Shown one piece after another: positions 1 through 64,000 of a stretch of DNA of 64,000 nt (position 1 is its first letter; every line of letters starts with the position of its first letter). Under the pieces are notes generated by a model. It saw only the letters and a program-made list of their open reading frames with translations. It was not told where the DNA came from and ran no database searches. Source of the stretch: Natronomonas moolapensis 8.8.11 (GTDB lineage: Archaea > Halobacteriota > Halobacteria > Halobacteriales > Haloarculaceae); NCBI RefSeq assembly GCF_000591055.1, contig NC_020388.1:186001-250000 (forward strand). Reading direction: 5' to 3'. The translations under genes and the position numbers were made by a program.

Positions 1-70
1 GCGCTTCGTCCCAGTCGACGAACTCGCCGTCCATCCAGATCGTGTCGACATCCATCTCCTCGAAAGACAT
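1..70 (-). CDS. ilvE: Branched-chain amino acid aminotransferase, N-terminal fragment
   Basis: Read leftwards from the ATG at 68-70, the frame gives 23 residues beginning MSFEEMDVDTIWMDGEFVDW before the window edge. This acidic start with an IWMDGEFVDW stretch matches my recollection of haloarchaeal IlvE proteins, PLP enzymes that make leucine, isoleucine and valine from their 2-oxo acids. Only the extreme N-terminus is present, so catalytic residues cannot be checked and the identification rests on this short stretch alone. It is divergent from the methyltransferase gene that follows. Confidence 0.55.
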   Translation of the reverse strand, partial: MSFEEMDVDTIWMDGEFVDWDEA

Positions 71-204
71 AGTTCGTCTGTGGACCGGCCCCGTAATGAG
101 TGTTGACGATCCGGGCGGATCCCCGAAGCGAAATCAACCCGCAGGTTCCGGCAGCGCGAGCGCGAATCAGGGGGGTTATGCCCCGAGAGCCACAACGGAC
201 ACCG

Positions 205-867
205 ATGGGAGTCCTCGAAGACAAAGCCCGCGCGCGGCTCTTTTATAAATATCTCTCGCGGGTCTACGACACGATCAATCCGTTCATCTGGAACGAGGAG
301 ATGCGCGACGAAGCCCTCGAGTGGTTCGGAATCGAGGCGGGCGATCGCGTCCTAGACGTCGGATGCGGGACCGGGTTCGCGACCGAGGGCCTGTTGGAAC
401 ACACGGACGACGTCTGGGGGCTCGACCAGTCGGCCCACCAACTCGAGAAGGCGTTCGGGAAGTTCGGCAAGCGCGATCGGGTGAACTTCCACCGCGGCGA
501 CGCCGAGCGGTTGCCCTTCGCCGACGACAGCTTCGACGCCTACTGGTCGTCGGGATCGATCGAGTACTGGCCCGATCCGGTCGCTGCGCTCCGGGAGGCC
601 CGCCGGGTCACGAAGCCGGGCGGGCCGGTGTTGGTCGTCGGCCCCGACTACCCGAAGTCGACGGCGTTCGCGAGACTCGCCGACGCGATCATGCTGTTCT
701 ACGACGAGGCGGAGGCCGACCGGATGTTCGCCGAGGCCGGCTTCCAGGCGTTCGAACACCGGATTCAACAGCGCGCCCCCGGGACGCCGCGGGCGATCAC
801 GACGATCGCGCGGGTCCCCGAATCAGGGGCCGAGACGGCCGCTGATCCGATCCCCGACCCGCGCTAG
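205..867 (+). CDS. SAM-dependent class I methyltransferase (MPBQ/MSBQ-methyltransferase-like)
   Basis: A 220-residue protein with methyltransferase motif I (VLDVGCGTGF, about residues 49-58) and a later acidic loop GDAERLPFADDSFD typical of type 11 SAM methyltransferases. The N-terminal LFYKYLSRVYDTINPFIWNE segment resembles the plant MPBQ/MSBQ quinone methyltransferases, so a prenyl-quinone or aromatic lipid substrate is possible, but this is inference. Start ATG 205 was chosen because the conserved-looking part begins there; an in-frame ATG at 178, preceded by a G-run, would add nine residues. The stop overlaps that of the convergent pilin gene by CTAG (864-867). Confidence 0.8.
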   Translation: MGVLEDKARARLFYKYLSRVYDTINPFIWNEEMRDEALEWFGIEAGDRVLDVGCGTGFATEGLLEHTDDVWGLDQSAHQLEKAFGKFGKRDRVNFHRGDAERLPFADDSFDAYWSSGSIEYWPDPVAALREARRVTKPGGPVLVVGPDYPKSTAFARLADAIMLFYDEAEADRMFAEAGFQAFEHRIQQRAPGTPRAITTIARVPESGAETAADPIPDPR

Positions 868-1319
868 GCGGTCACCTCGAGTTCCGCGACGCTGTAGCCC
901 TCGACGGAAAGCCGGATCGTCACGGTGTCGCCGGGGTCGATCGACGGCCCGTTCGTGCCCGCTGTCCGGAAGGAGGCCGTCTCGCCGACCCGCCAGGCCG
1001 TGGTGGTCGCGCTGTTGAACGCGCCGGTCGGTGCGCTCTCGAAGCCGCCTGCGGAAAAGAACGGGACCGGCGGTTGTTCGGCGAGCGGTTCGCCGTCGAC
1101 GCGCACTCGAACGTCGAGCGCTTCCGGATCGATCACGTCGCCACCGGTGTGTGTTACCCTGATCTCGCCGGTCGGATCGGCCGCCGCGTCGAAGGTGGCG
1201 ACGGTGGGCTCGGGCGCGGAGCCGACGGGGACGGCCACGAGCACAGTCGCAGCGAGGGCGACGGTCACCACGAGCAGACACAGGACGCCGACGAGCGGCG
1301 AGACGCCACGGGGAGCCAT
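864..1319 (-). CDS. Type IV pilin-like protein
   Basis: 151 residues starting MAPRGVSPLVGVLCLLVV: a short charged leader, a Gly-Val cleavage position and then a hydrophobic helix, the class III signal peptide layout of haloarchaeal type IV pilins. The rest is a small, beta-rich acidic domain. It should be cut by prepilin peptidase (a candidate lies at 42087-43067), releasing a subunit starting near VSPLVGV. The ATG at 1317-1319 is favoured over longer in-frame versions because the signal begins there and because a TATA-like AT run at 1341-1350 lies about 26 bp upstream, as for a leaderless transcript. Whether it forms pili or is a minor pilin cannot be told. Confidence 0.8.
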   Translation of the reverse strand: MAPRGVSPLVGVLCLLVVTVALAATVLVAVPVGSAPEPTVATFDAAADPTGEIRVTHTGGDVIDPEALDVRVRVDGEPLAEQPPVPFFSAGGFESAPTGAFNSATTTAWRVGETASFRTAGTNGPSIDPGDTVTIRLSVEGYSVAELEVTA

Positions 1320-1340
1320 GAGGGTCCTGGCCGCGTCCCG

Positions 1341-1350
1341 ATATATAAAT
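1341..1350 (-). promoter_or_regulatory. TATA element of the pilin gene
   Basis: The minus strand reads ATTTATATAT here, centred about 26 bp upstream of the pilin ATG (1319), the spacing expected of an archaeal TATA box driving a leaderless mRNA. Confidence 0.6.
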
Positions 1351-1351
1351 C

Positions 1352-1395
1352 GTCGGGCGTCGCAGGTTGTCGGGCGTCGCAGGTTGTCGGGCGTC
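1352..1395. repeat. 17-bp tandem repeat, 2.6 copies
   Basis: The unit GTCGGGCGTCGCAGGTT occurs at 1352-1368 and 1369-1385, followed by ten bases of a third copy to 1395. It lies just upstream of the pilin promoter and ends before the stop codon of the next gene. The copies are identical, pointing to recent slippage. Confidence 0.85.
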
Positions 1396-1402
1396 CCGGC
1401 GC

Positions 1403-2635
1403 TCAGGAGGGCGACGCCTCGAGCGACACCGTCTCGCCGTCGTGAGCCGCGGTTACTGTCACCGGACCGCGGGGAGCGACGGCCCACAGCCGGTCCCCGT
1501 CGGTCGACCCGATCGGGTCGCCGCCGAGCTCGATTCGTGCGTTCAGGGGGTCGCCGGTCGCGTCGTCGAGGGCCGAAACCCCGATCGGCCCGCCGCCGCG
1601 GGTCGTGTCGACGACGAGGCGAAGCCCGTTCGCGGTGGTTCGGCTCCTCTGAGTCGGGAGCGAGTCGAGGTCGTTTCGCTGGAATTCGATCGCTACGGCC
1701 TCCGAGCCGCTGTCGAGGTACGTCTCGAGCTCACCGTGCGGGTGGGGAATGCTGAAGCGATAGACGCGTTCGAAGGGCGGCCCGATGGGCGAGGCCGAGA
1801 CGCCGAGGTTGTTCTCTGTGACCCACGGGTAGATACGCTCCATTCGCTCGAGCGCGAGGAGCGGGCTTCCGCCGTATTGATCCTGAGTCCGTCTGTCCCT
1901 CGCGCTCGGATCGTGGGCCTCGCGAAGATACGTCCCGTCGTCCCGATCGATCGCGGCGAGGACGACCCCGTCGCCGGCCGTCTCGACGTACACCCGAACG
2001 GAGCCGGAGCCGGCGGCCGCGCCGGCGAGTTCGGTCCTGACTGGTCCGGTTGCTGGGACGAGTCCGGCTCGTTCCGTCGCCGCGCGGTCGGCTTCGGCGT
2101 CCATCTCGAGGCGGTTCGCCCGCGTTTCGAGCCACTCGAGCCGATCGACCGTCGCCCCGGCCACCCGGGCGACCACGGTCAGCGTCCGGAGGAGTTCGCG
2201 GGCGTCGATCGCCCCCTCGTTGTACTGCCGGATGGCGGTTCGTTCGGTCCCGCGCAGCTCGCCGGCGCGGGCGGCGAGACGCTCTACGCCGTCCTCGACG
2301 ACCGCTTCGTGCTCGGCGTCGCTTGCCGCGCTCGTATAGCGTCGCTCGAGCGTCTCGCCGAGGTAGGCGCTCTCGAGCCCGCCGGCGTCGGCCTCGACGG
2401 CGGCCGCGACGTCGAGACCGGCGGTGTGGTTGCCGGAGCGCTCGATGCCCTCGGCCGACGGCGCGAGGTACTCCGAGGTGTTCGGCGTCGCGAGCACGGT
2501 CATCGAGCGATCCGGGTCGGCCGTCGTCTCCTGTAGCTCGCCGGGACCGCCGACGCCCTCGGCGCCGACGACGACCCCGCCGATCGGGGCCACACAGAGG
2601 AGGAAGGCGAAGACGAGCGCACGGGTACCGTCCAT
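1403..2635 (-). CDS. Predicted secreted haloarchaeal protein of unknown function
   Basis: 410 residues from ATG 2633-2635. The N-terminus MDGTRALVFAFLLCVAPIGG has the form of a Sec signal peptide, so the protein is probably exported or surface-anchored. The middle (about residues 60-190) is charged and helical, possibly coiled coil; the C-terminal half is richer in beta-strand and ends with a domain resembling an Ig-like or carboxypeptidase-regulatory fold. No catalytic motif was recognised. A longer in-frame version would place 20 basic residues before the signal and is unlikely. It is divergent from the wHTH membrane protein at 2788. Confidence 0.7.
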   Translation of the reverse strand: MDGTRALVFAFLLCVAPIGGVVVGAEGVGGPGELQETTADPDRSMTVLATPNTSEYLAPSAEGIERSGNHTAGLDVAAAVEADAGGLESAYLGETLERRYTSAASDAEHEAVVEDGVERLAARAGELRGTERTAIRQYNEGAIDARELLRTLTVVARVAGATVDRLEWLETRANRLEMDAEADRAATERAGLVPATGPVRTELAGAAAGSGSVRVYVETAGDGVVLAAIDRDDGTYLREAHDPSARDRRTQDQYGGSPLLALERMERIYPWVTENNLGVSASPIGPPFERVYRFSIPHPHGELETYLDSGSEAVAIEFQRNDLDSLPTQRSRTTANGLRLVVDTTRGGGPIGVSALDDATGDPLNARIELGGDPIGSTDGDRLWAVAPRGPVTVTAAHDGETVSLEASPS

Positions 2636-2787
2636 GTTCGGGGCGTCGCCCCCGGGAAACAAAAATCGTCCGCCCCGCACCGGGACTAAACGCACGGCCG
2701 AGAAAAGCCGAGACAGTTTATCGACGGCGCAGACGTTTTATCTCCGGATAGAAAGCGTTTTCCCGTGGGCGCGTCCACCGTTTAGCT

Positions 2788-3903
2788 ATGCGGTGTCGGG
2801 TCCCCATCTTGCTGTGTGCCCTCCTCCTCGCCTCCGCTCCGGTGCTCGGTGCGGTTCCCGTCGCTGGACAACCACAGGCCGACGGGACACACTTCGAAGC
2901 ACAGCTCCAAGCGGACGGCGACGCGGCGTGGAACGTCACGCTCAGCGTGCCCATCGGCACTGACAGCGATCGCGACGCCTTCGAGGCGTTCGCGGACCGG
3001 TTCGAGGCCGGCGAGGCCGACCTCGAGCTCGGTGTCGACGCGTTCGAGCGGGCCGCCGGCGAGGCCTCGGCGGCGAGCGGCCGCGAGATGTCGATCACGT
3101 CGGTCAGCCGTCACAGCGAAGTCGTAACCGACCCCGACAGCGGGGAGACGTACGGGGTGCTCCGGGTCTCGTTCACCTGGGAGTCGTTCGCGCGAATCGA
3201 CGACGAGGACACGCTGTACGTCGACGACGCGTTCAACACCACGGACGGGACGTGGCTGCCGGGACTCGGATCGGACCAGTCGCTGACGATCCTGGCCCCG
3301 CCGGGCTACGGTGGGCCGACCACCTCGCCGATCGGGGCCGACGGCGGGGACCTCCGGTGGGAGGGGCCGACGACGTTCGAGCCCGGATACTTCGACATCG
3401 TCTATCACCCGTCTGGTGCGGGACCGGCGACGAACGGGATCTCGAGCCCCCTCGTCGCCGGGGCGTTGCTCCTGAGCGGAGCCGCGCTCCTCGTCGGGCT
3501 GTACCTCCTGTTCGGCCGGCAGCGCGGGGACGAGACACGCGAGCCCCCGGAGGCGGGCGATGCCGATAGCGACGGCGGAACGGCGGGGGAACCGACGGAC
3601 GCGGCGGCCGAGAGCGCGACACCAGAGAAAGACGGTGCGAACGCCGACCCGGACACCGGGGCCGACGAGCCGAATCCCGAACTGCTCTCGGACGAGGAGC
3701 GCGTCGAGTACCTCCTCGAACGGAACGGGGGACGGATGAAGCAGGCGACGATCGTCAAGGAGACCGGCTGGTCGAACGCGAAGGTCTCACAGCTTCTCTC
3801 GTCGATGGACGACGAAGACCGGGTGGACAAACTCCGAATCGGCCGGGAGAACCTCATCAGCCTGCCCGGAGAAGGCGTCGGCGAACTCGGCGAGGAGCCT
3901 TGA
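2788..3903 (+). CDS. Membrane-anchored winged-helix protein (putative one-component transmembrane regulator)
   Basis: 371 residues in clear blocks: signal peptide (about 1-27, ending near VAGQPQ), extracytoplasmic domain (about 28-212), one transmembrane helix (about 217-240, SPLVAGALLLSGAALLVGLY), an acidic low-complexity linker (about 245-297), and a C-terminal winged helix (about 298-361, with ERVEYLLERNGGRMKQATIV followed by a recognition-helix-like segment). The layout suggests an outside sensor wired directly to a cytoplasmic DNA-binding domain. The outer domain is related to that of the protein at 59327-60034, which has no HTH. Ligand and targets are unknown. The stop codon abuts the PATE-like element. 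Confidence 0.8.
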   Translation: MRCRVPILLCALLLASAPVLGAVPVAGQPQADGTHFEAQLQADGDAAWNVTLSVPIGTDSDRDAFEAFADRFEAGEADLELGVDAFERAAGEASAASGREMSITSVSRHSEVVTDPDSGETYGVLRVSFTWESFARIDDEDTLYVDDAFNTTDGTWLPGLGSDQSLTILAPPGYGGPTTSPIGADGGDLRWEGPTTFEPGYFDIVYHPSGAGPATNGISSPLVAGALLLSGAALLVGLYLLFGRQRGDETREPPEAGDADSDGGTAGEPTDAAAESATPEKDGANADPDTGADEPNPELLSDEERVEYLLERNGGRMKQATIVKETGWSNAKVSQLLSSMDDEDRVDKLRIGRENLISLPGEGVGELGEEP

Positions 3904-4345
3904 AATTCTCTCCGCGCTGCAGCGCGAGGATTCCAGCGCGGGACGGCGAGCCGGTCCCACGTCCCCGCTGGCAACTTCTCGCCTGCCGAACGGGGTCCGG
4001 CGAGGCGATACCGGGTGTGTGCGCGATACGTCGGCCCCGCGAGGGGTGTGGCGTGTTGCGCGTCCCGGCACGGGCCGTGCCATCGGCCTGCCTGCCCTTC
4101 GTGCCACGGTGAGCAGGCACAAGCGAGCGAGGGTCGCTTGTTACCTGCCGTCTCCCAACGGCCTCGGCGACGCCCTCTCGGGGACGGTGTGGTGGCCTTC
4201 GTCGTCCGGGCGGACCCCAATTCCGACCGCCAGTTTTTGCCCGTTGTGCGTGCTACGGCAGACGCTGTCGGACGGCTTAACCGGCGGTTGTCGCCCTGGT
4301 GTCGGATTCATCCCCGCCGTGAACGGCGAGGTTTTCTCCTCGAAC
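3904..4345. mobile_element. PATE-like non-autonomous IS200/IS605-type element (candidate)
   Basis: About 440 bp with no convincing gene, bounded by two short hairpins. Left, 3910-3928 is built around CGCGCTGCAGCGCG. Right, CCCCGCCGT at 4312-4320 pairs with ACGGCGAGG at 4323-4331 and is followed by TTTTCTCCTCG. Such subterminal hairpins mark IS200/IS605 and IS1341 ends, and non-autonomous relatives (palindrome-associated transposable elements, PATEs) are known in haloarchaea. The left hairpin follows TTGA, reminiscent of the tetranucleotides these elements use. No transposase or TnpB is present. Exact ends are uncertain; the element lies directly after the stop codon at 3901-3903. Confidence 0.5.
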
Positions 4346-4421
4346 TTCCGTAACCCCGCTCGCCAGAGAGCGCCGGAGCGGGATACCGGCGGGAGCGTCG
4401 GCTGACCCACTGTTCGGAAAC

Positions 4422-4429
4422 ATTTAATC
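4422..4429 (+). promoter_or_regulatory. TATA element of etfBA
   Basis: ATTTAATC is centred about 30 bp before the etfB ATG (4455), consistent with a nearly leaderless transcript. It lies just downstream of the PATE-like element, so the operon promoter is close to, but not obviously inside, that element. Confidence 0.5.
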
Positions 4430-4454
4430 ATAGACGGGTGTCACGTTCGCTAGT

Positions 4455-5249
4455 ATGAAGGTACTCGTTACCGTGAAGGAGGTAGCCGCGGTCGACGACG
4501 AGTTCGAGATCTCCGGGCTCGACATCGCCGAGGGGTCCCTCGAGTACGACCTCAACGAGTGGGACGACTACGCTGTCGAGGAGGCCGTCCAGATAGCCGA
4601 GGCGAACGACGACGTCGAGGTCGTCACGGTCACCATCGGTCCCGAGCGCGCCGACGAGACCGTCCGGATGGCGCTCGCGAAGGGGGCCGACCGGGCCGTC
4701 CGGGTGTGGGACGATGCCCTCGAGGAAGCCCAGTTCCTCGACGTCGGCACGAAGGCCGACATCATCGCCGCCGTCGCCGAGGCGGAGGCCCCCGATCTGA
4801 TCCTCTCGGGCGTTCAGGCGGGCGACGACGCCAACGGCGCGACTGGCGTCGCCCTCGCCGAACGGCTCGGCTTCGAGTGGGCCGCCGTCGTCAACGACCT
4901 CGAACTCGACGCCGAGGCGGGCGTCGCCTCGGTCCACCGCGAGCTCGAAGGCGGTATCGAGGAACTCACCGACGTCGAGCTCCCCGCGGTGTTGACGATC
5001 CAGACCGGGATCAACGAGCCCCGCTACGCCAGCCTCCGCGGTATCCGACAGGCCCAGCGAAAGCCCCTCGAAACCGAGTCCCTCGACGATATCGGGCTCG
5101 ACGCCTCGGTGACCGACTCGCCCGTCGCGCGGACCTCGATGTACGAGCCCGAAAGCGAAAGCGACGCGGTTGTCTGGGACGGCAGCGCCGACGAGACGGC
5201 CGGGGAACTGGCCGAACTCCTCCGCGAGAAGGGGGTGGTCGAGGGATGA
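4455..5249 (+). CDS. etfB: Electron transfer flavoprotein, beta subunit
   Basis: 264 residues, full length for EtfB/FixA. It begins MKVLVTVKEVAAVDDEFEIS and contains the family's YASLRGIRQAQRKP region near residues 195-208. EtfB binds AMP and, with EtfA, forms a soluble heterodimer that carries electrons from acyl-CoA or other flavin dehydrogenases to the membrane quinone pool. The stop overlaps the etfA start (ATGA at 5246-5249), so the pair is translationally coupled. No ETF:quinone oxidoreductase gene (fixC type) follows in this window. Confidence 0.95.
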   Translation: MKVLVTVKEVAAVDDEFEISGLDIAEGSLEYDLNEWDDYAVEEAVQIAEANDDVEVVTVTIGPERADETVRMALAKGADRAVRVWDDALEEAQFLDVGTKADIIAAVAEAEAPDLILSGVQAGDDANGATGVALAERLGFEWAAVVNDLELDAEAGVASVHRELEGGIEELTDVELPAVLTIQTGINEPRYASLRGIRQAQRKPLETESLDDIGLDASVTDSPVARTSMYEPESESDAVVWDGSADETAGELAELLREKGVVEG

Positions 5250-6214
5250 CGGTACTGGCCGTCGCCGAACACCGTCGCGGGGACCTCCGGGACGTCTCCT
5301 TCGAACTCGTCACGGCCGGTCGCGAACTCGCGGCCGACCTCGAGACGGACCTCGCGGTCGCCGTGATCGCGGGCGACGTCGAAGGGTTCGCCGAAGCGCT
5401 GAACCGCGAGGGCGTCGACACGATCTACACCGTCGCGAACGGCGAGGAGTTCAACCACGGCGTCTACGCGGGAGCGATAAAAGAGCTGTGCGCGGAGCTC
5501 GACCCGACGGCGCTTCTGTTGCCCAACTCGGTGAACGGGCTGGACTACGCGCCCGCGGTCGCCGGGGCGCTCGAGTTGCCGCTCGTGACCGACGTGATCG
5601 ACATCGAGAGCGGCGAGCCGGTCGAGGTCGTCCGCGAGCAGTACGGCGGCAAGGTGGAGACGGCCTACGAGGTCGACTCGGAGCGGTACGCGCTGACGCT
5701 CCGGGCCACCGAGTGGCCCCCCGCCGAATCGCCCGGCGACGCGACGATCGAAGCCTTCGACGTGGACGTCGACGAGGACGCGCTCGGCACGACGGTGAAG
5801 GGTTTCGAGGAGGTCGCCAGCGGCGACGTGGACATCACCGACGCGGACGTGCTCGTCTCCGTCGGCCGCGGGATCGGGGAGGAAGAGAACATCCCGCTCG
5901 TCGAGGAACTCGCGGACGCTCTGGACGCGACGCTGTCGTCGTCGCGGCCGATCGTCGACAACGGCTGGCTGCCACAGAACCGCCAGGTCGGCCAGTCGGG
6001 GAAAGTCGTTACACCCGACGTCTACGTCGCGGTCGGGATCTCCGGGGCGGTCCAACACGTCGCCGGCATGAAGGGTGCGGACACCATCGTCGCGATCAAC
6101 TCCGACCCGAACGCGCCGATCTACGACATCGCCGATTACGGTATCGTCGACGACCTCTTCGAGGTCGTCCCCCAAGTGATCGAGGCGTTCGGCGGGCAGG
6201 CGCCCGAGGTCTGA
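5246..6214 (+). CDS. etfA: Electron transfer flavoprotein, alpha subunit
   Basis: 322 residues from ATG 5246. The C-terminal FAD domain is intact: SVGRGIG, then [20 protein letters not shown], then [17 protein letters not shown], and an INSDPNAPI segment. This subunit holds the redox-active FAD, while EtfB supplies AMP and the partner surface. The overlapping start makes co-translation with etfB likely. The etf pair ends 110 bp before trpC and appears to be an independent unit, because trpC has its own promoter-like sequence. Confidence 0.95.
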
Positions 6215-6290
6215 GCGCCGACGCGCCGGCCCCGTGTTTTCCGTCGATGCACTGCCCCGAGCCGCCGCTCCGGGGCGTCCGAGCCGCAAC

Positions 6291-6327
6291 TCTTTTGTAC
6301 ACATACGCTCATTAATGTACAGTAATG
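6291..6327 (+). promoter_or_regulatory. trpCBA promoter with two TGTACA palindromes
   Basis: TCTTTTGTA (6291-6299) lies about 30 bp before the trpC ATG (6325) and is the likely TATA region. The palindrome TGTACA occurs at 6296-6301, overlapping it, and again at 6316-6321, next to the predicted transcription start: two copies exactly 20 bp apart, two helical turns. This is a reasonable shape for a repressor operator, perhaps tryptophan-responsive; the binding protein is unknown. Confidence 0.45.
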
Positions 6328-7098
6328 AACACCAGAGAGGGACTGGCTCCGGCGGTCCGGTCGATCCTCGGGGCCGCCGAGGGGCGGGGCGGCGGCGACG
6401 AACCGCTCGACGTGACGCCGCGGTCGCTGCCGGCGGCGCTCGAGGCGGCCGAGGCCGACGGACGCGCGCCGATTATCGCCGAAGTGAAACCGACCAGTCC
6501 GACGGCCGACGGCGAGCGGACCGATGACCCGGTCGAACTCGCGACGGCGATGGTCGAGGGCGGTGCTGCGGCGCTGTCCGTGTTGACCGAACCGGAGCAT
6601 TTCGGCGGCTCGCCGGAGACGCTCGAGGCGGTCCGGACGGCCGTCGACGTGCCCGTACTCCGGAAGGACTTCCTCCTGCGGGAGGCCCAACTCGACGTCG
6701 TGGGAGCGGACCTGGTGTTGCTCATTGCACGGTTCGTCGACGACCTCGAGGGCCTCCTCGAGGCCGCCCACCAACGTGGTTTCCAGGTCCTCGTCGAGAC
6801 GCACACTCCCGCGGAGCTCGAGGCGGCCCTCGATGCGGGGGCGGACATCGTCGGAGTCAACAACCGCGATCTGGCGAACCTCGACGTCGACGTCGGGACG
6901 TTCGAGCGCGTCGTCGACTCGGTCCCGGCAACGGCCCGCGAAAACGTCACCCTGATAGCCGAAAGCGGCGTAGAGTCGTGCGACGACGTCGCGCGAATGC
7001 GTGCGGCCGGTGCCGACGGCGTGCTCGTCGGCTCGGCCATAATGGACGGCGACGTGCGAGCGAACACGGAGCGACTCACGAGCGGCTCTACGGAGTGA
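6325..7098 (+). CDS. trpC: Indole-3-glycerol-phosphate synthase
   Basis: 257 residues with the TIM-barrel signatures of Trp[12 protein letters not shown] on strand 1 (catalytic Lys), [23 protein letters not shown] (second catalytic Lys), GVNNRDL, IAESGV and GVLVGSAIM in the phosphate-binding end. It closes the indole ring of carboxyphenylaminodeoxyribulose phosphate in tryptophan synthesis. It is the first gene of trpC-trpB-trpA, the order also described in Haloferax; trpB follows after six bases. Confidence 0.95.
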
Positions 7099-7104
7099 CC
7101 CCAC

Positions 7105-8358
7105 ATGTCTCAACCCGACACCAAATTCGGCGACTACGGCGGCCAGTACGTCCCAGAGGCGTTGATGCCCGCCATCGAGGAACTGACCGATGCCTACCGA
7201 CGCTACGTCCTGAACAACGAGGACGGCTTCATGGACGAGTTCCGCGAGCGACTCGCGGACTTCGGCGGGCGGCCGACGCCGCTGCAGCGCGCCGATCAGC
7301 TCTCAGCGCGCTACGACACGGAGGTGTATCTCAAGCGCGAGGACCTCCTCCACGGTGGCGCACACAAACTCAACAACGCCCTCGGGCAGGTGCTGCTCGC
7401 GAAGTACATGGGCAAAGAGCGCATCATCGCCGAGACCGGCGCGGGCCAACACGGCACCGCGACGGCGATGGCCGCGGCCCACCTGGATATGCCCTGCGAG
7501 ATCTACATGGGCCGCCGTGACATCAACCGCCAGCGGCCCAACGTGTTCCGGATGCGGCTCAACGGCGCGGCGGTCACCCCCGTCGACGTCGGCCGCGGGA
7601 CTCTCAAAGAAGCGATCAGCGAGACGATGCGCGATTGGGCGACGACCGTCGAGACGACCCACTACGTCATCGGATCGATCGTCGGCCCCGCGCCGTTTCC
7701 GGCGATGGTCCGGGACTTCCACGCCGTCATCTCCGAGGAGATCGAATCGCAGACGGCGGAGAAACTCGACCGCTCCCCGGGGTCGGTCGTCGCCTGCGCG
7801 GGCGGCGGCTCGAACACGATGGGTGCCTTCGCCGAGTTCCTCGACGACGACGTCGAGTTGTACGCCGTCGAGGCCGGCGGCTCCTCGTTGACCGTCGACG
7901 AGGAGGCCGGCGTCGCGCCGCACTCGGCGTCGCTGTCGACCGGCGAGGAGGGGGTGCTCCACGGCGCGCGGACGAAGCTGCTCCAGGACGGCCACGGCCA
8001 GATCATGGAGTCCCACAGCGTCTCCTCGGGGCTCGATTACGCCGGCGTCGGACCACAGCTGTCCCACCTCGTCGACGAGGGCCGGGTGACGCCGGTTACC
8101 GTCGACGACGACGACGCCCTGGAGGCGTTCCACCGGCTCTCGCAGGACGAGGGGATCATCCCCGCCCTCGAGACGGCCCACGCGTTCGGCTTCCTCGAGG
8201 CAGCGCTCGGGCCGGACGGCGACGGCTCGGTCGAGTTCGCTGAGCCGATCGTCGTCAACGTCTCCGGGCGCGGCGACAAGGACCTCGAGGCCGCGATCGA
8301 GGAGACCGAAAAACGCGATCTCGAGAACGCACCGGAGATGGAGGTGTTCGATCAGTGA
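7105..8358 (+). CDS. trpB: Tryptophan synthase, beta chain
   Basis: 417 residues of the TrpB1 type. The PLP lysine lies in [15 protein letters not shown] (near residue 91), followed by AETGAGQHG and the phosphate-binding [10 protein letters not shown] loop. The enzyme condenses indole with serine to give tryptophan and works as an alpha2beta2 complex with TrpA. The stop overlaps the trpA GTG start (GTGA at 8355-8358). The C-terminus is acidic, as is usual for halophilic enzymes. Confidence 0.96.
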
Positions 8359-9233
8359 GCAGCGAAGACCGGGCGGAGCGGACGCCTCAGAACGCCCGCG
8401 AAACGTCGTCGACCCTCGCGGACGCCTTCGAGGAACCGGCGTTCGTGCCGTACCTCGCGGCGGGCGACCCGACGTTCGATGCCTCTCTCGAATACGTCGA
8501 GGCACTCGCCCGCGGCGGCGCGGACGTGATCGAATTGGGGCTGCCCTTCTCGGAGCCGATCGCGGAGGGACCGACGATCCAGCAGGCGGTCGTCCGGTCG
8601 CTGGCGGGCGGAATGACGCCCGAGCGGTTCTTCGAGTTCGTCGAGGCCCTCGACATCGACGTTCCGCTCGCGTGCATGACCTACTACAACCTCATCTACC
8701 AGTACGGCGACGAGCCAGTCCGGTCGTTCGTCGAACGGGCCGCCGCGGTCGGCATCGAGGGGCTCGTTGTCCCGGACCTGCCCGCCGAGGAGGCCGACCC
8801 CCTCCGGGCGGCCTGCGACGAGTTCGGTCTCGATCTGGTATTCATCGTCGCGCCGACGACGGCTGGCGAGCGCCTCGACCACATCATGGAGCGCGTCTCG
8901 GGGTACGTTTACGTCCAGGCGCGCCTCGGCGTCACCGGCGCCCGGGAGTCGCTGTCGGATCACACCGGGGCGACGCTTTCCCGCCTCGAGGGCTACGACG
9001 TCCCGAAAGCGGTCGGATTCGGCATCTCGACGGGCGAGCACGCCGCGTCGGTCGTCGAGGCGGGTGCGGACGGCGTCATCGTCGGCTCCGCGCTGGTCGA
9101 CATCGTCGCCGAGGGGCACGAAGACGACGCGCCGACCGCGGAGATCGCCGCGGAGTTGGAGTCACTCGCCCGCGAACTGAAGACCGGCGCGATCGAGGGT
9201 GGGCAACGCCGTCCGCGACCGGAACGAACTTGA
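8355..9233 (+). CDS. trpA: Tryptophan synthase, alpha chain
   Basis: 292 residues from a GTG start inside the end of trpB. The TIM barrel splits indoleglycerol phosphate to indole and glyceraldehyde 3-phosphate. The catalytic Glu of strand 2 is present (IELGLPF), but the second classical catalytic position, Asp60 of the Escherichia coli enzyme in LADGPTIQ, reads Glu here (IAEGPTIQ); the nearby SDP is SEP. Motifs GVTGARE and GFGISTGEH complete the phosphate site. The N-terminal 20 residues and C-terminal tail are halophile-type extensions. Confidence 0.93.
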
Positions 9234-9259
9234 AGCAACCTCGCACACTCACAGACACC

Positions 9260-10048
9260 ATGACAGCAGGGATCACCGCGCGCCTACAGCGGATCGGGAC
9301 AGAGGGTCGATACGTCGTCGTGCCGATGGACCACGGAATCACGCTCGGGGCGGTCACGGGGCTCAAGGACATCGAATCGACGATCGACGCCGTCACGCGC
9401 GGTGGCGCGGACGCGGTGTTGACACAAAAGGGCATCGCCGACCGAGTCCACGGAAATAAAAACGGCGCGGGCTACATCGCCCACCTCAACGGCTCGACCG
9501 CAATTGGCCCCGACGAGAACGACAAGCGGCGAACCGGCTCGGTCGAGGCCGCGCTGCGGGCCGGCGCCGATGCCGTCTCCTTTCATATCAACGTCGGCTC
9601 GAAATACGAGCGCGAGCAGATCGAGCAACTCGGGGCGCTGACCGACGAGGCCGCCGAGTACGGCCTGCCCGTGCTCGCGATGACGTACGCCCGCGGTCCC
9701 GACACCGAGGGCGACGATCCCGAGGCGCTCGGCCGCGCAGTCCGGTTGGGCGAGGAGTTGGGCGCGGATCTGATCAAGACGGGTTACAGCGGCGACCGGG
9801 AGAGCTTCGAGCACGTCTGTGAGTCGACGCGCTGTCCGGTGCTCATCGCTGGCGGGTCGCCGGACGGCGACCTCCAGTCGCTGCGGGACGTTCGGGGAGC
9901 GATGGACGCCGGCGGGGCCGGCGTCTCGATGGGCCGGACGATCTTCCAACACGACGACCCCGAGCGGATGGCCCACGCCGTCGCGCTGGTGGTCCACGAG
10001 GACCTCGACGCCGCGGAGGCGCTCGAACGCGCGGAACTCGACGCGTAG
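9260..10048 (+). CDS. 2-amino-3,7-dideoxy-D-threo-hept-6-ulosonate (ADH) synthase
   Basis: 262 residues of the class I aldolase (DhnA/FbaB) family. Motifs VVPMDHGITLG, DAVLTQKGI, VSFHINVGS, LIKTGYSGD (Schiff-base Lys region), VLIAGGSP and GVSMGRTIF match the archaeal enzyme (MJ0400 type, also called AroA') that joins an aspartate-semialdehyde unit to a deoxy-ketosugar phosphate in the DAHP-independent shikimate entry. The trp genes upstream and dehydroquinate synthase II and aroD downstream support this over glycolytic aldolase. It starts 26 bp after trpA, so it probably belongs to the trp operon. Confidence 0.9.
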   Translation: MTAGITARLQRIGTEGRYVVVPMDHGITLGAVTGLKDIESTIDAVTRGGADAVLTQKGIADRVHGNKNGAGYIAHLNGSTAIGPDENDKRRTGSVEAALRAGADAVSFHINVGSKYEREQIEQLGALTDEAAEYGLPVLAMTYARGPDTEGDDPEALGRAVRLGEELGADLIKTGYSGDRESFEHVCESTRCPVLIAGGSPDGDLQSLRDVRGAMDAGGAGVSMGRTIFQHDDPERMAHAVALVVHEDLDAAEALERAELDA

Positions 10049-10050
10049 GT

Positions 10051-10064
10051 GAGACGTTCGTCTC
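10051..10064 (+). terminator. Short hairpin after the trp/ADH-synthase operon
   Basis: GAGACG-TT-CGTCTC is a perfect 6-bp inverted repeat three bases after the stop codon. It has no T-run, so it may stabilise the mRNA 3' end rather than terminate transcription. Confidence 0.3.
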
Positions 10065-10166
10065 GAGTACGGGGAGGGACGCCGGATACGCCCGTTGAGT
10101 GACTCGCCGCGCCGTCGACTCGCCCGGCGCGATCCGACGGGTCGTGTCACCCCGGCTCTCGGAACC

Positions 10167-10174
10167 CTTATACC
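10167..10174 (+). promoter_or_regulatory. TATA element of the cold-shock gene
   Basis: CTTATACC is centred about 29 bp before the ATG at 10200, the spacing of a leaderless haloarchaeal promoter. Confidence 0.55.
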
Positions 10175-10199
10175 CGCGTCGGCTGTACGTCTGTTTGTA

Positions 10200-10394
10200 A
10201 TGGCAAACGGTACGGTTGATTTCTTCAACGACACAGGCGGCTACGGTTTCATCTCGACTGACGACTCCGACGAAGACGTGTTCTTCCACATGGAAGACGT
10301 CGACGGCCCGGATCTCGAGGAAGGACAGGACATCGATTTCGACATCGAGGACGCCCCCAAGGGCCCCCGCGCGTCGAACGTCGTTCGCAACTGA
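10200..10394 (+). CDS. cspA: Cold-shock domain protein
   Basis: 64 residues, one cold-shock OB fold. The RNP1-like GGYGFISTDD and RNP2-like DVFFHMEDVDG motifs are present, then DIDFDIEDAPKGPRASNVV. It should bind single-stranded RNA or DNA as a chaperone. It is very acidic, like other haloarchaeal Csp proteins. It has its own promoter and is followed by a 550-bp gene-free stretch. Confidence 0.93.
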   Translation: MANGTVDFFNDTGGYGFISTDDSDEDVFFHMEDVDGPDLEEGQDIDFDIEDAPKGPRASNVVRN

Positions 10395-10947
10395 TCGGTC
10401 ACCACGACTGATCGGCCACCGCGAGTACAGCAACTATAGTAGCGATCGGAAGACACTGCACACTCGATCGCACGACAGCAGTGCGATCGATGTGTAATCA
10501 CTTGCGATGGTTACTGTAATATAACGCGATCGACGCCCCGACGTCACGGCGACCGTGACTCTGGGCGGTGATTTTCGTTTTCTCCCTCACGACGCCGAGC
10601 TGTCGGCTCGTCCGAGTTCGCCCACCGGGGCGCGTGGCGTCGGTCGGCGACGTGCTCGGTGTCGCCGCCGGTGTCCTCACACTCGAGCGTCTGGACGGCG
10701 GTTCGTCGGTCGGCACCGGTGTCCGGTCGAGTCAGTGCCCGAAGATACGAGTGTCTGCGGCGCCGCCGAGGTCACAGAACCGGTGTAATCTCCCGTCGTG
10801 TCGGACGAGGGCGACGAGGTGGATCGATATGGCCAGCCGAGCGATACCGACCGCGCACCTGTCGAGGAACGTGCGCCCGGTCGTGGAGGGGCGACGGAGG
10901 GACACACCCGCAGGACGCGGCGGCTGGGCCATAGCTTTTTTCGGCAG
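10395..10947. other. Gene-free stretch with GATCG-rich hairpin region
   Basis: No credible coding frame was found; the open frames here are basic and Ser/Arg-rich, unlike the acidic proteins around them. The first part holds a near-duplicate (ACTGATCGGTCACC / ACTGATCGGCCACC at about 10393-10423), four GCGATCG/TCGATCG motifs, a strong stem-loop at 10460-10495 and an AT-rich TAATATAA near 10515-10523 that could be a promoter for an unannotated RNA. The rest is featureless GC-rich sequence, perhaps the remains of a decayed gene. Confidence 0.4.
10460..10495. repeat. Stem-loop with 14-15 bp arms
   Basis: The left arm 10460-10473 (ACACTCGATCGCAC) and right arm 10481-10495 (GTGCGATCGATGTGT) are inverted copies with one extra base in the right arm, separated by a 7-base loop. 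It lies 66 bp after the cold-shock stop codon. It may end the csp transcript, be part of a small RNA, or bind a dimeric regulator. Confidence 0.6.
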
Positions 10948-11670
10948 TCACTCGAGCCCGTCGATCGACGACAGCGAGTCGACCGTCGAGTCCACCAGTT
11001 TCCGCTCGGCCCGGCGGAGGTTCATCGAGGCCGCGGTCTTCGAGACCCCGAACTCGTCGGCGAGGTCGTCGAGCGACAGCTCCCGTGGCGTTTCGAAGTA
11101 GCCGGCCTCGGCGGCGGTGACGAGCGTTTCGCGTTCCGTTTCGGTCAGCGCCCGGCAGCTGTTCAACAAGCCGTGGGCCGCGCCCGCGTTCTCTATCACG
11201 TCGAAGAGCTCCGCGACGGAGAGGTCGGTCCGGCTCTCGACGACGACGTCGTTCTCGTCGTCGAGTTCCGAGAGCGCCCGGTCGGCCGTCGTTCCCTCGT
11301 CGAAGCCGACGTGCCACGTCTCGGTGCCGCCCTCGATCCGGAAGGGACCGGTTATGTAGCCGCCGTGGTCCTCGACGACGCCCATCGCGTCGGTCTGTTC
11401 GATGCGCGTTCGGACCGTCGCCACGCCGCCGCTCTTTTTCAACGTCGCGCAGTCGGTCATGTTAGGATGTTCGCGGAGCGTCCGCAACCCCTGGGCGAGT
11501 TCGCCGCGCTCGTCACCCTCGACGAGCAGCCGGGTTTCGAGTTGCTCGCGGTTCGTGTCCAACTGCCACTGCATCGCCGAGAAGCGGACGTCGACCTCGT
11601 CGGTGGTGTCGATGAACGGGCAGTCGTATTGCCGCATGTCGAGGTCGAGATCGATCATCCGTGTGGCCAT
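10948..11670 (-). CDS. HTH-10 (bacterioopsin-activator-type) transcription regulator
   Basis: 240 residues. The C-terminus carries the HTH-10 domain typical of haloarchaeal Bat-like regulators: LTETERETLVTAAEAGYFET, a PRELSLDDLADEFGVSKTA helix pair and NLRRAERKLV (about 178-230). The N-terminal 150 residues are a sensor-like domain of unknown ligand. The start ATG 11668-11670 gives MATRMIDLDLDMRQYDCPF. It diverges from dehydroquinate synthase II across a 99-bp shared promoter region containing the inverted repeat GGTATCGTATACC, so regulation of the aromatic pathway is possible but unproven. Confidence 0.88.
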   Translation of the reverse strand: MATRMIDLDLDMRQYDCPFIDTTDEVDVRFSAMQWQLDTNREQLETRLLVEGDERGELAQGLRTLREHPNMTDCATLKKSGGVATVRTRIEQTDAMGVVEDHGGYITGPFRIEGGTETWHVGFDEGTTADRALSELDDENDVVVESRTDLSVAELFDVIENAGAAHGLLNSCRALTETERETLVTAAEAGYFETPRELSLDDLADEFGVSKTAASMNLRRAERKLVDSTVDSLSSIDGLE

Positions 11671-11691
11671 ACCTCGTAGGCAACGTTGTTA

Positions 11692-11704
11692 ACGGTATCG
11701 TATA
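11692..11704. promoter_or_regulatory. Inverted repeat in the divergent HTH-10 / dehydroquinate synthase promoter region
   Basis: GGTATCGTATACC (GGTAT-CGT-ATACC) sits between the two divergent genes, and on the minus strand it also looks like a TATA element for the regulator. An autoregulatory operator is a simple reading; nothing here proves it. Confidence 0.35.
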
Positions 11705-11769
11705 CCATCTCCCGGGCCGACCGCGACCGTCCCGCCACGTTCAATAGCCGCCCCCGCCACCCCGGAGGT

Positions 11770-12936
11770 ATGACACGCTCCGTGTGGCTGAAGGCCGACG
11801 ACGAGGTCGGCGACTGGGAGGCGCGAAAGCGCCGGATCACCGCCGGCCTCGAGGCCGGCGTCGACTGGGTGCTCGTCGACCGACGCGACGTGGGCCGGGT
11901 CCGCGATCTGGGTCGGGTGAACGTCGCCGCCTTCGCCGGCGACGACGTCCACGTCATGGACGCCGAGACCGACGAGGATCCCGACCCCGACGCCGTCGTC
12001 GTCGGCAAGGGTGGCGAGGGCGACGGCACGGTCGATCTCCCCTCGGATCTCTCCGGGTCGGCCGACCTGACGACGCTCCGCCGGACGGACGCCCCCGGCG
12101 GCGCCTACGTCCGCATCCTGGACGCCGACTACGAGACCTTCGCGGAGGCCGCGGCCGGAGAGGCCGACTACACCCTCGTCGTCGGGGAGGACTGGCAGAT
12201 CATCCCCCTCGAGAACCTCATCGCCCGGATCGGCGAGGAGACCGACCTCGTGGCCGGCGTCCGGAGCGCCGAGGAGGCCAAGACCGCCTTCGAAACGCTC
12301 GAGATCGGCGCCGACGCGGTGTTGCTCGACACCGACGACCCAGACGAGATCCGCGCCACAGTCGAGATCAGAGACGAAAGCGAGCGCGAGCACCTCGACC
12401 TCCAGCACGCGACGGTGACGGAAATCGAGGAGACGGGGTCGGCCGACCGGGTCTGCGTCGACACGGCGTCGATGCTCGATCACGACGAGGGGATGCTGGT
12501 CGGATCGATGAGCCGCGGGCTCTTTTTCGTCCACGCCGAGACCGCCGACTCGCCGTACGTCGCTTCTCGACCCTTCCGGGTCAACGCCGGCGCGGTCCAC
12601 GCCTACGTGCGGACGCCCGGCGGCGAGACGAAGTACCTCGCGGAGTTGAAATCCGGCGACGAGGTCCAGGTCGTCGACACGGAGGGGAACACCCGCGAGG
12701 CCATCGTCGGTCGCGCGAAGATCGAAAAACGCCCCATGTTTCGGGTCGAGGCCGAACTCGAGAACGGCGACCGGATCGAGACGCTGTTGCAGAACGCCGA
12801 GACGATCAAGGTCGCCACGGCGTCGGGGCGAAAGTCGGTCACCGACCTGGCGGCCGGCGACGACCTGCTCGTCTACTACGAGGCGGTCGCGAGACACTTC
12901 GGCGAGGCCGTCGAGGAGTCGATCATCGAAAAGTAA
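11770..12936 (+). CDS. 3-dehydroquinate synthase II
   Basis: 388 residues of the archaeal DHQS II family (MJ1249 type, AroB'), unrelated to bacterial AroB. Recognisable segments are MTRSVWLKADDEVGDWEARK, VVGEDWQIIPLENLIA, the long C-terminal SRGLFFVHAETADSPYVASR and RPFRVNAGAVHAYV, and YLAELKSGDEV. It deaminates and cyclises the ADH-synthase product to 3-dehydroquinate with NAD. ADH synthase upstream and AroD directly downstream, on the opposite strand, complete the route to dehydroshikimate. GGAGGT lies immediately before the ATG, too close to act as a normal ribosome-binding site. Confidence 0.93.
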   Translation: MTRSVWLKADDEVGDWEARKRRITAGLEAGVDWVLVDRRDVGRVRDLGRVNVAAFAGDDVHVMDAETDEDPDPDAVVVGKGGEGDGTVDLPSDLSGSADLTTLRRTDAPGGAYVRILDADYETFAEAAAGEADYTLVVGEDWQIIPLENLIARIGEETDLVAGVRSAEEAKTAFETLEIGADAVLLDTDDPDEIRATVEIRDESEREHLDLQHATVTEIEETGSADRVCVDTASMLDHDEGMLVGSMSRGLFFVHAETADSPYVASRPFRVNAGAVHAYVRTPGGETKYLAELKSGDEVQVVDTEGNTREAIVGRAKIEKRPMFRVEAELENGDRIETLLQNAETIKVATASGRKSVTDLAAGDDLLVYYEAVARHFGEAVEESIIEK

Positions 12937-12949
12937 AACGAACCGGAGA

Positions 12950-13645
12950 TCACTCCATGAGCCGATCGACCAGCCCCCGGAGCGTTTCGAGGCCGTACTG
13001 TCCCGGGGCGGTCGCCTTCTCCGGGTCGATAGGCGCGTAGCCGATCTTCGACCCGTAGACGGGCGCGACGGCGCGGGTGTGGCTGCCGGCCGCCCCCATC
13101 GCCATCGTCGCCACGTCGACGCCGGCCCGGGTCACCTCGTGTGTGACCGAAAGCACGGAGAGCGCGTCGCCGACATCGCGTGCGGTCACCGCGATCTTCC
13201 CGACGTCGCCGCGCTCGCCCGCCCGCCGCAGGCGATCGGCGAGTTCGGGCTCGGGCGGGGTGCCCTCGAAGTCGTGCGTCGAGACGACGACCGGGACGCC
13301 GACCGCCCGCGCCGCTGCGAGGAGGGCCTCGGCACGGTCGGCGTCGCCCGGCCCGCCGGACTCCAGGGCGGCGAGTTCGATATCTATCGCGGCGACGGCG
13401 TCGCATTCGAGGGCGGCCTCGAGGGCGCCGAGGCGGTTCACCTCGGACGCCTCGCCGCCCTCCCACGCGGCGCGGTTCGTCGCGAGGATCGGGAGGTCGC
13501 CGTCGTAGGACGCGAGCGCGCCGAGCGGCGCGTCGGCCAGATCCATCCGGAACTCGACGCAGTCGGCGTCGGCGCGGGCGGCCGGTTCCGCCTCGAGGTC
13601 GGCCGTCGAGGCGGCGAGCGTGAACGAATCGAACGAGAGCGACAT
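12950..13645 (-). CDS. aroD: 3-dehydroquinate dehydratase, type I
   Basis: 231 residues. Type I features: CVEFRMDL near the start (substrate-binding Glu/Arg), VVVSTHDFEGTP (catalytic His), GKIAVTARD (Schiff-base Lys) and MAMGAAGSHTR plus GSKIGYAPI at the end. It removes water from dehydroquinate to give dehydroshikimate. The start ATG 13643-13645 (MSLSFDSFTLAAS) is preferred over an upstream Arg-rich in-frame extension. It is convergent with dehydroquinate synthase II, with 13 bp between stops. Confidence 0.92.
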   Translation of the reverse strand: MSLSFDSFTLAASTADLEAEPAARADADCVEFRMDLADAPLGALASYDGDLPILATNRAAWEGGEASEVNRLGALEAALECDAVAAIDIELAALESGGPGDADRAEALLAAARAVGVPVVVSTHDFEGTPPEPELADRLRRAGERGDVGKIAVTARDVGDALSVLSVTHEVTRAGVDVATMAMGAAGSHTRAVAPVYGSKIGYAPIDPEKATAPGQYGLETLRGLVDRLME

Positions 13646-13769
13646 ACCCCACCCGCGGCGGGGACGGACAAAAGCGTGTTCGGTCGGCGGTGTCCCGCGG
13701 CGAGGTCGCAAGCACGCCGAGCGCGAGCAAGCGGAGCCGAGGGCGAAACGAGACGCCGGCGGGCCCCGC

Positions 13770-14198
13770 TCAGGCCCGCCCGAGGAACTCCGCCTGCGCC
13801 GTCGTCCCCTCGGTCCCGTAGTCGGTGACCAGAACCCGGATCGTCTCCCCGGCGTCGAGGGCGTCGGATCGGTCGGGGTCGGGGACCTCCCTCACGAACG
13901 TCTGCAGCCCGTTGATCGTCCCGCGCACCTCGGCCGGGACGCGGTCGTATTGGGTCTGTTTGACCACGAGTTCGTACGTCTCGCCCTTCGTTGCGGCCTC
14001 CTCGGGCGGCCGTCGTTGCGTCTCGCGGTGGGCGCGGTCGCGCGTTCGCTGGGCGGCGGTGTTCGGGCGGCCGCGCCGGCGACCCAGGCGGACGACGAGC
14101 GCGACGACGAGCAGGCCGGCGGCGCCCGCGCCGAGGAGCCACGGGTCGACACTCGGCAGGGAGTCGATCATCGACAGCAGTTCGTCGCCGCCGGGCAT
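13770..14198 (-). CDS. Membrane-anchored protein with a TRAM-like domain
   Basis: 142 residues: one N-terminal transmembrane helix (about 20-40, WLLGAGAAGLLVVALVVRL), a basic Arg-rich linker, and a C-terminal domain (about 70-142) with the TRAM pattern GETYELVVKQTQ, GTINGLQTFV and GETIRVLVTDYG, an OB-like RNA-binding fold. An RNA- or ribosome-related role near the membrane is suggested only by that resemblance. It is divergent from the AglD-like gene. Confidence 0.6.
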   Translation of the reverse strand: MPGGDELLSMIDSLPSVDPWLLGAGAAGLLVVALVVRLGRRRGRPNTAAQRTRDRAHRETQRRPPEEAATKGETYELVVKQTQYDRVPAEVRGTINGLQTFVREVPDPDRSDALDAGETIRVLVTDYGTEGTTAQAEFLGRA

Positions 14199-14277
14199 AT
14201 CCGTTGTGACCGAAGTGGCCCGGGAACGATACCGGGGATCAGAAGGTTGATGCCGGGCGGTTCACGACACACGACCG

Positions 14278-16104
14278 ATGACCGACCGGGAGGTGAGCGT
14301 CGTGTTGCCCGCCTACAACGAGGCGGAAACCATCGAGGGGACCGTTGACGTGACTCTCGAGGCGCTGGGCGCGTTCCTCCCGTCCGGTAGCTTCGAGGTG
14401 TTGATCGCGGAGGACGGCTGTACGGACCGGACGCCCGAGATTGCGAGCCGAATGGCCGGCGAAGACGACCGCGTCAGACACTTCCACAGCGACGAGCGTC
14501 TCGGCCGCGGTGGTGCCTTAGAACGGGCCTTCGAAGCCAGCGACGGCGAGGTGCTCGTCTACTTCGATACGGACCTGGCGACCGACATGGCGCATCTCGA
14601 GGCGCTCGTCGAGTCGATCCGCTCGGAGGGCTACGACGTCGCGACCGGTTCCCGGCGGATCCCGGGGAAGAGACAGGAGCGCGAACCCGAACGCGGGATC
14701 GCATCGACGGGGTACAACGCGTTGGTCCGGACGGTGCTTCGGTCCTCGCTGCACGACCACCAGTGCGGGTTCAAGGCCTTCGGTCGGGACGCGCTCTTCG
14801 AGTTGCTCGAGGGGGTCGAGGACGATCACTGGTTTTGGGACACGGAGGTGCTGGTCCGCGCTCAGCGAGCCGGCTACGCAGTCAAAGAGTTCCCCGTCGA
14901 CTGGGCGCCGAAAGGCGATACCACGGTCGATCTGGTCAGAGACGTGCTCGGGATGGGCAGTCAGGTCGCCCGGCTGTGGTGGCAACTGTCGGTTCGTCCC
15001 CGGATCGACCGCCGGACGACGACCGCCGCCGGGACGGCGCTAATCGTCCTCGCGCTCGCGTTGATGACGCTGTATCTCGACCCGACCGAGGTGCTGGCCG
15101 CGATCCGCGGAGCCGACCCCGCCGCCCTCGCCGTCGCCGCCGCCGTATACATCGCCTCGTGGCCACTTCGGGGACTCCGGTATCGGGATATCCTCTCGGA
15201 ACTCGGCTACCGCGAGCGCGTCGGCTTCCTCACGGGAACGATCTTCGTGAGCCAGACCGGCAACCTCGTCGTGCCCGCCCGCGGCGGCGACGCGATCCGT
15301 GCTTACATCGTGAAAGCCCGCCGCGGCATCCCCTACCCCTCCGGGTTCGCCTCTCTGGCCATCGAACGGGTGTTCGATCTGTTGATTATCGCGGCGCTGG
15401 CCGGCGCGACGCTCGTCGGGTTGGCACTCGGTGGCGTCGACGTCGCAGCGCTCCAGACGGCCGAGGCCGGCGGCGACGTCGGTGAGAGCGGCCGGACGGC
15501 GGTGCTCGTCGCGGGGGGCGTCGGGGCGGCGGCGATCGGGGCGATGGCGCTCATTGCCGCCACCGCGCGTTCGGATCGAAACCTGGTTCGGGGGGCGTTG
15601 ACCCGGGTGAGCGACGACTCCTACGTCGAGTACGTCGCGGCGATCCTCGAACGGTTTGTCGCAGACGTACAGACGGTCGCCGAGGACCGCCGGGCGTTCG
15701 CCGTCGTCGGCCTATCGAGTCTCGTGATCTGGGGGATCGACATCCTGACGGCGATCGTGGTCTTCGCCGCGTTCGGAGTGTCGGTGCCCACCACGCTGCT
15801 CGTGGCCGTCGGCTTCTTCGCGGTCGCCGTCGGCAACCTCGCGAAGGTGTTGCCGCTCTCGCCCGGCGGGATCGGCCTCTACGAGGGCGCCTTTACGCTC
15901 ATCGTCGTAGCGCTGACGCCGATCGCGTGGCCGACGGCGCTCGCGACGGCGGTCGTCGACCACGCCCTGAAAAACGCCGTCACCGTCGCCGGGGGCGTCG
16001 CGTCGATGCTTCGGCTCAACGTGTCGCTGGCGACCGCAGTCGAGGAGTCCCGCGAGGCCGGGGAGGCCCGTGAGGCCGAAAGCGATCCCGCAGTCAGGGA
16101 GTGA
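14278..16104 (+). CDS. aglD: AglD-like glycosyltransferase 2 / flippase-type membrane fusion
   Basis: 608 residues. About 1-235 is a GT2 catalytic domain of dolichyl-phosphate-sugar synthase type: VSVVLPAYNEAETIEG, the acidic EDGCTD and the DxD-like YFDTDLATD, then DHQCGFKAF. About 243-590 holds many transmembrane helices with the UPF0104/LPG-synthase pattern, including VVPARGGDAIRAY and LPLSPGGIGLYEGAF. The same two-part build occurs in Haloferax AglD, which charges dolichol phosphate with mannose for S-layer N-glycosylation. Function here is inferred from this architecture; the transferred sugar is not known. Confidence 0.8.
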   Translation: MTDREVSVVLPAYNEAETIEGTVDVTLEALGAFLPSGSFEVLIAEDGCTDRTPEIASRMAGEDDRVRHFHSDERLGRGGALERAFEASDGEVLVYFDTDLATDMAHLEALVESIRSEGYDVATGSRRIPGKRQEREPERGIASTGYNALVRTVLRSSLHDHQCGFKAFGRDALFELLEGVEDDHWFWDTEVLVRAQRAGYAVKEFPVDWAPKGDTTVDLVRDVLGMGSQVARLWWQLSVRPRIDRRTTTAAGTALIVLALALMTLYLDPTEVLAAIRGADPAALAVAAAVYIASWPLRGLRYRDILSELGYRERVGFLTGTIFVSQTGNLVVPARGGDAIRAYIVKARRGIPYPSGFASLAIERVFDLLIIAALAGATLVGLALGGVDVAALQTAEAGGDVGESGRTAVLVAGGVGAAAIGAMALIAATARSDRNLVRGALTRVSDDSYVEYVAAILERFVADVQTVAEDRRAFAVVGLSSLVIWGIDILTAIVVFAAFGVSVPTTLLVAVGFFAVAVGNLAKVLPLSPGGIGLYEGAFTLIVVALTPIAWPTALATAVVDHALKNAVTVAGGVASMLRLNVSLATAVEESREAGEAREAESDPAVRE

Positions 16105-16176
16105 GCCGGGGAGGGGTCGGTCCGCCCGGCGGCCCGACCGGGATTCATATACCGACGGCCGCCGTTTCGATCGGCG

Positions 16177-17508
16177 ATGACGGACTCCTCCGAACGCGGC
16201 CTCAGTCGACGTCGGACGCTGGCCGGACTCGGCGCGCTCGCGGTCGCCGGCGGCCTCGGGTGGACGCGGCTCCGCGGGGGCTACGACCGCCGTCAGGCCG
16301 ACTTCGATCCCGAGGTGTTGCCGTACGACGAGACGTACCCCCGAGGCGACGCGACGACGTTCAGGCGGGGGCTGCGTCGGCTCGGCTACTACCCCGAGGC
16401 GACGGTCCCCGACCGCGTCGAGGTCGAGTGGTCGATGCCGGTCAACGGGATCGGTCACACCGCGGCGAAGTCGAGCCCGCGGCCGACGCCGGACGGCGAA
16501 ACCGTGTTGATACCCTCCGATACCGGAGTGCTACACGCGGTCGCGCCAGACGGCGAGCGCCGGTGGCGCGCCGAAACCGCGGCGGGGACGAGCCTCGGGT
16601 TTCACGGAACGCCGTTGATCGTCGACGGGACGGCCTACATCGGCGGCTACGACGGGTCGATGTACGCCTACGACGTCGAGACGGGTCGGCGTGTCTGGAA
16701 GACCTCGAACTGGCGGCTCCGCGGGGCGATCGCGATCGGGTCGAGCCCGGCGTACTGGGACGGTGTGGTGTACGTGGTCGCGGAGTACAACTACCCCTGG
16801 CAGGCGCCTTCGGGGACGATGTGGGCCCTCGACGCGGCGACGGGACAGCCGCTGTGGCACGATAGCCGCCTGTGGGGGATGCCCCACCCCTCGACGTCTA
16901 TCGACCCCGCGACCGAACGGCTGCTGACGGGGTCGAACGACGGGGTGTGCTACGCGTGGGAGTTCCCCTCCCTGGAGCCGGCCTGGGAGTTTCAGACCGG
17001 CGCAGAGATCAAGGGGACGATCCCGACCTACGACGGGGCGGCGTTCGTCGGCTCGTGGGACGGTCGCTTCTACCGGCTGGACCTGGCCGACGGGACCGAG
17101 GAGTGGTCCTTCGAGACCGGCCGGGTGATCATGTCGAACCCCGGGATCGATCCGGACGCGGGGGTCGTCTACGTCGGCAGCGACGACAACCACGTGTACG
17201 CCCTCGACACCGACACCGGCGAGGCGTTGTGGTCGAAAGACGTCGGCGGGAACGTCATCGGATCGCTGACAGTGACTGCCGGGTCGGTGCTCGTCGGTTC
17301 CTACGACAGACACCTGTACGCCATCGACAAACGGACGGGTGAGACTCGCTGGCGCGTCGAGGGTGTCGGCCACGTGACGAGCGAAGCGGTCCCCCACGGC
17401 GATCGGATATTCGTCGCCGAGCGGGGCGACATCTCGGGGTACTGGTCGGACGACGAGCCGGTGACGCTCCACGAGCGAGGCCGCGCGTACAGCCTCATCG
17501 GAACGTAA
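16177..17508 (+). CDS. Tat-exported PQQ-like beta-propeller protein
   Basis: 443 residues. The N-terminus SRRRTLAGLGALAVAGG is a twin-arginine signal followed by a hydrophobic stretch without a lipobox cysteine. The body contains repeated blades of the AYDVETGRRVWKT, ALDAATGQPLWHD, ALDTDTGEALWSK and AIDKRTGETRWRV type, giving an eight-bladed PQQ/BamB-like propeller. No PQQ-ligand set was identified, so it may be a scaffold or binding protein rather than a dehydrogenase. It follows the AglD-like gene by 72 bp on the same strand; a cell-surface role is plausible. Confidence 0.85.
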   Translation: MTDSSERGLSRRRTLAGLGALAVAGGLGWTRLRGGYDRRQADFDPEVLPYDETYPRGDATTFRRGLRRLGYYPEATVPDRVEVEWSMPVNGIGHTAAKSSPRPTPDGETVLIPSDTGVLHAVAPDGERRWRAETAAGTSLGFHGTPLIVDGTAYIGGYDGSMYAYDVETGRRVWKTSNWRLRGAIAIGSSPAYWDGVVYVVAEYNYPWQAPSGTMWALDAATGQPLWHDSRLWGMPHPSTSIDPATERLLTGSNDGVCYAWEFPSLEPAWEFQTGAEIKGTIPTYDGAAFVGSWDGRFYRLDLADGTEEWSFETGRVIMSNPGIDPDAGVVYVGSDDNHVYALDTDTGEALWSKDVGGNVIGSLTVTAGSVLVGSYDRHLYAIDKRTGETRWRVEGVGHVTSEAVPHGDRIFVAERGDISGYWSDDEPVTLHERGRAYSLIGT

Positions 17509-17696
17509 TCGTTCGGGAGCGCCGGTCGGGAGCGGTGTGACGCCGACGGGCCGTGTCCGGTGACGGTCGGCGCGCGCGAGCGTCCGGACCGGCAGAATCG
17601 CCGGGTGTGTCCAGTACATTCGTGTGTATAGCTAGTGTACACGAGTGCGTCTCCGGGAGACACGCCGTGTCACACGGGAGCTATTCCCGAAACGCA

Positions 17697-17724
17697 GGCC
17701 ACAGAGTGGCCGTCCTAAACGGCC
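17697..17724 (+). other. Two mutually exclusive stem-loops
   Basis: GGCCAC (17697-17702) pairs with GTGGCC (17706-17711) around a 3-base loop; GGCCGT (17708-17713) pairs with ACGGCC (17719-17724) around a 5-base loop. The two stems share GGCC at 17708-17711, so only one can form at a time, an attenuator-like layout. It may instead be a 3' processing signal of the upstream gene. Confidence 0.45.
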
Positions 17725-17954
17725 AAATCGCCCGACTAGACCGTAACACACGAATGAAGTAGTCCGAGCAGACCGGCGTACGCGTATATATAGTCAAATA
17801 TTACGATATTAATTGAACATATACGTGCTATTCTACGTCGGAATAAAATATCATAGAAAATAATGGCTGATATGCGCGACATTTAACCTACACTCGGCCG
17901 GTGACGATCTACGAGACGCCGCCTCCCGGCGGTCTCACCGCCTGAAGCGTCGAT

Positions 17955-17966
17955 ACATATATATAT
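17955..17966 (+). promoter_or_regulatory. TATA element upstream of the lctP leader ORF
   Basis: The alternating AT run is centred about 27 bp before the ATG at 17988, so a leaderless transcript would begin on the short ORF rather than on the permease gene. Confidence 0.55.
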
Positions 17967-17987
17967 CACGTACGATACGCGACGGCT

Positions 17988-18071
17988 ATGACAGCGACAA
18001 GCCAGCCTGTCATGGAGGCACCGAAACCGGAGTCGGCCGTCGGCGCCGGCGGAGGTGGTCTCCGTGGTTAG
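17988..18071 (+). CDS. Short upstream ORF overlapping the first lctP start
   Basis: A 27-residue frame begins MTATSQPVMEAPKPES and ends in a Gly-rich tail with TAG at 18069-18071. Its ATG is placed by the TATA element for leaderless translation. Its end contains the Shine-Dalgarno GGAGGT (18051-18056) and overlaps the permease GTG at 18064 by eight bases in another frame, the geometry of translational coupling. The peptide itself resembles nothing known; the act of translation may be what matters. Confidence 0.45.
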   Translation: MTATSQPVMEAPKPESAVGAGGGGLRG

Positions 18072-19809
18072 CGCGGTCGAACTGCTGTTGGCCGCGGCAC
18101 CGCTTTTGATCGCCGGGGTACTGATGGTCGGGTTCCTGTGGTCGGCTACGCGGGCGATGCCGATCGCGTGGATCTCCGCGGTCGTGATCGGCTTCGCCGT
18201 GTGGGGGATGCCCGGCAACTGGGTCGCCGCCGCCTCGATAAACGGCGTCATCACGGCGTTGACGATCCTCTGGATCGTCTTCGGGGCGCTGTTGCTCCTG
18301 TACACGCTGCAGGAGGCCGGCGCCTTCGACCGGATCAACGAAGGATTCGCCGCCGTCTCGGACGACAGACGGGTCCAGATCGTCTTACTCGGGTTCTTCC
18401 TCGCGACGTTCATCGAGGGCGCGGCCGGGTTCGGCACGCCAGCCGCCGTCGTCGCCCCGCTGTTGCTCGCGCTCGGGTTCCCGGCGCTTGCGGCGGTCAT
18501 CGCCGCCATTATCGGCCACATCATCGCCGTCACCTACGGCGCGGTTGGAACGCCGATCATTATCGGAATTGAAAATCCTCTCGGCGTCTACGAGGAGGCG
18601 ATCACTGCCGGTGGTTACGCGAGCGTCACCGAGTTTTCGAACCAAGTCGCCGCGTGGGCGGCGACGTATCACGCGCTGATCGGCTTTATGATGCCGTTCA
18701 TCGGGGTCCTGATGATCGTGCACTTCTTCGGCGACGATGACACGGGATCACTCGGCCCCGCCCTGGAGGTTGCCCCGCTGTGTCTGTTCGCGGGAATCTC
18801 CTTTGCGATCCCCTACTGGGTGTCCGCGTGGTACATCACCGCCGAGTTCCCATCGCTCATCGGATCGATGGTCGGTGGTGCGATCACAGTTGGCGTGCTC
18901 CGTGCGGGCTATCTCCTGCCCGATTCCCACTGGGACTTCCCGCCGCGTTCGGAGTGGAAAGACCACTGGGTCGGCACTATTGAACCGGGATCAAGCAACG
19001 GCGGCCGGGCGGCGGCCGACGGCGGCACCCAGCAGATGTCACTGGCGAAGGCGTGGGTCCCATACATCCTCGTCGTCGTGTTGCTCGTCATCACGCGCGC
19101 AGTTGGCCCGGTCAGCAGCGCGATCGGCAACGCCGACTACGGCGTCGAGGTCGGCAACTTCACCATCGGTATCGTCCTCGGATGGAGCAACATCCTCGGG
19201 ACGGAGATCAGTAACTCAATCGCCTGGATGAGCGTCCCCGGCTTCTGGCTCATCGTGCCCGCGCTCCTGTCGATTCCGATCTTCGGCATGAGCGGGGGAG
19301 AGTTCAAATCGGCGCTCAGCGAGACCGCGAGCAAACTCGTCTCACCGTTCATCGCGTTGATATTCGTCATCGCGATGGTGCAGGTGATGTTGCAGTCCGC
19401 GGTCGCGCCGACAGGCATCGACCTCGGCATGATCCAGGCGCTCGCACAGGCGACGGCTAACGCGCTCGGCCCGGCGTACCCGTTCGTCGCTGCCCTCATC
19501 GGCGCGCTCGGCGCTGCAATGGCCGGGTCGAACACCGTCTCGAATATCACGTTCGGCGGCTTCCAGTTCGAGGCCGCACAACAACTCGGACTGCCGACGC
19601 AGCTCATCGTCGGTGCGCAGGCGGTCGGCGGCGCAATCGGGAACCTCATCGCCATCCACAACGTCGTCGCCGCGCTGGCGACCGTCGGTCTCGTCGGTCA
19701 GGAGGGCCGCGTCATGCGGCTCAACCTCCTTCCGCTGCTCTACTACTCGATCGGCGTCGGTCTCCTCGCGATGCTGTTCAGCTACGTCCTCTTCCCCGGA
19801 CTGTTCTGA
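18064..19809 (+). CDS. lctP: L-lactate permease family transporter (first copy)
   Basis: 581 residues with 12 or more transmembrane helices and the LctP hallmark FIEGAAGFGTPAAVVAPLL near residue 120, plus ALGAAMAGSNTVSNITFGGF and AIGNLIAIHNVVAALATVGL near the C-terminus. It should import lactate or glycolate with cations. Start: GTG 18064 is seven bases after GGAGGT (18051-18056); GTG 18055 is in frame but overlaps that site. Alignment with the second copy at 20695 supports a start close to here. The stop is followed by a convergent regulator gene. Confidence 0.92.
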   Translation: MVSAVELLLAAAPLLIAGVLMVGFLWSATRAMPIAWISAVVIGFAVWGMPGNWVAAASINGVITALTILWIVFGALLLLYTLQEAGAFDRINEGFAAVSDDRRVQIVLLGFFLATFIEGAAGFGTPAAVVAPLLLALGFPALAAVIAAIIGHIIAVTYGAVGTPIIIGIENPLGVYEEAITAGGYASVTEFSNQVAAWAATYHALIGFMMPFIGVLMIVHFFGDDDTGSLGPALEVAPLCLFAGISFAIPYWVSAWYITAEFPSLIGSMVGGAITVGVLRAGYLLPDSHWDFPPRSEWKDHWVGTIEPGSSNGGRAAADGGTQQMSLAKAWVPYILVVVLLVITRAVGPVSSAIGNADYGVEVGNFTIGIVLGWSNILGTEISNSIAWMSVPGFWLIVPALLSIPIFGMSGGEFKSALSETASKLVSPFIALIFVIAMVQVMLQSAVAPTGIDLGMIQALAQATANALGPAYPFVAALIGALGAAMAGSNTVSNITFGGFQFEAAQQLGLPTQLIVGAQAVGGAIGNLIAIHNVVAALATVGLVGQEGRVMRLNLLPLLYYSIGVGLLAMLFSYVLFPGLF

Positions 19810-19911
19810 ACGGGGCCGGCAGCCTTCGTGCGTGTTATTTTATATACTTCGGACAGCGGCGGCTGGCGGTCCGTGACAATCAAAACGTCCGCTAGTCGAC
19901 CGGGACGGGTC

Positions 19912-20514
19912 TCAGCCCAGCGTCGGCGTGAACCGATCGCCACCGAGGAACTTCCAGAGGTGGCCGCGCTCCTCCGGCGGGTCGACGGCCGGAAGTTCCT
20001 TCAATGCGGGTTGGATCGCGTTCCACCACCCATCGGGCGTCTCGAACTTCGCCGGGTACTTCGGGTAGACGTCGTCGAGAAAGTCCGACTTCGTCGCGCT
20101 CGGGTGACTCGTGAGATACTCGTAGGCGGCCGCGAGGGCCTCCCGGCGGGCGTCGAGGGTCCGACCCGATCCCGGGAGGTCCGCCGCCCGGATCGCCTGT
20201 TCGGCCTCCGAGGAGTGGTCGGTCCGATCTGCGTCCGCCTCGGCGGCCGTCCGTCCGGGGTCGACGGCGGGGATCGGCCGCCACCACACCCGGCTGCGTG
20301 CGCCGATCTTGCGGGTTTCGAGCCGGCCCGCCTCGACGAGTGTGTTGAGTTTGTTGTGCGCCGTTCGCCGCGAACAATCGAGCGCCTCCATGATATCGGC
20401 GGCGGTGAGCGGGCGTGCGACGTCCTCGCGTGCGTCGAACGCCTCGAGCGCGGCTTCGGGCGGAATCCGATCCGTGAACTCACCCTTCGCGTTTCGTTCG
20501 CGCTCGGATGCCAT
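19912..20514 (-). CDS. Winged-helix regulator between two lactate permeases
   Basis: 200 residues from ATG 20512-20514. An N-terminal winged helix (about 20-75: LTAADIMEALDCSRRTAHNK, then LVEAGRLETRKIGARSRVWW) is followed by a charged linker and a second conserved block (about 125-195: REALAAAYEYLTSHPSATKS, then DGWWNAIQPALKELPAV). Two earlier in-frame starts exist (ATG 20518-20520 and GTG 20524-20526); the TATA-like GATTATACC on the minus strand near 20536-20544 fits a leaderless start at 20514. Lying between the two permeases and divergent from the second, it is the obvious candidate to control them. Confidence 0.75.
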   Translation of the reverse strand: MASERERNAKGEFTDRIPPEAALEAFDAREDVARPLTAADIMEALDCSRRTAHNKLNTLVEAGRLETRKIGARSRVWWRPIPAVDPGRTAAEADADRTDHSSEAEQAIRAADLPGSGRTLDARREALAAAYEYLTSHPSATKSDFLDDVYPKYPAKFETPDGWWNAIQPALKELPAVDPPEERGHLWKFLGGDRFTPTLG

Positions 20515-20577
20515 AGCCATTGACACGGACGGGTATGGTATAATCTCTTTGTCCGGGGTGAGCGCCGTTCCCCGGTA

Positions 20578-20585
20578 CTTATAAT
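20578..20585 (+). promoter_or_regulatory. TATA element upstream of the second lctP leader ORF
   Basis: CTTATAAT is centred about 34 bp before the ATG at 20616. It shares a compact divergent region with the regulator's own promoter. Confidence 0.45.
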
Positions 20586-20615
20586 CGTGGGACGCGCACA
20601 GACAGACGGTAGCAG

Positions 20616-20687
20616 ATGAGCGAGAGGCAACGCCGACGGTCGAGAAGCGACGAACGGCTGTCGATCCTTGCCGGTCACGACGCGTGA
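20616..20687 (+). CDS. Short upstream ORF before the second lctP
   Basis: A 23-residue, strongly basic frame, MSERQRRRSRSDERLSILAG and three more residues, ends in TGA at 20685-20687, seven bases before the permease ATG (20695). A GAGGGGGT run covers the gap. It has no sequence similarity to the short ORF before the first permease, but its position and spacing are alike. It may be a leader that couples translation to the permease, or a chance frame. Confidence 0.4.
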   Translation: MSERQRRRSRSDERLSILAGHDA

Positions 20688-20694
20688 GGGGGTC

Positions 20695-22473
20695 ATGACG
20701 AGCCCCGCGTTCGAGGTATTCTTCGCGGCGTTGCCGCTTTTCGTCGTCGGCGTGCTCCTCGTCGGCCTGTTGTGGCCAGCGGCGCGGGTGATGCCGATCG
20801 CGTGGCTCGTCGCCTGTGCTGTCGGGTTCTTCGTCTGGGGGATGCCCCCGGCGTGGCTGTTGGCCGCCACCATCGAGGGCGTCATCACCGCGGTTCAGAT
20901 CCTCTTTATCGTCTTCGCGGCGCTCGTGTTGTTGTACACGATGCTCCGATCCGGGGCGTTCGACACGCTCAACCGCAACTTCGCCGAGATCAGCGAGGAC
21001 CGCCGGGTACAGGTCGTGTTGGTCGCTTTCTTTCTCGCGACGTTCATCGAGGGTGCGGCCGGCTTCGGCACGCCCGCGGCAGTCGTCGCCCCCCTGCTTT
21101 TGGGGCTCGGGTTCCCGGCGCTCGCGGCAGTCGTCGTCGCACTAATCGGCCACGTCATCGCCGTCACCTACGGCGCGGTCGGGACCCCGATTCTCGTCGG
21201 CATCGGTGAACCGATGTCGAGTGTGTCCGGAATCCGTACGGCGATCGAGGCGAACGGGATGACGACGACGGAGTTCGCCGTCGAGGTCGCCACGTGGGCG
21301 GCGACGTATCACGTTCTCGTCGGGGTCGTGATGCCGCTTTTCGCGGTCGGAATGGTGGTCTACTTTTTCGGCGGGGAGGAGCGCTCGCTCCAGCCCGCCT
21401 GGGAGGTCGCTCCGCTGTGTCTGGTCTCGGGGGTCGCGTTCGCGATCCCCTACTGGCTCGCCGCGCGCGTCAGCGCCGCGTTTCCGGCCCTCCTCGGGTC
21501 CATGCTCGGCGGCGCGGTCGTCATCGCGGCGCTCAGGGCGGGCTACTTCGAGCCGGAAACCCACTGGGAGTTCCCACCCGAGTCGGAGTGGCCGGATCAC
21601 TGGGTCGGCACGATCCGCCCCGCGGACGCCAGAGGGGTCATTCCGAACGAGTACACGATATCACCGCTTCGAGCTTGGACGCCCTACGTGTTATTGATCC
21701 TCTCGCTCGTCATCACACGGAGTGTCGCGCCGATTTCGCGGTTTCTTCAGGGCGAAACGATCCGCCCCCTCGGTACCGAGATATCCCTGCGGTTCGGAAC
21801 GATCACGACCGAGGTCGGGGCGTTCACGCTCGGGCTGTTCGGCTTCGAGTGGACTTCGATACTCGGGACGGAGATCGGAAACGGCGTCGGGGTCGCATAT
21901 CTTCCGGGGACGTGGCTTCTGGTGAGCGCGGTCGTCGCGATCCCGCTGTTCGAAATGTCGCGAGGGCAGGTCGCCGAAGCCTGGCGGGAGGCCTGTTTGA
22001 ACCTCCGGTCGCCGCTCGTCGCGTTGGTGTTCGTGTTGGCGATGGCGCACGTCATGTTACAGTCCGGGGCGCACGCTGTGGGGCTCGACAGCATGATCGT
22101 CGTACTCGCGACCGCTACAGCCGACGCCGTCGGGCCGGCGTACCCGTTCGTCGCCGCCCTCATCGGCGCGCTCGGCGCGGCGTTGATGGGTTCGAACACC
22201 GTCTCGAACATCACGTTCGGGACGTTCCAGTTCGTCGCGGCCGAGAGCGTCGGCGTCCCGAGGACGCTCATCGTCGGTGCACAGGCGGTCGGCGGCGCCA
22301 TCGGGAACCTCGTCGCCATCCACAACGTCGTCGCCGCGCTGGCGACCGTCGGCCTCGTCGGTCAGGAGGGCCGCGTCATGCGGCTCAACCTCCTCCCGTT
22401 GCTTTATTACTCCGCCGGCGTCGGTCTCCTCGCGATGCTGTTCAGCTACGTCCTCTTTGCCGGACTGTTCTGA
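20695..22473 (+). CDS. lctP: L-lactate permease family transporter (second copy)
   Basis: 592 residues, clearly paralogous to the first copy: FIEGAAGFGTPAAVVAPLLL, ALGAALMGSNTVSNITFGTF and the same last 60 residues with only a few changes. The N-terminus MTSPAFEVFFAALPLFVVGV aligns with the first copy. The third quarter, around RFLQGETIRPLGTEISL, is the most divergent and longest part. Gene duplication with later divergence of substrate or regulation is likely. It is transcribed away from the regulator and ends 75 bp before the GCS2-family gene. Confidence 0.92.
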   Translation: MTSPAFEVFFAALPLFVVGVLLVGLLWPAARVMPIAWLVACAVGFFVWGMPPAWLLAATIEGVITAVQILFIVFAALVLLYTMLRSGAFDTLNRNFAEISEDRRVQVVLVAFFLATFIEGAAGFGTPAAVVAPLLLGLGFPALAAVVVALIGHVIAVTYGAVGTPILVGIGEPMSSVSGIRTAIEANGMTTTEFAVEVATWAATYHVLVGVVMPLFAVGMVVYFFGGEERSLQPAWEVAPLCLVSGVAFAIPYWLAARVSAAFPALLGSMLGGAVVIAALRAGYFEPETHWEFPPESEWPDHWVGTIRPADARGVIPNEYTISPLRAWTPYVLLILSLVITRSVAPISRFLQGETIRPLGTEISLRFGTITTEVGAFTLGLFGFEWTSILGTEIGNGVGVAYLPGTWLLVSAVVAIPLFEMSRGQVAEAWREACLNLRSPLVALVFVLAMAHVMLQSGAHAVGLDSMIVVLATATADAVGPAYPFVAALIGALGAALMGSNTVSNITFGTFQFVAAESVGVPRTLIVGAQAVGGAIGNLVAIHNVVAALATVGLVGQEGRVMRLNLLPLLYYSAGVGLLAMLFSYVLFAGLF

Positions 22474-22548
22474 ACAGGACCGACGCCGAACCGATCCCCA
22501 GCGCGTAGAGCCACACGTTTCAAATCCCTGCCGAGCACAGGGGCGTGT

Positions 22549-24054
22549 ATGTCCGCTTCCGAACTCGCGGCGCAGGTCACGGCGGCGCTGGAGATCGACG
22601 GCGAGGCGTTCGCGTCGCGGGTCGAAGCCGAGACAGAGACGCTGCGCTCGGAGCTCGATGACGGGACGTTCAACAACCCTCAGGCGATCGTCGGCCTGGA
22701 GTACGAGTTCTACGCCGTCGACGCCGAGACGGACGCGTTGATGCGGGTCCCGCGCCGACTGCTCGAGTATATCGGCTTCGAGAAGGAACTCGGCCTGCAC
22801 AACGCCGAACTCTCGACGACACCGCAACCGCTCTCGACGTACGGGCTCCGCGCCCAGGAGTCCGAGCTACAGGCGAAGCTCGCGGCGGCGAGAACGGAGG
22901 TCGCCCGCGAGGGGATGGCCCTCGTCAGCGACGGGCTCTGGACGGTGCCGCCGATCGGCGAAACGGCCTCGGAGTATCTCACGAACAGCATCGAACAGGA
23001 CGGGATGCGGATGGCGACGAACATGTCTCGGGCGGTTCGGTACCACGCGATGGCCAACACCGACTACGCCGCGGAGCTACAACTCGACGCGCCGCACGTC
23101 TCGCTGTCGGCCGACACGGTGATGCCCGAGAGCCTCATCACCTCCATCCAGCCCCACTACCAGGTCCCACACGCCCACGACCTGCCGGAACGCTTCCGGT
23201 ATGCGCTTCGGATCGCTGGGCCACTGCTCGCCGTTTCGGTCAACTCGCCGTTTTTCCCGCCGGACCTCTACGACGCCGATGGCGAAACGGTGTTATCGGA
23301 GTGTTGGATGGAAAACCGGATCCCGGTCTTCGAGTCGGTGCTCAACCCCGAAGACAGCCGGAAGGTGGCCTTTCCCGAGGACGTCGACAGCCTCGACGAC
23401 GCCGTCGATCGGATCGCAAGCGACGAGACGGTCGTCCCCGCCGAGATCGACTCGAAGGGCCGATTCGACGACGCGTTCGCACACTTTCGGCACAAACACG
23501 GCAGCTTCTGGCGGTGGGTTCGCCCGGTCTTCGGGGGGGCGACAAAAAAGAGCGCGAACGCGCGCATCGAGTTTCGGCCGCTGCCGGGACAGCCGACCGT
23601 TCAGGGGACGGTTTCTCTTTTGGCCGTCTTCGCCGGGCTTCTCCAGAGCCTCCCGCGCCGCGAACACCCCGTGTACCACCAATCGTGGGAGACGGCGGAG
23701 GAGAACTTCTACGCCGCCGTTCGGGACGGCCTCGACGCCGAGTTGAACTGGGTGACTGCCGACGGGACGGAGACCACGGACACAGAGGAGCTGTACGCCG
23801 AACTGTTCGAACTCGCCCGGGACGGCCTCGAGCTACGCGGTCTCCGTGCCGAGGAGGCCAATCGGTACATCCAGCCCCTGCGGGCGCGAGTCGACCGGGG
23901 AATAACGCCCGCCCGGTGGAAACACGATCGGGTTGCCGAACGCGTCGCGGACGGGGAGCCGTTCGCGCAGGCGGTCTGGGGGATGCAGTCTGACTACATC
24001 GACGCCCAGGCGGAGACGCTCGTCGACGGGACGTTCCTCGAGTGGCTCGAGTGA
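22549..24054 (+). CDS. GCS2-family glutamate-cysteine-ligase-like enzyme
   Basis: 501 residues. The segment GLEYEFYAVDAETDALMRVP and later HNAELSTTPQPL, QLDAPHVSLSAD and ANARIEFRPLPGQPT are typical of carboxylate-amine ligases of the glutamate-cysteine ligase 2 group, which use ATP to join an amine to the gamma-carboxyl of glutamate. Haloarchaea make gamma-glutamylcysteine, so that product is possible, but this protein is long and a different amine is equally open. It follows the second permease without a clear terminator; any shared role is unknown. Confidence 0.7.
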   Translation: MSASELAAQVTAALEIDGEAFASRVEAETETLRSELDDGTFNNPQAIVGLEYEFYAVDAETDALMRVPRRLLEYIGFEKELGLHNAELSTTPQPLSTYGLRAQESELQAKLAAARTEVAREGMALVSDGLWTVPPIGETASEYLTNSIEQDGMRMATNMSRAVRYHAMANTDYAAELQLDAPHVSLSADTVMPESLITSIQPHYQVPHAHDLPERFRYALRIAGPLLAVSVNSPFFPPDLYDADGETVLSECWMENRIPVFESVLNPEDSRKVAFPEDVDSLDDAVDRIASDETVVPAEIDSKGRFDDAFAHFRHKHGSFWRWVRPVFGGATKKSANARIEFRPLPGQPTVQGTVSLLAVFAGLLQSLPRREHPVYHQSWETAEENFYAAVRDGLDAELNWVTADGTETTDTEELYAELFELARDGLELRGLRAEEANRYIQPLRARVDRGITPARWKHDRVAERVADGEPFAQAVWGMQSDYIDAQAETLVDGTFLEWLE

Positions 24055-24082
24055 CGGCGACCACGGGCGACGAGCGTGCCGC

Positions 24083-25111
24083 TCACTCGGAGGGGCTGAT
24101 CTCGGCGACTTCGAGCACCTCGCGGTAGCGATTGCGGATCGTGACTTCGCTGACGTTCGCCGTCTCGGAGATGGCGGCCTGTGTCAGCCCCTCGTTACGG
24201 AGCCGGGAGGCCGCATACAACGCGCTCGCGGCGATCCCGACGGGGCTCTTGCCGCTGTGGACCGCCGCCTCGACGGCGGTCTCTGCGAGGTCACGCGCCA
24301 GGCGCTCTGTCGCCTCCTCACAATCGAGTTCGGAGGCGAACCGGCCGAGGTACTCGTTGGGGTGTGCCGGTGGCGTCTCGAGGCCGAGCTCGCGGTCGAT
24401 GTAACGGTAGGCCCGCTTGATTTCGAGGTCGTCGACCCGGCTGACGGTCGCGATTTCGTCGATCGATCGGGCGACTCCATCGAGCCGCGAGGCGGCGTAC
24501 AGCGAGGCCGCCGCCATCCCCTCGATCGAGCGGCCGCGGAGGAGGTCCTCGTCGAGCGCGCGCCGGTAAATGACGCTTGCCGTCTCCCGGATCGGCTCCG
24601 GGAGGCCGAGCGCTGACGCCATCCGATCGATCTCGCCGAGGGCGTGTCTGAGGTTGCGGTCGTGGGCGTTCTCGGTCTTCGATCGCCGGTTCCAGGTTCG
24701 GAGCCGCTTGAGTTGACGGCGCTTCCGGCCGCCGAGGGCGTTGCCGTAGGCGTCGGTCTTGTCGAAGCCGATGGTCGTCGAGAGTCCCTTGTCGTGGAGC
24801 ATCTCTGTCATCGGCGCGCCGACGCGAGAGCGCTTGTCGCGCTCGGCGGCGTCGAAAGCGCGCCACTCGGGACCCGCATCGATCCGCTGGTCCTCGACAA
24901 CGAGCCCGCAGTCGGTACAGACGCGCTCGTCGGTGTCGGTGGCGGTCACGGACCCGCCGCACTCGGGACAGGCGTCGATATCGGCGTCGACGGACTCTGT
25001 GGTAGCGTCCTCAGTGCGGGAGCTGTTCTGTGATACCGCCGTTCGCGAGCCCCCCCGAGACTCGTCCGAGGAAGCCTCGCGGGGGCGGTCGACGGTGCGT
25101 TCGTTGCTCAT
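24083..25111 (-). CDS. tfb: Transcription initiation factor IIB
   Basis: 342 residues. After about 45 acidic, Ser/Thr-rich residues comes the zinc ribbon ACPECGGSVTA...VCTDCGLVVED, then the B-finger region (GPEWRAFDAAERDKRSRVGA) and two cyclin folds (about 140-240 and 245-335). It bridges TBP-bound promoter and RNA polymerase. Haloarchaea have many TFB paralogues that serve different gene sets, and which one this is cannot be told here. It is convergent with the GCS2-family gene, 28 bp between stops. Confidence 0.96.
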   Translation of the reverse strand: MSNERTVDRPREASSDESRGGSRTAVSQNSSRTEDATTESVDADIDACPECGGSVTATDTDERVCTDCGLVVEDQRIDAGPEWRAFDAAERDKRSRVGAPMTEMLHDKGLSTTIGFDKTDAYGNALGGRKRRQLKRLRTWNRRSKTENAHDRNLRHALGEIDRMASALGLPEPIRETASVIYRRALDEDLLRGRSIEGMAAASLYAASRLDGVARSIDEIATVSRVDDLEIKRAYRYIDRELGLETPPAHPNEYLGRFASELDCEEATERLARDLAETAVEAAVHSGKSPVGIAASALYAASRLRNEGLTQAAISETANVSEVTIRNRYREVLEVAEISPSE

Positions 25112-25259
25112 CGGCCACTCCCACCGACGTCCGTGGCAGGGAGCGCGCCGCCGGCCGATGGGGGTCGGTTCGGTTTGACGGGATAGGTGTTCGTCCGTAG
25201 CATATGTATCGAGTCAGTTCGGCGTCGAAGTCGATCGTACCGGGTAACTTTTCGTGTTC

Positions 25260-25271
25260 GATAATATTATC
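25260..25271. promoter_or_regulatory. Perfect 12-bp AT-rich palindrome upstream of tfb
   Basis: GATAATATTATC is a perfect palindrome about 150 bp upstream of the tfb start and 93 bp past the ilvA stop. It may be an operator for tfb or a chance result of the local AT-richness. Confidence 0.3.
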
Positions 25272-25292
25272 TCTTGGGGTGAGATGAAACCT

Positions 25293-25308
25293 TTTTTGTT
25301 TACAAAAA
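25293..25308 (-). terminator. T-rich hairpin, likely ilvA terminator
   Basis: TTTTTGT-TT-ACAAAAA forms a 7-bp stem about 55 bp after the ilvA stop codon. Read on the minus strand it is preceded and followed by T-rich sequence, as expected for archaeal termination. Confidence 0.5.
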
Positions 25309-25363
25309 CCTGTTTGCACTGGGGCTCGGGCGGGTGCTGTCGGGCCGACGGACCTGGGTGGCG

Positions 25364-26572
25364 TCAGGACAGGACCTCGACCACGTAGCCGTGCTCCTCG
25401 AGCGCGGCGAGCAACTCGGCGACGTGGTCGTGCCCGCGGGTCTCGAGGTCGAGTTCGACCTCCGCGGCGTTCATCGCGATGTCCTTCGAGGCCCGGTCGT
25501 GTTCGATCGCGTGGATGTTGGTCCGGTGGGCCGAGAGCAACTCGACGAGCTCTTCGAGCGCGCCGGGGCGGTCCTTCAGGACGGTCTTGACCCGCAGGAA
25601 CCGCCCCCGCTCGACGAGGCCGCGGGTGATGACCGTCGTAAGCACGTTGAGATCGATGTTGCCGCCACAGAGCGCGGGCACGATCGTCTCGCCGTCGTCG
25701 TACTCGAAGCGTTCTTCGGTGACGGCCGCCAGGGAGACGGCCCCCGCGCCCTCGACGAGCGTCTTCGAGCGCTCTAAAAGCGACGTGACGGCGTCGGCGA
25801 TCTCCGGGTCCGAGACGGTGACGACCTCGTCGACGCGCTCTTTGATCACTTCGAACGTCGCCTCGCCGACCTTCCGGGTCGCGATGCCGTCGGCGATCGT
25901 ATCGACCGACTCCCGCTGGAGTACCTCCCCCGCCGCGAGCGACCGAACCGCGCTTTCGGCTCCCTCCGCCTGGACGCCGACGACGCGGGCGTCGGTCAGT
26001 TCGGTGATCGCGGTCGCGATCCCGGCGATCAGCCCGCCACCGCCGATCGGGACGACGACGGTCTCCACCTCGGGGCACTGCTCTGCGATCTCGAGGCCGA
26101 TCGTCCCCTGGCCGGCCATCACCGCCGGATCGTCGAAGGCGTGGACGAACGTCCGCCCCGCCTCGCGTTCGATCTCGTGGGCGCGCTCGGCCGCAGCGTC
26201 GTAGTCGACCCCGTGGAGTTCGACCTCGGCGCCGTACGACCGGGTCGCGTCGATCTTCGAAATAGGGGCGTACTCCGGCATCACGATCGTCGCGTCGACG
26301 CCCGCCCGCGTCGCCGCGAGAGCAACGCCCTGGGCGTGGTTGCCGGCGCTGGCGGCGACGACCCCGGCCTCGCGTTCGGCCTCGTCCAACAGCGCGATCT
26401 TGTTCGTCGCGCCCCGGATCTTGAACGCCCCGGTCTGCTGGAGATGCTCCATCTTCAGTCGGACGTCCGCGCCCGTCCACTCGGAGAACGTCCGGGAGCG
26501 CTCGAGGGGCGTCTTCCGGGCCGTCTCCGCGACGCGTTCGGCCGCCGCCAGCACGTCTTCGAGTCGGATCAT
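25364..26572 (-). CDS. ilvA: Threonine ammonia-lyase (biosynthetic type with ACT domain)
   Basis: 402 residues. The PLP lysine lies in QQTGAFKIRGATNK, followed by SAGNHAQGVA and the phosphate loop VPIGGGGLIAGIA. A C-terminal ACT domain (about 325-402, FLRVKTVLKDRPGALEELVE) suggests feedback control, though by which ligand is not shown. The enzyme makes 2-oxobutanoate for isoleucine. ATG 26570-26572 was chosen; a TTG-initiated extension of 39 Gly/Pro/Arg-rich residues upstream is open but not protein-like. Confidence 0.92.
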   Translation of the reverse strand: MIRLEDVLAAAERVAETARKTPLERSRTFSEWTGADVRLKMEHLQQTGAFKIRGATNKIALLDEAEREAGVVAASAGNHAQGVALAATRAGVDATIVMPEYAPISKIDATRSYGAEVELHGVDYDAAAERAHEIEREAGRTFVHAFDDPAVMAGQGTIGLEIAEQCPEVETVVVPIGGGGLIAGIATAITELTDARVVGVQAEGAESAVRSLAAGEVLQRESVDTIADGIATRKVGEATFEVIKERVDEVVTVSDPEIADAVTSLLERSKTLVEGAGAVSLAAVTEERFEYDDGETIVPALCGGNIDLNVLTTVITRGLVERGRFLRVKTVLKDRPGALEELVELLSAHRTNIHAIEHDRASKDIAMNAAEVELDLETRGHDHVAELLAALEEHGYVVEVLS

Positions 26573-26827
26573 ACCCGGAGTATCGGGGCCGGTGTGGTAT
26601 GCCTTCCGGGGACCGGCGACGCCGGGAAACGGCCGCGAGCCTGCGGCTCCGGGGTCGGTGGGTCGACAAAAGGGAAGGAGCGTGTGCAAATCGTTAGATG
26701 ACCGGGTACATTATAAAACCCGTGTATGCGGAGTGAAAGTGTAATCGCCATACGCAAGCGCTATGAAAGTGCTGTCAGACGGTTGTTTGACGCGTGACGG
26801 ACGGTCGGGTCGGGGACCGGGGGGCCG
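26573..26827. other. Intergenic region between ilvA and the ABC permease
   Basis: It contains an AT-rich ATTATAAA at 26711-26718 flanked by GGGT and ACCC, which could act as a TATA element on either strand, and a 23-codon plus-strand frame at 26726-26797 that is not supported. No other feature was seen. Confidence 0.35.
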
Positions 26828-27682
26828 TTATAGGTCTGAGGACTCGAAGCGGGTGTAACCGACCGCCAGCGGAACGACGATCCAAAGCGCCATTACGATG
26901 AAGCCGAACCAGTCTTGGAGGTAGAACGCCAGATCGGGGGCGGACTCCCCGTTATCGGCCAGCCGACGAACGACCCACAGCGTCCCCTGTCGGTAGGCGG
27001 CGGTCGGATCGAGGATGGTGAGCACCTGAAACAACTCGAACACCGCGTCGCCCTCCTCGATCCCCTCGAAAGAAAAACCGTTGACGGCGTAGGCGACCCC
27101 CTGTGCGAGGCTCGACCAGAGGAACTGAAAGACCACGAACAGCCCGAAGGCCCCGTACGCCGCCCGCGAGGTCGACGACGTGAACGCCGAGACGCCCACC
27201 GTGAGCGCGATGAAGACGAACGCGAACAGCATCGAGATGCCGACGAAGACGACGTACTCGAGCGGCGAGAACGCGTCGGCGAGCGAGGCGGTGACGACGA
27301 TCCCGACGGCGAACCCGACGAACAGCGCAACGGCGACGACGCCCGATCGGCCGACGAACTTCCCGAGGACGACGTCGAGGCGGCTGTTCGGCAGTGACAA
27401 CAGGAGCTTCAGGCTCCCGCTGTCGCGCTCGCCGGCCAGCGAGCGGTACGCGACCGCGATCGAGACGATGGGGATGAAGACGGCGGTGGCGCTGACGAGA
27501 CCACGAATCAAAAGCACTGTCGTCACCTCGCCGGTGAACGCGGCCTGCTGTGGCGGATCGATCTCGGTGACGAGATACGCCGCGCCGGCCGAAAACAGCG
27601 TGAAGAGCAGCGTCAACACGATCAACAGCCGCGATCGGATCGCATCCCGGAAGTCCTTCTCGGCGACGGCCCGCCAGCTCAT
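26828..27682 (-). CDS. ABC-2 type transporter permease
   Basis: 284 residues with six predicted transmembrane helices. The first 25 residues, MSWRAVAEKDFRDAIRSRLL, and the later YRSLAGERDSGSLKLLLSLP are typical of the ABC-2 (NosY/NatB) permeases of haloarchaea, which have a coupling helix after the first helix. With the ATPase at 27679 it forms an export complex of unknown substrate. The start overlaps the ATPase stop (ATGA), showing tight coupling. Confidence 0.88.
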   Translation of the reverse strand: MSWRAVAEKDFRDAIRSRLLIVLTLLFTLFSAGAAYLVTEIDPPQQAAFTGEVTTVLLIRGLVSATAVFIPIVSIAVAYRSLAGERDSGSLKLLLSLPNSRLDVVLGKFVGRSGVVAVALFVGFAVGIVVTASLADAFSPLEYVVFVGISMLFAFVFIALTVGVSAFTSSTSRAAYGAFGLFVVFQFLWSSLAQGVAYAVNGFSFEGIEEGDAVFELFQVLTILDPTAAYRQGTLWVVRRLADNGESAPDLAFYLQDWFGFIVMALWIVVPLAVGYTRFESSDL

Positions 27683-28587
27683 TGCTCGCCCTCCGTGTAG
27701 GCGGCGAAGAGGTCCTCGAGGGGCGCCTCCTCGGTCGAGAAGTCGGAGACGTCCGCACCCAGCGCCTCCAGCTCGGAGACGGCGTCCATCTTGACGTCGT
27801 CCTCGCAGGTGATCCGAAGCGTCGTCCCCTCGATCGTCGCCTCGCTCACGCCGTCGAGGCTCTTCAGGCGGTGGGCGGCGTCCTCGGGGACCGAATCCAC
27901 CTCGACGACGAGCGTCGACCCGCCGCCGACGTTCTCGCGGAGCCCCTCGATGGTGTCGACGGCGACGAGTTCGCCCTCGCGGATGATCCCGACGCGGTCG
28001 CAGACGGCCTCGACCTGCCCGAGGATGTGACTCGAAAAGAACACCGTCGTCCCGTCTTCGGCCTCGCTCTCGACAATCTCGCGGAGCTCGCGTGCGCCGT
28101 TGGGATCCAACCCCGAGGAGGGCTCGTCGAGTACGAGCAGTTCGGGATCGCCGACGAGCGCCATCGCGAGGGCGAGCCGCTGGCGCATCCCGGTCGAGAA
28201 GCCGCCGGCCTTCCGGCTCGCGGCGTCGGCCAGCCCGACCCGTTCGAGGAGGGGGTAGGGGTCGTCGTCGGCCCCCTTCGAATCGATGGCGAAGCGGACG
28301 TGCTCGCGCGCCGTCAGGCGGTCGTAGACGTCGAATCCCTCGGGGAGGACGCCGGTGCGTTCTCTGACCGCGACGCTGTCCTCTCGGGCCTCCCGACCTA
28401 ACACCCGGACCGAGCCCGCGTCGGGGCGGATGAAGTCCAAGAGGACGTTGATTGTCGTCGACTTCCCCGCGCCGTTGGGACCGAGAAAGCCGAATATCTC
28501 GCCGTCCTGGACGTCCAGATCGAGACCCCGGAGCGCCCGTACGTCGCCGAAGGACTTCTCGACGCCGTCGAGTTCGATGGCGGCCAT
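27679..28587 (-). CDS. ABC transporter ATP-binding protein
   Basis: 302 residues with Walker A FLGPNGAGKSTT, Q-loop region TGVLPEGF, signature FSTGMRQRLALAMAL, Walker B LLVLDEPSSGLDP and the H-loop SSHIL. The last 80 residues (SVPEDAAHRLKSLDGV and following) are the usual C-terminal extension of CcmA/NatA-like ATPases. ATG 28585-28587 gives MAAIELDGVEKSFGDV; an in-frame ATG 30 bases upstream would add ten residues. It is the first gene of the pair with the permease. Confidence 0.93.
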   Translation of the reverse strand: MAAIELDGVEKSFGDVRALRGLDLDVQDGEIFGFLGPNGAGKSTTINVLLDFIRPDAGSVRVLGREAREDSVAVRERTGVLPEGFDVYDRLTAREHVRFAIDSKGADDDPYPLLERVGLADAASRKAGGFSTGMRQRLALAMALVGDPELLVLDEPSSGLDPNGARELREIVESEAEDGTTVFFSSHILGQVEAVCDRVGIIREGELVAVDTIEGLRENVGGGSTLVVEVDSVPEDAAHRLKSLDGVSEATIEGTTLRITCEDDVKMDAVSELEALGADVSDFSTEEAPLEDLFAAYTEGEQ

Positions 28588-28706
28588 ATCGTCTGCGGAT
28601 TCCCGCCGACGCACCATAGGCCTTGAGGATCGCACGCGCCGGCGAAACGGGCACAAAAACGGAGAAAGCACTAAAAAGGCGTCCTGCCGCAGCGGGCCGG
28701 TTCGCG

Positions 28707-29450
28707 TCAGTCGCTCTGGATGCGCGGGGCGAGCATGAACGTGACGTGACCGTCGCCCTCCGCGAAGCCGAAGTGCATCTTGATGGGGAACTCCTCGCCG
28801 AGTTCCATCGTCACCTCGGCGTCCTTCGGGATCGCCTTGTTCATGTCCTTGAGGTAGTCCAGCGAGAACAGCGAACGCGCGTCGCCGGGAGTGAGATCGA
28901 TGAGATCCTCGCGGCCCAACTCCAGGTGGACGTCGTCGGTGTCGCCCTCGGCGTCGACGTAGAACTGCTCGGCGTCGGGATCGACTCCCAACGCGATGTG
29001 ATCGGAGACCATGTCGGCGGCCGTGACCGAGCGGTTGATGTCCGCGCCTTCGATGACGACCTCCGAGGAGAGGTCCAGGTCGGGGAGGTCGGGTTCCTGC
29101 CGGATCGAGTCGGGGTCGATCAAGGCGAGCGTGTACTCCAACCCGTCCAGGGAGATGTGGAGCTTGCGGGTCTCCTCGTCGAGTTCGAGGTGAACGAGTT
29201 GGCCCGAGTCGGCCATCGCAACGATGTCCTCGAGGCGGTCGAGGTTGACGCCGATGACGCCGCCGTCGGTCTCGTAGGACTCGAAGGCGTTCGCCGACAG
29301 CTCCAGGTCGACCATCCCGACGTTCGCCGGATCGACCGCACGGATCGTGAGGCCCTCCTCCTCGAGGCGGATCTTGCACTCATCGACCAACACGCCGACG
29401 GAGTCGAGCGCCGCCCCGAGCGTGTCCGCGCTCACGATAGCCTTGAACAT
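28707..29450 (-). CDS. pcn: DNA polymerase sliding clamp PCNA
   Basis: 247 residues, the usual length. It starts [20 protein letters not shown], has the interdomain connecting region near [18 protein letters not shown], and ends [13 protein letters not shown]. It forms the homotrimeric ring that tethers DNA polymerases, FEN1 and ligase. Surface charge is strongly negative, as in Haloferax PCNA. The start 29448-29450 is chosen over a 14-residue upstream extension; the T-rich TTTTTTTAAGG on the minus strand near 29473-29483 fits a promoter of its own. Confidence 0.96.
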
Positions 29451-29553
29451 ATACGTCTCTCTTCTGCCCGATACCTTAAAAAAACGTCCCATTGAGCCGG
29501 CCGCACGAACGGCGCCGATCCGGCCGTTCGAGGGGCCGACCGTCGGATACCGG

Positions 29554-31152
29554 CTACTCGAGTAACAACAGTTCGGGCGATTCGAGGTACTCGATGACGG
29601 TGTTGGTGAATCGGGCGGCGTCGGCCCCGTCGACGACGCGGTGGTCGATCGACAGCGAGAGCGTCAACACCTTTCGGGGAACCACCTCCCCCGCCACGAC
29701 GCGGGGCTTCTCTTTGATTTCGCCCAACCCGAGGATCGCCGTCTCGGGGTAATTGACGATCGGCGTGGCGTACTCGCCGCCGACCGCGCCGAAGTTCGTG
29801 ATCGAGAAGGTGCCGTCACGCATCTCCTCGGGGTCGATCGAGCGATCCCGCGCCCGCTCGACGAGGTCGTTCACCCCGTCGGCGATTCCGAGGAGACTCT
29901 TTTCGCCGGCGCGTTTCAGTACCGGCACCATGAGTCCCGCGTCGGTCGCAGTCGCGATCCCGACGTTGTACTCGCCGCGGAGGACGATCTCCTCGTTGTC
30001 CTCGTCGAGGTGGGAGTTGAGAATCGGGTACTGTTCGAGCCCCGCGACGACGGCCTTGACGACGAACGGGAGATACGATAGCGAACTACCGCGCTCCTCG
30101 GCGCGCCCCTTGAGCCGGGCCCGGGTTTCGACCAGATCGGTCACGTCGGCCTCGTCGTGATGCGTGGCGTGGGGGGCCGTGTACTTCGAGCGCTCCATCT
30201 GCTCGCCGATCGTCCGGCGGACGCCTCGGTAGGGGATGCGTTCGTCCGCGCTGGAGGCGGGGTGGTCGGCCGTTGCGGTCGAGACGCCGGCGTCGGGCGA
30301 TGCCACCCCGCCCGCGCTGTCGGCCGAAAGCGCCTCCGCGTCGGCCGCCCCGGCCCGCCTTTGCGCCTCGGCGTAGGCGTCGACGTCCGCGGGCGCGACG
30401 AACGCCTTGCCCTCTCTCGTCCGGTCGGTCGGGATCGAATCGAGGTCGACGCCCGCCTCCTCGGCCCGCCTTCTGGTCGCGGGGGCCGCGAGCGTCCGGT
30501 CGCGGTCGGCGCTCCCCGGCGCCCCTGTCGTCGACGGCGAGTCGCCCTTCTCGCCCCGGCGCCCGAACGATCCCTCGTCGTCGATCCGGCGGGTCGCGGC
30601 TTTCGGCTCTTCGTCGGTTTCGGTCGCCGGATCGACACCCTCAGGCTCCCGACCGGGATCGGGACTCCCGGAGGTGTCTGATCCCTCGGCCGCCGCGCGC
30701 ACGTCGGCGTCGGCGATCCGGCCGCCGGGACCGCTCCCGTCGACAGCGCCGATATCGACGCCGAGTTCGCGGGCCAATCGCCGGGTGGTCGGCGAGGCGA
30801 AGGTTCGGCCGTCAGCCGGTTCCGGATCAGAGCCAGTGGTGCCGGCCGTAGGGTCGGCTGCGGAACCGGCTCCCGTCGTCCCCGCGGCGTCGGCGTCCGC
30901 GTCGGCCGCCTCGCCGTCGACGGCGAACGTGACGATCACCGTCCCGACGGGGACCACCTCGCCGGGCTCGGCGAGGAGCTCCTCGACCGTCCCGTCGACC
31001 GGCGAAGGGACTTCGACGACCGCCTTGTCGGTCTCGACCTCCGCGAGTGGTTGGTCCTCTGAGACAGTCTCGCCGGGGTCGACGAGCCAGGAGACGATCT
31101 CGGCTTCGGCCAGTCCCTCGCCGATGTCGGGGAGTGCGAACTCGCGGACCAT
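29554..31152 (-). CDS. pdhC: 2-oxoacid dehydrogenase E2 component (dihydrolipoamide acyltransferase)
   Basis: 532 residues. Lipoyl domain 1-80 with the lipoylated Lys43 in ETDKAVVEV; acidic linker; a peripheral-subunit-binding-like segment [20 protein letters not shown] (about 115-150); a second one, [20 protein letters not shown] (about 220-255); long Ala/Ser-rich linker; catalytic domain from about 305 with [15 protein letters not shown] near the end. Two such binding segments are unusual for an E2. It follows E1beta by one base. Which 2-oxo acid is used is not evident; haloarchaea usually oxidise pyruvate with a ferredoxin oxidoreductase. Confidence 0.93.
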
Positions 31153-31153
31153 C

Positions 31154-32143
31154 CTACACCCCGCAGGTCTCCCGGATCGCGTCCTCGATTCGCGTGTCCT
31201 CGGGCAGGTAGTAGTCCTCCAGGGCGTACAGCGGGTAGGGGACGTCGAAGCCAGTCACGCGGTTGATCGGGGCCTCCTGGTAGTACAGCGCCTCCTCTTG
31301 GATTGTCGCCGTGATCTCGCCCGCGAGGCCGCCGGTCTTTGGAGCCTCGTGGACGACGACGGCCCGGCCGGTCTTTTTGAACGACTCGACGATCGCGTCG
31401 GTGTCCATCGGCGAGAGCGTCCGCAGATCGACGACCTCACACTCGATGCCGTCTTCGGCGACCGATTCGGCGGCCTCGAGCGTCGGCCGGGTCATCGCAC
31501 CCCAGGTGAACACCGAGAGGTCCTCGCCCTCGCGCCGGACCGCCGCCTCGCCCAACTCGACCGTGTAGGGTCCCTCGGGGACGTCCTCGCGGAACGCCCG
31601 ATAGATGAGCTTCGGTTCGAGGAATACGACGGGGTCGGGATCGCGGATCGCGGCCGCGAGCAGCCCCTTCGTGTCGTAAGGGGTCGAGGGGACGACGACC
31701 TTCAGCCCCGGTTCGTGGGTGTAAAAGGCCTCCTTCGATTCGGAGTGGTGTTCGGGCGCGCGGATGCCGCCGCCGTAGGGCGCGCGGACGACCATCGGAC
31801 AGGTCAACCGCCCGCGCGACCGGGTCCGGAGGCGGGTGGCGTGGGAGACGATCTGATCGAACGCGGGGTACATAAACCCCGAGAACTGCAACTCCGGAAC
31901 CGGCCGAAAGCCGTACGCCGCCATCCCGATCGCCGTGCCAACGATGCCCGACTCCGCCAGCGGCGTGTCGATGACGCGGTCCTCGCCGAACGCCTCGAGG
32001 AGCCCCTCCGTCGCCCGGAAAACGCCGCCGTTCTCGCCGACGTCCTCCCCGAGGACGAGCACGTCGCCGTCGCGTTCCATTTCACTTTTCAGTCCGTCGC
32101 GGACGGCCTGTACCAGCGTCAGACTCTGTGATTGGGTGCTCAT
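31154..32143 (-). CDS. pdhB: 2-oxoacid dehydrogenase E1 component, beta subunit
   Basis: 329 residues. Conserved TPP-enzyme segments are VLVLGEDVGENGGVFRATEG, DTPLAESGIVGTAIGMA, RAPYGGGIRAPEHHSES and EVVDLRTLSPMD. It pairs with E1alpha to decarboxylate a 2-oxo acid with thiamine diphosphate and pass the acyl group to E2 lipoyl. The start overlaps the E1alpha stop (ATGA at 32140-32143), so subunits are made in step. Confidence 0.94.
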   Translation of the reverse strand: MSTQSQSLTLVQAVRDGLKSEMERDGDVLVLGEDVGENGGVFRATEGLLEAFGEDRVIDTPLAESGIVGTAIGMAAYGFRPVPELQFSGFMYPAFDQIVSHATRLRTRSRGRLTCPMVVRAPYGGGIRAPEHHSESKEAFYTHEPGLKVVVPSTPYDTKGLLAAAIRDPDPVVFLEPKLIYRAFREDVPEGPYTVELGEAAVRREGEDLSVFTWGAMTRPTLEAAESVAEDGIECEVVDLRTLSPMDTDAIVESFKKTGRAVVVHEAPKTGGLAGEITATIQEEALYYQEAPINRVTGFDVPYPLYALEDYYLPEDTRIEDAIRETCGV

Positions 32144-33261
32144 TCGAGTAGCTCCTCGTCGCCGTAGCGTTCGCGCAGCCGTTCGAGGGCCGCGGCCTGT
32201 TCGTCGAGCTGTGCCGTCCGTTCGGCGTGGACGTGATCGAACATATCGGGCGGGGCGGGGCGTTCGGTGCGCTCGGCGGCCTCAATCGCCGCCGCGACTC
32301 CCGCCTCGATCTCGGCCTCGATCGTATCGACCGACTCGTCGTCGAGTAACCCCCGCTCGCGGAGGTACGTCTCTAGCCGCGGGATCGGGTCCTTCTGTTT
32401 CCAGCGTTCGACTTCCTCGTCGTCCCGATAGACCGAAGGGTCGTCAGCGGTCGTATGGGCACCGAAACGGTACTGGATCGCCTCAATGAGCGTGGGCCAG
32501 GTCGCCCGGCCGGGGGCCTCGTCGGCCGCCGGAGAGGGATCCTTCGCCTTCGCGAGCGCCTCGGTCGTGACCCGATACACTGCCAGCGGATCCATGCCAT
32601 CGACGAGGACGCCCTCGAAGCCGTAGGCGTGGGCCTTCTGGGCCAGGCTCGTCGAGGCCGACTGGCGCTCGCGGAGCACCGAGATCGCCCACTGGTTGTT
32701 GTTACAGAAGAAGACCGCGGGCACGTCGAAGACGCCCGCGAAGTTGAGCCCCTCGTGGAAATCGCCCTCGCTCGTTGCGCCGTCGCCGAAACAACACAGC
32801 ACGGCGGCGTCGTCGCCACGACGGTCGGCGGCCCAGGCCGCCCCCGTGGCGTGTAACACCTGCGTTGCGATCGGGACGGCGACCGAGAAGACGTTCACGT
32901 CGTCGAGGGCGTTGCCGCGCTCGTCGCCCATCCAGTATCGCAGCGTTCGCTCGAGGCCGACGCCGCGGACGTGGGCCGCCGCGTGCTCGCGGTAACTCGG
33001 AAACAGCCAATCGCCGTCGGACAGCGCCATTGCGCTGCCGACCTGTGCGGCCTCTTGGCCGGACAGCGGCGGATACGTTCCTATCCGGCCCTGCCGCTGG
33101 AGGCTGACCGCCCGCGCGTCGAAGTGGCGGGCCAACCGCATCTCGCGGTACATCGCCACGAGGGACCCGTCGCCGATGTCGGGCACCGTAGCCCCCTCGC
33201 GAACCCGCCCGGCCTCGTCGAGCACCTGGACTCGATCGCGGGGGTCCCGGCGCGCGCTCAT
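32140..33261 (-). CDS. pdhA: 2-oxoacid dehydrogenase E1 component, alpha subunit
   Basis: 373 residues. The TPP motif GDGATSEGDFHEGLNFAG ends in CNNN as expected; IGTYPPLSGQEAAQVGSAMA and the phosphorylation-loop-like RFGAHTTADDPSVYR are also typical. First gene of the operon E1alpha-E1beta-E2. ATG 33259-33261 gives MSARRDPRDRVQVLDEAGRV, and longer frames upstream are not protein-like. No E3 (dihydrolipoamide dehydrogenase) gene is nearby. Confidence 0.94.
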   Translation of the reverse strand: MSARRDPRDRVQVLDEAGRVREGATVPDIGDGSLVAMYREMRLARHFDARAVSLQRQGRIGTYPPLSGQEAAQVGSAMALSDGDWLFPSYREHAAAHVRGVGLERTLRYWMGDERGNALDDVNVFSVAVPIATQVLHATGAAWAADRRGDDAAVLCCFGDGATSEGDFHEGLNFAGVFDVPAVFFCNNNQWAISVLRERQSASTSLAQKAHAYGFEGVLVDGMDPLAVYRVTTEALAKAKDPSPAADEAPGRATWPTLIEAIQYRFGAHTTADDPSVYRDDEEVERWKQKDPIPRLETYLRERGLLDDESVDTIEAEIEAGVAAAIEAAERTERPAPPDMFDHVHAERTAQLDEQAAALERLRERYGDEELLE

Positions 33262-33347
33262 GGGTTCCGCCCTCGCATAGGCTAACCGACCGCGGCCGTC
33301 GTCATAGTGTTTGCGTCGGTCCCCCAAGCGACGCCGACCGGTCGTGG

Positions 33348-33950
33348 TCAGTCCTTGGCGGCCGCAACCCGGCGATCGATGACTGCCTTCGCCTCGGTGG
33401 CGGCCTGCTTCCAGCCGTAGCCCTGCTCGTAGACGTGCCGCTTCGAATCGACGAGCTCCTCGGGCGAGGACTCCTCGAATCCGCCGCGGGCCCACGTTCC
33501 GGACTCCTCGAGCCACTCGACGGTGTTCTCGCGGGCCTCAGCCCACGAGAGGCCGACCATCTCGTAGAACGCCACTATCGCGAACACGGAGTGATCGTGT
33601 GCACCCGAGACGCTGCCCTTCTCGTAGATCGTCTTGAGCGGCTCGAACGTCGGCCGCGAGACGCGGTCGGTGTACTCCTCGGGCGGCAACAGCCGGAGCG
33701 ACCCCTCTTCCTCGACCACGCGCTGGTCGCTTCGCAGACGGCCGAGGACGGCGGCGTGGAGACCACTCCAGCGTTCGGGGACGGCCTCGCGGAGCGCGTC
33801 CTCGTCGCGGTACGTCCGCGCCGAGAGCGGACCGAGGAGGTCCGTGTACGCTTTTTCGATGTGGCGACGGTCGGTCCCCTCGAACTCGCAGCCGGGGTCG
33901 TGGAGGTTGCTCGTCGTCCGGCAGTCGGGACAGCGGTACCTGAGACGCAC
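33348..33950 (-). CDS. Conserved haloarchaeal zinc-ribbon protein of unknown function
   Basis: 200 residues from GTG 33948-33950. The N-terminus MRLRYRCPDCRTTSNLHDPG (GTG read as Met) has CxxC and a third Cys (GCEFEG), a partial zinc ribbon. The rest is helical and charged, with DHSVFAIVAFYEMVGLSWAE and a Trp-rich ENTVEWLEESGTWARGG. It is reminiscent of DNA- or RNA-associated proteins, but no family was recognised. It is divergent from priL. Confidence 0.7.
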   Translation of the reverse strand: MRLRYRCPDCRTTSNLHDPGCEFEGTDRRHIEKAYTDLLGPLSARTYRDEDALREAVPERWSGLHAAVLGRLRSDQRVVEEEGSLRLLPPEEYTDRVSRPTFEPLKTIYEKGSVSGAHDHSVFAIVAFYEMVGLSWAEARENTVEWLEESGTWARGGFEESSPEELVDSKRHVYEQGYGWKQAATEAKAVIDRRVAAAKD

Positions 33951-34027
33951 GGATGTTCGTGGGGTGGGTTCGGAGCGACAAATGCGTATCGCTCGCCGCG
34001 GTGGCCGACGACCCGGGCGACGCACAC

Positions 34028-34055
34028 GTCGTGGTCGTGGTCGTGGTCGTGGTCG
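34028..34055. repeat. Hexanucleotide repeat (GTCGTG)4.7
   Basis: Twenty-eight bases of perfect GTCGTG repeats lie between the divergent zinc-ribbon gene and priL, 30 bp upstream of the priL TATA region. Length variation by slippage is possible. Confidence 0.8.
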
Positions 34056-34112
34056 GCGGCGCTCGATCGGACAGGTCGGTGCGTTTATTCGCGCCGCGCC
34101 GATACCGGGGGT

Positions 34113-35195
34113 ATGGAGCGGCTCCACGCCCGATATCCGTTTTTGGACGCCTCGCGGGCGGCCGTCGAGGCCGCGGGGATCGACCTCGCGACCCTGGTCT
34201 CCGAGGGGGGACCGGCCGTCGAGCGGGGCCACGAGCGCGTCCGACGGGCGCTCCTCGAAGGGACGACCGCCGCCGAGGAGCCGCGTACGTGGAGCACCCG
34301 CGCCGAACTGCTGTCGTACCCGATCGCCCGCGTACTCGTATCGCTACTCGACGTCCCGGGGGCGACCGAAAAGTACGCCGCCGCGGAGGCGGCGACGGCC
34401 CGCGAACGCTTCGTCGACGACTTCGAGGCGGACTTAGAGCTAAAGAGTGCTGCGGGGGGACGGCTGACGCTCGATCGGCTGCTCGCCGACTTCGAGTTGG
34501 CCGGCGGCGTCGAGCCGACCGGCGACGGCCGCTTCGACCTCGACGTGACAGCCTATCTCGGACTCGCGGCCGAACTCGACGACGAGCGGTGGCACCTCGC
34601 CCGACGGCCGCTCTCGGGCGGGACGGTCCCCGTCAGGCGGCCGGAGCTGTACACGCTGCTTCGGGAGGCGGTCGGACGGCGGGTCCGTGAGGGGCTTCCC
34701 CTGTCGGTGCCGGAGGCGATCGAGGCGCCGCTGTCGTCGGAGCTGGCGTCGATCCGGCGCGCGATCGCCGACCTCGATCCGCCCACGTCTTTCGATACCG
34801 TCACGCCGGGGTTGTTCCCGCCGTGTATGCGGGCGCTGCTGTCGCAGGCCCGCGACGGCGTGGGGCTTTCGGGGCTGTCCGACAACTCTCGGTTCTCGCT
34901 CGTCTCGTTTCTGTTGGCGGCGGGGCTCGACGCCGAGGGCGTGATCGACCTGTGTGACGTCCCGGAGGCGTCGGCCGAGACGATACGGGCACAGGTCGAG
35001 CGCCTCCGGGACGACGACGGCGCGGTCGCCGTCCCGCCGTCGTGTACCGTGATGGACGAGTACGGCGACTGCGTCGACCGAGACGAGACCTGCGAGACGA
35101 TCCGACACCCGCTGTCGTACTACGAGGCGAGATTGCAGCGGACCCCGGACGATCGGGTGACGGACTGGCGGCGAGACGAGTCGGGGGCGTCGTGA
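34113..35195 (+). CDS. priL: DNA primase large subunit
   Basis: 360 residues from ATG 34113, starting MERLHARYPFLDASRAAVEA. The C-terminal [4Fe-4S] domain is visible: FPPCMRALLSQ, then after a helical part PPSCTVMDEYGDC and DETCETIRHPLSYYEARL. With PriS it makes RNA primers for replication. A TATA-like TTTATTC (34083-34090) lies about 27 bp before the ATG. In-frame sequence upstream is antisense to the zinc-ribbon gene and is not coding. Confidence 0.93.
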   Translation: MERLHARYPFLDASRAAVEAAGIDLATLVSEGGPAVERGHERVRRALLEGTTAAEEPRTWSTRAELLSYPIARVLVSLLDVPGATEKYAAAEAATARERFVDDFEADLELKSAAGGRLTLDRLLADFELAGGVEPTGDGRFDLDVTAYLGLAAELDDERWHLARRPLSGGTVPVRRPELYTLLREAVGRRVREGLPLSVPEAIEAPLSSELASIRRAIADLDPPTSFDTVTPGLFPPCMRALLSQARDGVGLSGLSDNSRFSLVSFLLAAGLDAEGVIDLCDVPEASAETIRAQVERLRDDDGAVAVPPSCTVMDEYGDCVDRDETCETIRHPLSYYEARLQRTPDDRVTDWRRDESGAS

Positions 35196-35241
35196 GCGTC
35201 GATGTTTAAATACGGCCGCGGGACAATTTAAAAATAGCCGG

Positions 35242-35439
35242 TCAGTAGCGCCGCGAGAGACCGAAGCCGATCGCGGACATGAGGATAATAAAGAAGGCGA
35301 TGGCGGCGACCAGCGCGAGACCGCCGTCGGCCGTCAGCGAGCCGTCGGTGTACGCGGAGCCGATCCACAGGACGATCGCGGCGAGCGTTCCTGCGCCGAC
35401 GAACGCGACGGCGGTTTCGACGACGGCATCCCGATCCAT
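35242..35439 (-). CDS. Small two-helix membrane protein of unknown function
   Basis: 65 residues from ATG 35437-35439 (MDRDAVVETAVAFVGAGTLA). Two transmembrane helices (about 12-30 and 40-60) flank a short GSAYTDGS turn; the end is GFGLSRRY. No family was recognised. It lies next to the 62-bp tandem repeats, which are upstream of its start. Confidence 0.65.
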   Translation of the reverse strand: MDRDAVVETAVAFVGAGTLAAIVLWIGSAYTDGSLTADGGLALVAAIAFFIILMSAIGFGLSRRY

Positions 35440-35490
35440 ATCCACGGATGCGATGGTGTGGGAGAAAAACGCTTCGAAGGCGTGCTCCGA

Positions 35491-35632
35491 GCGCCAGCGA
35501 GGAGCACGCATTGGCGAGCGGCGACGACGGAGCCGCGAGCGGTGAGGCGAGAGCGCCAGCGAGGAGCACGCATTGGCGAGCGGCGACGACGGAGCCGCGA
35601 GCGGCGAGGCGAGAGCGCCAGCGAGGAGCACG
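35491..35632. repeat. 62-bp tandem repeat, 2.3 copies
   Basis: Two near-identical 62-bp units (35491-35552, 35553-35614) and 18 bases of a third. Each starts GCGCCAGCGAGGAGCACGCA and contains GGCGACGACGGAGCCGCGAG. They fill the space between the small membrane protein and carS and could be transcribed with either. One base differs between the copies (GGTGAGG / GGCGAGG). Confidence 0.9.
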
Positions 35633-35709
35633 CGATCGAATCCGCGTACGTTCACGACTCGACAGAGCCGCCCCCTGTGGAGCCACCGTCGACCGAACCG
35701 CTGGGACAG

Positions 35710-36249
35710 TCACCACGGCTCGTCCTTCAGCCCGACCGCGTAGGCGAGCGCGTTCGTTCCGACGTGCAACAGCGGCGTCAACACGACGACGGCGACGACG
35801 ACGGGAAGCGTGAACGTATCGAGGAACCACCCCGTCGCGACGACGGCGGTCAAGAGCAACGAGACGACGACGAAGTCGAGTTGATCGACGCCGGGGAGGA
35901 CGGCTCCGCGCCGGCGGCCGGTGCGACGCTTGATAAAGGACGCGAGGATGTCGCCGAGCATCGCGCCGAACGAGAGGGAGACGGCGGCCGCGATCGGGAA
36001 CGGTTCGGCGGCGACGACGCCGCTTACGAACGGGTGAACGCGGTTGAGGAGAAGGGCGAGGGCGACGCCGGCGGCGGTGCCGACGGCCGTCCCGCGCCAG
36101 GTCTTACCGTCGCCGAGGGCCCGGTTGTCATCGTCGAGGGTCCGGCCGCCGTCGATGGGGCGGCCGCCGCCGGCGAGCACCGCGACGTTGTTCGGGATAT
36201 AGGCGGGCAGCATAGCCCATATCGCCACCGCGACGGTCTCGACTACCAT
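35710..36249 (-). CDS. carS: CDP-archaeol synthase
   Basis: 179 residues, five predicted transmembrane helices. It is a CarS/DUF46 protein, with [20 protein letters not shown], the nucleotide-site segment [37 protein letters not shown] and the C-terminal GLKDEPW. It transfers CMP from CTP to unsaturated archaetidic acid (digeranylgeranylglyceryl phosphate), the branch point to archaeal polar lipids. It precedes a DUF502 gene on the same strand. Confidence 0.92.
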
Positions 36250-36338
36250 ACCGCGAGTCCGGACGGGCGTGGTATAAAAAACGTGGTTCGGGAGGTCGGC
36301 GCCGAGACGTCAGACAGGACAATGAGGGCGCGATCGCG

Positions 36339-36980
36339 CTATCTCTCGTCGGTCCCGGAGCGCTCCGAGCCCGACAACAGCGACTCCTCGGTGACGTCGA
36401 TGTCGATGCCGTGGTCATCGTTCTCGCCGAATCCGGCGCTCAGGATTCGGGTCAGCGAGTCCTCGACAGTCTCGTCAATCTCCGTGTAGGCGTCCGGTTC
36501 GACCTCGACGACGTAGCCCGTCGTGATGTTCGGCGCAGTCGGCAAAAACAGCACGTCCCGGCCGTCGTCGGTCGTCTTGCCGGTCTTGAACGCGGTCATC
36601 CGCATCCCGTTCCAACTCTCGATTTTGACCGGCGTCTGGAGTTCGTCCGGGCCGGAGACCGCCGTCTCGACGGCCATCTTCGAGGCGTTGTACACGACGC
36701 GAAGCCCCGGCAGGCGGTTCATCGCTCCGTCGAGGACTTCCTCGAGGATGTCGCCCACGGTCGTCCGCATCAGGTAGCCGACGGCGAGCACGAGCAGCCC
36801 GAAAAGCAAGAGCGTGAGCAACACGCGAACGACGACCGGCAGCCCGCCAAGTGTCGCCTCGAGGAACGGGAGGTTGGCGATGGCCTGGTAGATGAACGCC
36901 ACCACGTAGGCAGTGACGAGCAGCGGAACGAGAACGATGAGTCCGCTGGCGATGTCACGTTTCCACGAGGACGACAGCAT
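36339..36980 (-). CDS. DUF502 family membrane protein
   Basis: 213 residues, two N-terminal transmembrane helices (about 10-32 and 45-70), then a soluble part with MNRLPGLRVVYNASKMAVET and FLPTAPNITTGYVVEV, which are DUF502 signatures. Function of the family is unknown. The last 40 residues are acidic. It lies upstream of carS in the same direction, 89 bp apart. Confidence 0.88.
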   Translation of the reverse strand: MLSSSWKRDIASGLIVLVPLLVTAYVVAFIYQAIANLPFLEATLGGLPVVVRVLLTLLLFGLLVLAVGYLMRTTVGDILEEVLDGAMNRLPGLRVVYNASKMAVETAVSGPDELQTPVKIESWNGMRMTAFKTGKTTDDGRDVLFLPTAPNITTGYVVEVEPDAYTEIDETVEDSLTRILSAGFGENDDHGIDIDVTEESLLSGSERSGTDER

Positions 36981-37094
36981 TCGTCTGTACCTCGGGGCGG
37001 CGTGTTATCAGGGCTTCGACTGAGCGTCCCGGCGGCCGATCCGACACAAAGAATCAACCGGATCGGACGCGTAGCCTCGTGTATCGAACCCCGG

Positions 37095-37955
37095 ATGCGA
37101 ACCCCCCACAGCAGCGAACACCCGGCGCTCGCCGCGCTCGAAGCCGCCGTCGAGTTGCTCGTCCACAGCAACCTGTTTATTTCCGCCGCCGCTACGTCCG
37201 TCGCCCTCTCGACGATGTTGCTCGTCGGTCTCGCGCCGGACCCGCTCGCGCTGTTTATCGTCTTTGCGGCGACGCTTTTCGTCTACAGCCTCAACCGGAT
37301 CACCGACATCGACGAGGACCGCGAGAACGTCCCCAGTCGCGCCGACTTTACCGAGCGGTACGGCCGCGTCCTCCTCTTTGCGGGCGTCGTCCTGTACCTG
37401 CTCGCCATCGTCGGCGCAATCGCTCTCGGGTTGCCGGGCGCGCCGTTTCTCGCGCTCCCGGCTGTCGCGGCGACGCTCTACTCGCTGTTTCACGTCAAGC
37501 GAATCCTCCTCGTGAAGAACCTGATCGTCGGCGTCTCCTGGGGGATTATTCCCCTCGGCGTCGGCGTCTACTACGGGACCGGGACGCGGGCGGGAATCCT
37601 CGTCCTGTCGGTCTTCTTTACGACCATGCTGACCGTCGCAGCGGCGGTCTTCGACGTCAAGGACATCGAGGGCGACCGCGCTGAGGGCATCCGAACTGCG
37701 CCGATCGTCTTCGGCGTCCGGGCCACCAAGGTCGGTTCCCTCGTCGTCACGGCGGCCGTCGCGGTCGGCGTCGTCTCGCTCGTCGCCGCCGGTGTCCTCG
37801 CCCGTCGGTTTCTCGTGTTGCTCGGGTTTCTCGTCTACGTCGCCGCCTACACCCCCTTTGCGACCCGGGATCGGGGGCCGCTGTTCTATGGGTTCGTCAT
37901 CGACGGTGAGCACGTCTTCCTCGCCGCGCTGGTGGTCGTGATGGAAGCGCTCTGA
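37095..37955 (+). CDS. UbiA-family prenyltransferase
   Basis: 286 residues, about eight transmembrane helices. The two Asp-rich prenyl-diphosphate motifs are visible as YSLNRITDIDEDRE and FDVKDIEGDRAEG. UbiA enzymes attach prenyl chains to quinone rings or to glycerol phosphate. The second motif and overall length fit the group, but the acceptor is not known. ATG 37095 gives MRTPHSSEHPALAALEAAVE; upstream in-frame sequence is antisense to DUF502. Confidence 0.85.
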   Translation: MRTPHSSEHPALAALEAAVELLVHSNLFISAAATSVALSTMLLVGLAPDPLALFIVFAATLFVYSLNRITDIDEDRENVPSRADFTERYGRVLLFAGVVLYLLAIVGAIALGLPGAPFLALPAVAATLYSLFHVKRILLVKNLIVGVSWGIIPLGVGVYYGTGTRAGILVLSVFFTTMLTVAAAVFDVKDIEGDRAEGIRTAPIVFGVRATKVGSLVVTAAVAVGVVSLVAAGVLARRFLVLLGFLVYVAAYTPFATRDRGPLFYGFVIDGEHVFLAALVVVMEAL

Positions 37956-38057
37956 CGGCCGGCTCTCGCGGACCCGGCAGTTCGACGACGAAACGGACGG
38001 TTTCGGGGTGGGCGGGCGACCCACAAGCGTTTAATCGCCAGCGGGGCAAAGAGCAGT

Positions 38058-38537
38058 ATGCCCGAATGCCCACTCGCGGATGAGTGCCCGAGTTTCTCAG
38101 AACGCATCGAAGGCATGGGCTGTCAACACTACGGCGATAGAGGCGGTGCCGAGTGGTGCTCCCACTACAGCCAGCCGATCCGGGACCTCAAACAGCAACC
38201 TGTCCAGATCGGCGAGGAGGTCGTCGTCGACGTCGAGGACATCCACGAGTCGGGCGCGGGGGTCGGCCGAACCGAGGACGGATTCATCGTTATGGTCGAC
38301 GGCGTGTTGCCCGATGCCCGCGCGAAGGTCAAGATCACGGAGGTCCGGTCGAACCACGCCAGGGCCGACGAGGTCGAACGCCTCCCGATGGGCGACGACG
38401 CGGGGACGGACGACGACCCTGACGCCGACGACCCGGACGCGGAAGCTGCGGACGAGGGAGACGACAATCGGAGTGACCGACAGAAGGCGCTCGATCGGGA
38501 GCGTTTGGGCAGCCGCGAGAACTTCTGGGGCAACTAG
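38058..38537 (+). CDS. TRAM-domain protein with N-terminal cysteine cluster
   Basis: 159 residues. Four cysteines in the first 35 residues (C4, C10, C22, C34) could bind zinc or an Fe-S cluster. The TRAM domain (about 50-110) reads IGEEVVVDVEDIHESGAGVG, DGFIVMVDGVLPDARAKVKI, an RNA-binding OB-like fold. The tail is very acidic (DDDPDADDPDAEAADEGDD). TATA-like GTTTAATC at 38029-38036 suggests a leaderless mRNA. Archaeal TRAM proteins act on RNA, some as RNA chaperones. Confidence 0.85.
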   Translation: MPECPLADECPSFSERIEGMGCQHYGDRGGAEWCSHYSQPIRDLKQQPVQIGEEVVVDVEDIHESGAGVGRTEDGFIVMVDGVLPDARAKVKITEVRSNHARADEVERLPMGDDAGTDDDPDADDPDAEAADEGDDNRSDRQKALDRERLGSRENFWGN

Positions 38538-38682
38538 GGGGCATAGAGCGTGAGCGACACCGCCAGACGGCTGCCGGCACCGAACCCCCATCCCTCGAAG
38601 TGGCAGCCGTCGCGCCGGGACGGTGCCGACAACGGGGGGCAAGCGACGGACGCCGGTCGGCCGGCCGGAAGGGGGGTACCGG

Positions 38683-39138
38683 ATGACGGGGCCTGACGCC
38701 GAGGAGATACTCGATCGGGCCGGCTTCGACGAGGAGACGAACGTCCTGACGCACCGGCAGGCCGAGGTGCTCGCGCTCCGCGAGCGCGACGTGCCGCAGG
38801 CCGAGATCGCCGAGTCGCTCGGCACCTCGCGGGCGAACGTCTCGAGCGTCGAGTCGAGCGCCCGGGAGAACGTCGCCAAGGCGAGAGAGACGGTCGCTTT
38901 TGCCGACGCGCTGACGGCTCCGGTCCGGTTGACCATCGAGTCCGGCGAGGACCTCTACGACGTCCCCAACCGGGTGTACTCGGCGTGTGACGACGCCGAC
39001 GTCAAGGTGAGCCGAACGGCCCCCGAGTTGATGAAGTTCATCGGGGACGCCGCCGGAGACGCGGTTCAGGGGCGGGCGGTACAGCGCGACATCACAGTGA
39101 CCGTCACGAACGACGGCCGGGTGACCGTTCGAGGCTGA
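38683..39138 (+). CDS. Tfx-family DNA-binding protein
   Basis: 151 residues. An N-terminal HTH of Tfx/sigma-70-region-4 type, LTHRQAEVLALRERDVPQAE followed by SLGTSRANVSSVESSAREN (about 23-60). The C-terminal half (LTIESGEDLYDVPNRVYSAC and on) is the rest of the Tfx family, first described as a methanogen regulator binding near a molybdenum-formylmethanofuran dehydrogenase promoter. Its target here is unknown. ATG 38683 is chosen; a longer frame of 20 Gly/Arg residues is unlikely. Confidence 0.85.
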   Translation: MTGPDAEEILDRAGFDEETNVLTHRQAEVLALRERDVPQAEIAESLGTSRANVSSVESSARENVAKARETVAFADALTAPVRLTIESGEDLYDVPNRVYSACDDADVKVSRTAPELMKFIGDAAGDAVQGRAVQRDITVTVTNDGRVTVRG

Positions 39139-39210
39139 ACGGGGACGTGGCCTCGACGCGGATGTGAGCGAGTGGGCAGGGTTTTATTCCGCCGGGGCCG
39201 TGTCGCCGGC

Positions 39211-39999
39211 ATGGATCTCGGAATCGACGGGAACGCGGCGCTCGTGACGGCTGGAACGGCTGGACTCGGGCTCGCGAGCGCCGAGGCGCTCGCCGAGGCC
39301 GGCGTCGACGTCGCCGTCTGCGGGCGCGACGAGAACCGACTCGACCGCGCCGGGGAACGGCTCAGCGCGATCGGGAACGGCGACGTGCGAACCGTCCGGG
39401 CGGATATCACCGACTCCGACGACGTCGAGGCGTTCGTCGAGGGGACCGTCGAGGCGTTCGGGCGGCTGGATCACGTGGTCACGAGCGCCGGCGGACCGCC
39501 GTCGGGGCCGTTTCTCGACACCGACGACGGCGAGTGGTACGACGCCTACGACCTGCTCGTGATGAGCGTCGTGCGGACGGTCCGGGCTGCCTACCCGGCG
39601 CTGTCGGCCGACGGCGGTGGGACCGTCGTGACGATCACCTCCCGGACGGTCAAGGAAATCCTAAACGGACTCGTCCTCTCGAACGCCGTCAGGCGAGCGG
39701 TGTTGGGGCTGACGAAGAGCCTCGCCGACGAGTTCGCCCCGGAGATCCGCGTCAACACGGTGTTGCCCGGGCCCCACGAGACGGACCGGATCGAGGAACT
39801 CGTCGAGGCCGACGTCGAACGCGGCGAGTACGGGAGCTACGAAGCCGGCCTCGAGGCGTGGGCGGCGGACGTCCCGCTCGAACGAGTTGGCGATCCGCGG
39901 GAGCTGGGCGACACCGTCGCGTGGCTCTCGAGCGAGCGGTCGTCGTACATCGACGGGGCCGCGGTCCCGGTCGACGGCGGCTCGATGCGGGGACTCTGA
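39211..39999 (+). CDS. Short-chain dehydrogenase-like protein with altered active site
   Basis: 262 residues. Nucleotide-binding motif TAGTAGLGLASAEALAEAG and VVTSAGGPPSG (NAG-like) are present, and the C-terminus VPVDGGSMRGL is typical. The catalytic YxxxK is missing: where YSASKAA is expected the sequence reads LSNAVRRAV, leaving Ser and Arg. A related group of beta-ketoacyl-reductase-like SDRs shares this change. It may be a non-reductase or use another mechanism. GTTTTATTC at 39180-39188 lies about 27 bp before the ATG. Confidence 0.85.
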   Translation: MDLGIDGNAALVTAGTAGLGLASAEALAEAGVDVAVCGRDENRLDRAGERLSAIGNGDVRTVRADITDSDDVEAFVEGTVEAFGRLDHVVTSAGGPPSGPFLDTDDGEWYDAYDLLVMSVVRTVRAAYPALSADGGGTVVTITSRTVKEILNGLVLSNAVRRAVLGLTKSLADEFAPEIRVNTVLPGPHETDRIEELVEADVERGEYGSYEAGLEAWAADVPLERVGDPRELGDTVAWLSSERSSYIDGAAVPVDGGSMRGL

Positions 40000-40059
40000 G
40001 ATCCCGTGGTCGCGTCTTCAGGCGCGCGCGGAGGGCAACTCGCGGCAGATCGAGCGCCC

Positions 40060-40350
40060 TCACCAGGTTTCGATCCGCTCCTCGCGGATGTCCTCGACGC
40101 ATCCCCGGCAGTCGGGGTGGTCGGGGTCATAACACGCCGGACGCCCGGCGTCGTCGAGCGACACGGCCCGCTTTTCGGCGTGTCGCCGGCAGACGATCCG
40201 GGCGTGTCCGTCCTCGTCAGTCGGGACGTCCAGACGGCTCGCCACCTTCGCGTCGGCGTAGGCGCGTTTCGTCTCCTCGTAGTGTCTGCCGACAGAGTTG
40301 AGCTTCGCCCGTAGGAGCCGTTCGAGGCGGCGACGGTTGCTCACACCCAC
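40060..40350 (-). CDS. Small cysteine-containing haloarchaeal protein of unknown function
   Basis: 96 residues if the GTG at 40348-40350 is used; a second GTG at 40342-40344 gives 94. The minus-strand TATA-like CTTTTATTC near 40366-40374 slightly favours the second. The first 40 residues are basic and helical (SNRRRLERLLRAKLNSVGRH), and the end holds CRRHAEKRAVSLDDAGRPAC and DCRGC, a possible zinc site. No family was recognised. Confidence 0.6.
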   Translation of the reverse strand: MGVSNRRRLERLLRAKLNSVGRHYEETKRAYADAKVASRLDVPTDEDGHARIVCRRHAEKRAVSLDDAGRPACYDPDHPDCRGCVEDIREERIETW

Positions 40351-40414
40351 AATATCGGCGGGAGAATAAAAGAACCCTCGGCGTCGACGTTCACTTTCAC
40401 CCCGCTACCGACGA

Positions 40415-40424
40415 TTTTTATACC
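40415..40424 (+). promoter_or_regulatory. TATA element of rpa3-rpap3
   Basis: TTTTTATACC predicts transcription near 40445, leaving an unusually long 5' leader of about 35 bases before the ATG at 40482, unlike the leaderless neighbours. Confidence 0.5.
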
Positions 40425-40481
40425 ATCGGGAGCCAACTGGCGTACGTCTCCCACTGAAAACACGCGGAGACGGAACCACCC

Positions 40482-41411
40482 ATGACAGACCTGCGAGAGC
40501 ACGCGGCTGACATACACGAACAGTTCTCCGACAGCCTCGACGTCGGCGTCGACGAGATCGAGTCCCGCCTCGAGACGCTCGTCTCCGAGTACCGGGTCCC
40601 GGTCGACGAGGCCAGACGGAGCATCGTCTCGACGTACCTCGACGAGGCCGACATGGATCGCGAGGACCTCTCCGGCGGGTCAACCGAGTCGGCGTCCGTC
40701 GCCGACATCGACACCCCCGAAGAGTGGCTCGACGTGACCGTCAAGCTCGTCGATCTGTGGGAACCGAACGCCGACTCGATCGCCCAGGTCGGGTTGCTCG
40801 GCGACGAGACGGGCACCGTGAAATTCACCAAGTGGGCCAAAAGCGAGTTGCCCGAGCTCGAGGAAGGAGCGGTCTACCGCCTCGAGGGCGTCGTCACCGA
40901 CGAGTACCAGGGTCGCTTCTCGGTGAAGCTCAATTCGGCGACGACGATCCAGGAACTCGACACCGACATCGAAGTCGGCGACGACTCGACCGAGGTCGAG
41001 GGCGCGCTGGTCGATATCCAGTCCGGCTCGGGGCTCATTAAGCGCTGTCCCGAGGCGGACTGCACCCGCGTCCTCCAGAACGGCCGCTGTTCGGAACACG
41101 GCGACGTCGAGGGGGAGTTCGACCTCCGGATCAAGGGCGTCCTCGACGATGGCGTCGAGATCCACGAGACGATCTTCAACCAGGAGTCGACCGAGGAACT
41201 GACCGGCATCTCCCTCGAGGAAGCCCAAGAGATGGCGATGGACGCCCTCGACACGGAGGTCGTCGTCGAGGAGATGCGCGAAACGGTGTTGGGCCGGTAC
41301 TACCGCGTCTCCGGCCCGACGCTCGGCCGGTACGTGCTGGCGAACGACATCGAGCGCCTCGGCGCGCCGACCGACGCCGAACGCGTGCTCATCAAAGCGA
41401 GGTCTATGTAA
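40482..41411 (+). CDS. rpa3: Single-stranded-DNA-binding replication protein A, Rpa3 type
   Basis: 309 residues. An OB fold (about 78-160: WLDVTVKLVDLWEPNADSIA, VGLLGDETGTVKFTKWAKSE) is followed by a zinc finger (CPEADCTRVLQNGRCSEHG) and a C-terminal domain ending RLGAPTDAERVLIKARSM. One OB fold plus zinc finger and 309 residues match Haloferax Rpa3 rather than the longer Rpa1 or Rpa2. It protects ssDNA in replication and repair. The stop TAA abuts the ATG of the partner gene. Confidence 0.92.
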   Translation: MTDLREHAADIHEQFSDSLDVGVDEIESRLETLVSEYRVPVDEARRSIVSTYLDEADMDREDLSGGSTESASVADIDTPEEWLDVTVKLVDLWEPNADSIAQVGLLGDETGTVKFTKWAKSELPELEEGAVYRLEGVVTDEYQGRFSVKLNSATTIQELDTDIEVGDDSTEVEGALVDIQSGSGLIKRCPEADCTRVLQNGRCSEHGDVEGEFDLRIKGVLDDGVEIHETIFNQESTEELTGISLEEAQEMAMDALDTEVVVEEMRETVLGRYYRVSGPTLGRYVLANDIERLGAPTDAERVLIKARSM

Positions 41412-42008
41412 ATGAGTGCATCCGTCCCCACCCGCGAAGTCGCCCGCCGCGCCTTCGCGACCGAATTCAACGACGCGACGTACACGTTCAAAGAGTCCGA
41501 CGACGACCGCGCGCCGGTCTACTCGCTGTTGCCGACCGGCCAGCGGGCCAACCGGGTCTTCGTCGCCGGCACGCTGACCGAGACCGAGGACGTCGGCAAC
41601 GACTCCGAGTACTGGCGCGGCCGGATCGTCGATCCGACCGGGACGTTCTTTACCTACGCCGGGCAGTACCAGCCGGAGGCCACATCGGTCCTCAGAGAGG
41701 CCGAGACGCCGGCCTACGTCACGGTCGTCGGCAAGCCCCGGACGTACGAGACCGACGACGGCGACGTGAACGTCTCGTTGCGGCCCGAATCGATCTCCGT
41801 CGTCGACGATACGACCCGGAACCGCTGGGTCGTCGAGACGGCCGAGCGGACGCTCGATCGGATCGAGTCCTTCGACGGGGCCGACGAGTACGCCGCGATG
41901 GCCGACACGCAGTACGATCCCGAGTTGTCGACGTACCGCGACGGTGTCATCTCGGCGCTGGAGGACCTCGAACCGGAGGCCGACGAGGAACTCGCCGCCG
42001 AGGCCTGA
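41412..42008 (+). CDS. rpap3: RPA-associated protein, Rpap3 type
   Basis: 198 residues. An OB-type domain, VFVAGTLTETEDVGNDSEYW followed by VDPTGTFFTYAGQYQPEATS, matches COG3390 RPA-associated proteins, which in Haloferax form a specific complex with the co-transcribed Rpa. The gene starts on the base after the rpa3 stop (TAAATG), a zero-spacing arrangement that fits co-translation. The C-terminus is helical and acidic. Confidence 0.92.
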   Translation: MSASVPTREVARRAFATEFNDATYTFKESDDDRAPVYSLLPTGQRANRVFVAGTLTETEDVGNDSEYWRGRIVDPTGTFFTYAGQYQPEATSVLREAETPAYVTVVGKPRTYETDDGDVNVSLRPESISVVDDTTRNRWVVETAERTLDRIESFDGADEYAAMADTQYDPELSTYRDGVISALEDLEPEADEELAAEA

Positions 42009-42086
42009 GACGGGACCTGGCCGGATTCGAGCGTCCGAAGGCCCGGCAGCCGTCTGAAGGTCGTGCGGTCGCCGGTCCGAAGAGAC

Positions 42087-43067
42087 TCAGAGCCCGGCGG
42101 TCGAGAGGACCCAAAACAGCAGGTCGCCGAACGTCAACGCCGCGAGGAGCCCGGCGAGTATCGGGAAAATAAACGGGATGCCCGGCGTGATCCAGACGGA
42201 CCCCCGCCCGGAGTCCGAAACCACGGACAGCCCCGCCCGAAGCTCTGCCGGCGTGGTGCCGTAGGCGGCGTGATCGGCCAGGAACGCGTCCGCGGCCCAG
42301 GGATCGCCTTCGATCGGTTCGACGGGCGGGGAATCGGTTCCGGACGCGTCGTCCCCGTCGTCGATGGAGCCGTCCCCGGGCGTGTTCGGATCGGCGGGGA
42401 TCGACCCGCGGTATCGGTCGGGATCGTTTCGGAGGTCGGTGAAGTCGATCCCACGCCAGCGGAGGTACATCCGCAGCGCGTCGAGGTCCAGCCCGCGGCG
42501 CGTGAACCCTTCGGGACTCTCGAGGAGGCGGCCGTACTCCCGCGGGACGTCCTCGAGCCGAACCGGACGACCGACGAACATCGCCGGCGTGAGTTCCGCG
42601 CGCGGAAGGTTCCGAACCGCGAGCACGAGGGGGTACACGAGCCCGGCCAACACGGCGTTCGAGAGGATCGTAAAGGAAAACACGCCGAGGGGGGCGGCAT
42701 AGACCGGATAGGTACCACCGAGGAGTTCGTAGGCCGGGTAGACAGGGAACACGACCGCCAGCGTGATGATGGCCTTCGCGTCCGCCCCGCCGAAGCCGCC
42801 GATCCGCCAGAAGACGTATCCGAGTGGGGCGACGAACCCGAGCGAGACGACCGTCCGGACGAGAAACTCGAGGCCGACTCCGGACGAACCGAACGAGAGG
42901 AGATCCCACGCCAACGCGAGCACTCCGGCGGCGACGAGCGGAAGCCAGGTTCGGTTGGGCACACGCCGCGTCCGGACGTCGCGGTAGGCGGCCCACGCGA
43001 AGACGGGCACGGCAAGCAAGCGCAACAGGTCGGGACCGGACGCAATCCCGAGTGACGACGTGAACAC
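42087..43067 (-). CDS. pibD: Class III prepilin peptidase
   Basis: 326 residues, about six transmembrane helices, an A24-family aspartic protease. The two catalytic aspartates are in WAAYRDVRTRRVPNR and in GGFGGADAKAIITLA (GxGD-type, here GGAD). A hydrophilic, acidic insert (about 185-285, SIPADPNTPGDGSIDDGDDA) lies before the last helix. It cleaves type IV pilin and archaellin signals, such as that of the pilin at 864-1319. The GTG start at 43065-43067 is supported by a TATA element (43090-43098) 27 bp upstream. Confidence 0.9.
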   Translation of the reverse strand: MFTSSLGIASGPDLLRLLAVPVFAWAAYRDVRTRRVPNRTWLPLVAAGVLALAWDLLSFGSSGVGLEFLVRTVVSLGFVAPLGYVFWRIGGFGGADAKAIITLAVVFPVYPAYELLGGTYPVYAAPLGVFSFTILSNAVLAGLVYPLVLAVRNLPRAELTPAMFVGRPVRLEDVPREYGRLLESPEGFTRRGLDLDALRMYLRWRGIDFTDLRNDPDRYRGSIPADPNTPGDGSIDDGDDASGTDSPPVEPIEGDPWAADAFLADHAAYGTTPAELRAGLSVVSDSGRGSVWITPGIPFIFPILAGLLAALTFGDLLFWVLSTAGL

Positions 43068-43089
43068 GCCGAACAGTGCGCGCAGGCAG

Positions 43090-43098
43090 CTTATAAAC
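43090..43098 (-). promoter_or_regulatory. TATA element of pibD
   Basis: The minus strand reads GTTTATAAG here, centred 27 bp upstream of the GTG at 43067, which supports that GTG as a leaderless start. Confidence 0.65.
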
Positions 43099-43156
43099 GC
43101 CCGGCATCGCTCACGGAACCGAAGGGCGGACGAGTGCGAGCCGCCCGAGACGGGGC

Positions 43157-43717
43157 TCAGACGATCTCCACCGGAAGCGGTGGGGAGAGCCATCCGGATT
43201 CGCCGTCGACCCGTAGTTCGAACAGCAACTCGGCCTCGCCGACCGCCTCGGCGAGTACGTCGACGCGCGCGCCGTCGACCGTCGTCCGCACAGGGGCGTC
43301 CTCGCCGGCGGCCGGCCGGACGACCTGCGAGAACCGCTCGTCGGGGCCGAGCGGAATGGCGTCGGCGCCCTCGAGGAGAAACCGGGTCCGTCCCGCTCGC
43401 CGCTCGCTGGCGGCGAGTTCTATGGGCGATTGATGCCAGTGTGAGACGTCCGCGCCGTGCCAGTGGACGTAGGCGATGCGGGCGTCGTCCGCGAACCCCG
43501 TCCGCTCCTCGAAATCCGGGGCGACGAACTCGATCGGGAACGCGGAACTGAGATACCGGTCGTCGACCCGGAGGTCGGGATCGGGCGTGTCGGTGGCGGT
43601 ATCGTCGCTGTCGGTTCCCGTAGGCGCGTCGCCGGCACCCGAGCAACCGGCCGCGAGCGAGACGGCAGCGACGCCGGCCGTGGCGAGCAGTTTCCGCCGC
43701 GTGGGAGGCGAGTCCAT
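43157..43717 (-). CDS. Tat-exported lipoprotein of unknown function
   Basis: 186 residues. RRKLLATAGVAAVSLAAGCS is a twin-arginine signal with a lipobox (LAAGC), so the mature protein should begin with lipidated Cys near residue 25. An acidic, Thr-rich linker follows, then a beta-rich domain with ARIAYVHWHGADVSHWHQSP, a His/Trp-rich loop that might bind metal. No family was recognised. It lies 89 bp upstream of pibD on the same strand. Confidence 0.8.
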   Translation of the reverse strand: MDSPPTRRKLLATAGVAAVSLAAGCSGAGDAPTGTDSDDTATDTPDPDLRVDDRYLSSAFPIEFVAPDFEERTGFADDARIAYVHWHGADVSHWHQSPIELAASERRAGRTRFLLEGADAIPLGPDERFSQVVRPAAGEDAPVRTTVDGARVDVLAEAVGEAELLFELRVDGESGWLSPPLPVEIV

Positions 43718-43796
43718 CGGATCCGATCGGACCTCTCGCGTGCGGCGGCTTTAATGTTGTGCGGCCCGAGGGTCGGGCACACGACCGCGGCCCGTC

Positions 43797-44354
43797 TCAA
43801 TCGGCGCGTTCGCAGATGTCGATGAAGTTCTCGAAGACCGCCTCGCCTTCCTCGGTGTGGGCGACCTCGGGGTGCCACTGGACGCCGTAGAGGTCGCGTT
43901 CGGTGTCGCTCATCGCCTCGGTGGGGCAGACGTCGCTGTCGGCGGTGCGGACGAACCCTTCGGGGACCGCCTTGACCTCGTCCGCGTGGCTGGCCCACAC
44001 CCGCGTCTCGGGGGCGAGCGATCCGACGAGCGGGTCGGTCTCGTCGAGGATCTCGACGGTCACGTCGGCATACCCGCCGTAATCGCCGGATCCGACCTCG
44101 CCGCCGAGCTCCGCGGCGACGAGTTGCATCCCGAGACAGATGCCGAGTACGGGAACGCCGAGGTCGAGGTAATCGACCGAGCGGCCGATCCGGTCCATGT
44201 CCGGCCCACCCGAGAGAACGATCCCGTCGGCGTCGATCTTCGACGGTGGCGTGTCGTTGTCGACGATGTCGGTGTCGACGCCGAGGTCCCGCAGCGCGCG
44301 GCCTTCGAGGTGCGTGAACTGCCCGTGGTTGTCCACCACGACGATTCGGGTCAT
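43797..44354 (-). CDS. guaAa: GMP synthase, glutamine amidotransferase subunit
   Basis: 185 residues, a class I glutaminase. The nucleophile Cys lies in VLGICLGMQLVAAEL, and the His-Glu pair in YGVQWHPEVAHTEEG. In archaea GMP synthase is split, and this small subunit supplies ammonia to the ATP-pyrophosphatase subunit (GuaAb, not in the window). ATG 44352-44354 (MTRIVVVDNHGQFTHLEG) has a T-rich CTTTTTACT about 28 bp upstream. Confidence 0.93.
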   Translation of the reverse strand: MTRIVVVDNHGQFTHLEGRALRDLGVDTDIVDNDTPPSKIDADGIVLSGGPDMDRIGRSVDYLDLGVPVLGICLGMQLVAAELGGEVGSGDYGGYADVTVEILDETDPLVGSLAPETRVWASHADEVKAVPEGFVRTADSDVCPTEAMSDTERDLYGVQWHPEVAHTEEGEAVFENFIDICERAD

Positions 44355-44434
44355 CGAGTGTGGGTATCGGATGTGGCAGTAAAAAGGGTCTGATACGGCC
44401 GAAGCGGCGGGTTCCGGAGGCCCGGACGGCGCGG

Positions 44435-45418
44435 TCACGCCCGGATCGCGGCGCGGCGACCCGAGACGAGATCGAGAGACGCCTCGAGGTCCCCGAGCAC
44501 CAACAGCGCGTAGTACCGGAGATACGTCACCACGGGCACCTGGACGAAGAGCCACACGACGAGAAGCCAGACCACGAACAGCGCCCCCGCCGCACCGAGG
44601 ACGACGAGTGCGGCCGTCGAGGACAACGAGAAAACGAAGACGACCGGCACAACGACGATCCCGAGGGGGAGCAAAAACACGACGGCGGCGACGCTGACGA
44701 CGATGGAGGCGAGAACCCCCGTCGCGACCGTCAGGACGAACCCGACGGCGACGCAGGCGAGATACTGTCTAGGATGGGTTTTGATCGACGCCCAGAGCCG
44801 GCGCCACGCGGCGAGGACGCCGCCGTCCGTCTCGATCATGATCGGAACGACGAACACAGTCGTGAGCGACGCGACGAGCGCGTACAGCAGGCCCACGAGG
44901 AGGACGAGCGGGAGACCGAACACAAACAGCGCCCCGACGGGGACGAGCGGGTCGACGCCCTCGAGCAGGGCCGGCGCGGCCAACAGCCCGATCCACCCGG
45001 CCACAAGCGCGAGTACCGGGAGCCCGATCGCGATCCGGAAGCCGAACAGCCGGAGCCCCTGTCGCCACCGTCGACCCCAGTGGCGGCGGATCGTGACTGC
45101 TTCGGTCCGGAGCGACTCGACGAACACGAACTCCATGATCGCGCCGACGACGCTGTAGGCGACGCCCACGAGGACGACCGCGGCGACGATCGCAACGACG
45201 ATACCGAGGGCATCCGGCGGGAAACCGGGAGCCCCCGTCCCGATCGGTTCGTCGAGGCCCCCGGAGGCGTTGGCCTGGAACGTCGGGAGGCTCAACCCGC
45301 CGCCCACGAACAGCGAAACGACCGCGAGCTTCGCCCACCGACGGGTGTCGAACGGGAACAGAAACGCCGCGGTGGCGCCGAAGGCGTCGCTGATGTCGTC
45401 GATCGCGTGGAGGGGCAT
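44435..45418 (-). CDS. Multi-pass haloarchaeal membrane protein of unknown function
   Basis: 327 residues from ATG 45416-45418 (MPLHAIDDISDAFGATAAFL), with about six transmembrane helices; an earlier in-frame ATG at 45433 would add five residues. Conserved-looking parts are FPFDTRRWAKLAVVSLFVGG, SVVGAIMEFVFVESLRTEAV and QVPVVTYLRYYALLVLGDLE. The spacing of helices and the C-terminal YYALLVLG resemble a family widespread in haloarchaea with no assigned role. The 116-bp palindromic element lies upstream of its start. Confidence 0.75.
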   Translation of the reverse strand: MPLHAIDDISDAFGATAAFLFPFDTRRWAKLAVVSLFVGGGLSLPTFQANASGGLDEPIGTGAPGFPPDALGIVVAIVAAVVLVGVAYSVVGAIMEFVFVESLRTEAVTIRRHWGRRWRQGLRLFGFRIAIGLPVLALVAGWIGLLAAPALLEGVDPLVPVGALFVFGLPLVLLVGLLYALVASLTTVFVVPIMIETDGGVLAAWRRLWASIKTHPRQYLACVAVGFVLTVATGVLASIVVSVAAVVFLLPLGIVVVPVVFVFSLSSTAALVVLGAAGALFVVWLLVVWLFVQVPVVTYLRYYALLVLGDLEASLDLVSGRRAAIRA

Positions 45419-45519
45419 ACGCGAACGATACATGGGTGAGGAGATAGCGGTTACGGTGGCTCAAACGCGGGTCGAAACGAACGGGCGCGATCGCGGGGCG
45501 GGCCGGCCCGGGCGGGCGT

Positions 45520-45635
45520 CTCATACTGACGGACAAACGAACGGACACACGACGCACGAGGCGCACGCCGTTCGACGGCGCGACCGGCGGATCACTCGTG
45601 CGTCGGGTTCATTTGAGTTCGTCCATCAGTATCAG
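45520..45635. mobile_element. MITE-like palindromic element, copy A
   Basis: Two imperfect 41-bp inverted arms (30 of 41 positions match; inner 11 bp GACGCACGAG-type ends are perfect) flank a 34-bp core containing GCCGTTCGACGGC. The outer ends read CTCATACTGA and TCAGTATCAG. The right end contains the stop codon of the leuA-type gene (TCA 45632-45634 on this strand). Copy B is at 62578-62693. Too short to encode a transposase; a MITE or a large terminator palindrome are the options. Confidence 0.65.
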
Positions 45636-47167
45636 TCGTCGGCCAACACCGGCGTGTCGGCGTCCGCCAGGAGCCGGTCGAGCGAGTCGACCATCGCCCG
45701 GACGGAGGCGGTGGTGATGTCCGAATCCGAGGCCGCAACGGTAACGGAACGATCGCCGCGGGACATCTCCACCTCGACGGTGACGACGGCGTCGGTGCCG
45801 CCCGTGATCGCATCGACGTGATAGGAGTCCAGTTGGGCGTTTGAGGCGGACCCGAGCGCCGACTTGACGGCGGCGATGGCGGCGTCGACGGGACCGCTGC
45901 CGGTGCCGGAGGCGACGCGCTCTTCGCCGTCGACCTGGAGGCGAACGGAGGCGGTCGGCGTCCCGCTACCGGAGGCCGCGGTCAGGTCGAGCAACTCGAC
46001 GCGGCGCTCGCGCTCGCGGCCCTGGACCTCCTCGGCGAACGTGAGCAGATCGGCATCCGTGACGCGCTTGCCGCGGTCGCCCAGGCGCTTGACCCGTTCG
46101 ACGACGTCGCCGAGGTCGTCGGCGTCGACCTCGATGTCGTGTTCGGCGAGTGCCGCTCGAACGCCGGCGCGGCCGGCGTGCTTCCCGAGGACGAGCCGGC
46201 GGGTTCGGCCGACCTTCTCCGGGGGATAGGGTTCGTACATCGCGTCGTCTTTCAGCGTCCCGTCGGTGTGGATGCCCGACTCGTGGGTGAAAGCGTTCTC
46301 ACCGACGACGGCCTTGTTCGGCGCGAGCGGGACGCCCGTCTTCGAGGCGACGAGCTGCCCGAGATCGTACAGCATCTCCGTGTCGAGGGTCTCGACGCCG
46401 TAGCCGTGATCGAGCGCGATCGCGACCTCCTCCAGGGCGACGTTGCCGGCGCGCTCGCCGATGCCGTTTATTGTGCCGTGGACGAGGTCAGCGCCCGCGG
46501 CGACGCCGACCAGGGCGTTCATCACCGCGAGGCCGAGGTCGTCGTGGGTGTGCATCGACGTCGGCCCGAGATCGGAGAGTTCGGCGTAGATCTCGAGCAT
46601 CCGGTCGGGCGTGGCGTGGCCGACAGTGTCGGGCGCACAGATCCGGTCCGCGCCGGCGTCGACGGCGGCCCCCATGAGTTCCGTCAGGAACTCCAGATCG
46701 GCTCGGGAGCCATCCTCGCCGAGGACCTCGACCCACAGGCCGTGTTCCTTGGCGTACTCGACGAGCTCGACGGTCTCGGCGACGACCGCCTCGCGGGTGC
46801 TGTCGACCTTGTCCTCGACGTGGCGGTCGCTCGCCGGTACGACGAGGTTGATTCCGTCGACGCCGCAGTCCAAGGCGAGGTCGACGTCGTTCTCGACGCC
46901 GCGGGCGAAACTCGTCACGCGGGCGTCGAGGCCGAGGTCGGTGACGCGGGCGATCGTCTCGCGCTCGCCCGGCCCGGTGCAGGCGCTGCCGGCCTCGACG
47001 AACTCGACGTCCGCCTCGTCGAGCGCTAAGGCGATTTCGGCCTTCTCGTCGGGTGTCAGCGAGATCCCGGGAGCCTGTTCGCCGTCCCGCAAGGTGGTGT
47101 CGAGAAACTGTACGTCACGGCCGTCGAGGGGAGCAGTCGCTGGGTGATCCCCGAATAGTGTCCTCAC
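45632..47167 (-). CDS. 2-isopropylmalate / (R)-citramalate synthase family enzyme
   Basis: 511 residues from GTG 47165-47167. The DRE-TIM metallolyase barrel has FLDTTLRDGEQAPGISLTPD, MHTHDDLGLAVMNALVG (metal His pair) and GTINGIGERAGNVALEEV; FTHESGIHTDGTLKD is next. The C-terminal LeuA-type regulatory domain is from about 395. The family includes LeuA (leucine) and CimA (isoleucine via citramalate); haloarchaea have both, and these cannot be separated by eye. The last codons run into palindromic element A, which supplies the TGA. Confidence 0.88.
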   Translation of the reverse strand: MRTLFGDHPATAPLDGRDVQFLDTTLRDGEQAPGISLTPDEKAEIALALDEADVEFVEAGSACTGPGERETIARVTDLGLDARVTSFARGVENDVDLALDCGVDGINLVVPASDRHVEDKVDSTREAVVAETVELVEYAKEHGLWVEVLGEDGSRADLEFLTELMGAAVDAGADRICAPDTVGHATPDRMLEIYAELSDLGPTSMHTHDDLGLAVMNALVGVAAGADLVHGTINGIGERAGNVALEEVAIALDHGYGVETLDTEMLYDLGQLVASKTGVPLAPNKAVVGENAFTHESGIHTDGTLKDDAMYEPYPPEKVGRTRRLVLGKHAGRAGVRAALAEHDIEVDADDLGDVVERVKRLGDRGKRVTDADLLTFAEEVQGRERERRVELLDLTAASGSGTPTASVRLQVDGEERVASGTGSGPVDAAIAAVKSALGSASNAQLDSYHVDAITGGTDAVVTVEVEMSRGDRSVTVAASDSDITTASVRAMVDSLDRLLADADTPVLADD

Positions 47168-47351
47168 GGTAGAAGCCTCGTTATTCGGCGAGCGGTCGAA
47201 TTTCTCGACCAGCCGCCTCGCGGCGACTTACTCTATCCTCTGCCGGGGTGGCGTTCGGCATGGTTGTACGCGAACGATAGCCACGGACGTTCATTAACTT
47301 GCTGGTTGCCGCCCGTCGCGCCGTCGGTGTGACGGCCCGGTTCGGCCGGCG
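47168..47351. other. Short intergenic region
   Basis: It holds the likely promoter of the leuA-type gene (GAATAACG on the minus strand near 47183-47190) and the 3' end of the DUF192 unit. Nothing else was recognised. Confidence 0.4.
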
Positions 47352-47702
47352 CTATGAGGGCTCGATCCGGACCGAATCGCCCGCCGAGACGCCGTCGGCC
47401 GCCCCAGCCGGGAGTTCGACCACGGTGTCGGCCTCGGCGCGGCCGCGGCCGGTCCACCCCGACAGCCGCTTTTTTTTCCGGACCTCGCCGTCGACGAGCC
47501 AGATCGCGTCGATATCGAAGGGGACGAAGAGCATATGCAGCCCCCGCGCCGAGACCCCCGAGAACGGGAACACGAGCGCGTAGCCGTCGGGGATCGATCG
47601 CCGGAACATCAGCCCGACCCCCTGGGCGAGGAGCCCCTCGGCACGGTCGGCGCGGTCGGCGAGCGTTCGCGTTCCGTCGGGCGTGTCGTGAACGACGCGC
47701 AC
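47352..47702 (-). CDS. DUF192 family protein
   Basis: 116 residues, GTG start at 47700-47702. The family pattern is complete: GLMFRRSIPDGYALVFPF, MLFVPFDIDAIWLVDGEV, and TVVELPAGAADGVSAGDSV. DUF192 proteins are small beta-barrels of uncertain role. The strong minus-strand TATA run at 47725-47735 is about 27 bp from the GTG, supporting that start. Confidence 0.9.
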   Translation of the reverse strand: MRVVHDTPDGTRTLADRADRAEGLLAQGVGLMFRRSIPDGYALVFPFSGVSARGLHMLFVPFDIDAIWLVDGEVRKKKRLSGWTGRGRAEADTVVELPAGAADGVSAGDSVRIEPS

Positions 47703-47724
47703 GGACGGGGATGGGCCGGGAATA

Positions 47725-47735
47725 TATAAAAAGGC
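47725..47735 (-). promoter_or_regulatory. TATA element of the DUF192 gene
   Basis: The minus strand reads TTTTTATATAT, centred about 28 bp before the GTG. A second TATA-like run at 47756-47765 could serve either strand. Confidence 0.6.
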
Positions 47736-47848
47736 CCCGGGCAGGGCCGGAGTGGGTATATAAATCAGTCTGGTATCGCGTGATAGGACCGTAGCGCATA
47801 TGAACTACCTGCGCGGTCGCTCCGCGGGCTCGGGCCGCCGCGGTCCCG

Positions 47849-48010
47849 TCAGGCGAGCGCGTTCAGCATCAACACGAATACGCCGAGGAGGACTCCAAAG
47901 GCGACGACCGTTCGGGGATCCATCGTCGGCGTGTTGCTGTCCTCGGAGTCGAAATACCGGACGAGTCCGGCACTGGACATCAGCCCGCCGGAGTTTTCTC
48001 CGCTGCTCAT
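47849..48010 (-). CDS. secG: Preprotein translocase subunit Sec61-beta
   Basis: 53 residues, easily overlooked because of its size. [20 protein letters not shown] is the conserved cytosolic N-terminus of archaeal Sec61-beta, then [12 protein letters not shown] and one C-terminal transmembrane helix ([20 protein letters not shown]). It is the small tail-anchored subunit of the SecYE-beta channel. ATG 48008-48010, stop 47849-47851. It is divergent from thioredoxin. Confidence 0.92.
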
Positions 48011-48072
48011 ACCCCATGATTCATTGCAGGACTCCTAAGCGTTTCGACACTGACCGGTGCCGTTTGGAAAAC

Positions 48073-48080
48073 GTTTATGC
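48073..48080 (+). promoter_or_regulatory. TATA element of the thioredoxin gene
   Basis: GTTTATGC lies about 27 bp before ATG 48104, as for leaderless genes, and supports this start over an in-frame ATG nine codons earlier. Confidence 0.5.
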
Positions 48081-48103
48081 GGTCGGATCGGGTACCAGTA
48101 GCT

Positions 48104-48370
48104 ATGTCCGTCACGCTCAAGGACTTTTATGCGGACTGGTGCGGCCCGTGTAAGACCCAAGACCCAATCCTCGAGGAGCTCGCGGAGGACTATCCGGACG
48201 TCGAGTTCGATAAAGTCGACGTCGATTCCGAACAGGACGTCGCCAACGAGTATCAGGTCCGCTCGCTCCCGACGCTCATCGTCGAGAACGACCAGGGCGT
48301 CGTCGAGCGCTTCGTCGGCGTCACCCAACGCGACGACCTCGAGACCGCTCTCGGGGACGCCGGGGCGTAG
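48104..48370 (+). CDS. trxA: Thioredoxin
   Basis: 88 residues, a short thioredoxin fold with the active-site DFYADWCGPCKTQDPILEEL (CGPC near residues 13-16), the cis-proline segment VRSLPTLIVEN and FVGVTQRDDL at the end. It reduces protein disulfides. The compact N-terminus lacks the first beta-strand of classical Trx, as in many archaeal forms. It is convergent with argF, 54 bp apart. Confidence 0.93.
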   Translation: MSVTLKDFYADWCGPCKTQDPILEELAEDYPDVEFDKVDVDSEQDVANEYQVRSLPTLIVENDQGVVERFVGVTQRDDLETALGDAGA

Positions 48371-48424
48371 CTCGACGGATACCGAAAGAACGACCCCCTT
48401 TTTGTGACGCTATCGGCGGTCCCG

Positions 48425-49315
48425 CTACAGCAGCGACGTCAACAGTCCCTTCTGGGCGTGCAGGCGGTTCTCCGCCTGATCCCACACGATCGCGTTGTCG
48501 CTCTCGATGGCCGCGTCCGTGACTTCCTCGCCGCGGTGGGCGGGCAGACAGTGCATCAGGAGCCGGTCGCCGAGGAGCTCTTCTGTCACCTGAAACCCCG
48601 CCTTCGAGAACGCGTCGAGCTTCTCGGCCCGCTCGGACTCTTGGCCCATGCTCACCCACACGTCGGTATAGACGACGTCCGCGTCCGCGACGGCCGCTTC
48701 GGGACCGGAGACGACCTCCGGGGCGCTCCCGAGTTCGGCCGCCCGGTCGAGCACCGCCTCGTCGACGCCGTACCCCTCCGGCGTCGCGACGACGAGGTCG
48801 AGACCGACCATCGCCGCCCCGAGGACGAACGACTGACAGACGTTGTTGCCGTCGCCGACCCACGCGACGCGGGCGTCGAACCCGTCGAAGCGCTCCCGGA
48901 TGGTCAACAGGTCGGCGAGCGTCTGACAGGGGTGGGCGTCGTCGGTCAGCCCGTTGACCACGGGGACGGTCGCGTACTCGCCCAACTCGACCACGTCGGC
49001 GTGGTCGAAGACACGTGCCATGATGACGTCGACGTAGCGGCTCAGCGCCCGCGCGGTGTCTTTGACCGGTTCGCCGTGGCCGAGGTGGATGTCGTCGGGG
49101 CCGAGAAAGATCGCGTGCCCGCCGAGCTGTGTCGCGCCGGTCTCGAAGGAGACCCGCGTCCGTGTCGAGGGCTTCTCGAAGATCATCGCGAGCGTTCCGC
49201 CGTCGAGCGCGTCGGCCGTCTTGCCGCGGGCGGTCCGCTCTTTCAGGTCGATCGCGCTCGTCAGTACGTCGTCGAGCTCCTCGCGCGTCAGGTCGTCGAT
49301 GTTCAGGAAGTTCAT
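48425..49315 (-). CDS. argF: Ornithine carbamoyltransferase
   Basis: 296 residues. Carbamoyl-phosphate motif EKPSTRTRVSFE, HPCQTLADLLTI, and ornithine-side HCLPAHRGEEVTD are intact. It makes citrulline from ornithine and carbamoyl phosphate. It is the last gene of the arginine operon, 15 bp after argE. The order argG-H-W-X-C-B-D-E-F places all steps from glutamate to arginine except carbamoyl-phosphate synthesis in one transcription unit. Confidence 0.96.
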   Translation of the reverse strand: MNFLNIDDLTREELDDVLTSAIDLKERTARGKTADALDGGTLAMIFEKPSTRTRVSFETGATQLGGHAIFLGPDDIHLGHGEPVKDTARALSRYVDVIMARVFDHADVVELGEYATVPVVNGLTDDAHPCQTLADLLTIRERFDGFDARVAWVGDGNNVCQSFVLGAAMVGLDLVVATPEGYGVDEAVLDRAAELGSAPEVVSGPEAAVADADVVYTDVWVSMGQESERAEKLDAFSKAGFQVTEELLGDRLLMHCLPAHRGEEVTDAAIESDNAIVWDQAENRLHAQKGLLTSLL

Positions 49316-49330
49316 GATCCGTGGTGGGGC

Positions 49331-50428
49331 TCAGGTGAGGTCCGCCGCGACGGCCTCCAAAACGGCGACCGCGCGGTCCAGTTCGTGCAGTTCGAGGTGT
49401 TCGTTCGGTGCGTGATCGAGCTCGGAGTCGCCGGGACCGTACGTGACCATCGGGCAGTCCCACGCCCCCGCGTAGATGTTCATATCGGCGGTGCCGGTCT
49501 TTCTGAGGAGGCGCGGATCGCCGCCGGCCTCGCGGATCGCGACGCGAAACGCCCGCGCGACCGGGGTTCGAGGGCTCTGCATCGTCGGCTCGACCGAGTC
49601 CGTCCAGGTGACGGTACCGGCCCCGAGTTCGCCGGCGGCCAGTTCCCTGAGGTCCGCCGTCGAGTACCGCGGCGGCACCCGCAACTGGACGTCGAGGGTC
49701 GTCTCGACCGCGAGACCGTCCTCGCTGACGCCACCCTCGATCGAGACCGGTTTCGGCGTGACCTGCTCGAAGACCGGTGCGTCGCCGGCATCGTCGGCGT
49801 CCCGTTGTTCCGCCGGAGCAACGCCGCCATCGAAGCGATCCTCGACCGCCGACCACCACCCGATCGCGTCTTGGATGGCGTTGTTCTCCGGGCGGGAGGT
49901 GTGGCCGGACTCCGAGGTACAGAGATACGTCCCGCTGAGCATCCCCCGGTAGCCGAGGGTGATCCCGTCCGCGCCGGAGGGTTCGCCGTTGACGACGGCG
50001 TCGGGTGCGGCGCGATCCTCGATGAGGTGTCGTGCGCCGCGGGAGTCGACTTCCTCGCCGACGACGCCGACGAAGGAGACCCCGGTCCGGACGGCCGCGA
50101 CCGCCAGCGCCGCGAGCGGTCCCTTCGCGTCGACCGAACCGCGGCCCCACAGCTCGAGGCCGCGGTCGCCGTCCTCGATCCGAACCGGAATGTCACCCGG
50201 GACGGTGTCGATGTGGGAGGTGTAGAGGACGCTGTCGTCGGCCGGCGCGCGGACGTTCCCGACCTCGTCGACGAAGACCTCGCGGCCGTGCGATTCAAAA
50301 AAGCCAGCGAGCGCCGCCGCGCACTCGCCCTCCTCGGGCGTCGGCGAGGGGGTCGAAACGAGCGTCTCGAGCAGCTTGCGGGCCTCGGTATCGGGAGCGA
50401 GGCCCGACTCGCGCGCCGGTTCGCTCAC
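49331..50428 (-). CDS. argE: [LysW]-ornithine / lysine hydrolase
   Basis: 365 residues, M20-family metallopeptidase (LysK/ArgE type). Metal-binding segments are LYTSHIDTVPGDIPV, GRGSVDAKGPLAALA (catalytic Asp and metal Asp) and GEEVDSRGARHL; late KTGTADMNIYAG fits LysK. It releases ornithine from the carrier protein ArgW. The GTG at 50426-50428 overlaps the argD stop (GTGA), so translation is coupled. Confidence 0.9.
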   Translation of the reverse strand: MSEPARESGLAPDTEARKLLETLVSTPSPTPEEGECAAALAGFFESHGREVFVDEVGNVRAPADDSVLYTSHIDTVPGDIPVRIEDGDRGLELWGRGSVDAKGPLAALAVAAVRTGVSFVGVVGEEVDSRGARHLIEDRAAPDAVVNGEPSGADGITLGYRGMLSGTYLCTSESGHTSRPENNAIQDAIGWWSAVEDRFDGGVAPAEQRDADDAGDAPVFEQVTPKPVSIEGGVSEDGLAVETTLDVQLRVPPRYSTADLRELAAGELGAGTVTWTDSVEPTMQSPRTPVARAFRVAIREAGGDPRLLRKTGTADMNIYAGAWDCPMVTYGPGDSELDHAPNEHLELHELDRAVAVLEAVAADLT

Positions 50429-51552
50429 GCGAGGACCGCCTCCAGGGCGTCGACGAAGGCGTCGGCGTGCTCGCGTTCGATCGTTAACGGCGGCAGGAGC
50501 CGCAATACAGTCCGACCGGCTGGTAGCGCGAGGACGTCGTGGTTCAACGCCAGATCGCGCAACAGGCGGTTCGAACCGCGTTTGACCTCGATACCGATCA
50601 TCAGCCCGTGGCCGCGGACCTCCCGGACGTCGTCGCCGAGGCGGTCCTCGATCTGCCCGCGGATGTACGCGCCCACCTCGGCCGCGTGGGCGGGCAGGGA
50701 CTCCCGTTCGAGGACGTCCAGCGTCGCCCCCGCCGCCGCGGAGACGACCGGCCCGCCGGAGAAGGTCGAGCCGTGGTTGCCCGAGTCCTCGGCAATCCAG
50801 TCGCGACACAGCGTCGCGCCCATCGGAAGCCCGCTCGCGAGGCCCTTCGCCGTCGTCAACACGTCGGGGACGACGTCGTACTTGTCGGCGGCCCACAGCT
50901 CGCCGGTGCGGCCGAGGCCGGTCTGGATCTCGTCGAGGATCAACGCGGCGCCGGAGGTCGCCGTCTGAACGCGTACCGACTGGAGGTACTCCTTGGAGAC
51001 GGGGTTGATCCCGCCCTCGCCCTGCAGGGGTTCGATGATGACCGCGGCGGTGTCGTCGTCGACCGCCTCGGCCATCGCCTCGCTGTCCCCGTACTCGACG
51101 AACTCGAAGTCCCCGGCGAGGGGGCCGAACCCCTCTTTGTACTTGTCCTTCCAGGTGGCCGCGAGCGCCCCCATCGTCCGCCCGTGAAAGCCCCGTTTCG
51201 TGGCGACGATCTTCGAGCGTCCGGTGGCGTGGCGGGCGAACTTCAGCGCCGCCTCGTTGGCCTCCGTCCCGGAGTTACAGAGCCAGACGTTGTCGATATC
51301 GACCGGAGCGACGTCGGCCAGCTGCTCGTACAGCGCCGTCCGGGCGGCGTGGGGGTACGACGCCTGCACGTAGAACAGGTCCTCGAGTTGCGTGGTGGCC
51401 GCGTCGACGACCTCCGGGTGGCAGTGGCCCACCGGCGTGCAGGCGTAGCTCGCGCCGAAGTCGAGGTACTCGTTGCCGTTCGTGTCGTAGAGATACGCTC
51501 CCTCGCCACGGTCGATGCGGATCGGTTTCTCCGAAAAAATGAAGCCGCTCAT
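50425..51552 (-). CDS. argD: [LysW]-glutamate-semialdehyde aminotransferase
   Basis: 375 residues, class III PLP aminotransferase. FGASYACTPVGHCHPEVVDA, NSGTEANEAALKFARHATGR, LDEIQTGLGRTGELWA and TTAKGLASGLPMGA (PLP Lys) are present. In this operon it acts on the carrier-bound semialdehyde to give [LysW]-ornithine; LysJ-type use for lysine cannot be excluded, but haloarchaea generally make lysine by the diaminopimelate route. Confidence 0.94.
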   Translation of the reverse strand: MSGFIFSEKPIRIDRGEGAYLYDTNGNEYLDFGASYACTPVGHCHPEVVDAATTQLEDLFYVQASYPHAARTALYEQLADVAPVDIDNVWLCNSGTEANEAALKFARHATGRSKIVATKRGFHGRTMGALAATWKDKYKEGFGPLAGDFEFVEYGDSEAMAEAVDDDTAAVIIEPLQGEGGINPVSKEYLQSVRVQTATSGAALILDEIQTGLGRTGELWAADKYDVVPDVLTTAKGLASGLPMGATLCRDWIAEDSGNHGSTFSGGPVVSAAAGATLDVLERESLPAHAAEVGAYIRGQIEDRLGDDVREVRGHGLMIGIEVKRGSNRLLRDLALNHDVLALPAGRTVLRLLPPLTIEREHADAFVDALEAVLA

Positions 51553-51565
51553 GGTTGGTGTGATG

Positions 51566-52399
51566 TCATTCGAGCGCGCTAGGCAGCACGTCCGTGCCGC
51601 CGCCGTCTATCGCCGATCGGATCGGGGCGTCCGCGTTCGCGTTGGCGACGACGACCCGTTCGGCGCCGCCCTCGAGGGCCTCCGTCGCCGCCATCACTTT
51701 CCGCCCCATGAACCCCTCGGCGGCCGCCCGCAGCTCCTCGTAGGCGTCGGGGGTGTCGACGCGGTCGATGACCGTCGAGGGGTCGTCGGGATCGCGGTAG
51801 ACGCCCGCCACGTCTGTCAACGAGACGAGCGTCCCTCCGAGTTCGGCCGCGACGGCCGCCGCGGCGCGGTCGGCGTCGGTGTTGACGGCGACGCCGTCGT
51901 CGGCCAGCATCGGCGGCGAGGCGACGGGCGTGTAGCCGTCCGAGAGCAGCGTCGAGAGCAACCCGCCGTTGACCGACTCGATCGTCCCGGAGTGGTCGCC
52001 GCGTCTGATCTTCTTTGTGCCGTCCTCGACGACCCGAACCGCGGATTTGCGCGGGCCGGTAAACAGCCCGCCGTCGACGCCGGAGAGCCCGACCGCGTCG
52101 ACGCCCTGGTTCCGGAGGCCGGTCACGAGGTCGGTGTTGACCTGCCCGGCCAGCGCCATCTTGAAGACGTCCATCGTCTCCGCGTCGGTGAAACGGCCGA
52201 CGACGCCGGAGGGCGTCTCGACGTACTCCGGTTCGACCCCCATCCGTTCTAGGGCGTCGTCGACGGCCGTCGAGCCGCCGTGGACGACGACGACGTCGGT
52301 GCCGTCCTCGCGGACCGAAGCGACGTTCGCGAGCGCCCCCTCGGGGTCGACTGCGCGGGCCCCCCCGATTTTGACGACGACGGTGTCGGGGTCAGTCAT
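51566..52399 (-). CDS. argB: [LysW]-glutamate / aminoadipate kinase
   Basis: 277 residues, amino-acid kinase fold. VVVKIGGARAVDPEGALANV, VVVVHGGSTAVDDALERMGV, VGLSGVDGGLF and NTDADRAAAAVAAEL match LysZ/ArgB. It phosphorylates the gamma-carboxyl of carrier-bound glutamate. Its start overlaps the argC stop (ATGA at 52396-52399). Confidence 0.94.
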   Translation of the reverse strand: MTDPDTVVVKIGGARAVDPEGALANVASVREDGTDVVVVHGGSTAVDDALERMGVEPEYVETPSGVVGRFTDAETMDVFKMALAGQVNTDLVTGLRNQGVDAVGLSGVDGGLFTGPRKSAVRVVEDGTKKIRRGDHSGTIESVNGGLLSTLLSDGYTPVASPPMLADDGVAVNTDADRAAAAVAAELGGTLVSLTDVAGVYRDPDDPSTVIDRVDTPDAYEELRAAAEGFMGRKVMAATEALEGGAERVVVANANADAPIRSAIDGGGTDVLPSALE

Positions 52400-53439
52400 G
52401 GCGCTCCCACCGGGTGCAGCCCGGCGAACTCCAGGCCGGCCGTCTCCTCGAGACCCAAGGCGACGTTGGCCGCGTGGACGGCCTGCCCCGCCGAGCCCTT
52501 CATCATGTTGTCGATCGCCGAAAAGACGACGATCCGGCCGTTCCGGGGGTCGAGTTCGAAGCCGACTTCCGCGTGGTTCGAGCCCGCGACCGCCTTCGGT
52601 TCCGGATACCGGTACACCCCGGAGCCGCCCGAGACGATCCGGACGAACGGCTCCTCCGCGTAGCTGCCGCGGTACGCCGTCCAGAGGTCACCCGTCGAGA
52701 CGGGGTCGTCGGGGTAGACGTGACAGGTTGCCGACGCGCCACGGGTCATGTCGACCGCGTGGGCGCTGAAGGAGACCCCCGTGCCGAGGAAGGCCTCGAT
52801 CTCGGCCTCGTGGCGGTGGCCCGTCGGCGCGTAGGGCCTGACGACCCCCGAACGCTCGGGGTGTGAGGAGGCCTCGCCGCCGCCCGCGCCGCCCTCCGAG
52901 GAGCCGACCTTCACGTCGACGACGATCCGCTCGCCGCCGGAGAGGACGTCGGCGTCGAAGAGCGGCTTCAACCCGAGGATCGCCGCGGTGGCGTTACAGC
53001 CCCCCGAAGCGATCAGCTCCGCGCCGGGGAGGTTCTCGCGGTTGAGCTCCGGCAAGGCGTACTCGGCGTCGGCGAGCAGTTCGGGGCGGTCGTGGCCGTC
53101 GTACCACTCGTCGTACTCGGCCTCGGTGTCGAGTCTGAAATCGGCGCTCAGGTCGACGACCGTGCCGGCCGCCTCGCGGAAGGAATCGATACGCTCCATC
53201 GAGACGCCGTGAGGCGTACACGCGAAGAGGACGTCGACCGATTCGAGGTCGTCGGGGTCGGAAAACCGCAGGTCCATCCCCCGCAGGTTCGGGTGGACGG
53301 AGCCGACCGTCTTGTTCTCGTAGCTCCGGCTCGTCGCCTGGACGACGTCGACGTTCGGATGGCCGTAGAGCAACCGGAGCAACTCCCCGCCGGTGAAGCC
53401 GCTGGCGCCGACGACGCTCGCGGCGTAGGACTCCGTCAT
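52396..53439 (-). CDS. argC: [LysW]-glutamyl-phosphate reductase
   Basis: 347 residues. NADPH motif VVGASGFTGGELLRLLYGHP, catalytic Cys in LIASGGCNATAAILGLKP, then HRHEAEIEAFLG. It reduces the acyl phosphate on the carrier to the semialdehyde. It lies 13 bp after argX. The LysY/ArgC pair of archaea is hard to tell apart by sequence; the operon argues for arginine. Confidence 0.94.
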   Translation of the reverse strand: MTESYAASVVGASGFTGGELLRLLYGHPNVDVVQATSRSYENKTVGSVHPNLRGMDLRFSDPDDLESVDVLFACTPHGVSMERIDSFREAAGTVVDLSADFRLDTEAEYDEWYDGHDRPELLADAEYALPELNRENLPGAELIASGGCNATAAILGLKPLFDADVLSGGERIVVDVKVGSSEGGAGGGEASSHPERSGVVRPYAPTGHRHEAEIEAFLGTGVSFSAHAVDMTRGASATCHVYPDDPVSTGDLWTAYRGSYAEEPFVRIVSGGSGVYRYPEPKAVAGSNHAEVGFELDPRNGRIVVFSAIDNMMKGSAGQAVHAANVALGLEETAGLEFAGLHPVGAP

Positions 53440-53452
53440 TGGGCCCCCCCGA

Positions 53453-54316
53453 TCATGCCGCCACCTCGACGTTTCGGACGCGGGCCTCGAGCCAATCGAC
53501 GACGGCGGCGGGGACGTCGGTTTCGGTGACCTCGTTCAGCGCTTTGAATTCGACAGTGTGGTTCACCTCGTGGACGGTGTAGGAGTCGCCCGTCTCCATG
53601 AGATCGACTCCGAGCAGGCCGCCCCCGACCGCCTCGGAGGCGCGCTCGACGAGGTCGGCCATCTCGGGGGTGATCTCGATCGGTTCGGTCTCGGCACCGC
53701 GGGCGGCGTTCGTCAGCCAGTGCTCCGAGGAGCGGGCCATCCCCGCGATCGGCTCGCCGTCGGTGGCGACGACGCGGATGTCGCGGCCCGGCTTCTCGAC
53801 GAACTCCTGGATGTAGAACACCTTGTGTTCGTAGTGGCCGAGCGTCTCTTTGTGTTCGAGAATAGCCTCGGCAGCGTCCCGCGAGTCGATTTTCGCCATC
53901 AGCCGCCCCCACGACCCGATGACGGGCTTCAGCACGCAGGGGTAGCCGAACTCCTCGATCGACTCCATGGCTGCTTCCTTGGTGAACGTGACCTCGGTCG
54001 CCGGCGTCGGCACGTCCGCGTTCGCGAGTACGAGGCTGTTTCTGGCTTTGTCGGCACAGACCGCCGCCGTCTCCGGCCCGTTCACCACGGGGACGTCGTA
54101 GGCGTCGACGAACCGGGTGATGTACCGCGATCGGCTGGTCGCGAGACAGCGGTCGACGACGATGTCGAGCCCTTCGAGGACCTCCGGCGGTTCGTGGACG
54201 CCGAAACGTTCCTTTCGCACGTCGATCTTCGTGACCTCGTGGCCCCGGTCGCGGAGCTCGCTCAAAAGAAGCTTCTCGTCGCGGCGGATCCGCGAGTAGA
54301 GCACGCCGACGTTCAC
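53453..54316 (-). CDS. argX: Glutamate-[LysW] ligase (ATP-grasp)
   Basis: 287 residues, LysX/ArgX type of the RimK-like ATP-grasp superfamily. YPCVLKPVIGSWGRLMAKI (ATP-binding loop), YIQEFVEKPGRDIRVVATDG and DSYTVHEVNHTVEFKALNEV (metal site) are typical. It joins glutamate through its amino group to the C-terminal Glu of ArgW, protecting it for the next steps. The GTG at 54314-54316 overlaps TGA of the last mini-ORF of the 59-bp array (GTGA) and follows GAGGTGA by six bases, so its translation should depend on that chain. Confidence 0.94.
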   Translation of the reverse strand: MNVGVLYSRIRRDEKLLLSELRDRGHEVTKIDVRKERFGVHEPPEVLEGLDIVVDRCLATSRSRYITRFVDAYDVPVVNGPETAAVCADKARNSLVLANADVPTPATEVTFTKEAAMESIEEFGYPCVLKPVIGSWGRLMAKIDSRDAAEAILEHKETLGHYEHKVFYIQEFVEKPGRDIRVVATDGEPIAGMARSSEHWLTNAARGAETEPIEITPEMADLVERASEAVGGGLLGVDLMETGDSYTVHEVNHTVEFKALNEVTETDVPAAVVDWLEARVRNVEVAA

Positions 54317-54723
54317 GAAGCGTCACCTCGTGACGGTTCGTGTGCCCGGGACGCCCTCGGCGGCCAGACGTTCACGAAGCGTCACCTCGTGACGGTTCGT
54401 GTGCCCGGGACGCCCTCGGCGGCCAGACGTTCACGAAGCGTCACCTCGTGACGGTTCGTGTGCCCGGGACGCCCTCGGCGGCCAGACGTTCACGAAGCGT
54501 CACCTCGTGACGGTTCGTGTGCCCGGGACGCCCTCGGCGGCCAGACGTTCACGAAGCGTCACCTCGTGACGGTTCGTGTGCCCGGGACGCCCTCGGCGGC
54601 CAGACGTTCACGAAGCGTCACCTCGTGACGGTTCGTGTGCCCGGGACGCCCTCGGCGGCCAGACGTTCACGAAGCGTCACCTCGTGACGGTTCGTGTGCC
54701 CGGGACGCCCTCGGCGGCCAGAC
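54311..54723 (-). repeat. Seven identical 59-bp tandem repeats between argW and argX
   Basis: Units begin at 54311, 54370, 54429, 54488, 54547, 54606 and 54665, with no base differing among copies; a diverged eighth boundary starts at 54724. The unit includes GAGGTGACGCTTCGTGAAC on the minus strand, that is a Shine-Dalgarno, a six-base spacer and GTG. The first unit begins exactly on the argX start region, so the array looks like an expansion of the gene's own initiation site with the spacer behind it. Identity of all copies suggests recent or ongoing expansion. Confidence 0.97.
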
Positions 54724-54729
54724 GTTCAC
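54313..54729 (-). other. Chain of seven coupled 20-codon mini-ORFs within the repeat array
   Basis: Each mini-ORF is GTG plus 19 codons and TGA, 63 bases in all, encoding VNVWPPRASRAHEPSRGDAS (first residue made as Met). Spans are 54667-54729, 54608-54670, 54549-54611, 54490-54552, 54431-54493, 54372-54434 and 54313-54375. Because 63 minus 59 is 4, each TGA overlaps the next GTG as GTGA; the last overlaps argX. Each start has GAGGTGA six bases before it (the first has GGGGTGAT). No known peptide family was recognised. Whether the peptides are made or stable is unknown. Confidence 0.6.
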
Positions 54730-54785
54730 GAGCCATCACCCCTCGCGGGCGTTCCGGCCGGGCGGCGGTCCGCGCCGACATCCAT
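54726..54785 (-). CDS. Mini-ORF zero at the argW end of the repeat array
   Basis: From ATG 54783-54785 the frame reads MDVGADRRPAGTPARGDGS and stops with TGA at 54726-54728, overlapping the GTG of the first repeat mini-ORF. Its ATG is five bases after the argW stop region and a GGGGGAG within the argW 3' end (codons for W-G-E) could be its ribosome-binding site. The C-terminal RGDGS resembles RGDAS of the repeat peptide, so it may be the ancestral version of the unit. Confidence 0.45.
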   Translation of the reverse strand: MDVGADRRPAGTPARGDGS

Positions 54786-54789
54786 CGCC

Positions 54790-54972
54790 TTACTCCCCCC
54801 AGTCCTCTTCCAGTTCGGGAGCCTCCTCGAGGGCGATCGGGTCGACAGAGACGACCTCGAGTTCGGCGCCCGTAATCGGACTGTCGATAATCTCGCCGAC
54901 CTCGACGTCGGCGGGGATCTCGATCTCTTCGCCCGTGATGGGATCTTCCGTGGTGATCGTGTCTTCCGTCAT
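54790..54972 (-). CDS. argW: Amino-group carrier protein LysW/ArgW, cysteine-free form
   Basis: 60 residues ending in the diagnostic EDWGE, whose last Glu carries the amino acid during synthesis. The two zinc-binding CPxCG-like knuckles of ordinary LysW are replaced by EDPITGEEIEIP and DSPITGAELEVV, so there is no Cys in the protein, yet the spacing, GEI and ELEVV core are kept. The domain presumably folds without zinc. It is very acidic. TATA-like TTTTAAG (minus strand, 55000-55008) suggests a promoter of its own inside the arg cluster. Confidence 0.9.
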   Translation of the reverse strand: MTEDTITTEDPITGEEIEIPADVEVGEIIDSPITGAELEVVSVDPIALEEAPELEEDWGE

Positions 54973-55136
54973 CGTGCCGTCTAGTCGGCCACCGACCCAC
55001 TTAAAAGCTTCGAACTTATCAAAAGGAGATAATAACGAATACGAGCATCTAACGGTTCAGATGCGGTTGAAAACCCGTCATCCAGATTTATTGTCAGGTT
55101 TTAATACATATAGCGAGAAGCGACAGCGGTCGTCGG
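54973..55136. promoter_or_regulatory. AT-rich argW promoter region
   Basis: Between argH and argW lie 164 bp with an AT content well above the flanks. The minus-strand TATA run at 55000-55008 is about 30 bp before the argW ATG. TTATC (55016-55020) and GATAA (55028-55032) form an inverted repeat with a 7-base centre just upstream, a possible operator. This suggests argW and genes after it can be expressed independently of argGH. Confidence 0.5.
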
Positions 55137-56663
<1,527 letters not shown>

Positions 56664-56667
56664 GGAT

Positions 56668-57867
56668 CTACTCCCCGTCGCCGTCGACGACGCGGTTGGC
56701 CAGACGCTCCTGGAAGCCGTGGTACTTCGCGACGCCCGTCGCGTCGCTCTGTTCGATGCTTCCGGTGATGTCCTCGGTGTTGAACGAGGCGGCTTCCGCG
56801 GAGTAGACGGCGTACTTCGAGGAGCGACCGACCGGGCGGGCCTGCCCGCCCTCGAAGCGGATCGTGACCGTCCCCGTCACGCGCGTCTGCGTCTCGGCGA
56901 TGAACCCCTCGAGGGCGTCGACCAGAGGCGCGTTTACGAGGCCCTGATACCCCTTTTCGGACCACTCGTGGTCGACCCGATTTTTAAACGCGCGCTCCTC
57001 TTTCGTCAACACGAGGTCCTCCAGCGCGGCGTGGGCGTTGAGAAGCACTGTCGCCGCCGGGTGCTCGTAGTTCTCGCGGACTTTCAGCCCGAGCATGCGG
57101 TCCTCCATGATGTCCGAGCGGCCGACGCCGTAGCCGCCCGCGAGGTCGTTGAGCTCCTCGATGAGTTCGACCGGCTCCGTCTCGGTTCCGTCGAGCGAAA
57201 CCGGGTAGCCGTCCTCGAAGCCGACCTCGATTTCGAGCGTCTCGGCGGTCGGCGCCGTCGTCCACTCGTAGACGTCCTCCGGTGGGACGTAGCTCGGTTC
57301 CTCGAGTTCGGAGCCCTCGATCGAGCGGCTCCAGAGGTTCGTATCGATGCTGTATTTGCCCTCGTCGCCGCCCTCGATCGGAAGGCTGCGCTCCTCGGCG
57401 TAAGACTGCTCGAACTCCCGCGTGAGGCCGAGCTCCCGGACCGGCGCGATGACCTCCAGATCCGAGTCGCGCCAGACGGCCTCGAAGCGCAACTGGTCGT
57501 TGCCCTTGCCCGTCGAGCCGTGAGCGAGGCCCGTACAGTCCTGTTCCTTCGCGACGTCGAGGATCGCCTCCGCGATCACCGGGCGCGCGAGGGCGGTCCC
57601 GAGCGGGTAGCCCTGATAGGAGGCGTTCGCGCGGACGGCGTCGAAACAGAGTCCGGCGAACGCCGCTTTGGCGTCGACGACGTAGTGGTCGAGATCGAGC
57701 GCTTCGGCCGTCTCCTCGGCCTCCTCGAACTCCGAGGCGGGCTGGCCGACGTCGACGGTGACGCCGATGACCTCGTCGTAGTCGTACTCCTCTTCGAGCA
57801 GCGGTACGCAGACGGTGGTGTCGAGCCCGCCGGAGAAGGCGAGCGCGACGCGGTTGGTATCTGACAT
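56668..57867 (-). CDS. argG: Argininosuccinate synthase
   Basis: 399 residues. PP-loop VALAFSGGLDTTVCVP, then GLAHGSTGKGNDQLRFE and GVGRSDIMEDRMLGLKVREN are typical. It ligates citrulline and aspartate with ATP. It is the first gene of the arginine operon. The 5' region includes GACCGTC-GGCCG-GACGGTC (57885-57903), a hairpin or operator 18 bp before the ATG. Confidence 0.96.
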   Translation of the reverse strand: MSDTNRVALAFSGGLDTTVCVPLLEEEYDYDEVIGVTVDVGQPASEFEEAEETAEALDLDHYVVDAKAAFAGLCFDAVRANASYQGYPLGTALARPVIAEAILDVAKEQDCTGLAHGSTGKGNDQLRFEAVWRDSDLEVIAPVRELGLTREFEQSYAEERSLPIEGGDEGKYSIDTNLWSRSIEGSELEEPSYVPPEDVYEWTTAPTAETLEIEVGFEDGYPVSLDGTETEPVELIEELNDLAGGYGVGRSDIMEDRMLGLKVRENYEHPAATVLLNAHAALEDLVLTKEERAFKNRVDHEWSEKGYQGLVNAPLVDALEGFIAETQTRVTGTVTIRFEGGQARPVGRSSKYAVYSAEAASFNTEDITGSIEQSDATGVAKYHGFQERLANRVVDGDGE

Positions 57868-57884
57868 GGTGTTGTGTTGGGATA

Positions 57885-57903
57885 GACCGTCGGCCGGACG
57901 GTC
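57885..57903 (-). promoter_or_regulatory. Inverted repeat in the argG leader
   Basis: GACCGTC and GACGGTC form a 7-bp inverted repeat around GGCCG, within the likely 5' untranslated region of argG. A TATA-like ATTAGTACC (minus strand, near 57936-57944) would put the hairpin in the transcript, so it may act as an RNA structure or as an operator. Confidence 0.4.
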
Positions 57904-58145
57904 GTCGTTGGGGATCGAGCGAGCGCGACGAGGGAAGTGGTACTAATCGGGCCTACCGGCCCGTCGCGGTCGCGAGAGAAGGAAGGACCCACCGTCGAGA
58001 GCGAACGCGTCGGTGCGGTGGGATCGCATCATGTACTCGACTCTATCCGCAGAGCGATATTAAACCCTTGCGGAACGGCAGGGCGTGTGTGAGTCCGTGT
58101 CGAGCCCCGACAGCGTTTCGTCCGTCCGCGCCGTCGGTTGGGCCG

Positions 58146-58622
58146 ATGCTCCCCGTCGATCCCGCGGTCGTCGCGTTCGCGCTGCTCGTCGCCGGCGTCG
58201 CCGCGAGCTTCCTGCCACTGGTGTCGGGCGGCGTCCTCTCGACGCTCGGCGTCGGGTACTACTGGGCGGCGACGGGCGAACCCGGGACGCTCGCGCTGTT
58301 CGGCTTCGTCGCGCTGGGCGGTCTCACCGTCGCTATCGACCTCCTCGGCGGGGCCATCTCGGCGCGGGCCGGTGGTGCGTCGACGCGGACGACGGCCATC
58401 GCCGCGGTCGCGGCCGTCGCGTTGCTCCCGGCGCTCGGCCCGTTCGGGGCGATCATCGGCGTCGTCGGATCGGTGTTCGCCCTGGAGTACAGACGCCACG
58501 GCGACGCCCGAAAGGGGGTCCGAACCGCGGCTGCCACGGCCGTCGGGATGCTCGCTTCGAGCGCGATGCAGGCGGTATTGACGCTGTCGATGCTCGTCGG
58601 ATTCGTCCTCGTGTGGCTTTGA
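58146..58622 (+). CDS. DUF456 family membrane protein
   Basis: 158 residues, about five helices, with VSGGVLSTLGVGYYWAATGE and GPFGAIIGVVGSVFALEYRR, the DUF456 pattern of Gly-rich paired helices. ATG 58146 gives MLPVDPAVVAFALLVAGVAA. The family is widespread, with no known function. It is divergent from argG across a 279-bp region. Confidence 0.85.
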   Translation: MLPVDPAVVAFALLVAGVAASFLPLVSGGVLSTLGVGYYWAATGEPGTLALFGFVALGGLTVAIDLLGGAISARAGGASTRTTAIAAVAAVALLPALGPFGAIIGVVGSVFALEYRRHGDARKGVRTAAATAVGMLASSAMQAVLTLSMLVGFVLVWL

Positions 58623-58657
58623 ACCGATCGGCCGGGCCGAGGGCGAGGGGACAGGCG

Positions 58658-59176
58658 TCAATCGGACGGTACTATCTCGTCGCTCCCGTATGACCGCTCG
58701 GCGAGAAGCAAGGCGACCAGCGCGAAGATGATGATCGCGTAGGACCCGGCGGCGAGCAGGGCTTCCTCGAGCGAGCCGTACTCGCCCGTCCGGAAGATGA
58801 TGGCCTTTCGGACCATCGCTATGACGCCGGTGTAGATCACGAGCTGGACGATCCGTCGGGTCTCGTTCTCCTCGACGTAGGCGAGTACCGTCTGGTACAC
58901 TTCGACGATGATCAAAAGCAAAAGCCCCGTGTCTATGAAGCTGATAACGACGAGGGGATCGGTGATACCGCCCGACTGTACGGCCGCAAGTATTTGAATC
59001 AGCAGGTCGAGGACCCCGACCGCAAAGAGCGCGGCGAAGACGGTCGCAGCAGCCAACTCGGTCACGTGGACGAATCGGCCCACGGTGTGTGAGTACCGCT
59101 CCGCCAACGTCCTCGAGGACCCCAGACCGGCGGGGTCGGACGGAGTCTCTGTATCGGTAGTGTCGTCACCACTCAT
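58658..59176 (-). CDS. PsiE-family membrane protein
   Basis: 172 residues, four transmembrane helices. The segments FIDTGLLLLIIVEVYQTVLA, VIYTGVIAMVRKAIIFRTG and YAIIIFALVALLLAERSYG fit the phosphate-starvation-inducible PsiE family, common in haloarchaea but of unknown role. The start ATG 59174-59176 (MSGDDTTDTETPSD) avoids a 16-residue extension. It is convergent with DUF456. Confidence 0.85.
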   Translation of the reverse strand: MSGDDTTDTETPSDPAGLGSSRTLAERYSHTVGRFVHVTELAAATVFAALFAVGVLDLLIQILAAVQSGGITDPLVVISFIDTGLLLLIIVEVYQTVLAYVEENETRRIVQLVIYTGVIAMVRKAIIFRTGEYGSLEEALLAAGSYAIIIFALVALLLAERSYGSDEIVPSD

Positions 59177-59326
59177 CTGTGCAGCGTCGTGCGTTCGTGC
59201 GGGGGTAACTGATCGCCCATCCACCGACGTGTACGGATGGGGGACGCATATACTGTGGGTCGTGGTGTCGCCGCGGGTTCGGACCCACGCTCCGGACGCC
59301 CACCGACGCCCGGGGGTCCGGCGGAA

Positions 59327-60034
59327 CTACCGCTTCCGGCCGACCAACAGCGAACCGAGGACCAGCGCCGAGATGCCCAACGCGAGGGGCGCGCCGCCGT
59401 GCGTGGTGCCCGCCCGCGAGTGCTCGATGGGCTCCGTGGTCCCGCCCGAGTCGGGGACCGCAACGACCTCGAACTCCTCGCCGAAGGTGGTCAGCCCCGG
59501 CCAGGCGACGGTGTCGCCCTCGGCTCGCGCCGGCTCCGGTGAGACGCTCTCGATCGCGTAACCCTCGGGTGCGACGACCACCAACTCGCGATCGAGGCTT
59601 TCGAACAGCGAGAACGGCTCGGCGAGGACGACCCGCTCGTCGTCGACGGCCGCGACGTTCTCCCAGCGGAACTCGTAGGCGACGACGCCCGTCTCGCCGA
59701 CGACGGCCGTCTCGACCGTGACGTCACCGACGCGGAGTTCGCGGTCGAGGGCCTCATTGGCCGTCCGGGAGACGAGCCGCATCTCCTCGCCGAAGCGCTC
59801 GGCAGCGGTGGCTCTGAGCTCCGCGTTCGAGTCGGCCCGCTCGAAGACCTCGCGTTCGTCGGGGTCCGAGAGGTCGAACTCGTCGCTGAACGTGGCGTTC
59901 GCGTCGCCGTCGGCGTCGAGTTCGACGACGAACTGGCCGTCTGCGGCGGATTGGGCGGCGGCGGTGCCGGCGACCCCCGAGAGCGCGAGGGCCGCAATAC
60001 AGAGGGCGGCGAGGAGTCGGGAGACGGTGTGCAT
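59327..60034 (-). CDS. Secreted, membrane-anchored paralogue of the 2788-3903 sensor domain
   Basis: 235 residues: signal peptide (MHTVSRLLAALCIAALALSG, cleaved near AAAQS), an extracytoplasmic domain with QFVVELDADGDANATFSDEF, DPDEREVFERADSNAELRAT and VVAYEFRWENVAAVDDERVV, then one C-terminal helix (GGAPLALGISALVLGSLLVG) and RKR. The order of blocks matches residues 1-240 of the 2788-3903 protein (LQADGDAAWNVTLSVP, RVSFTWESFARIDDEDT), but there is no cytoplasmic HTH. It may be a decoy or accessory of such sensors. Confidence 0.75.
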   Translation of the reverse strand: MHTVSRLLAALCIAALALSGVAGTAAAQSAADGQFVVELDADGDANATFSDEFDLSDPDEREVFERADSNAELRATAAERFGEEMRLVSRTANEALDRELRVGDVTVETAVVGETGVVAYEFRWENVAAVDDERVVLAEPFSLFESLDRELVVVAPEGYAIESVSPEPARAEGDTVAWPGLTTFGEEFEVVAVPDSGGTTEPIEHSRAGTTHGGAPLALGISALVLGSLLVGRKR

Positions 60035-60169
60035 GGCGCGACAGTGTCCGTCCGGGGGCAAAAACGGCCCGGTTGCCGACGCCGGGCGGGTTGGGCCAGT
60101 CGATGGGCGACGCGCCGCCACCCCGACGAGGGCACAGTATTTTTGCGTCGACGGCTCCCACCTGCGGGT

Positions 60170-60349
60170 ATGTTCGACAGGAGCGAACTCGCCGTCGAGG
60201 ACCTGCTCAAGGTCGTCCTCCTGCTCGTGATCGCGCTGTTGGTTCTCGAGATCGTCGGCCTGTTCGTCGAGGTACTCGCCTCGATTAGTCCCGTGGTGGC
60301 GGTCGTGATCGTCGTACTCATTATCGCGCATCTCCTCGATTGGGTATAG
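60170..60349 (+). CDS. Small hydrophobic membrane protein
   Basis: 59 residues, MFDRSELAVEDLLKVVLLLV and onward to AHLLDWV, with two tightly packed transmembrane helices and a short SIS turn. No family with a role was recognised. TATA-like GTATTTTTG (60137-60145) fits a leaderless start. Its TAG overlaps the GTG of the LigT-like gene by one base (TAGTG), so the two are probably co-translated. Confidence 0.7.
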   Translation: MFDRSELAVEDLLKVVLLLVIALLVLEIVGLFVEVLASISPVVAVVIVVLIIAHLLDWV

Positions 60350-60834
60350 TGTACAGCTGTAACGTCACCGTCCCCCCCGACCTCTCGCGGCTGGCCCGTG
60401 GGCTGGCCAGCGATTGCTTCGAGGCGACGCCCCGGGACCGACACAGCCTCCTCGTCAAACGGCTCGGCGACGGCCGCCCGTCGGCGCTCGCCCGCCGGGT
60501 TCGGGGGGCGCTCGCCGGCGTCGGTCCTTTCGAGGCGCGGCTCTCGACGATCGAACTGTTCAGGGATCCGCCGGTGGGTCCCGGTCCGGTCGCGTACCTC
60601 CGGGTCGACTCGCCGCGGCTACTCGAGATACACCGCACGCTCTGTGAGCTATTCGACCCCGTCGAGGGGCTGGAGGGCGAGGGGTACGTCCCGCACGTCA
60701 CGATCGCGCGCGGCGGCGACGCCGGGCGGCTGGCCGACCGATCCGTCGGAAGCCGGACCTGGACCATCGACTCGCTGTCGGTGTGGTCGCCGAAGTACGA
60801 CGAGGCCGTCGAGCGGATCGCGCTGCCGGTCTGA
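60349..60834 (+). CDS. 2'-5' RNA ligase-like (2H phosphoesterase family) protein
   Basis: 161 residues from GTG 60349. The first His motif is RDRHSLLVKRLG (a degenerate HxS) and the second is YVPHVTIARGGDAGR (HxT). The fold has two similar halves with these His. 2H enzymes open or ligate 2'-5' or cyclic phosphates in RNA. The alternative TTG at 60340 would start inside the previous gene. Convergent with the next gene, 31 bp apart. Confidence 0.75.
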   Translation: MYSCNVTVPPDLSRLARGLASDCFEATPRDRHSLLVKRLGDGRPSALARRVRGALAGVGPFEARLSTIELFRDPPVGPGPVAYLRVDSPRLLEIHRTLCELFDPVEGLEGEGYVPHVTIARGGDAGRLADRSVGSRTWTIDSLSVWSPKYDEAVERIALPV

Positions 60835-60865
60835 CCGCCGCGGGACGCCCGCGGCGGTCGGCCCC

Positions 60866-61423
60866 TCAGCCGTAGGTGTCCCGCATTGTTCGCTCCAACA
60901 CTCCGTCCGGCCCGAGTACGATGTAGACGGCGAGGAAGGGATCGTCACCGTCGAGCACCCACACGGAGAAGGGCGGGTCGGCCCCGTCGGCGGCGCGGGC
61001 GAGCAGCGGTTCGAGCGGCTTCGCCCCGTCGCGAAACTCGACGAAGAGATCGCGGCTGCCGGGCTGTTCGGCGAAGGTGTAGACGATCCCGTTGGGGTTG
61101 CGGTCGGTGTCGTAGGTCACCCGCGAGTTCATCGCTTCGCCCTCGGCGCGGGCTGTTTCGAAGCAGGTCCGGGTGGCCTCGAAGAGCGCCTCGTCGGTGC
61201 GGCGAAACCGAAACCGCGTCTCGGTGTCGACGGTCGCCTCGCGGAGTGTCGGCTCCTCGCCCTCGAAGCGGAGGTCGCCGTCGATCCGGTTGCCGACCGC
61301 GGCGTCGGGCAGCGACGACCGGGGGACGTACGCCGGATCGGCGGAGTTGACGTCGAGGAGAAGCCACTCGTCGTCGGTTCGGCCGGCGAGCAGCCGGAAC
61401 GGCCCCTCGATGTAGCGGGTCAT
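60866..61423 (-). CDS. Conserved haloarchaeal protein of unknown function
   Basis: 185 residues from ATG 61421-61423 (MTRYIEGPFRLLAGRTDDEW). N-terminal half with WLLLDVNSADPAYVPRSSLP and a C-terminal half with FAEQPGSRDLFVEFRDGAKP, WVLDGDDPFLAVYIVLGPDG. No motif with a function was seen. It lies downstream of the geranylgeranyl-reductase-like gene in the same direction, 25 bp apart, so a shared transcript is likely. Confidence 0.7.
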   Translation of the reverse strand: MTRYIEGPFRLLAGRTDDEWLLLDVNSADPAYVPRSSLPDAAVGNRIDGDLRFEGEEPTLREATVDTETRFRFRRTDEALFEATRTCFETARAEGEAMNSRVTYDTDRNPNGIVYTFAEQPGSRDLFVEFRDGAKPLEPLLARAADGADPPFSVWVLDGDDPFLAVYIVLGPDGVLERTMRDTYG

Positions 61424-61448
61424 ACCGTCGGTTCGTGCCGAGGGTAGT

Positions 61449-62534
61449 TCACTGCCACGACAGAAGCGCCCGGAGCTGCGCCCGCGAGAACAGGGAACTG
61501 GGCCGGTCCATGTGGACGCCGATTTCGCCCGAGAGCGCGCGCAGCCCCGCGCGCTGGATCGGTCGCGGCAGCGAGTAGCCGGCCCGGAGGGCCGCCCCGA
61601 GCGTCTGGTCGCCGCCCAGCGCCGACCGCCAGGCGTGTTCGTACTCGTGGAGGCTCGCGGGGTGGGCGGGATCGATCTCGCGGGCGGCGATGTCGGCGGC
61701 CCGCATGCCGTAGAGGATGCCGCCGCCGGTGAAGGGCTTCGTCTGGCCGGCCGCGTCGCCGACGAGGAAGCTCCGCTTGCCGACCGTCCGGTCGGGCGGG
61801 CCGATCGGGATCGCCCCCGAGCAGCGACGTTCGACGTCGACCCCGTAGTCGTCGACGAGCGCCTCGAACCGCCCAGGCGCGTCGTCGCCAGGCGCGACCG
61901 CGAGGCCGTACTCGACGCCCGCCGCCCGCCGCGGGATGCGCCAGGCGAAAAACTGCGGGACCGTAAGGTGGACGTCGACGAAGTCGTCGTCGTCCTCCTC
62001 CGTCGAGAAGCCCAACACCCCGTGTAGCAGCTCCTCGGGCTCGGGGAGACCCACCTCGCGTCGGACCTTCGACCGGGGGCCGTCGGCCCCACAGACCAGC
62101 CGTCCCTCGAACGTCTCGAGACCGTCGGGACCGCTGGCGTCGACCTCGACGCGGTCGGAGCGCTCGCGGACGGCGGTGACGCGGTGGCCCGGACGGACCT
62201 CCGCGCCGGCGTCGCGGGCACAGTCGGCCAACGTCCGGTCGAGGCCGACGCGGTCGATCGCGTTCGAGACGGCGCCGTCCTTGTAAAACCGGTGGGCGGG
62301 GCTGTCGGCTCCACCGAGGTGAAACCGCGCGCCGCGAATCTCGTTTTGGAGCAGTTCTCCGCGGGCCCGGTCGGGGACGAACGCCCAGATGTCGAGGCTG
62401 ACGTGACCGGAACACGCAAGCGGGCGGCCGATCTCGCCGGATTCGAGCACTACTATGTCCCGGCCGCGCTCGGCCGCCGAGCGCGCAAAGCGCGATCCGG
62501 CGGGACCAGCGCCCACGACGACGACGTCGTACAT
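61449..62534 (-). CDS. Geranylgeranyl-reductase family FAD protein
   Basis: 361 residues. Rossmann FAD motif MYDVVVVGAGPAGSRFARSA, then SGEIGRPLACSGHVSLD, CGADGPRSKVRREVGL, and the second FAD motif FLVGDAAGQTKPFTGGGILY. Family members hydrogenate geranylgeranyl chains of archaeal lipids or quinones. The short ORF length and ATG 62532-62534 match the family; an in-frame extension of 30 residues would run into palindromic element B and is rejected. Confidence 0.88.
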   Translation of the reverse strand: MYDVVVVGAGPAGSRFARSAAERGRDIVVLESGEIGRPLACSGHVSLDIWAFVPDRARGELLQNEIRGARFHLGGADSPAHRFYKDGAVSNAIDRVGLDRTLADCARDAGAEVRPGHRVTAVRERSDRVEVDASGPDGLETFEGRLVCGADGPRSKVRREVGLPEPEELLHGVLGFSTEEDDDDFVDVHLTVPQFFAWRIPRRAAGVEYGLAVAPGDDAPGRFEALVDDYGVDVERRCSGAIPIGPPDRTVGKRSFLVGDAAGQTKPFTGGGILYGMRAADIAAREIDPAHPASLHEYEHAWRSALGGDQTLGAALRAGYSLPRPIQRAGLRALSGEIGVHMDRPSSLFSRAQLRALLSWQ

Positions 62535-62577
62535 ACCCTTTAGACGGCGGTCGACGGACAAGTATGCTGCGTCACGC

Positions 62578-62693
62578 CTCATACTGGTGGACGACATCAA
62601 ATAACACCGACGCACGAGGATCACGCCGTTCGACGGCGCGACCGGCGGATCACTCGTGCGTCGTGTGTATATTCGTTTGTCTGTCAGTATCAG
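62578..62693. mobile_element. MITE-like palindromic element, copy B
   Basis: Same length and plan as copy A at 45520-45635: 41-bp outer arms, 34-bp core. The outer arms match A best when reversed and complemented, while the core matches A in direct orientation at 32 of 34 positions. Its right end supplies the stop codon of hisE (62690-62692). No transposase nearby. Confidence 0.65.
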
Positions 62694-63046
62694 TATCGTT
62701 CCTGGAGCTCCCTGCGGAGATCCTCGAGGTCCATCCCCTTCATCGACAGCAACACGAGCATGTGATAGACGATGTCGGCGGCCTCGTGGGCGATCTCCTC
62801 GGTGTCGTCGTCCTTGGCCGCGAGGACGAGTTCGGTCGTCTCCTCGCCCAGCTTCTCGAGGACGGCGTTGTCGCCCTTCTCGTGAGTGAACAGCGAGGCG
62901 GTGTAGGAGTCCGCCGGGAGTTCGGCCTTTCGGGACTCGATCACTGCAAAGAGGTCGTCGAGGATCTCCGAGTCGGGCGTCTGTTCGGCGTCCGCCGGGG
63001 CGGGTGCCGGGTCGGCGTCCGCCGGATCGGGGGCGTCGTCGTTCAT
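62690..63046 (-). CDS. hisE: Phosphoribosyl-ATP pyrophosphatase
   Basis: 118 residues. The MazG-like core starts at about residue 27: ILDDLFAVIESRKAELPADS, then EKGDNAVLEKLGEETTELVL and AADIVYHMLVLL. It hydrolyses phosphoribosyl-ATP in histidine synthesis. The first 26 residues are an Asp/Ala/Pro extension. The C-terminus ends QERY with TGA from palindromic element B. The start overlaps the stop of the DUF151 gene (ATGA at 63043-63046). Confidence 0.93.
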   Translation of the reverse strand: MNDDAPDPADADPAPAPADAEQTPDSEILDDLFAVIESRKAELPADSYTASLFTHEKGDNAVLEKLGEETTELVLAAKDDDTEEIAHEAADIVYHMLVLLSMKGMDLEDLRRELQERY

Positions 63047-63489
63047 GCGCCGATCATTTCCCGGATGTCCTCGAGGCCCGCGTACTCCTCGATCGGTTCA
63101 CGCCCGGTGTCGAACACCGACGAGTCGACCTCGATGTCGGCCCCGGTCCGCGCGGCGAGTGCTAACGAGTCGCTCGGGCGGGCGTCGACGACGGCCGACT
63201 CGCGGGGCGTGTCGAGGTGGAGATCGGCGATGTAGGTGCCGTCGTCGATCGACGAGACGGCGACGCGGTCGACCCGACCACCCAACTCCTCGATCACGTC
63301 GAGCAACAGATCGTGCGTGAGCGGGCGGCCGATGTCGGCCGCGTCGAGGCCACGGGCGATGCTCGCGGCCTCCTCGAACCCGACGAAGATCGGCAAGACG
63401 TCCGTCCCGTCCTCGACACCGAGCGTCACCACGGCGACGACCCCCGAGGGGGACTCGGCGACGCGGACGCCCTCGATGTGTGCGTCCAT
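63043..63489 (-). CDS. DUF151 (bifunctional nuclease-like) protein
   Basis: 148 residues from ATG 63487-63489. VLPIFVGFEEAASIARGLDA, RPLTHDLLLDVIEELGGRVD and VDARPSDSLALAARTGADIE are hallmarks of DUF151 proteins, some of which have nuclease activity. A minus-strand TATA run (63511-63519) lies about 26 bp upstream. It precedes and overlaps hisE, so the two are co-translated. Why a DUF151 protein is coupled to hisE is unclear. Confidence 0.88.
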   Translation of the reverse strand: MDAHIEGVRVAESPSGVVAVVTLGVEDGTDVLPIFVGFEEAASIARGLDAADIGRPLTHDLLLDVIEELGGRVDRVAVSSIDDGTYIADLHLDTPRESAVVDARPSDSLALAARTGADIEVDSSVFDTGREPIEEYAGLEDIREMIGA

Positions 63490-63534
63490 ACCGTCCCGAA
63501 GCGGGCGGAGGATAAAAACCCAGGCGGTCGGGGC

Positions 63535-63628
63535 GGGCCGCCCCGTGTGGTCGGGACACACCACCTCCGTGCGGTCGGGCTGGACCGGGCCGCCCCGTGC
63601 GGTCGGGACACACCACCTCCGTGCGGTC
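63535..63628. repeat. 42-bp direct repeat, two copies with period 52
   Basis: Copies at 63535-63576 and 63587-63628 start GGGCCGCCCCGTG and end CCACCTCCGTGCGGTC and differ at one base. They fill the gap between DUF151 and pdxT and reach the pdxT stop codon (CTA 63628-63630 on this strand). Confidence 0.85.
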
Positions 63629-64000
63629 TACTGAAAGAAGGCCAGCCCGTGGAGCCGCGAGTCGTCGGTCAACTCGGGGTGAAACGACGTGCCGAAGACG
63701 TTGTCTTGCCGGACGGCGACGGGCCGGTCCTCGACTGACGCCAGGATCTCGACGCCGCCGTCGACCGAATCGATCGTCGGCGCACGGATGAACACCGCCG
63801 GGAACGGCTCCGTGAGGCCGGTCACGTCGAGGGCGGCCTCGAAGCTGTCTTTCTGTCGCCCGAAGGCGTTCCGGTCGACGCTCACGTCGAGGAGATCAAG
63901 CGTCTCGACGCGGTCGTCCTTGGCGTCCGAACTGGCGACGATGAGGCCCGCACAGGTTGCGAGCACCGGTTTGCCGGCGGCGGCGAACGCTTCGATCTCC
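63628..64000 (-). CDS. pdxT: Pyridoxal 5'-phosphate synthase glutaminase subunit, C-terminal part
   Basis: About 124 codons of the gene lie in the window; the N-terminus is beyond the edge. GKPVLATCAGLIVASSDAKD contains the nucleophile Cys (CAGLI), VFIRAPTIDSV follows, and VFGTSFHPELTDDSRLHGLA holds the His-x-Glu pair. PdxT gives ammonia to PdxS for vitamin B6 synthesis. Its stop codon is inside the second 42-bp repeat. Confidence 0.92.
   Translation of the reverse strand, partial: EIEAFAAAGKPVLATCAGLIVASSDAKDDRVETLDLLDVSVDRNAFGRQKDSFEAALDVTGLTEPFPAVFIRAPTIDSVDGGVEILASVEDRPVAVRQDNVFGTSFHPELTDDSRLHGLAFFQ

Follow-up and report, generated by a model that had tools for sequence, protein, structure and literature searches.

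A putative translation relay of mini-ORFs between argW and argX in haloarchaea, expanded into a seven-copy array in Natronomonas moolapensis

The closest known systems to the arrangement described here are mycobacterial MIRUs, such as the 77- and 53-bp units between senX3 and regX3, which likewise stand in tandem in an operon gap (PMC12548453). Each MIRU contains a short ORF that meets the next start through a −4 nt overlap (PMC12548453, PMC4213456), and copy composition differs between strains (PMC12548453, PMC4213456). In Haloferax volcanii, 9 of 9 tested overlapping or close gene pairs were strictly coupled (PMC6728339), and reinitiation fell substantially at 13–14 nt and was abolished at about 20–22 nt (PMC10666635); coupling in E. 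coli can be achieved with only the final 15 nt of the preceding gene (PMC10666635). Arginine synthesis in Natrinema requires both the carrier protein ArgW and its partner ArgX, which acts on the carrier (PMC10433800), and this joint requirement gives a reason for their linked synthesis. Here we describe the junction of these two genes in Natronomonas moolapensis 8.8.11, where a chain of mini-ORFs with MIRU-like overlaps fills a gap of 473 nt, and compare it with the same junction in other haloarchaea.

The region lies in a 64,000-nt window of the genome (contig NC_020388.1, positions 186,001 to 250,000), and its features are listed in Table 1. Seven copies of a 59-bp unit, reading TGGCCGCCGAGGGCGTCCCGGGCACACGAACCGTCACGAGGTGACGCTTCGTGAACGTC on the minus strand, stand between argW and argX and are 100% identical both by reading the sequence and by TRF (period 59, 7.2 copies, 100% matches). 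Each unit consists of GAGGTGA, a 6-nt spacer (CGCTTC), GTG, 20 codons and TGA; the resulting frames are 63 nt long and spaced at 59 nt, with each TGA sharing GTGA with the following GTG. Ahead of them, a related 19-codon frame starts 4 nt past the argW TAA, which is the largest gap in the chain, and ends in a GTGA overlap, as do all later links. A program walking from stop to start recovered the identical eight-ORF chain from argW to argX. These results confirm the initial annotation, which had described the seven identical units with their GAGGTGA, spacing and overlaps, and the related leading frame with no break up to the argX GTG. Every link falls within the range expected of coupled chains (an overlap of 4 or 1 nt, or a distance within ~10 nt), and in every unit the internal start is preceded, 6 nt on its 5′ side, by an SD (GAGGTGA) complementary to the 16S 3′ end, CTGGATCACCTCCT. 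The fraction in the TRF count of 7.2 reflects the fact that the argX start, GTGAACGTC, doubles as the unit end, the two having the codons GTG AAC GTC in common; the array is therefore a tandem duplication reaching into the first three codons of argX. The argW-end context GGGGAGTAAGGCGATG is common to most Natronomonas junctions, and a counterpart of relay ORF 0 (M-x-V/A-G-A/T...) was found in most of the genus.

Table 1 Features of the argW–argX junction in window coordinates. On the minus strand a frame starts at its higher coordinate (unit GTG starts at 54729, 54670, 54611, 54552, 54493, 54434 and 54375; argX GTG at 54316).
Feature	Coordinates	Strand	Evidence
argW, carrier protein, 60 aa, ends ...EEDWGE	54790..54972	-	ORF and sequence
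argW last codons GGGGAG-TAA, SD-like stretch 7 nt before first relay start		-	sequence
Relay ORF 0, 19 codons, MDVGADRRPAGTPARGDGS	54726..54785	-	sequence, chain walk
Array, 7.2 identical 59-bp units	54308..54731	-	TRF
Relay ORF 1, VNVWPPRASRAHEPSRGDAS	54667..54729	-	sequence, chain walk
Relay ORF 2, identical to ORF 1	54608..54670	-	sequence, chain walk
Relay ORF 3, identical to ORF 1	54549..54611	-	sequence, chain walk
Relay ORF 4, identical to ORF 1	54490..54552	-	sequence, chain walk
Relay ORF 5, identical to ORF 1	54431..54493	-	sequence, chain walk
Relay ORF 6, identical to ORF 1	54372..54434	-	sequence, chain walk
Relay ORF 7, identical to ORF 1, TGA overlapping argX GTG	54313..54375	-	sequence, chain walk
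Hairpin CACGAAccGTCACgagGTGACgcTTCGTG, pairs argX SD (GAGGTGA) and start codon	54314..54342	-	RNA model, covariation
Identical copies of the hairpin	+59, +118, +177, +236, +295, +354	-	RNA model, 7 matches
argX, ArgW-glutamate ligase, 287 aa	53453..54316	-	ORF

We extracted argW–argX junctions from ~110 loci and scored a gap as bridged when small ORFs connected the argW stop codon to the start codon of argX, with every stop-to-next-start distance between −6 and +8 nt, using dinucleotide shuffles of the same gaps as the null. Homologs of argX were present in 60 of 60 genomes searched, with orthologue-level matches in most, and the two genes lay less than 20 nt apart in 23 of 84 distinct junctions. 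Across haloarchaea, 51 of the 62 distinct junctions with a gap of at least 20 nt, which include several per genus and so are not mutually independent, were bridged (12.1 ± 2.5 in shuffles); a wider coupling window of −14 to +12 nt gave 57 of 61 (20.6 in shuffles). When each genus or lineage was represented by one junction, 18 of 22 were bridged as against 3.3 (P ~ 5 × 10−16 under the shuffle null). Some chains arise by chance because high-GC DNA has few stops, and the shuffle null for individual junctions reaches 0.6–1.0. Different genera have unrelated bridging peptides, examples being MDVGANRRSDARSPVDGETS in Natronomonas, MAVPGAVSGVDTLPRRGRAGRPTPRPASPNGGVRP in Haloglomus and MGAVGTYIQS in Halocatena, while Halalkalicoccus has a two-step chain with the final peptide MNTQTATRFSVRRSRWTRYE. 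This natural two-step relay 5′ of argX was seen in Halalkalicoccus and a related MAG (L056 and L055), and in both the second frame is also 20 codons long, with several Arg codons and a Trp codon (MNTQTATRFSVRRSRWTRYE, MNIHTVTDFLARHTRWRQYE). In Haloarcula and Natrinema the relay consists of one or two frames. Three Natronomonas loci (L116, L117 and L118) hold a second argX-like gene, ~65% identical, with no adjacent argW detected. No description of relay ORFs at argW–argX was found in the literature searched.

Control gaps behaved differently. The neighboring argH–argW gap at the same loci was bridged in 1 of 90 cases versus 3.8 expected, and among 107 other same-strand gaps of 20–200 nt, defined by home-made gene calls in 20 sampled stretches covering 464 kb of the N. 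moolapensis genome, 10 were bridged versus 9.9 expected. The latter count leads us to reject the idea that operon gaps of this genome are bridged in general and, since control gaps stay at chance level, the relay is not a by-product of GC-rich sequence. Among the junctions compared, the relay is strongest at argW–argX. The initial annotation had proposed that mini-ORFs couple argW and argX translationally; sequence comparison strongly supports this, with chains conserved beyond chance in most lineages (51/62, 18/22) and not at control junctions. With the wide window, weaker excesses were seen at gapped argC–argB junctions (12 of 30 bridged versus 5.6) and at argB–argD junctions (11 of 12 versus 7.8); given the argC–argB excess, relay ORFs may also exist elsewhere in the arg operon.

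We consider it probable (roughly 0.7) that the mini-ORFs act as a translation relay through which argX stays coupled to argW. How ribosomes would use such a relay we infer as follows. A ribosome ending argW would reinitiate on relay ORF 0, whose start lies 4 nt further on, and would then be handed through the −4 nt GTGA overlaps, each unit with its own SD, up to argX; the function would lie in the act of being translated, with the peptides as by-products. The relay would thereby span a 473-nt gap that termination–reinitiation otherwise could not cross. Because coupling is lost at larger distances, a drifting argW–argX gap would uncouple the genes, and a mini-ORF would restore the link. In that case the coupling of two specific genes would be held class-wide by throw-away frames even as the genes drift apart, and the junctions would provide a natural ladder of 0, 1, 2 or 8 relay steps for measuring the per-step efficiency of reinitiation in archaea.

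Short frames in an arginine operon, with peptides that contain ~14% Arg, also bring to mind leader-peptide attenuation, in which Arg codons would stall ribosomes under arginine scarcity and so alter argX expression. We regard this as very improbable: Arg makes up 14.5% of residues in the relay frame as against ~21% in the two other frames, the relay peptides vary between genera, and the unit contains no intrinsic terminator, since none of its T runs exceeds 2. An Arg leader-peptide attenuator was accordingly rejected, there being neither Arg enrichment nor a terminator-like stem with a T run.

Two features extend the initial annotation: the relay is conserved in relatives, and the unit contains a hairpin. 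Four other Natronomonas (G001, which is CBA1123, G002, G004 and G018) carry the unit once, placed after the first relay ORF and before argX. There it is exactly 20 codons long, resembles MNAE..ALRAHE.SRGD.S and overlaps its neighbors as in N. moolapensis; judged by these sequences, the repeated unit arose by amplification of the single 20-codon unit seen in the other species. In all five, a 29-nt hairpin of 14 pairs encloses the SD together with the start codon of argX. Pairing is kept in 95.7% of pair cells over this set, 6 pairs have changed on both sides, and the covariation score is 0.471, compared with 0.208 ± 0.054 in shuffles (0 of 500) and at most 0.114 when the structure is slid. The whole argW–argX gap has a fold z of −4.8. 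Elsewhere the picture is different: an SD-sequestering hairpin general to haloarchaeal argX was rejected, the mean fold z outside the five hairpin species being −0.31. Membership of a known RNA family was likewise rejected, Rfam returning only sub-threshold matches, none of them within the array.

A strong inverted repeat in every unit would equally suit a DNA-level operator array, with the palindrome as the binding site of a regulator and the ORFs incidental. Yet the arms differ between species and are kept as complementary pairs, including G-U pairs present on the argX strand, and the RNA model scores 61 bits on the sense strand versus 28 bits on the antisense strand. The G-U pairs and the sense-strand advantage therefore favor RNA over a DNA operator and, as genera without the hairpin still have the relay, we consider an operator array very unlikely. 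The same substitutions bear on the initial annotation's alternative of a product role for the repeated 20-residue peptide, which would then be a small functional molecule synthesized from tandem copies. Identical copies and the retention of exactly 20 codons in all five hairpin units would fit such a role, but the 20-codon length follows from the 59-nt unit, no related peptide occurs in other genera, and the between-species changes alter amino acids yet preserve base pairs, so that the structure rather than the peptide appears to be constrained. This alternative is disfavored, and we hold it to be very improbable. Within the relay that we prefer, the 29-nt hairpin would fold the SD and start of the next frame and leave them open mainly to a ribosome coming from upstream. 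SD motifs in haloarchaeal 5′-UTRs reportedly do not promote de novo initiation (PMC6728339), and a hairpin block of free entry may therefore be partly redundant.

We next consider where the unit occurs. The N. moolapensis genome (a single contig of 2,912,573 bases) has no second locus with the unit, and the seven-copy array was found in 1 of 146 family genomes, that of N. moolapensis. Strong matches to the covariance model are confined to argX of five genomes, and a palindrome pattern adds just two isolated matches. Away from argX, other family genomes gave short partial matches to the unit only, one of which (L122) was inspected and judged to be chance, and the viral contigs searched held no exact copy. 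A dispersed or mobile element was therefore rejected, with strong matches at argX only and looser patterns giving unrelated chance matches. The number of hairpin units differs from species to species (0, 1 or 7), with 7 in one N. moolapensis strain. On the ArgX tree its distribution within Natronomonas is patchy and needs five changes: CBA1123 (L012) has the unit and its near-identical sisters L009 and L011 are without it. On this sequence evidence the unit appears to be gained or lost as a whole. The nearest relative (L006, 94% ArgX identity) is without the hairpin unit, which is therefore not essential to the relay. One further Natronomonas genome has the hairpin ends in shortened form, AGCTCACGGCGCCTCGCGCCGTGAACGTC (L133, G010:C8:169224-169250), possibly a decayed relic or a chance match; no orthologue-level argX match was found in that genome, at 88% completeness.

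Why the unit is repeated sevenfold in N. moolapensis is a separate question, and the answers below concern the repetition. Any copy number preserves the relay, because the unit is self-coupled and its length of 59 nt equals 2 mod 3. Seven copies would add seven reinitiation steps, and ArgX per ArgW should therefore drop if per-step efficiency is below 100%. Eight intermediate frames would mean nine reinitiations; at an illustrative 80% per step, ArgX would be made at 0.8^9 = 13% of ArgW.

The number itself could be wrong. The 8.8.11 assembly from which it derives combined 454 reads, cosmid-end Sanger sequences and PCR closure (PMC3623002), and identical repeats are hard to count in a 454-based assembly closed by PCR. 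We nevertheless think an assembly artefact improbable, given that short-read assemblers tend to collapse arrays rather than invent them, that the 424-bp array is shorter than a Sanger read, and that four other species each have one copy of the unit.

If the count is right, the repetition may be neutral: one unit would be functional and its sevenfold repetition a tolerated accident of replication slippage or unequal crossover, with no effect on ArgX visible to selection. This account, to which we give even odds, is compatible with the relay. All copies in the array are identical, which implies that the expansion is recent or homogenized; the array is present in just this one of the 146 family genomes; and quasi-palindromic units are prone to slip. 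Moreover, an unrelated perfect array (75 bp × 4.7 copies, 100% identical) was present in 400 kb of sampled genome sequence, making neutral slippage a serious rival. That array lies at C1:908333-908688 (L154:8333-8688), is apparently intergenic and shows that argX is not the only site of clean tandem expansion in this genome; TRF also reports, at 35489-35633 of the window, a 62-bp unit in 2.3 copies that are 98% identical. Against neutrality, the array is placed exactly on the conserved relay and preserves it, although tolerance predicts likewise.

Alternatively, as the initial annotation had also suggested, copy number may set the argX:argW ratio, so that slippage variants would be selectable and the array would act as a heritable dial, as the relay again allows. 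A copy-dependent effect would be natural under the relay architecture, and the presence of 0, 1 or 7 hairpin units between species and the contrast between CBA1123 and its two sisters are consistent with it. Per-step reinitiation efficiency could, however, approach 1, and we regard a dial as unlikely. The composite reading, in which a class-wide relay of non-conserved mini-ORFs has become, in N. moolapensis, a hairpin-gated array serving as a slippage-adjustable dial for ArgX, is slightly less likely still.

In yeast, serial short uORFs of GCN4 gate amino-acid biosynthesis by reinitiation, with scanning 40S subunits crossing long spacers. The argX relay resembles GCN4 in having short ORFs in series and differs in that its stops and starts overlap. 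Termination–reinitiation in Haloferax volcanii shares with the relay the ATGA/GTGA overlaps, an SD inside the upstream frame and a limit of ~20 nt (PMC6728339, PMC10666635); those pairs couple two proteins, whereas the argX relay would use non-conserved mini-ORFs, up to eight of them, as stepping stones. In Salmonella, translation of mgtQ, a short frame in the operon gap between mgtC and mgtB, likewise opens structure at the downstream RBS, but mgtQ depends on its own acidic codons and alternative stems and is not known to form a tandem array or a −4 chain (PMC8092293). Bicistronic designs and synthetic upstream ORFs similarly use a short ORF to deliver a ribosome and melt structure (cited in PMC12548453), although they are synthetic and have a single unit. 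With MIRUs the argX array has most in common: a tandem unit of 40–100 bp in an operon gap (59 bp × 7.2), an internal ORF with −4 overlaps to its neighbors, and a unit length of 2 mod 3 (77 and 53 in MIRUs, 59 here), so that coupling survives changes in copy number. Yet MIRUs are dispersed over many loci and apparently mobile, inserting at gene start codons, whereas the argX unit is found only at argX, in its own genome and in the genus; unlike a MIRU, it is archaeal, has a covarying hairpin over the SD and start, and lies at a junction with class-wide, unrelated relay ORFs. Although MIRU-like in how it works, the array is not classed among the MIRUs. If copy number matters, the array would give an archaeon a heritable dial acting at translation, as a parallel to the mycobacterial MIRUs, and such a dial would be a MIRU-like device born in place from the start region of a gene rather than by insertion.
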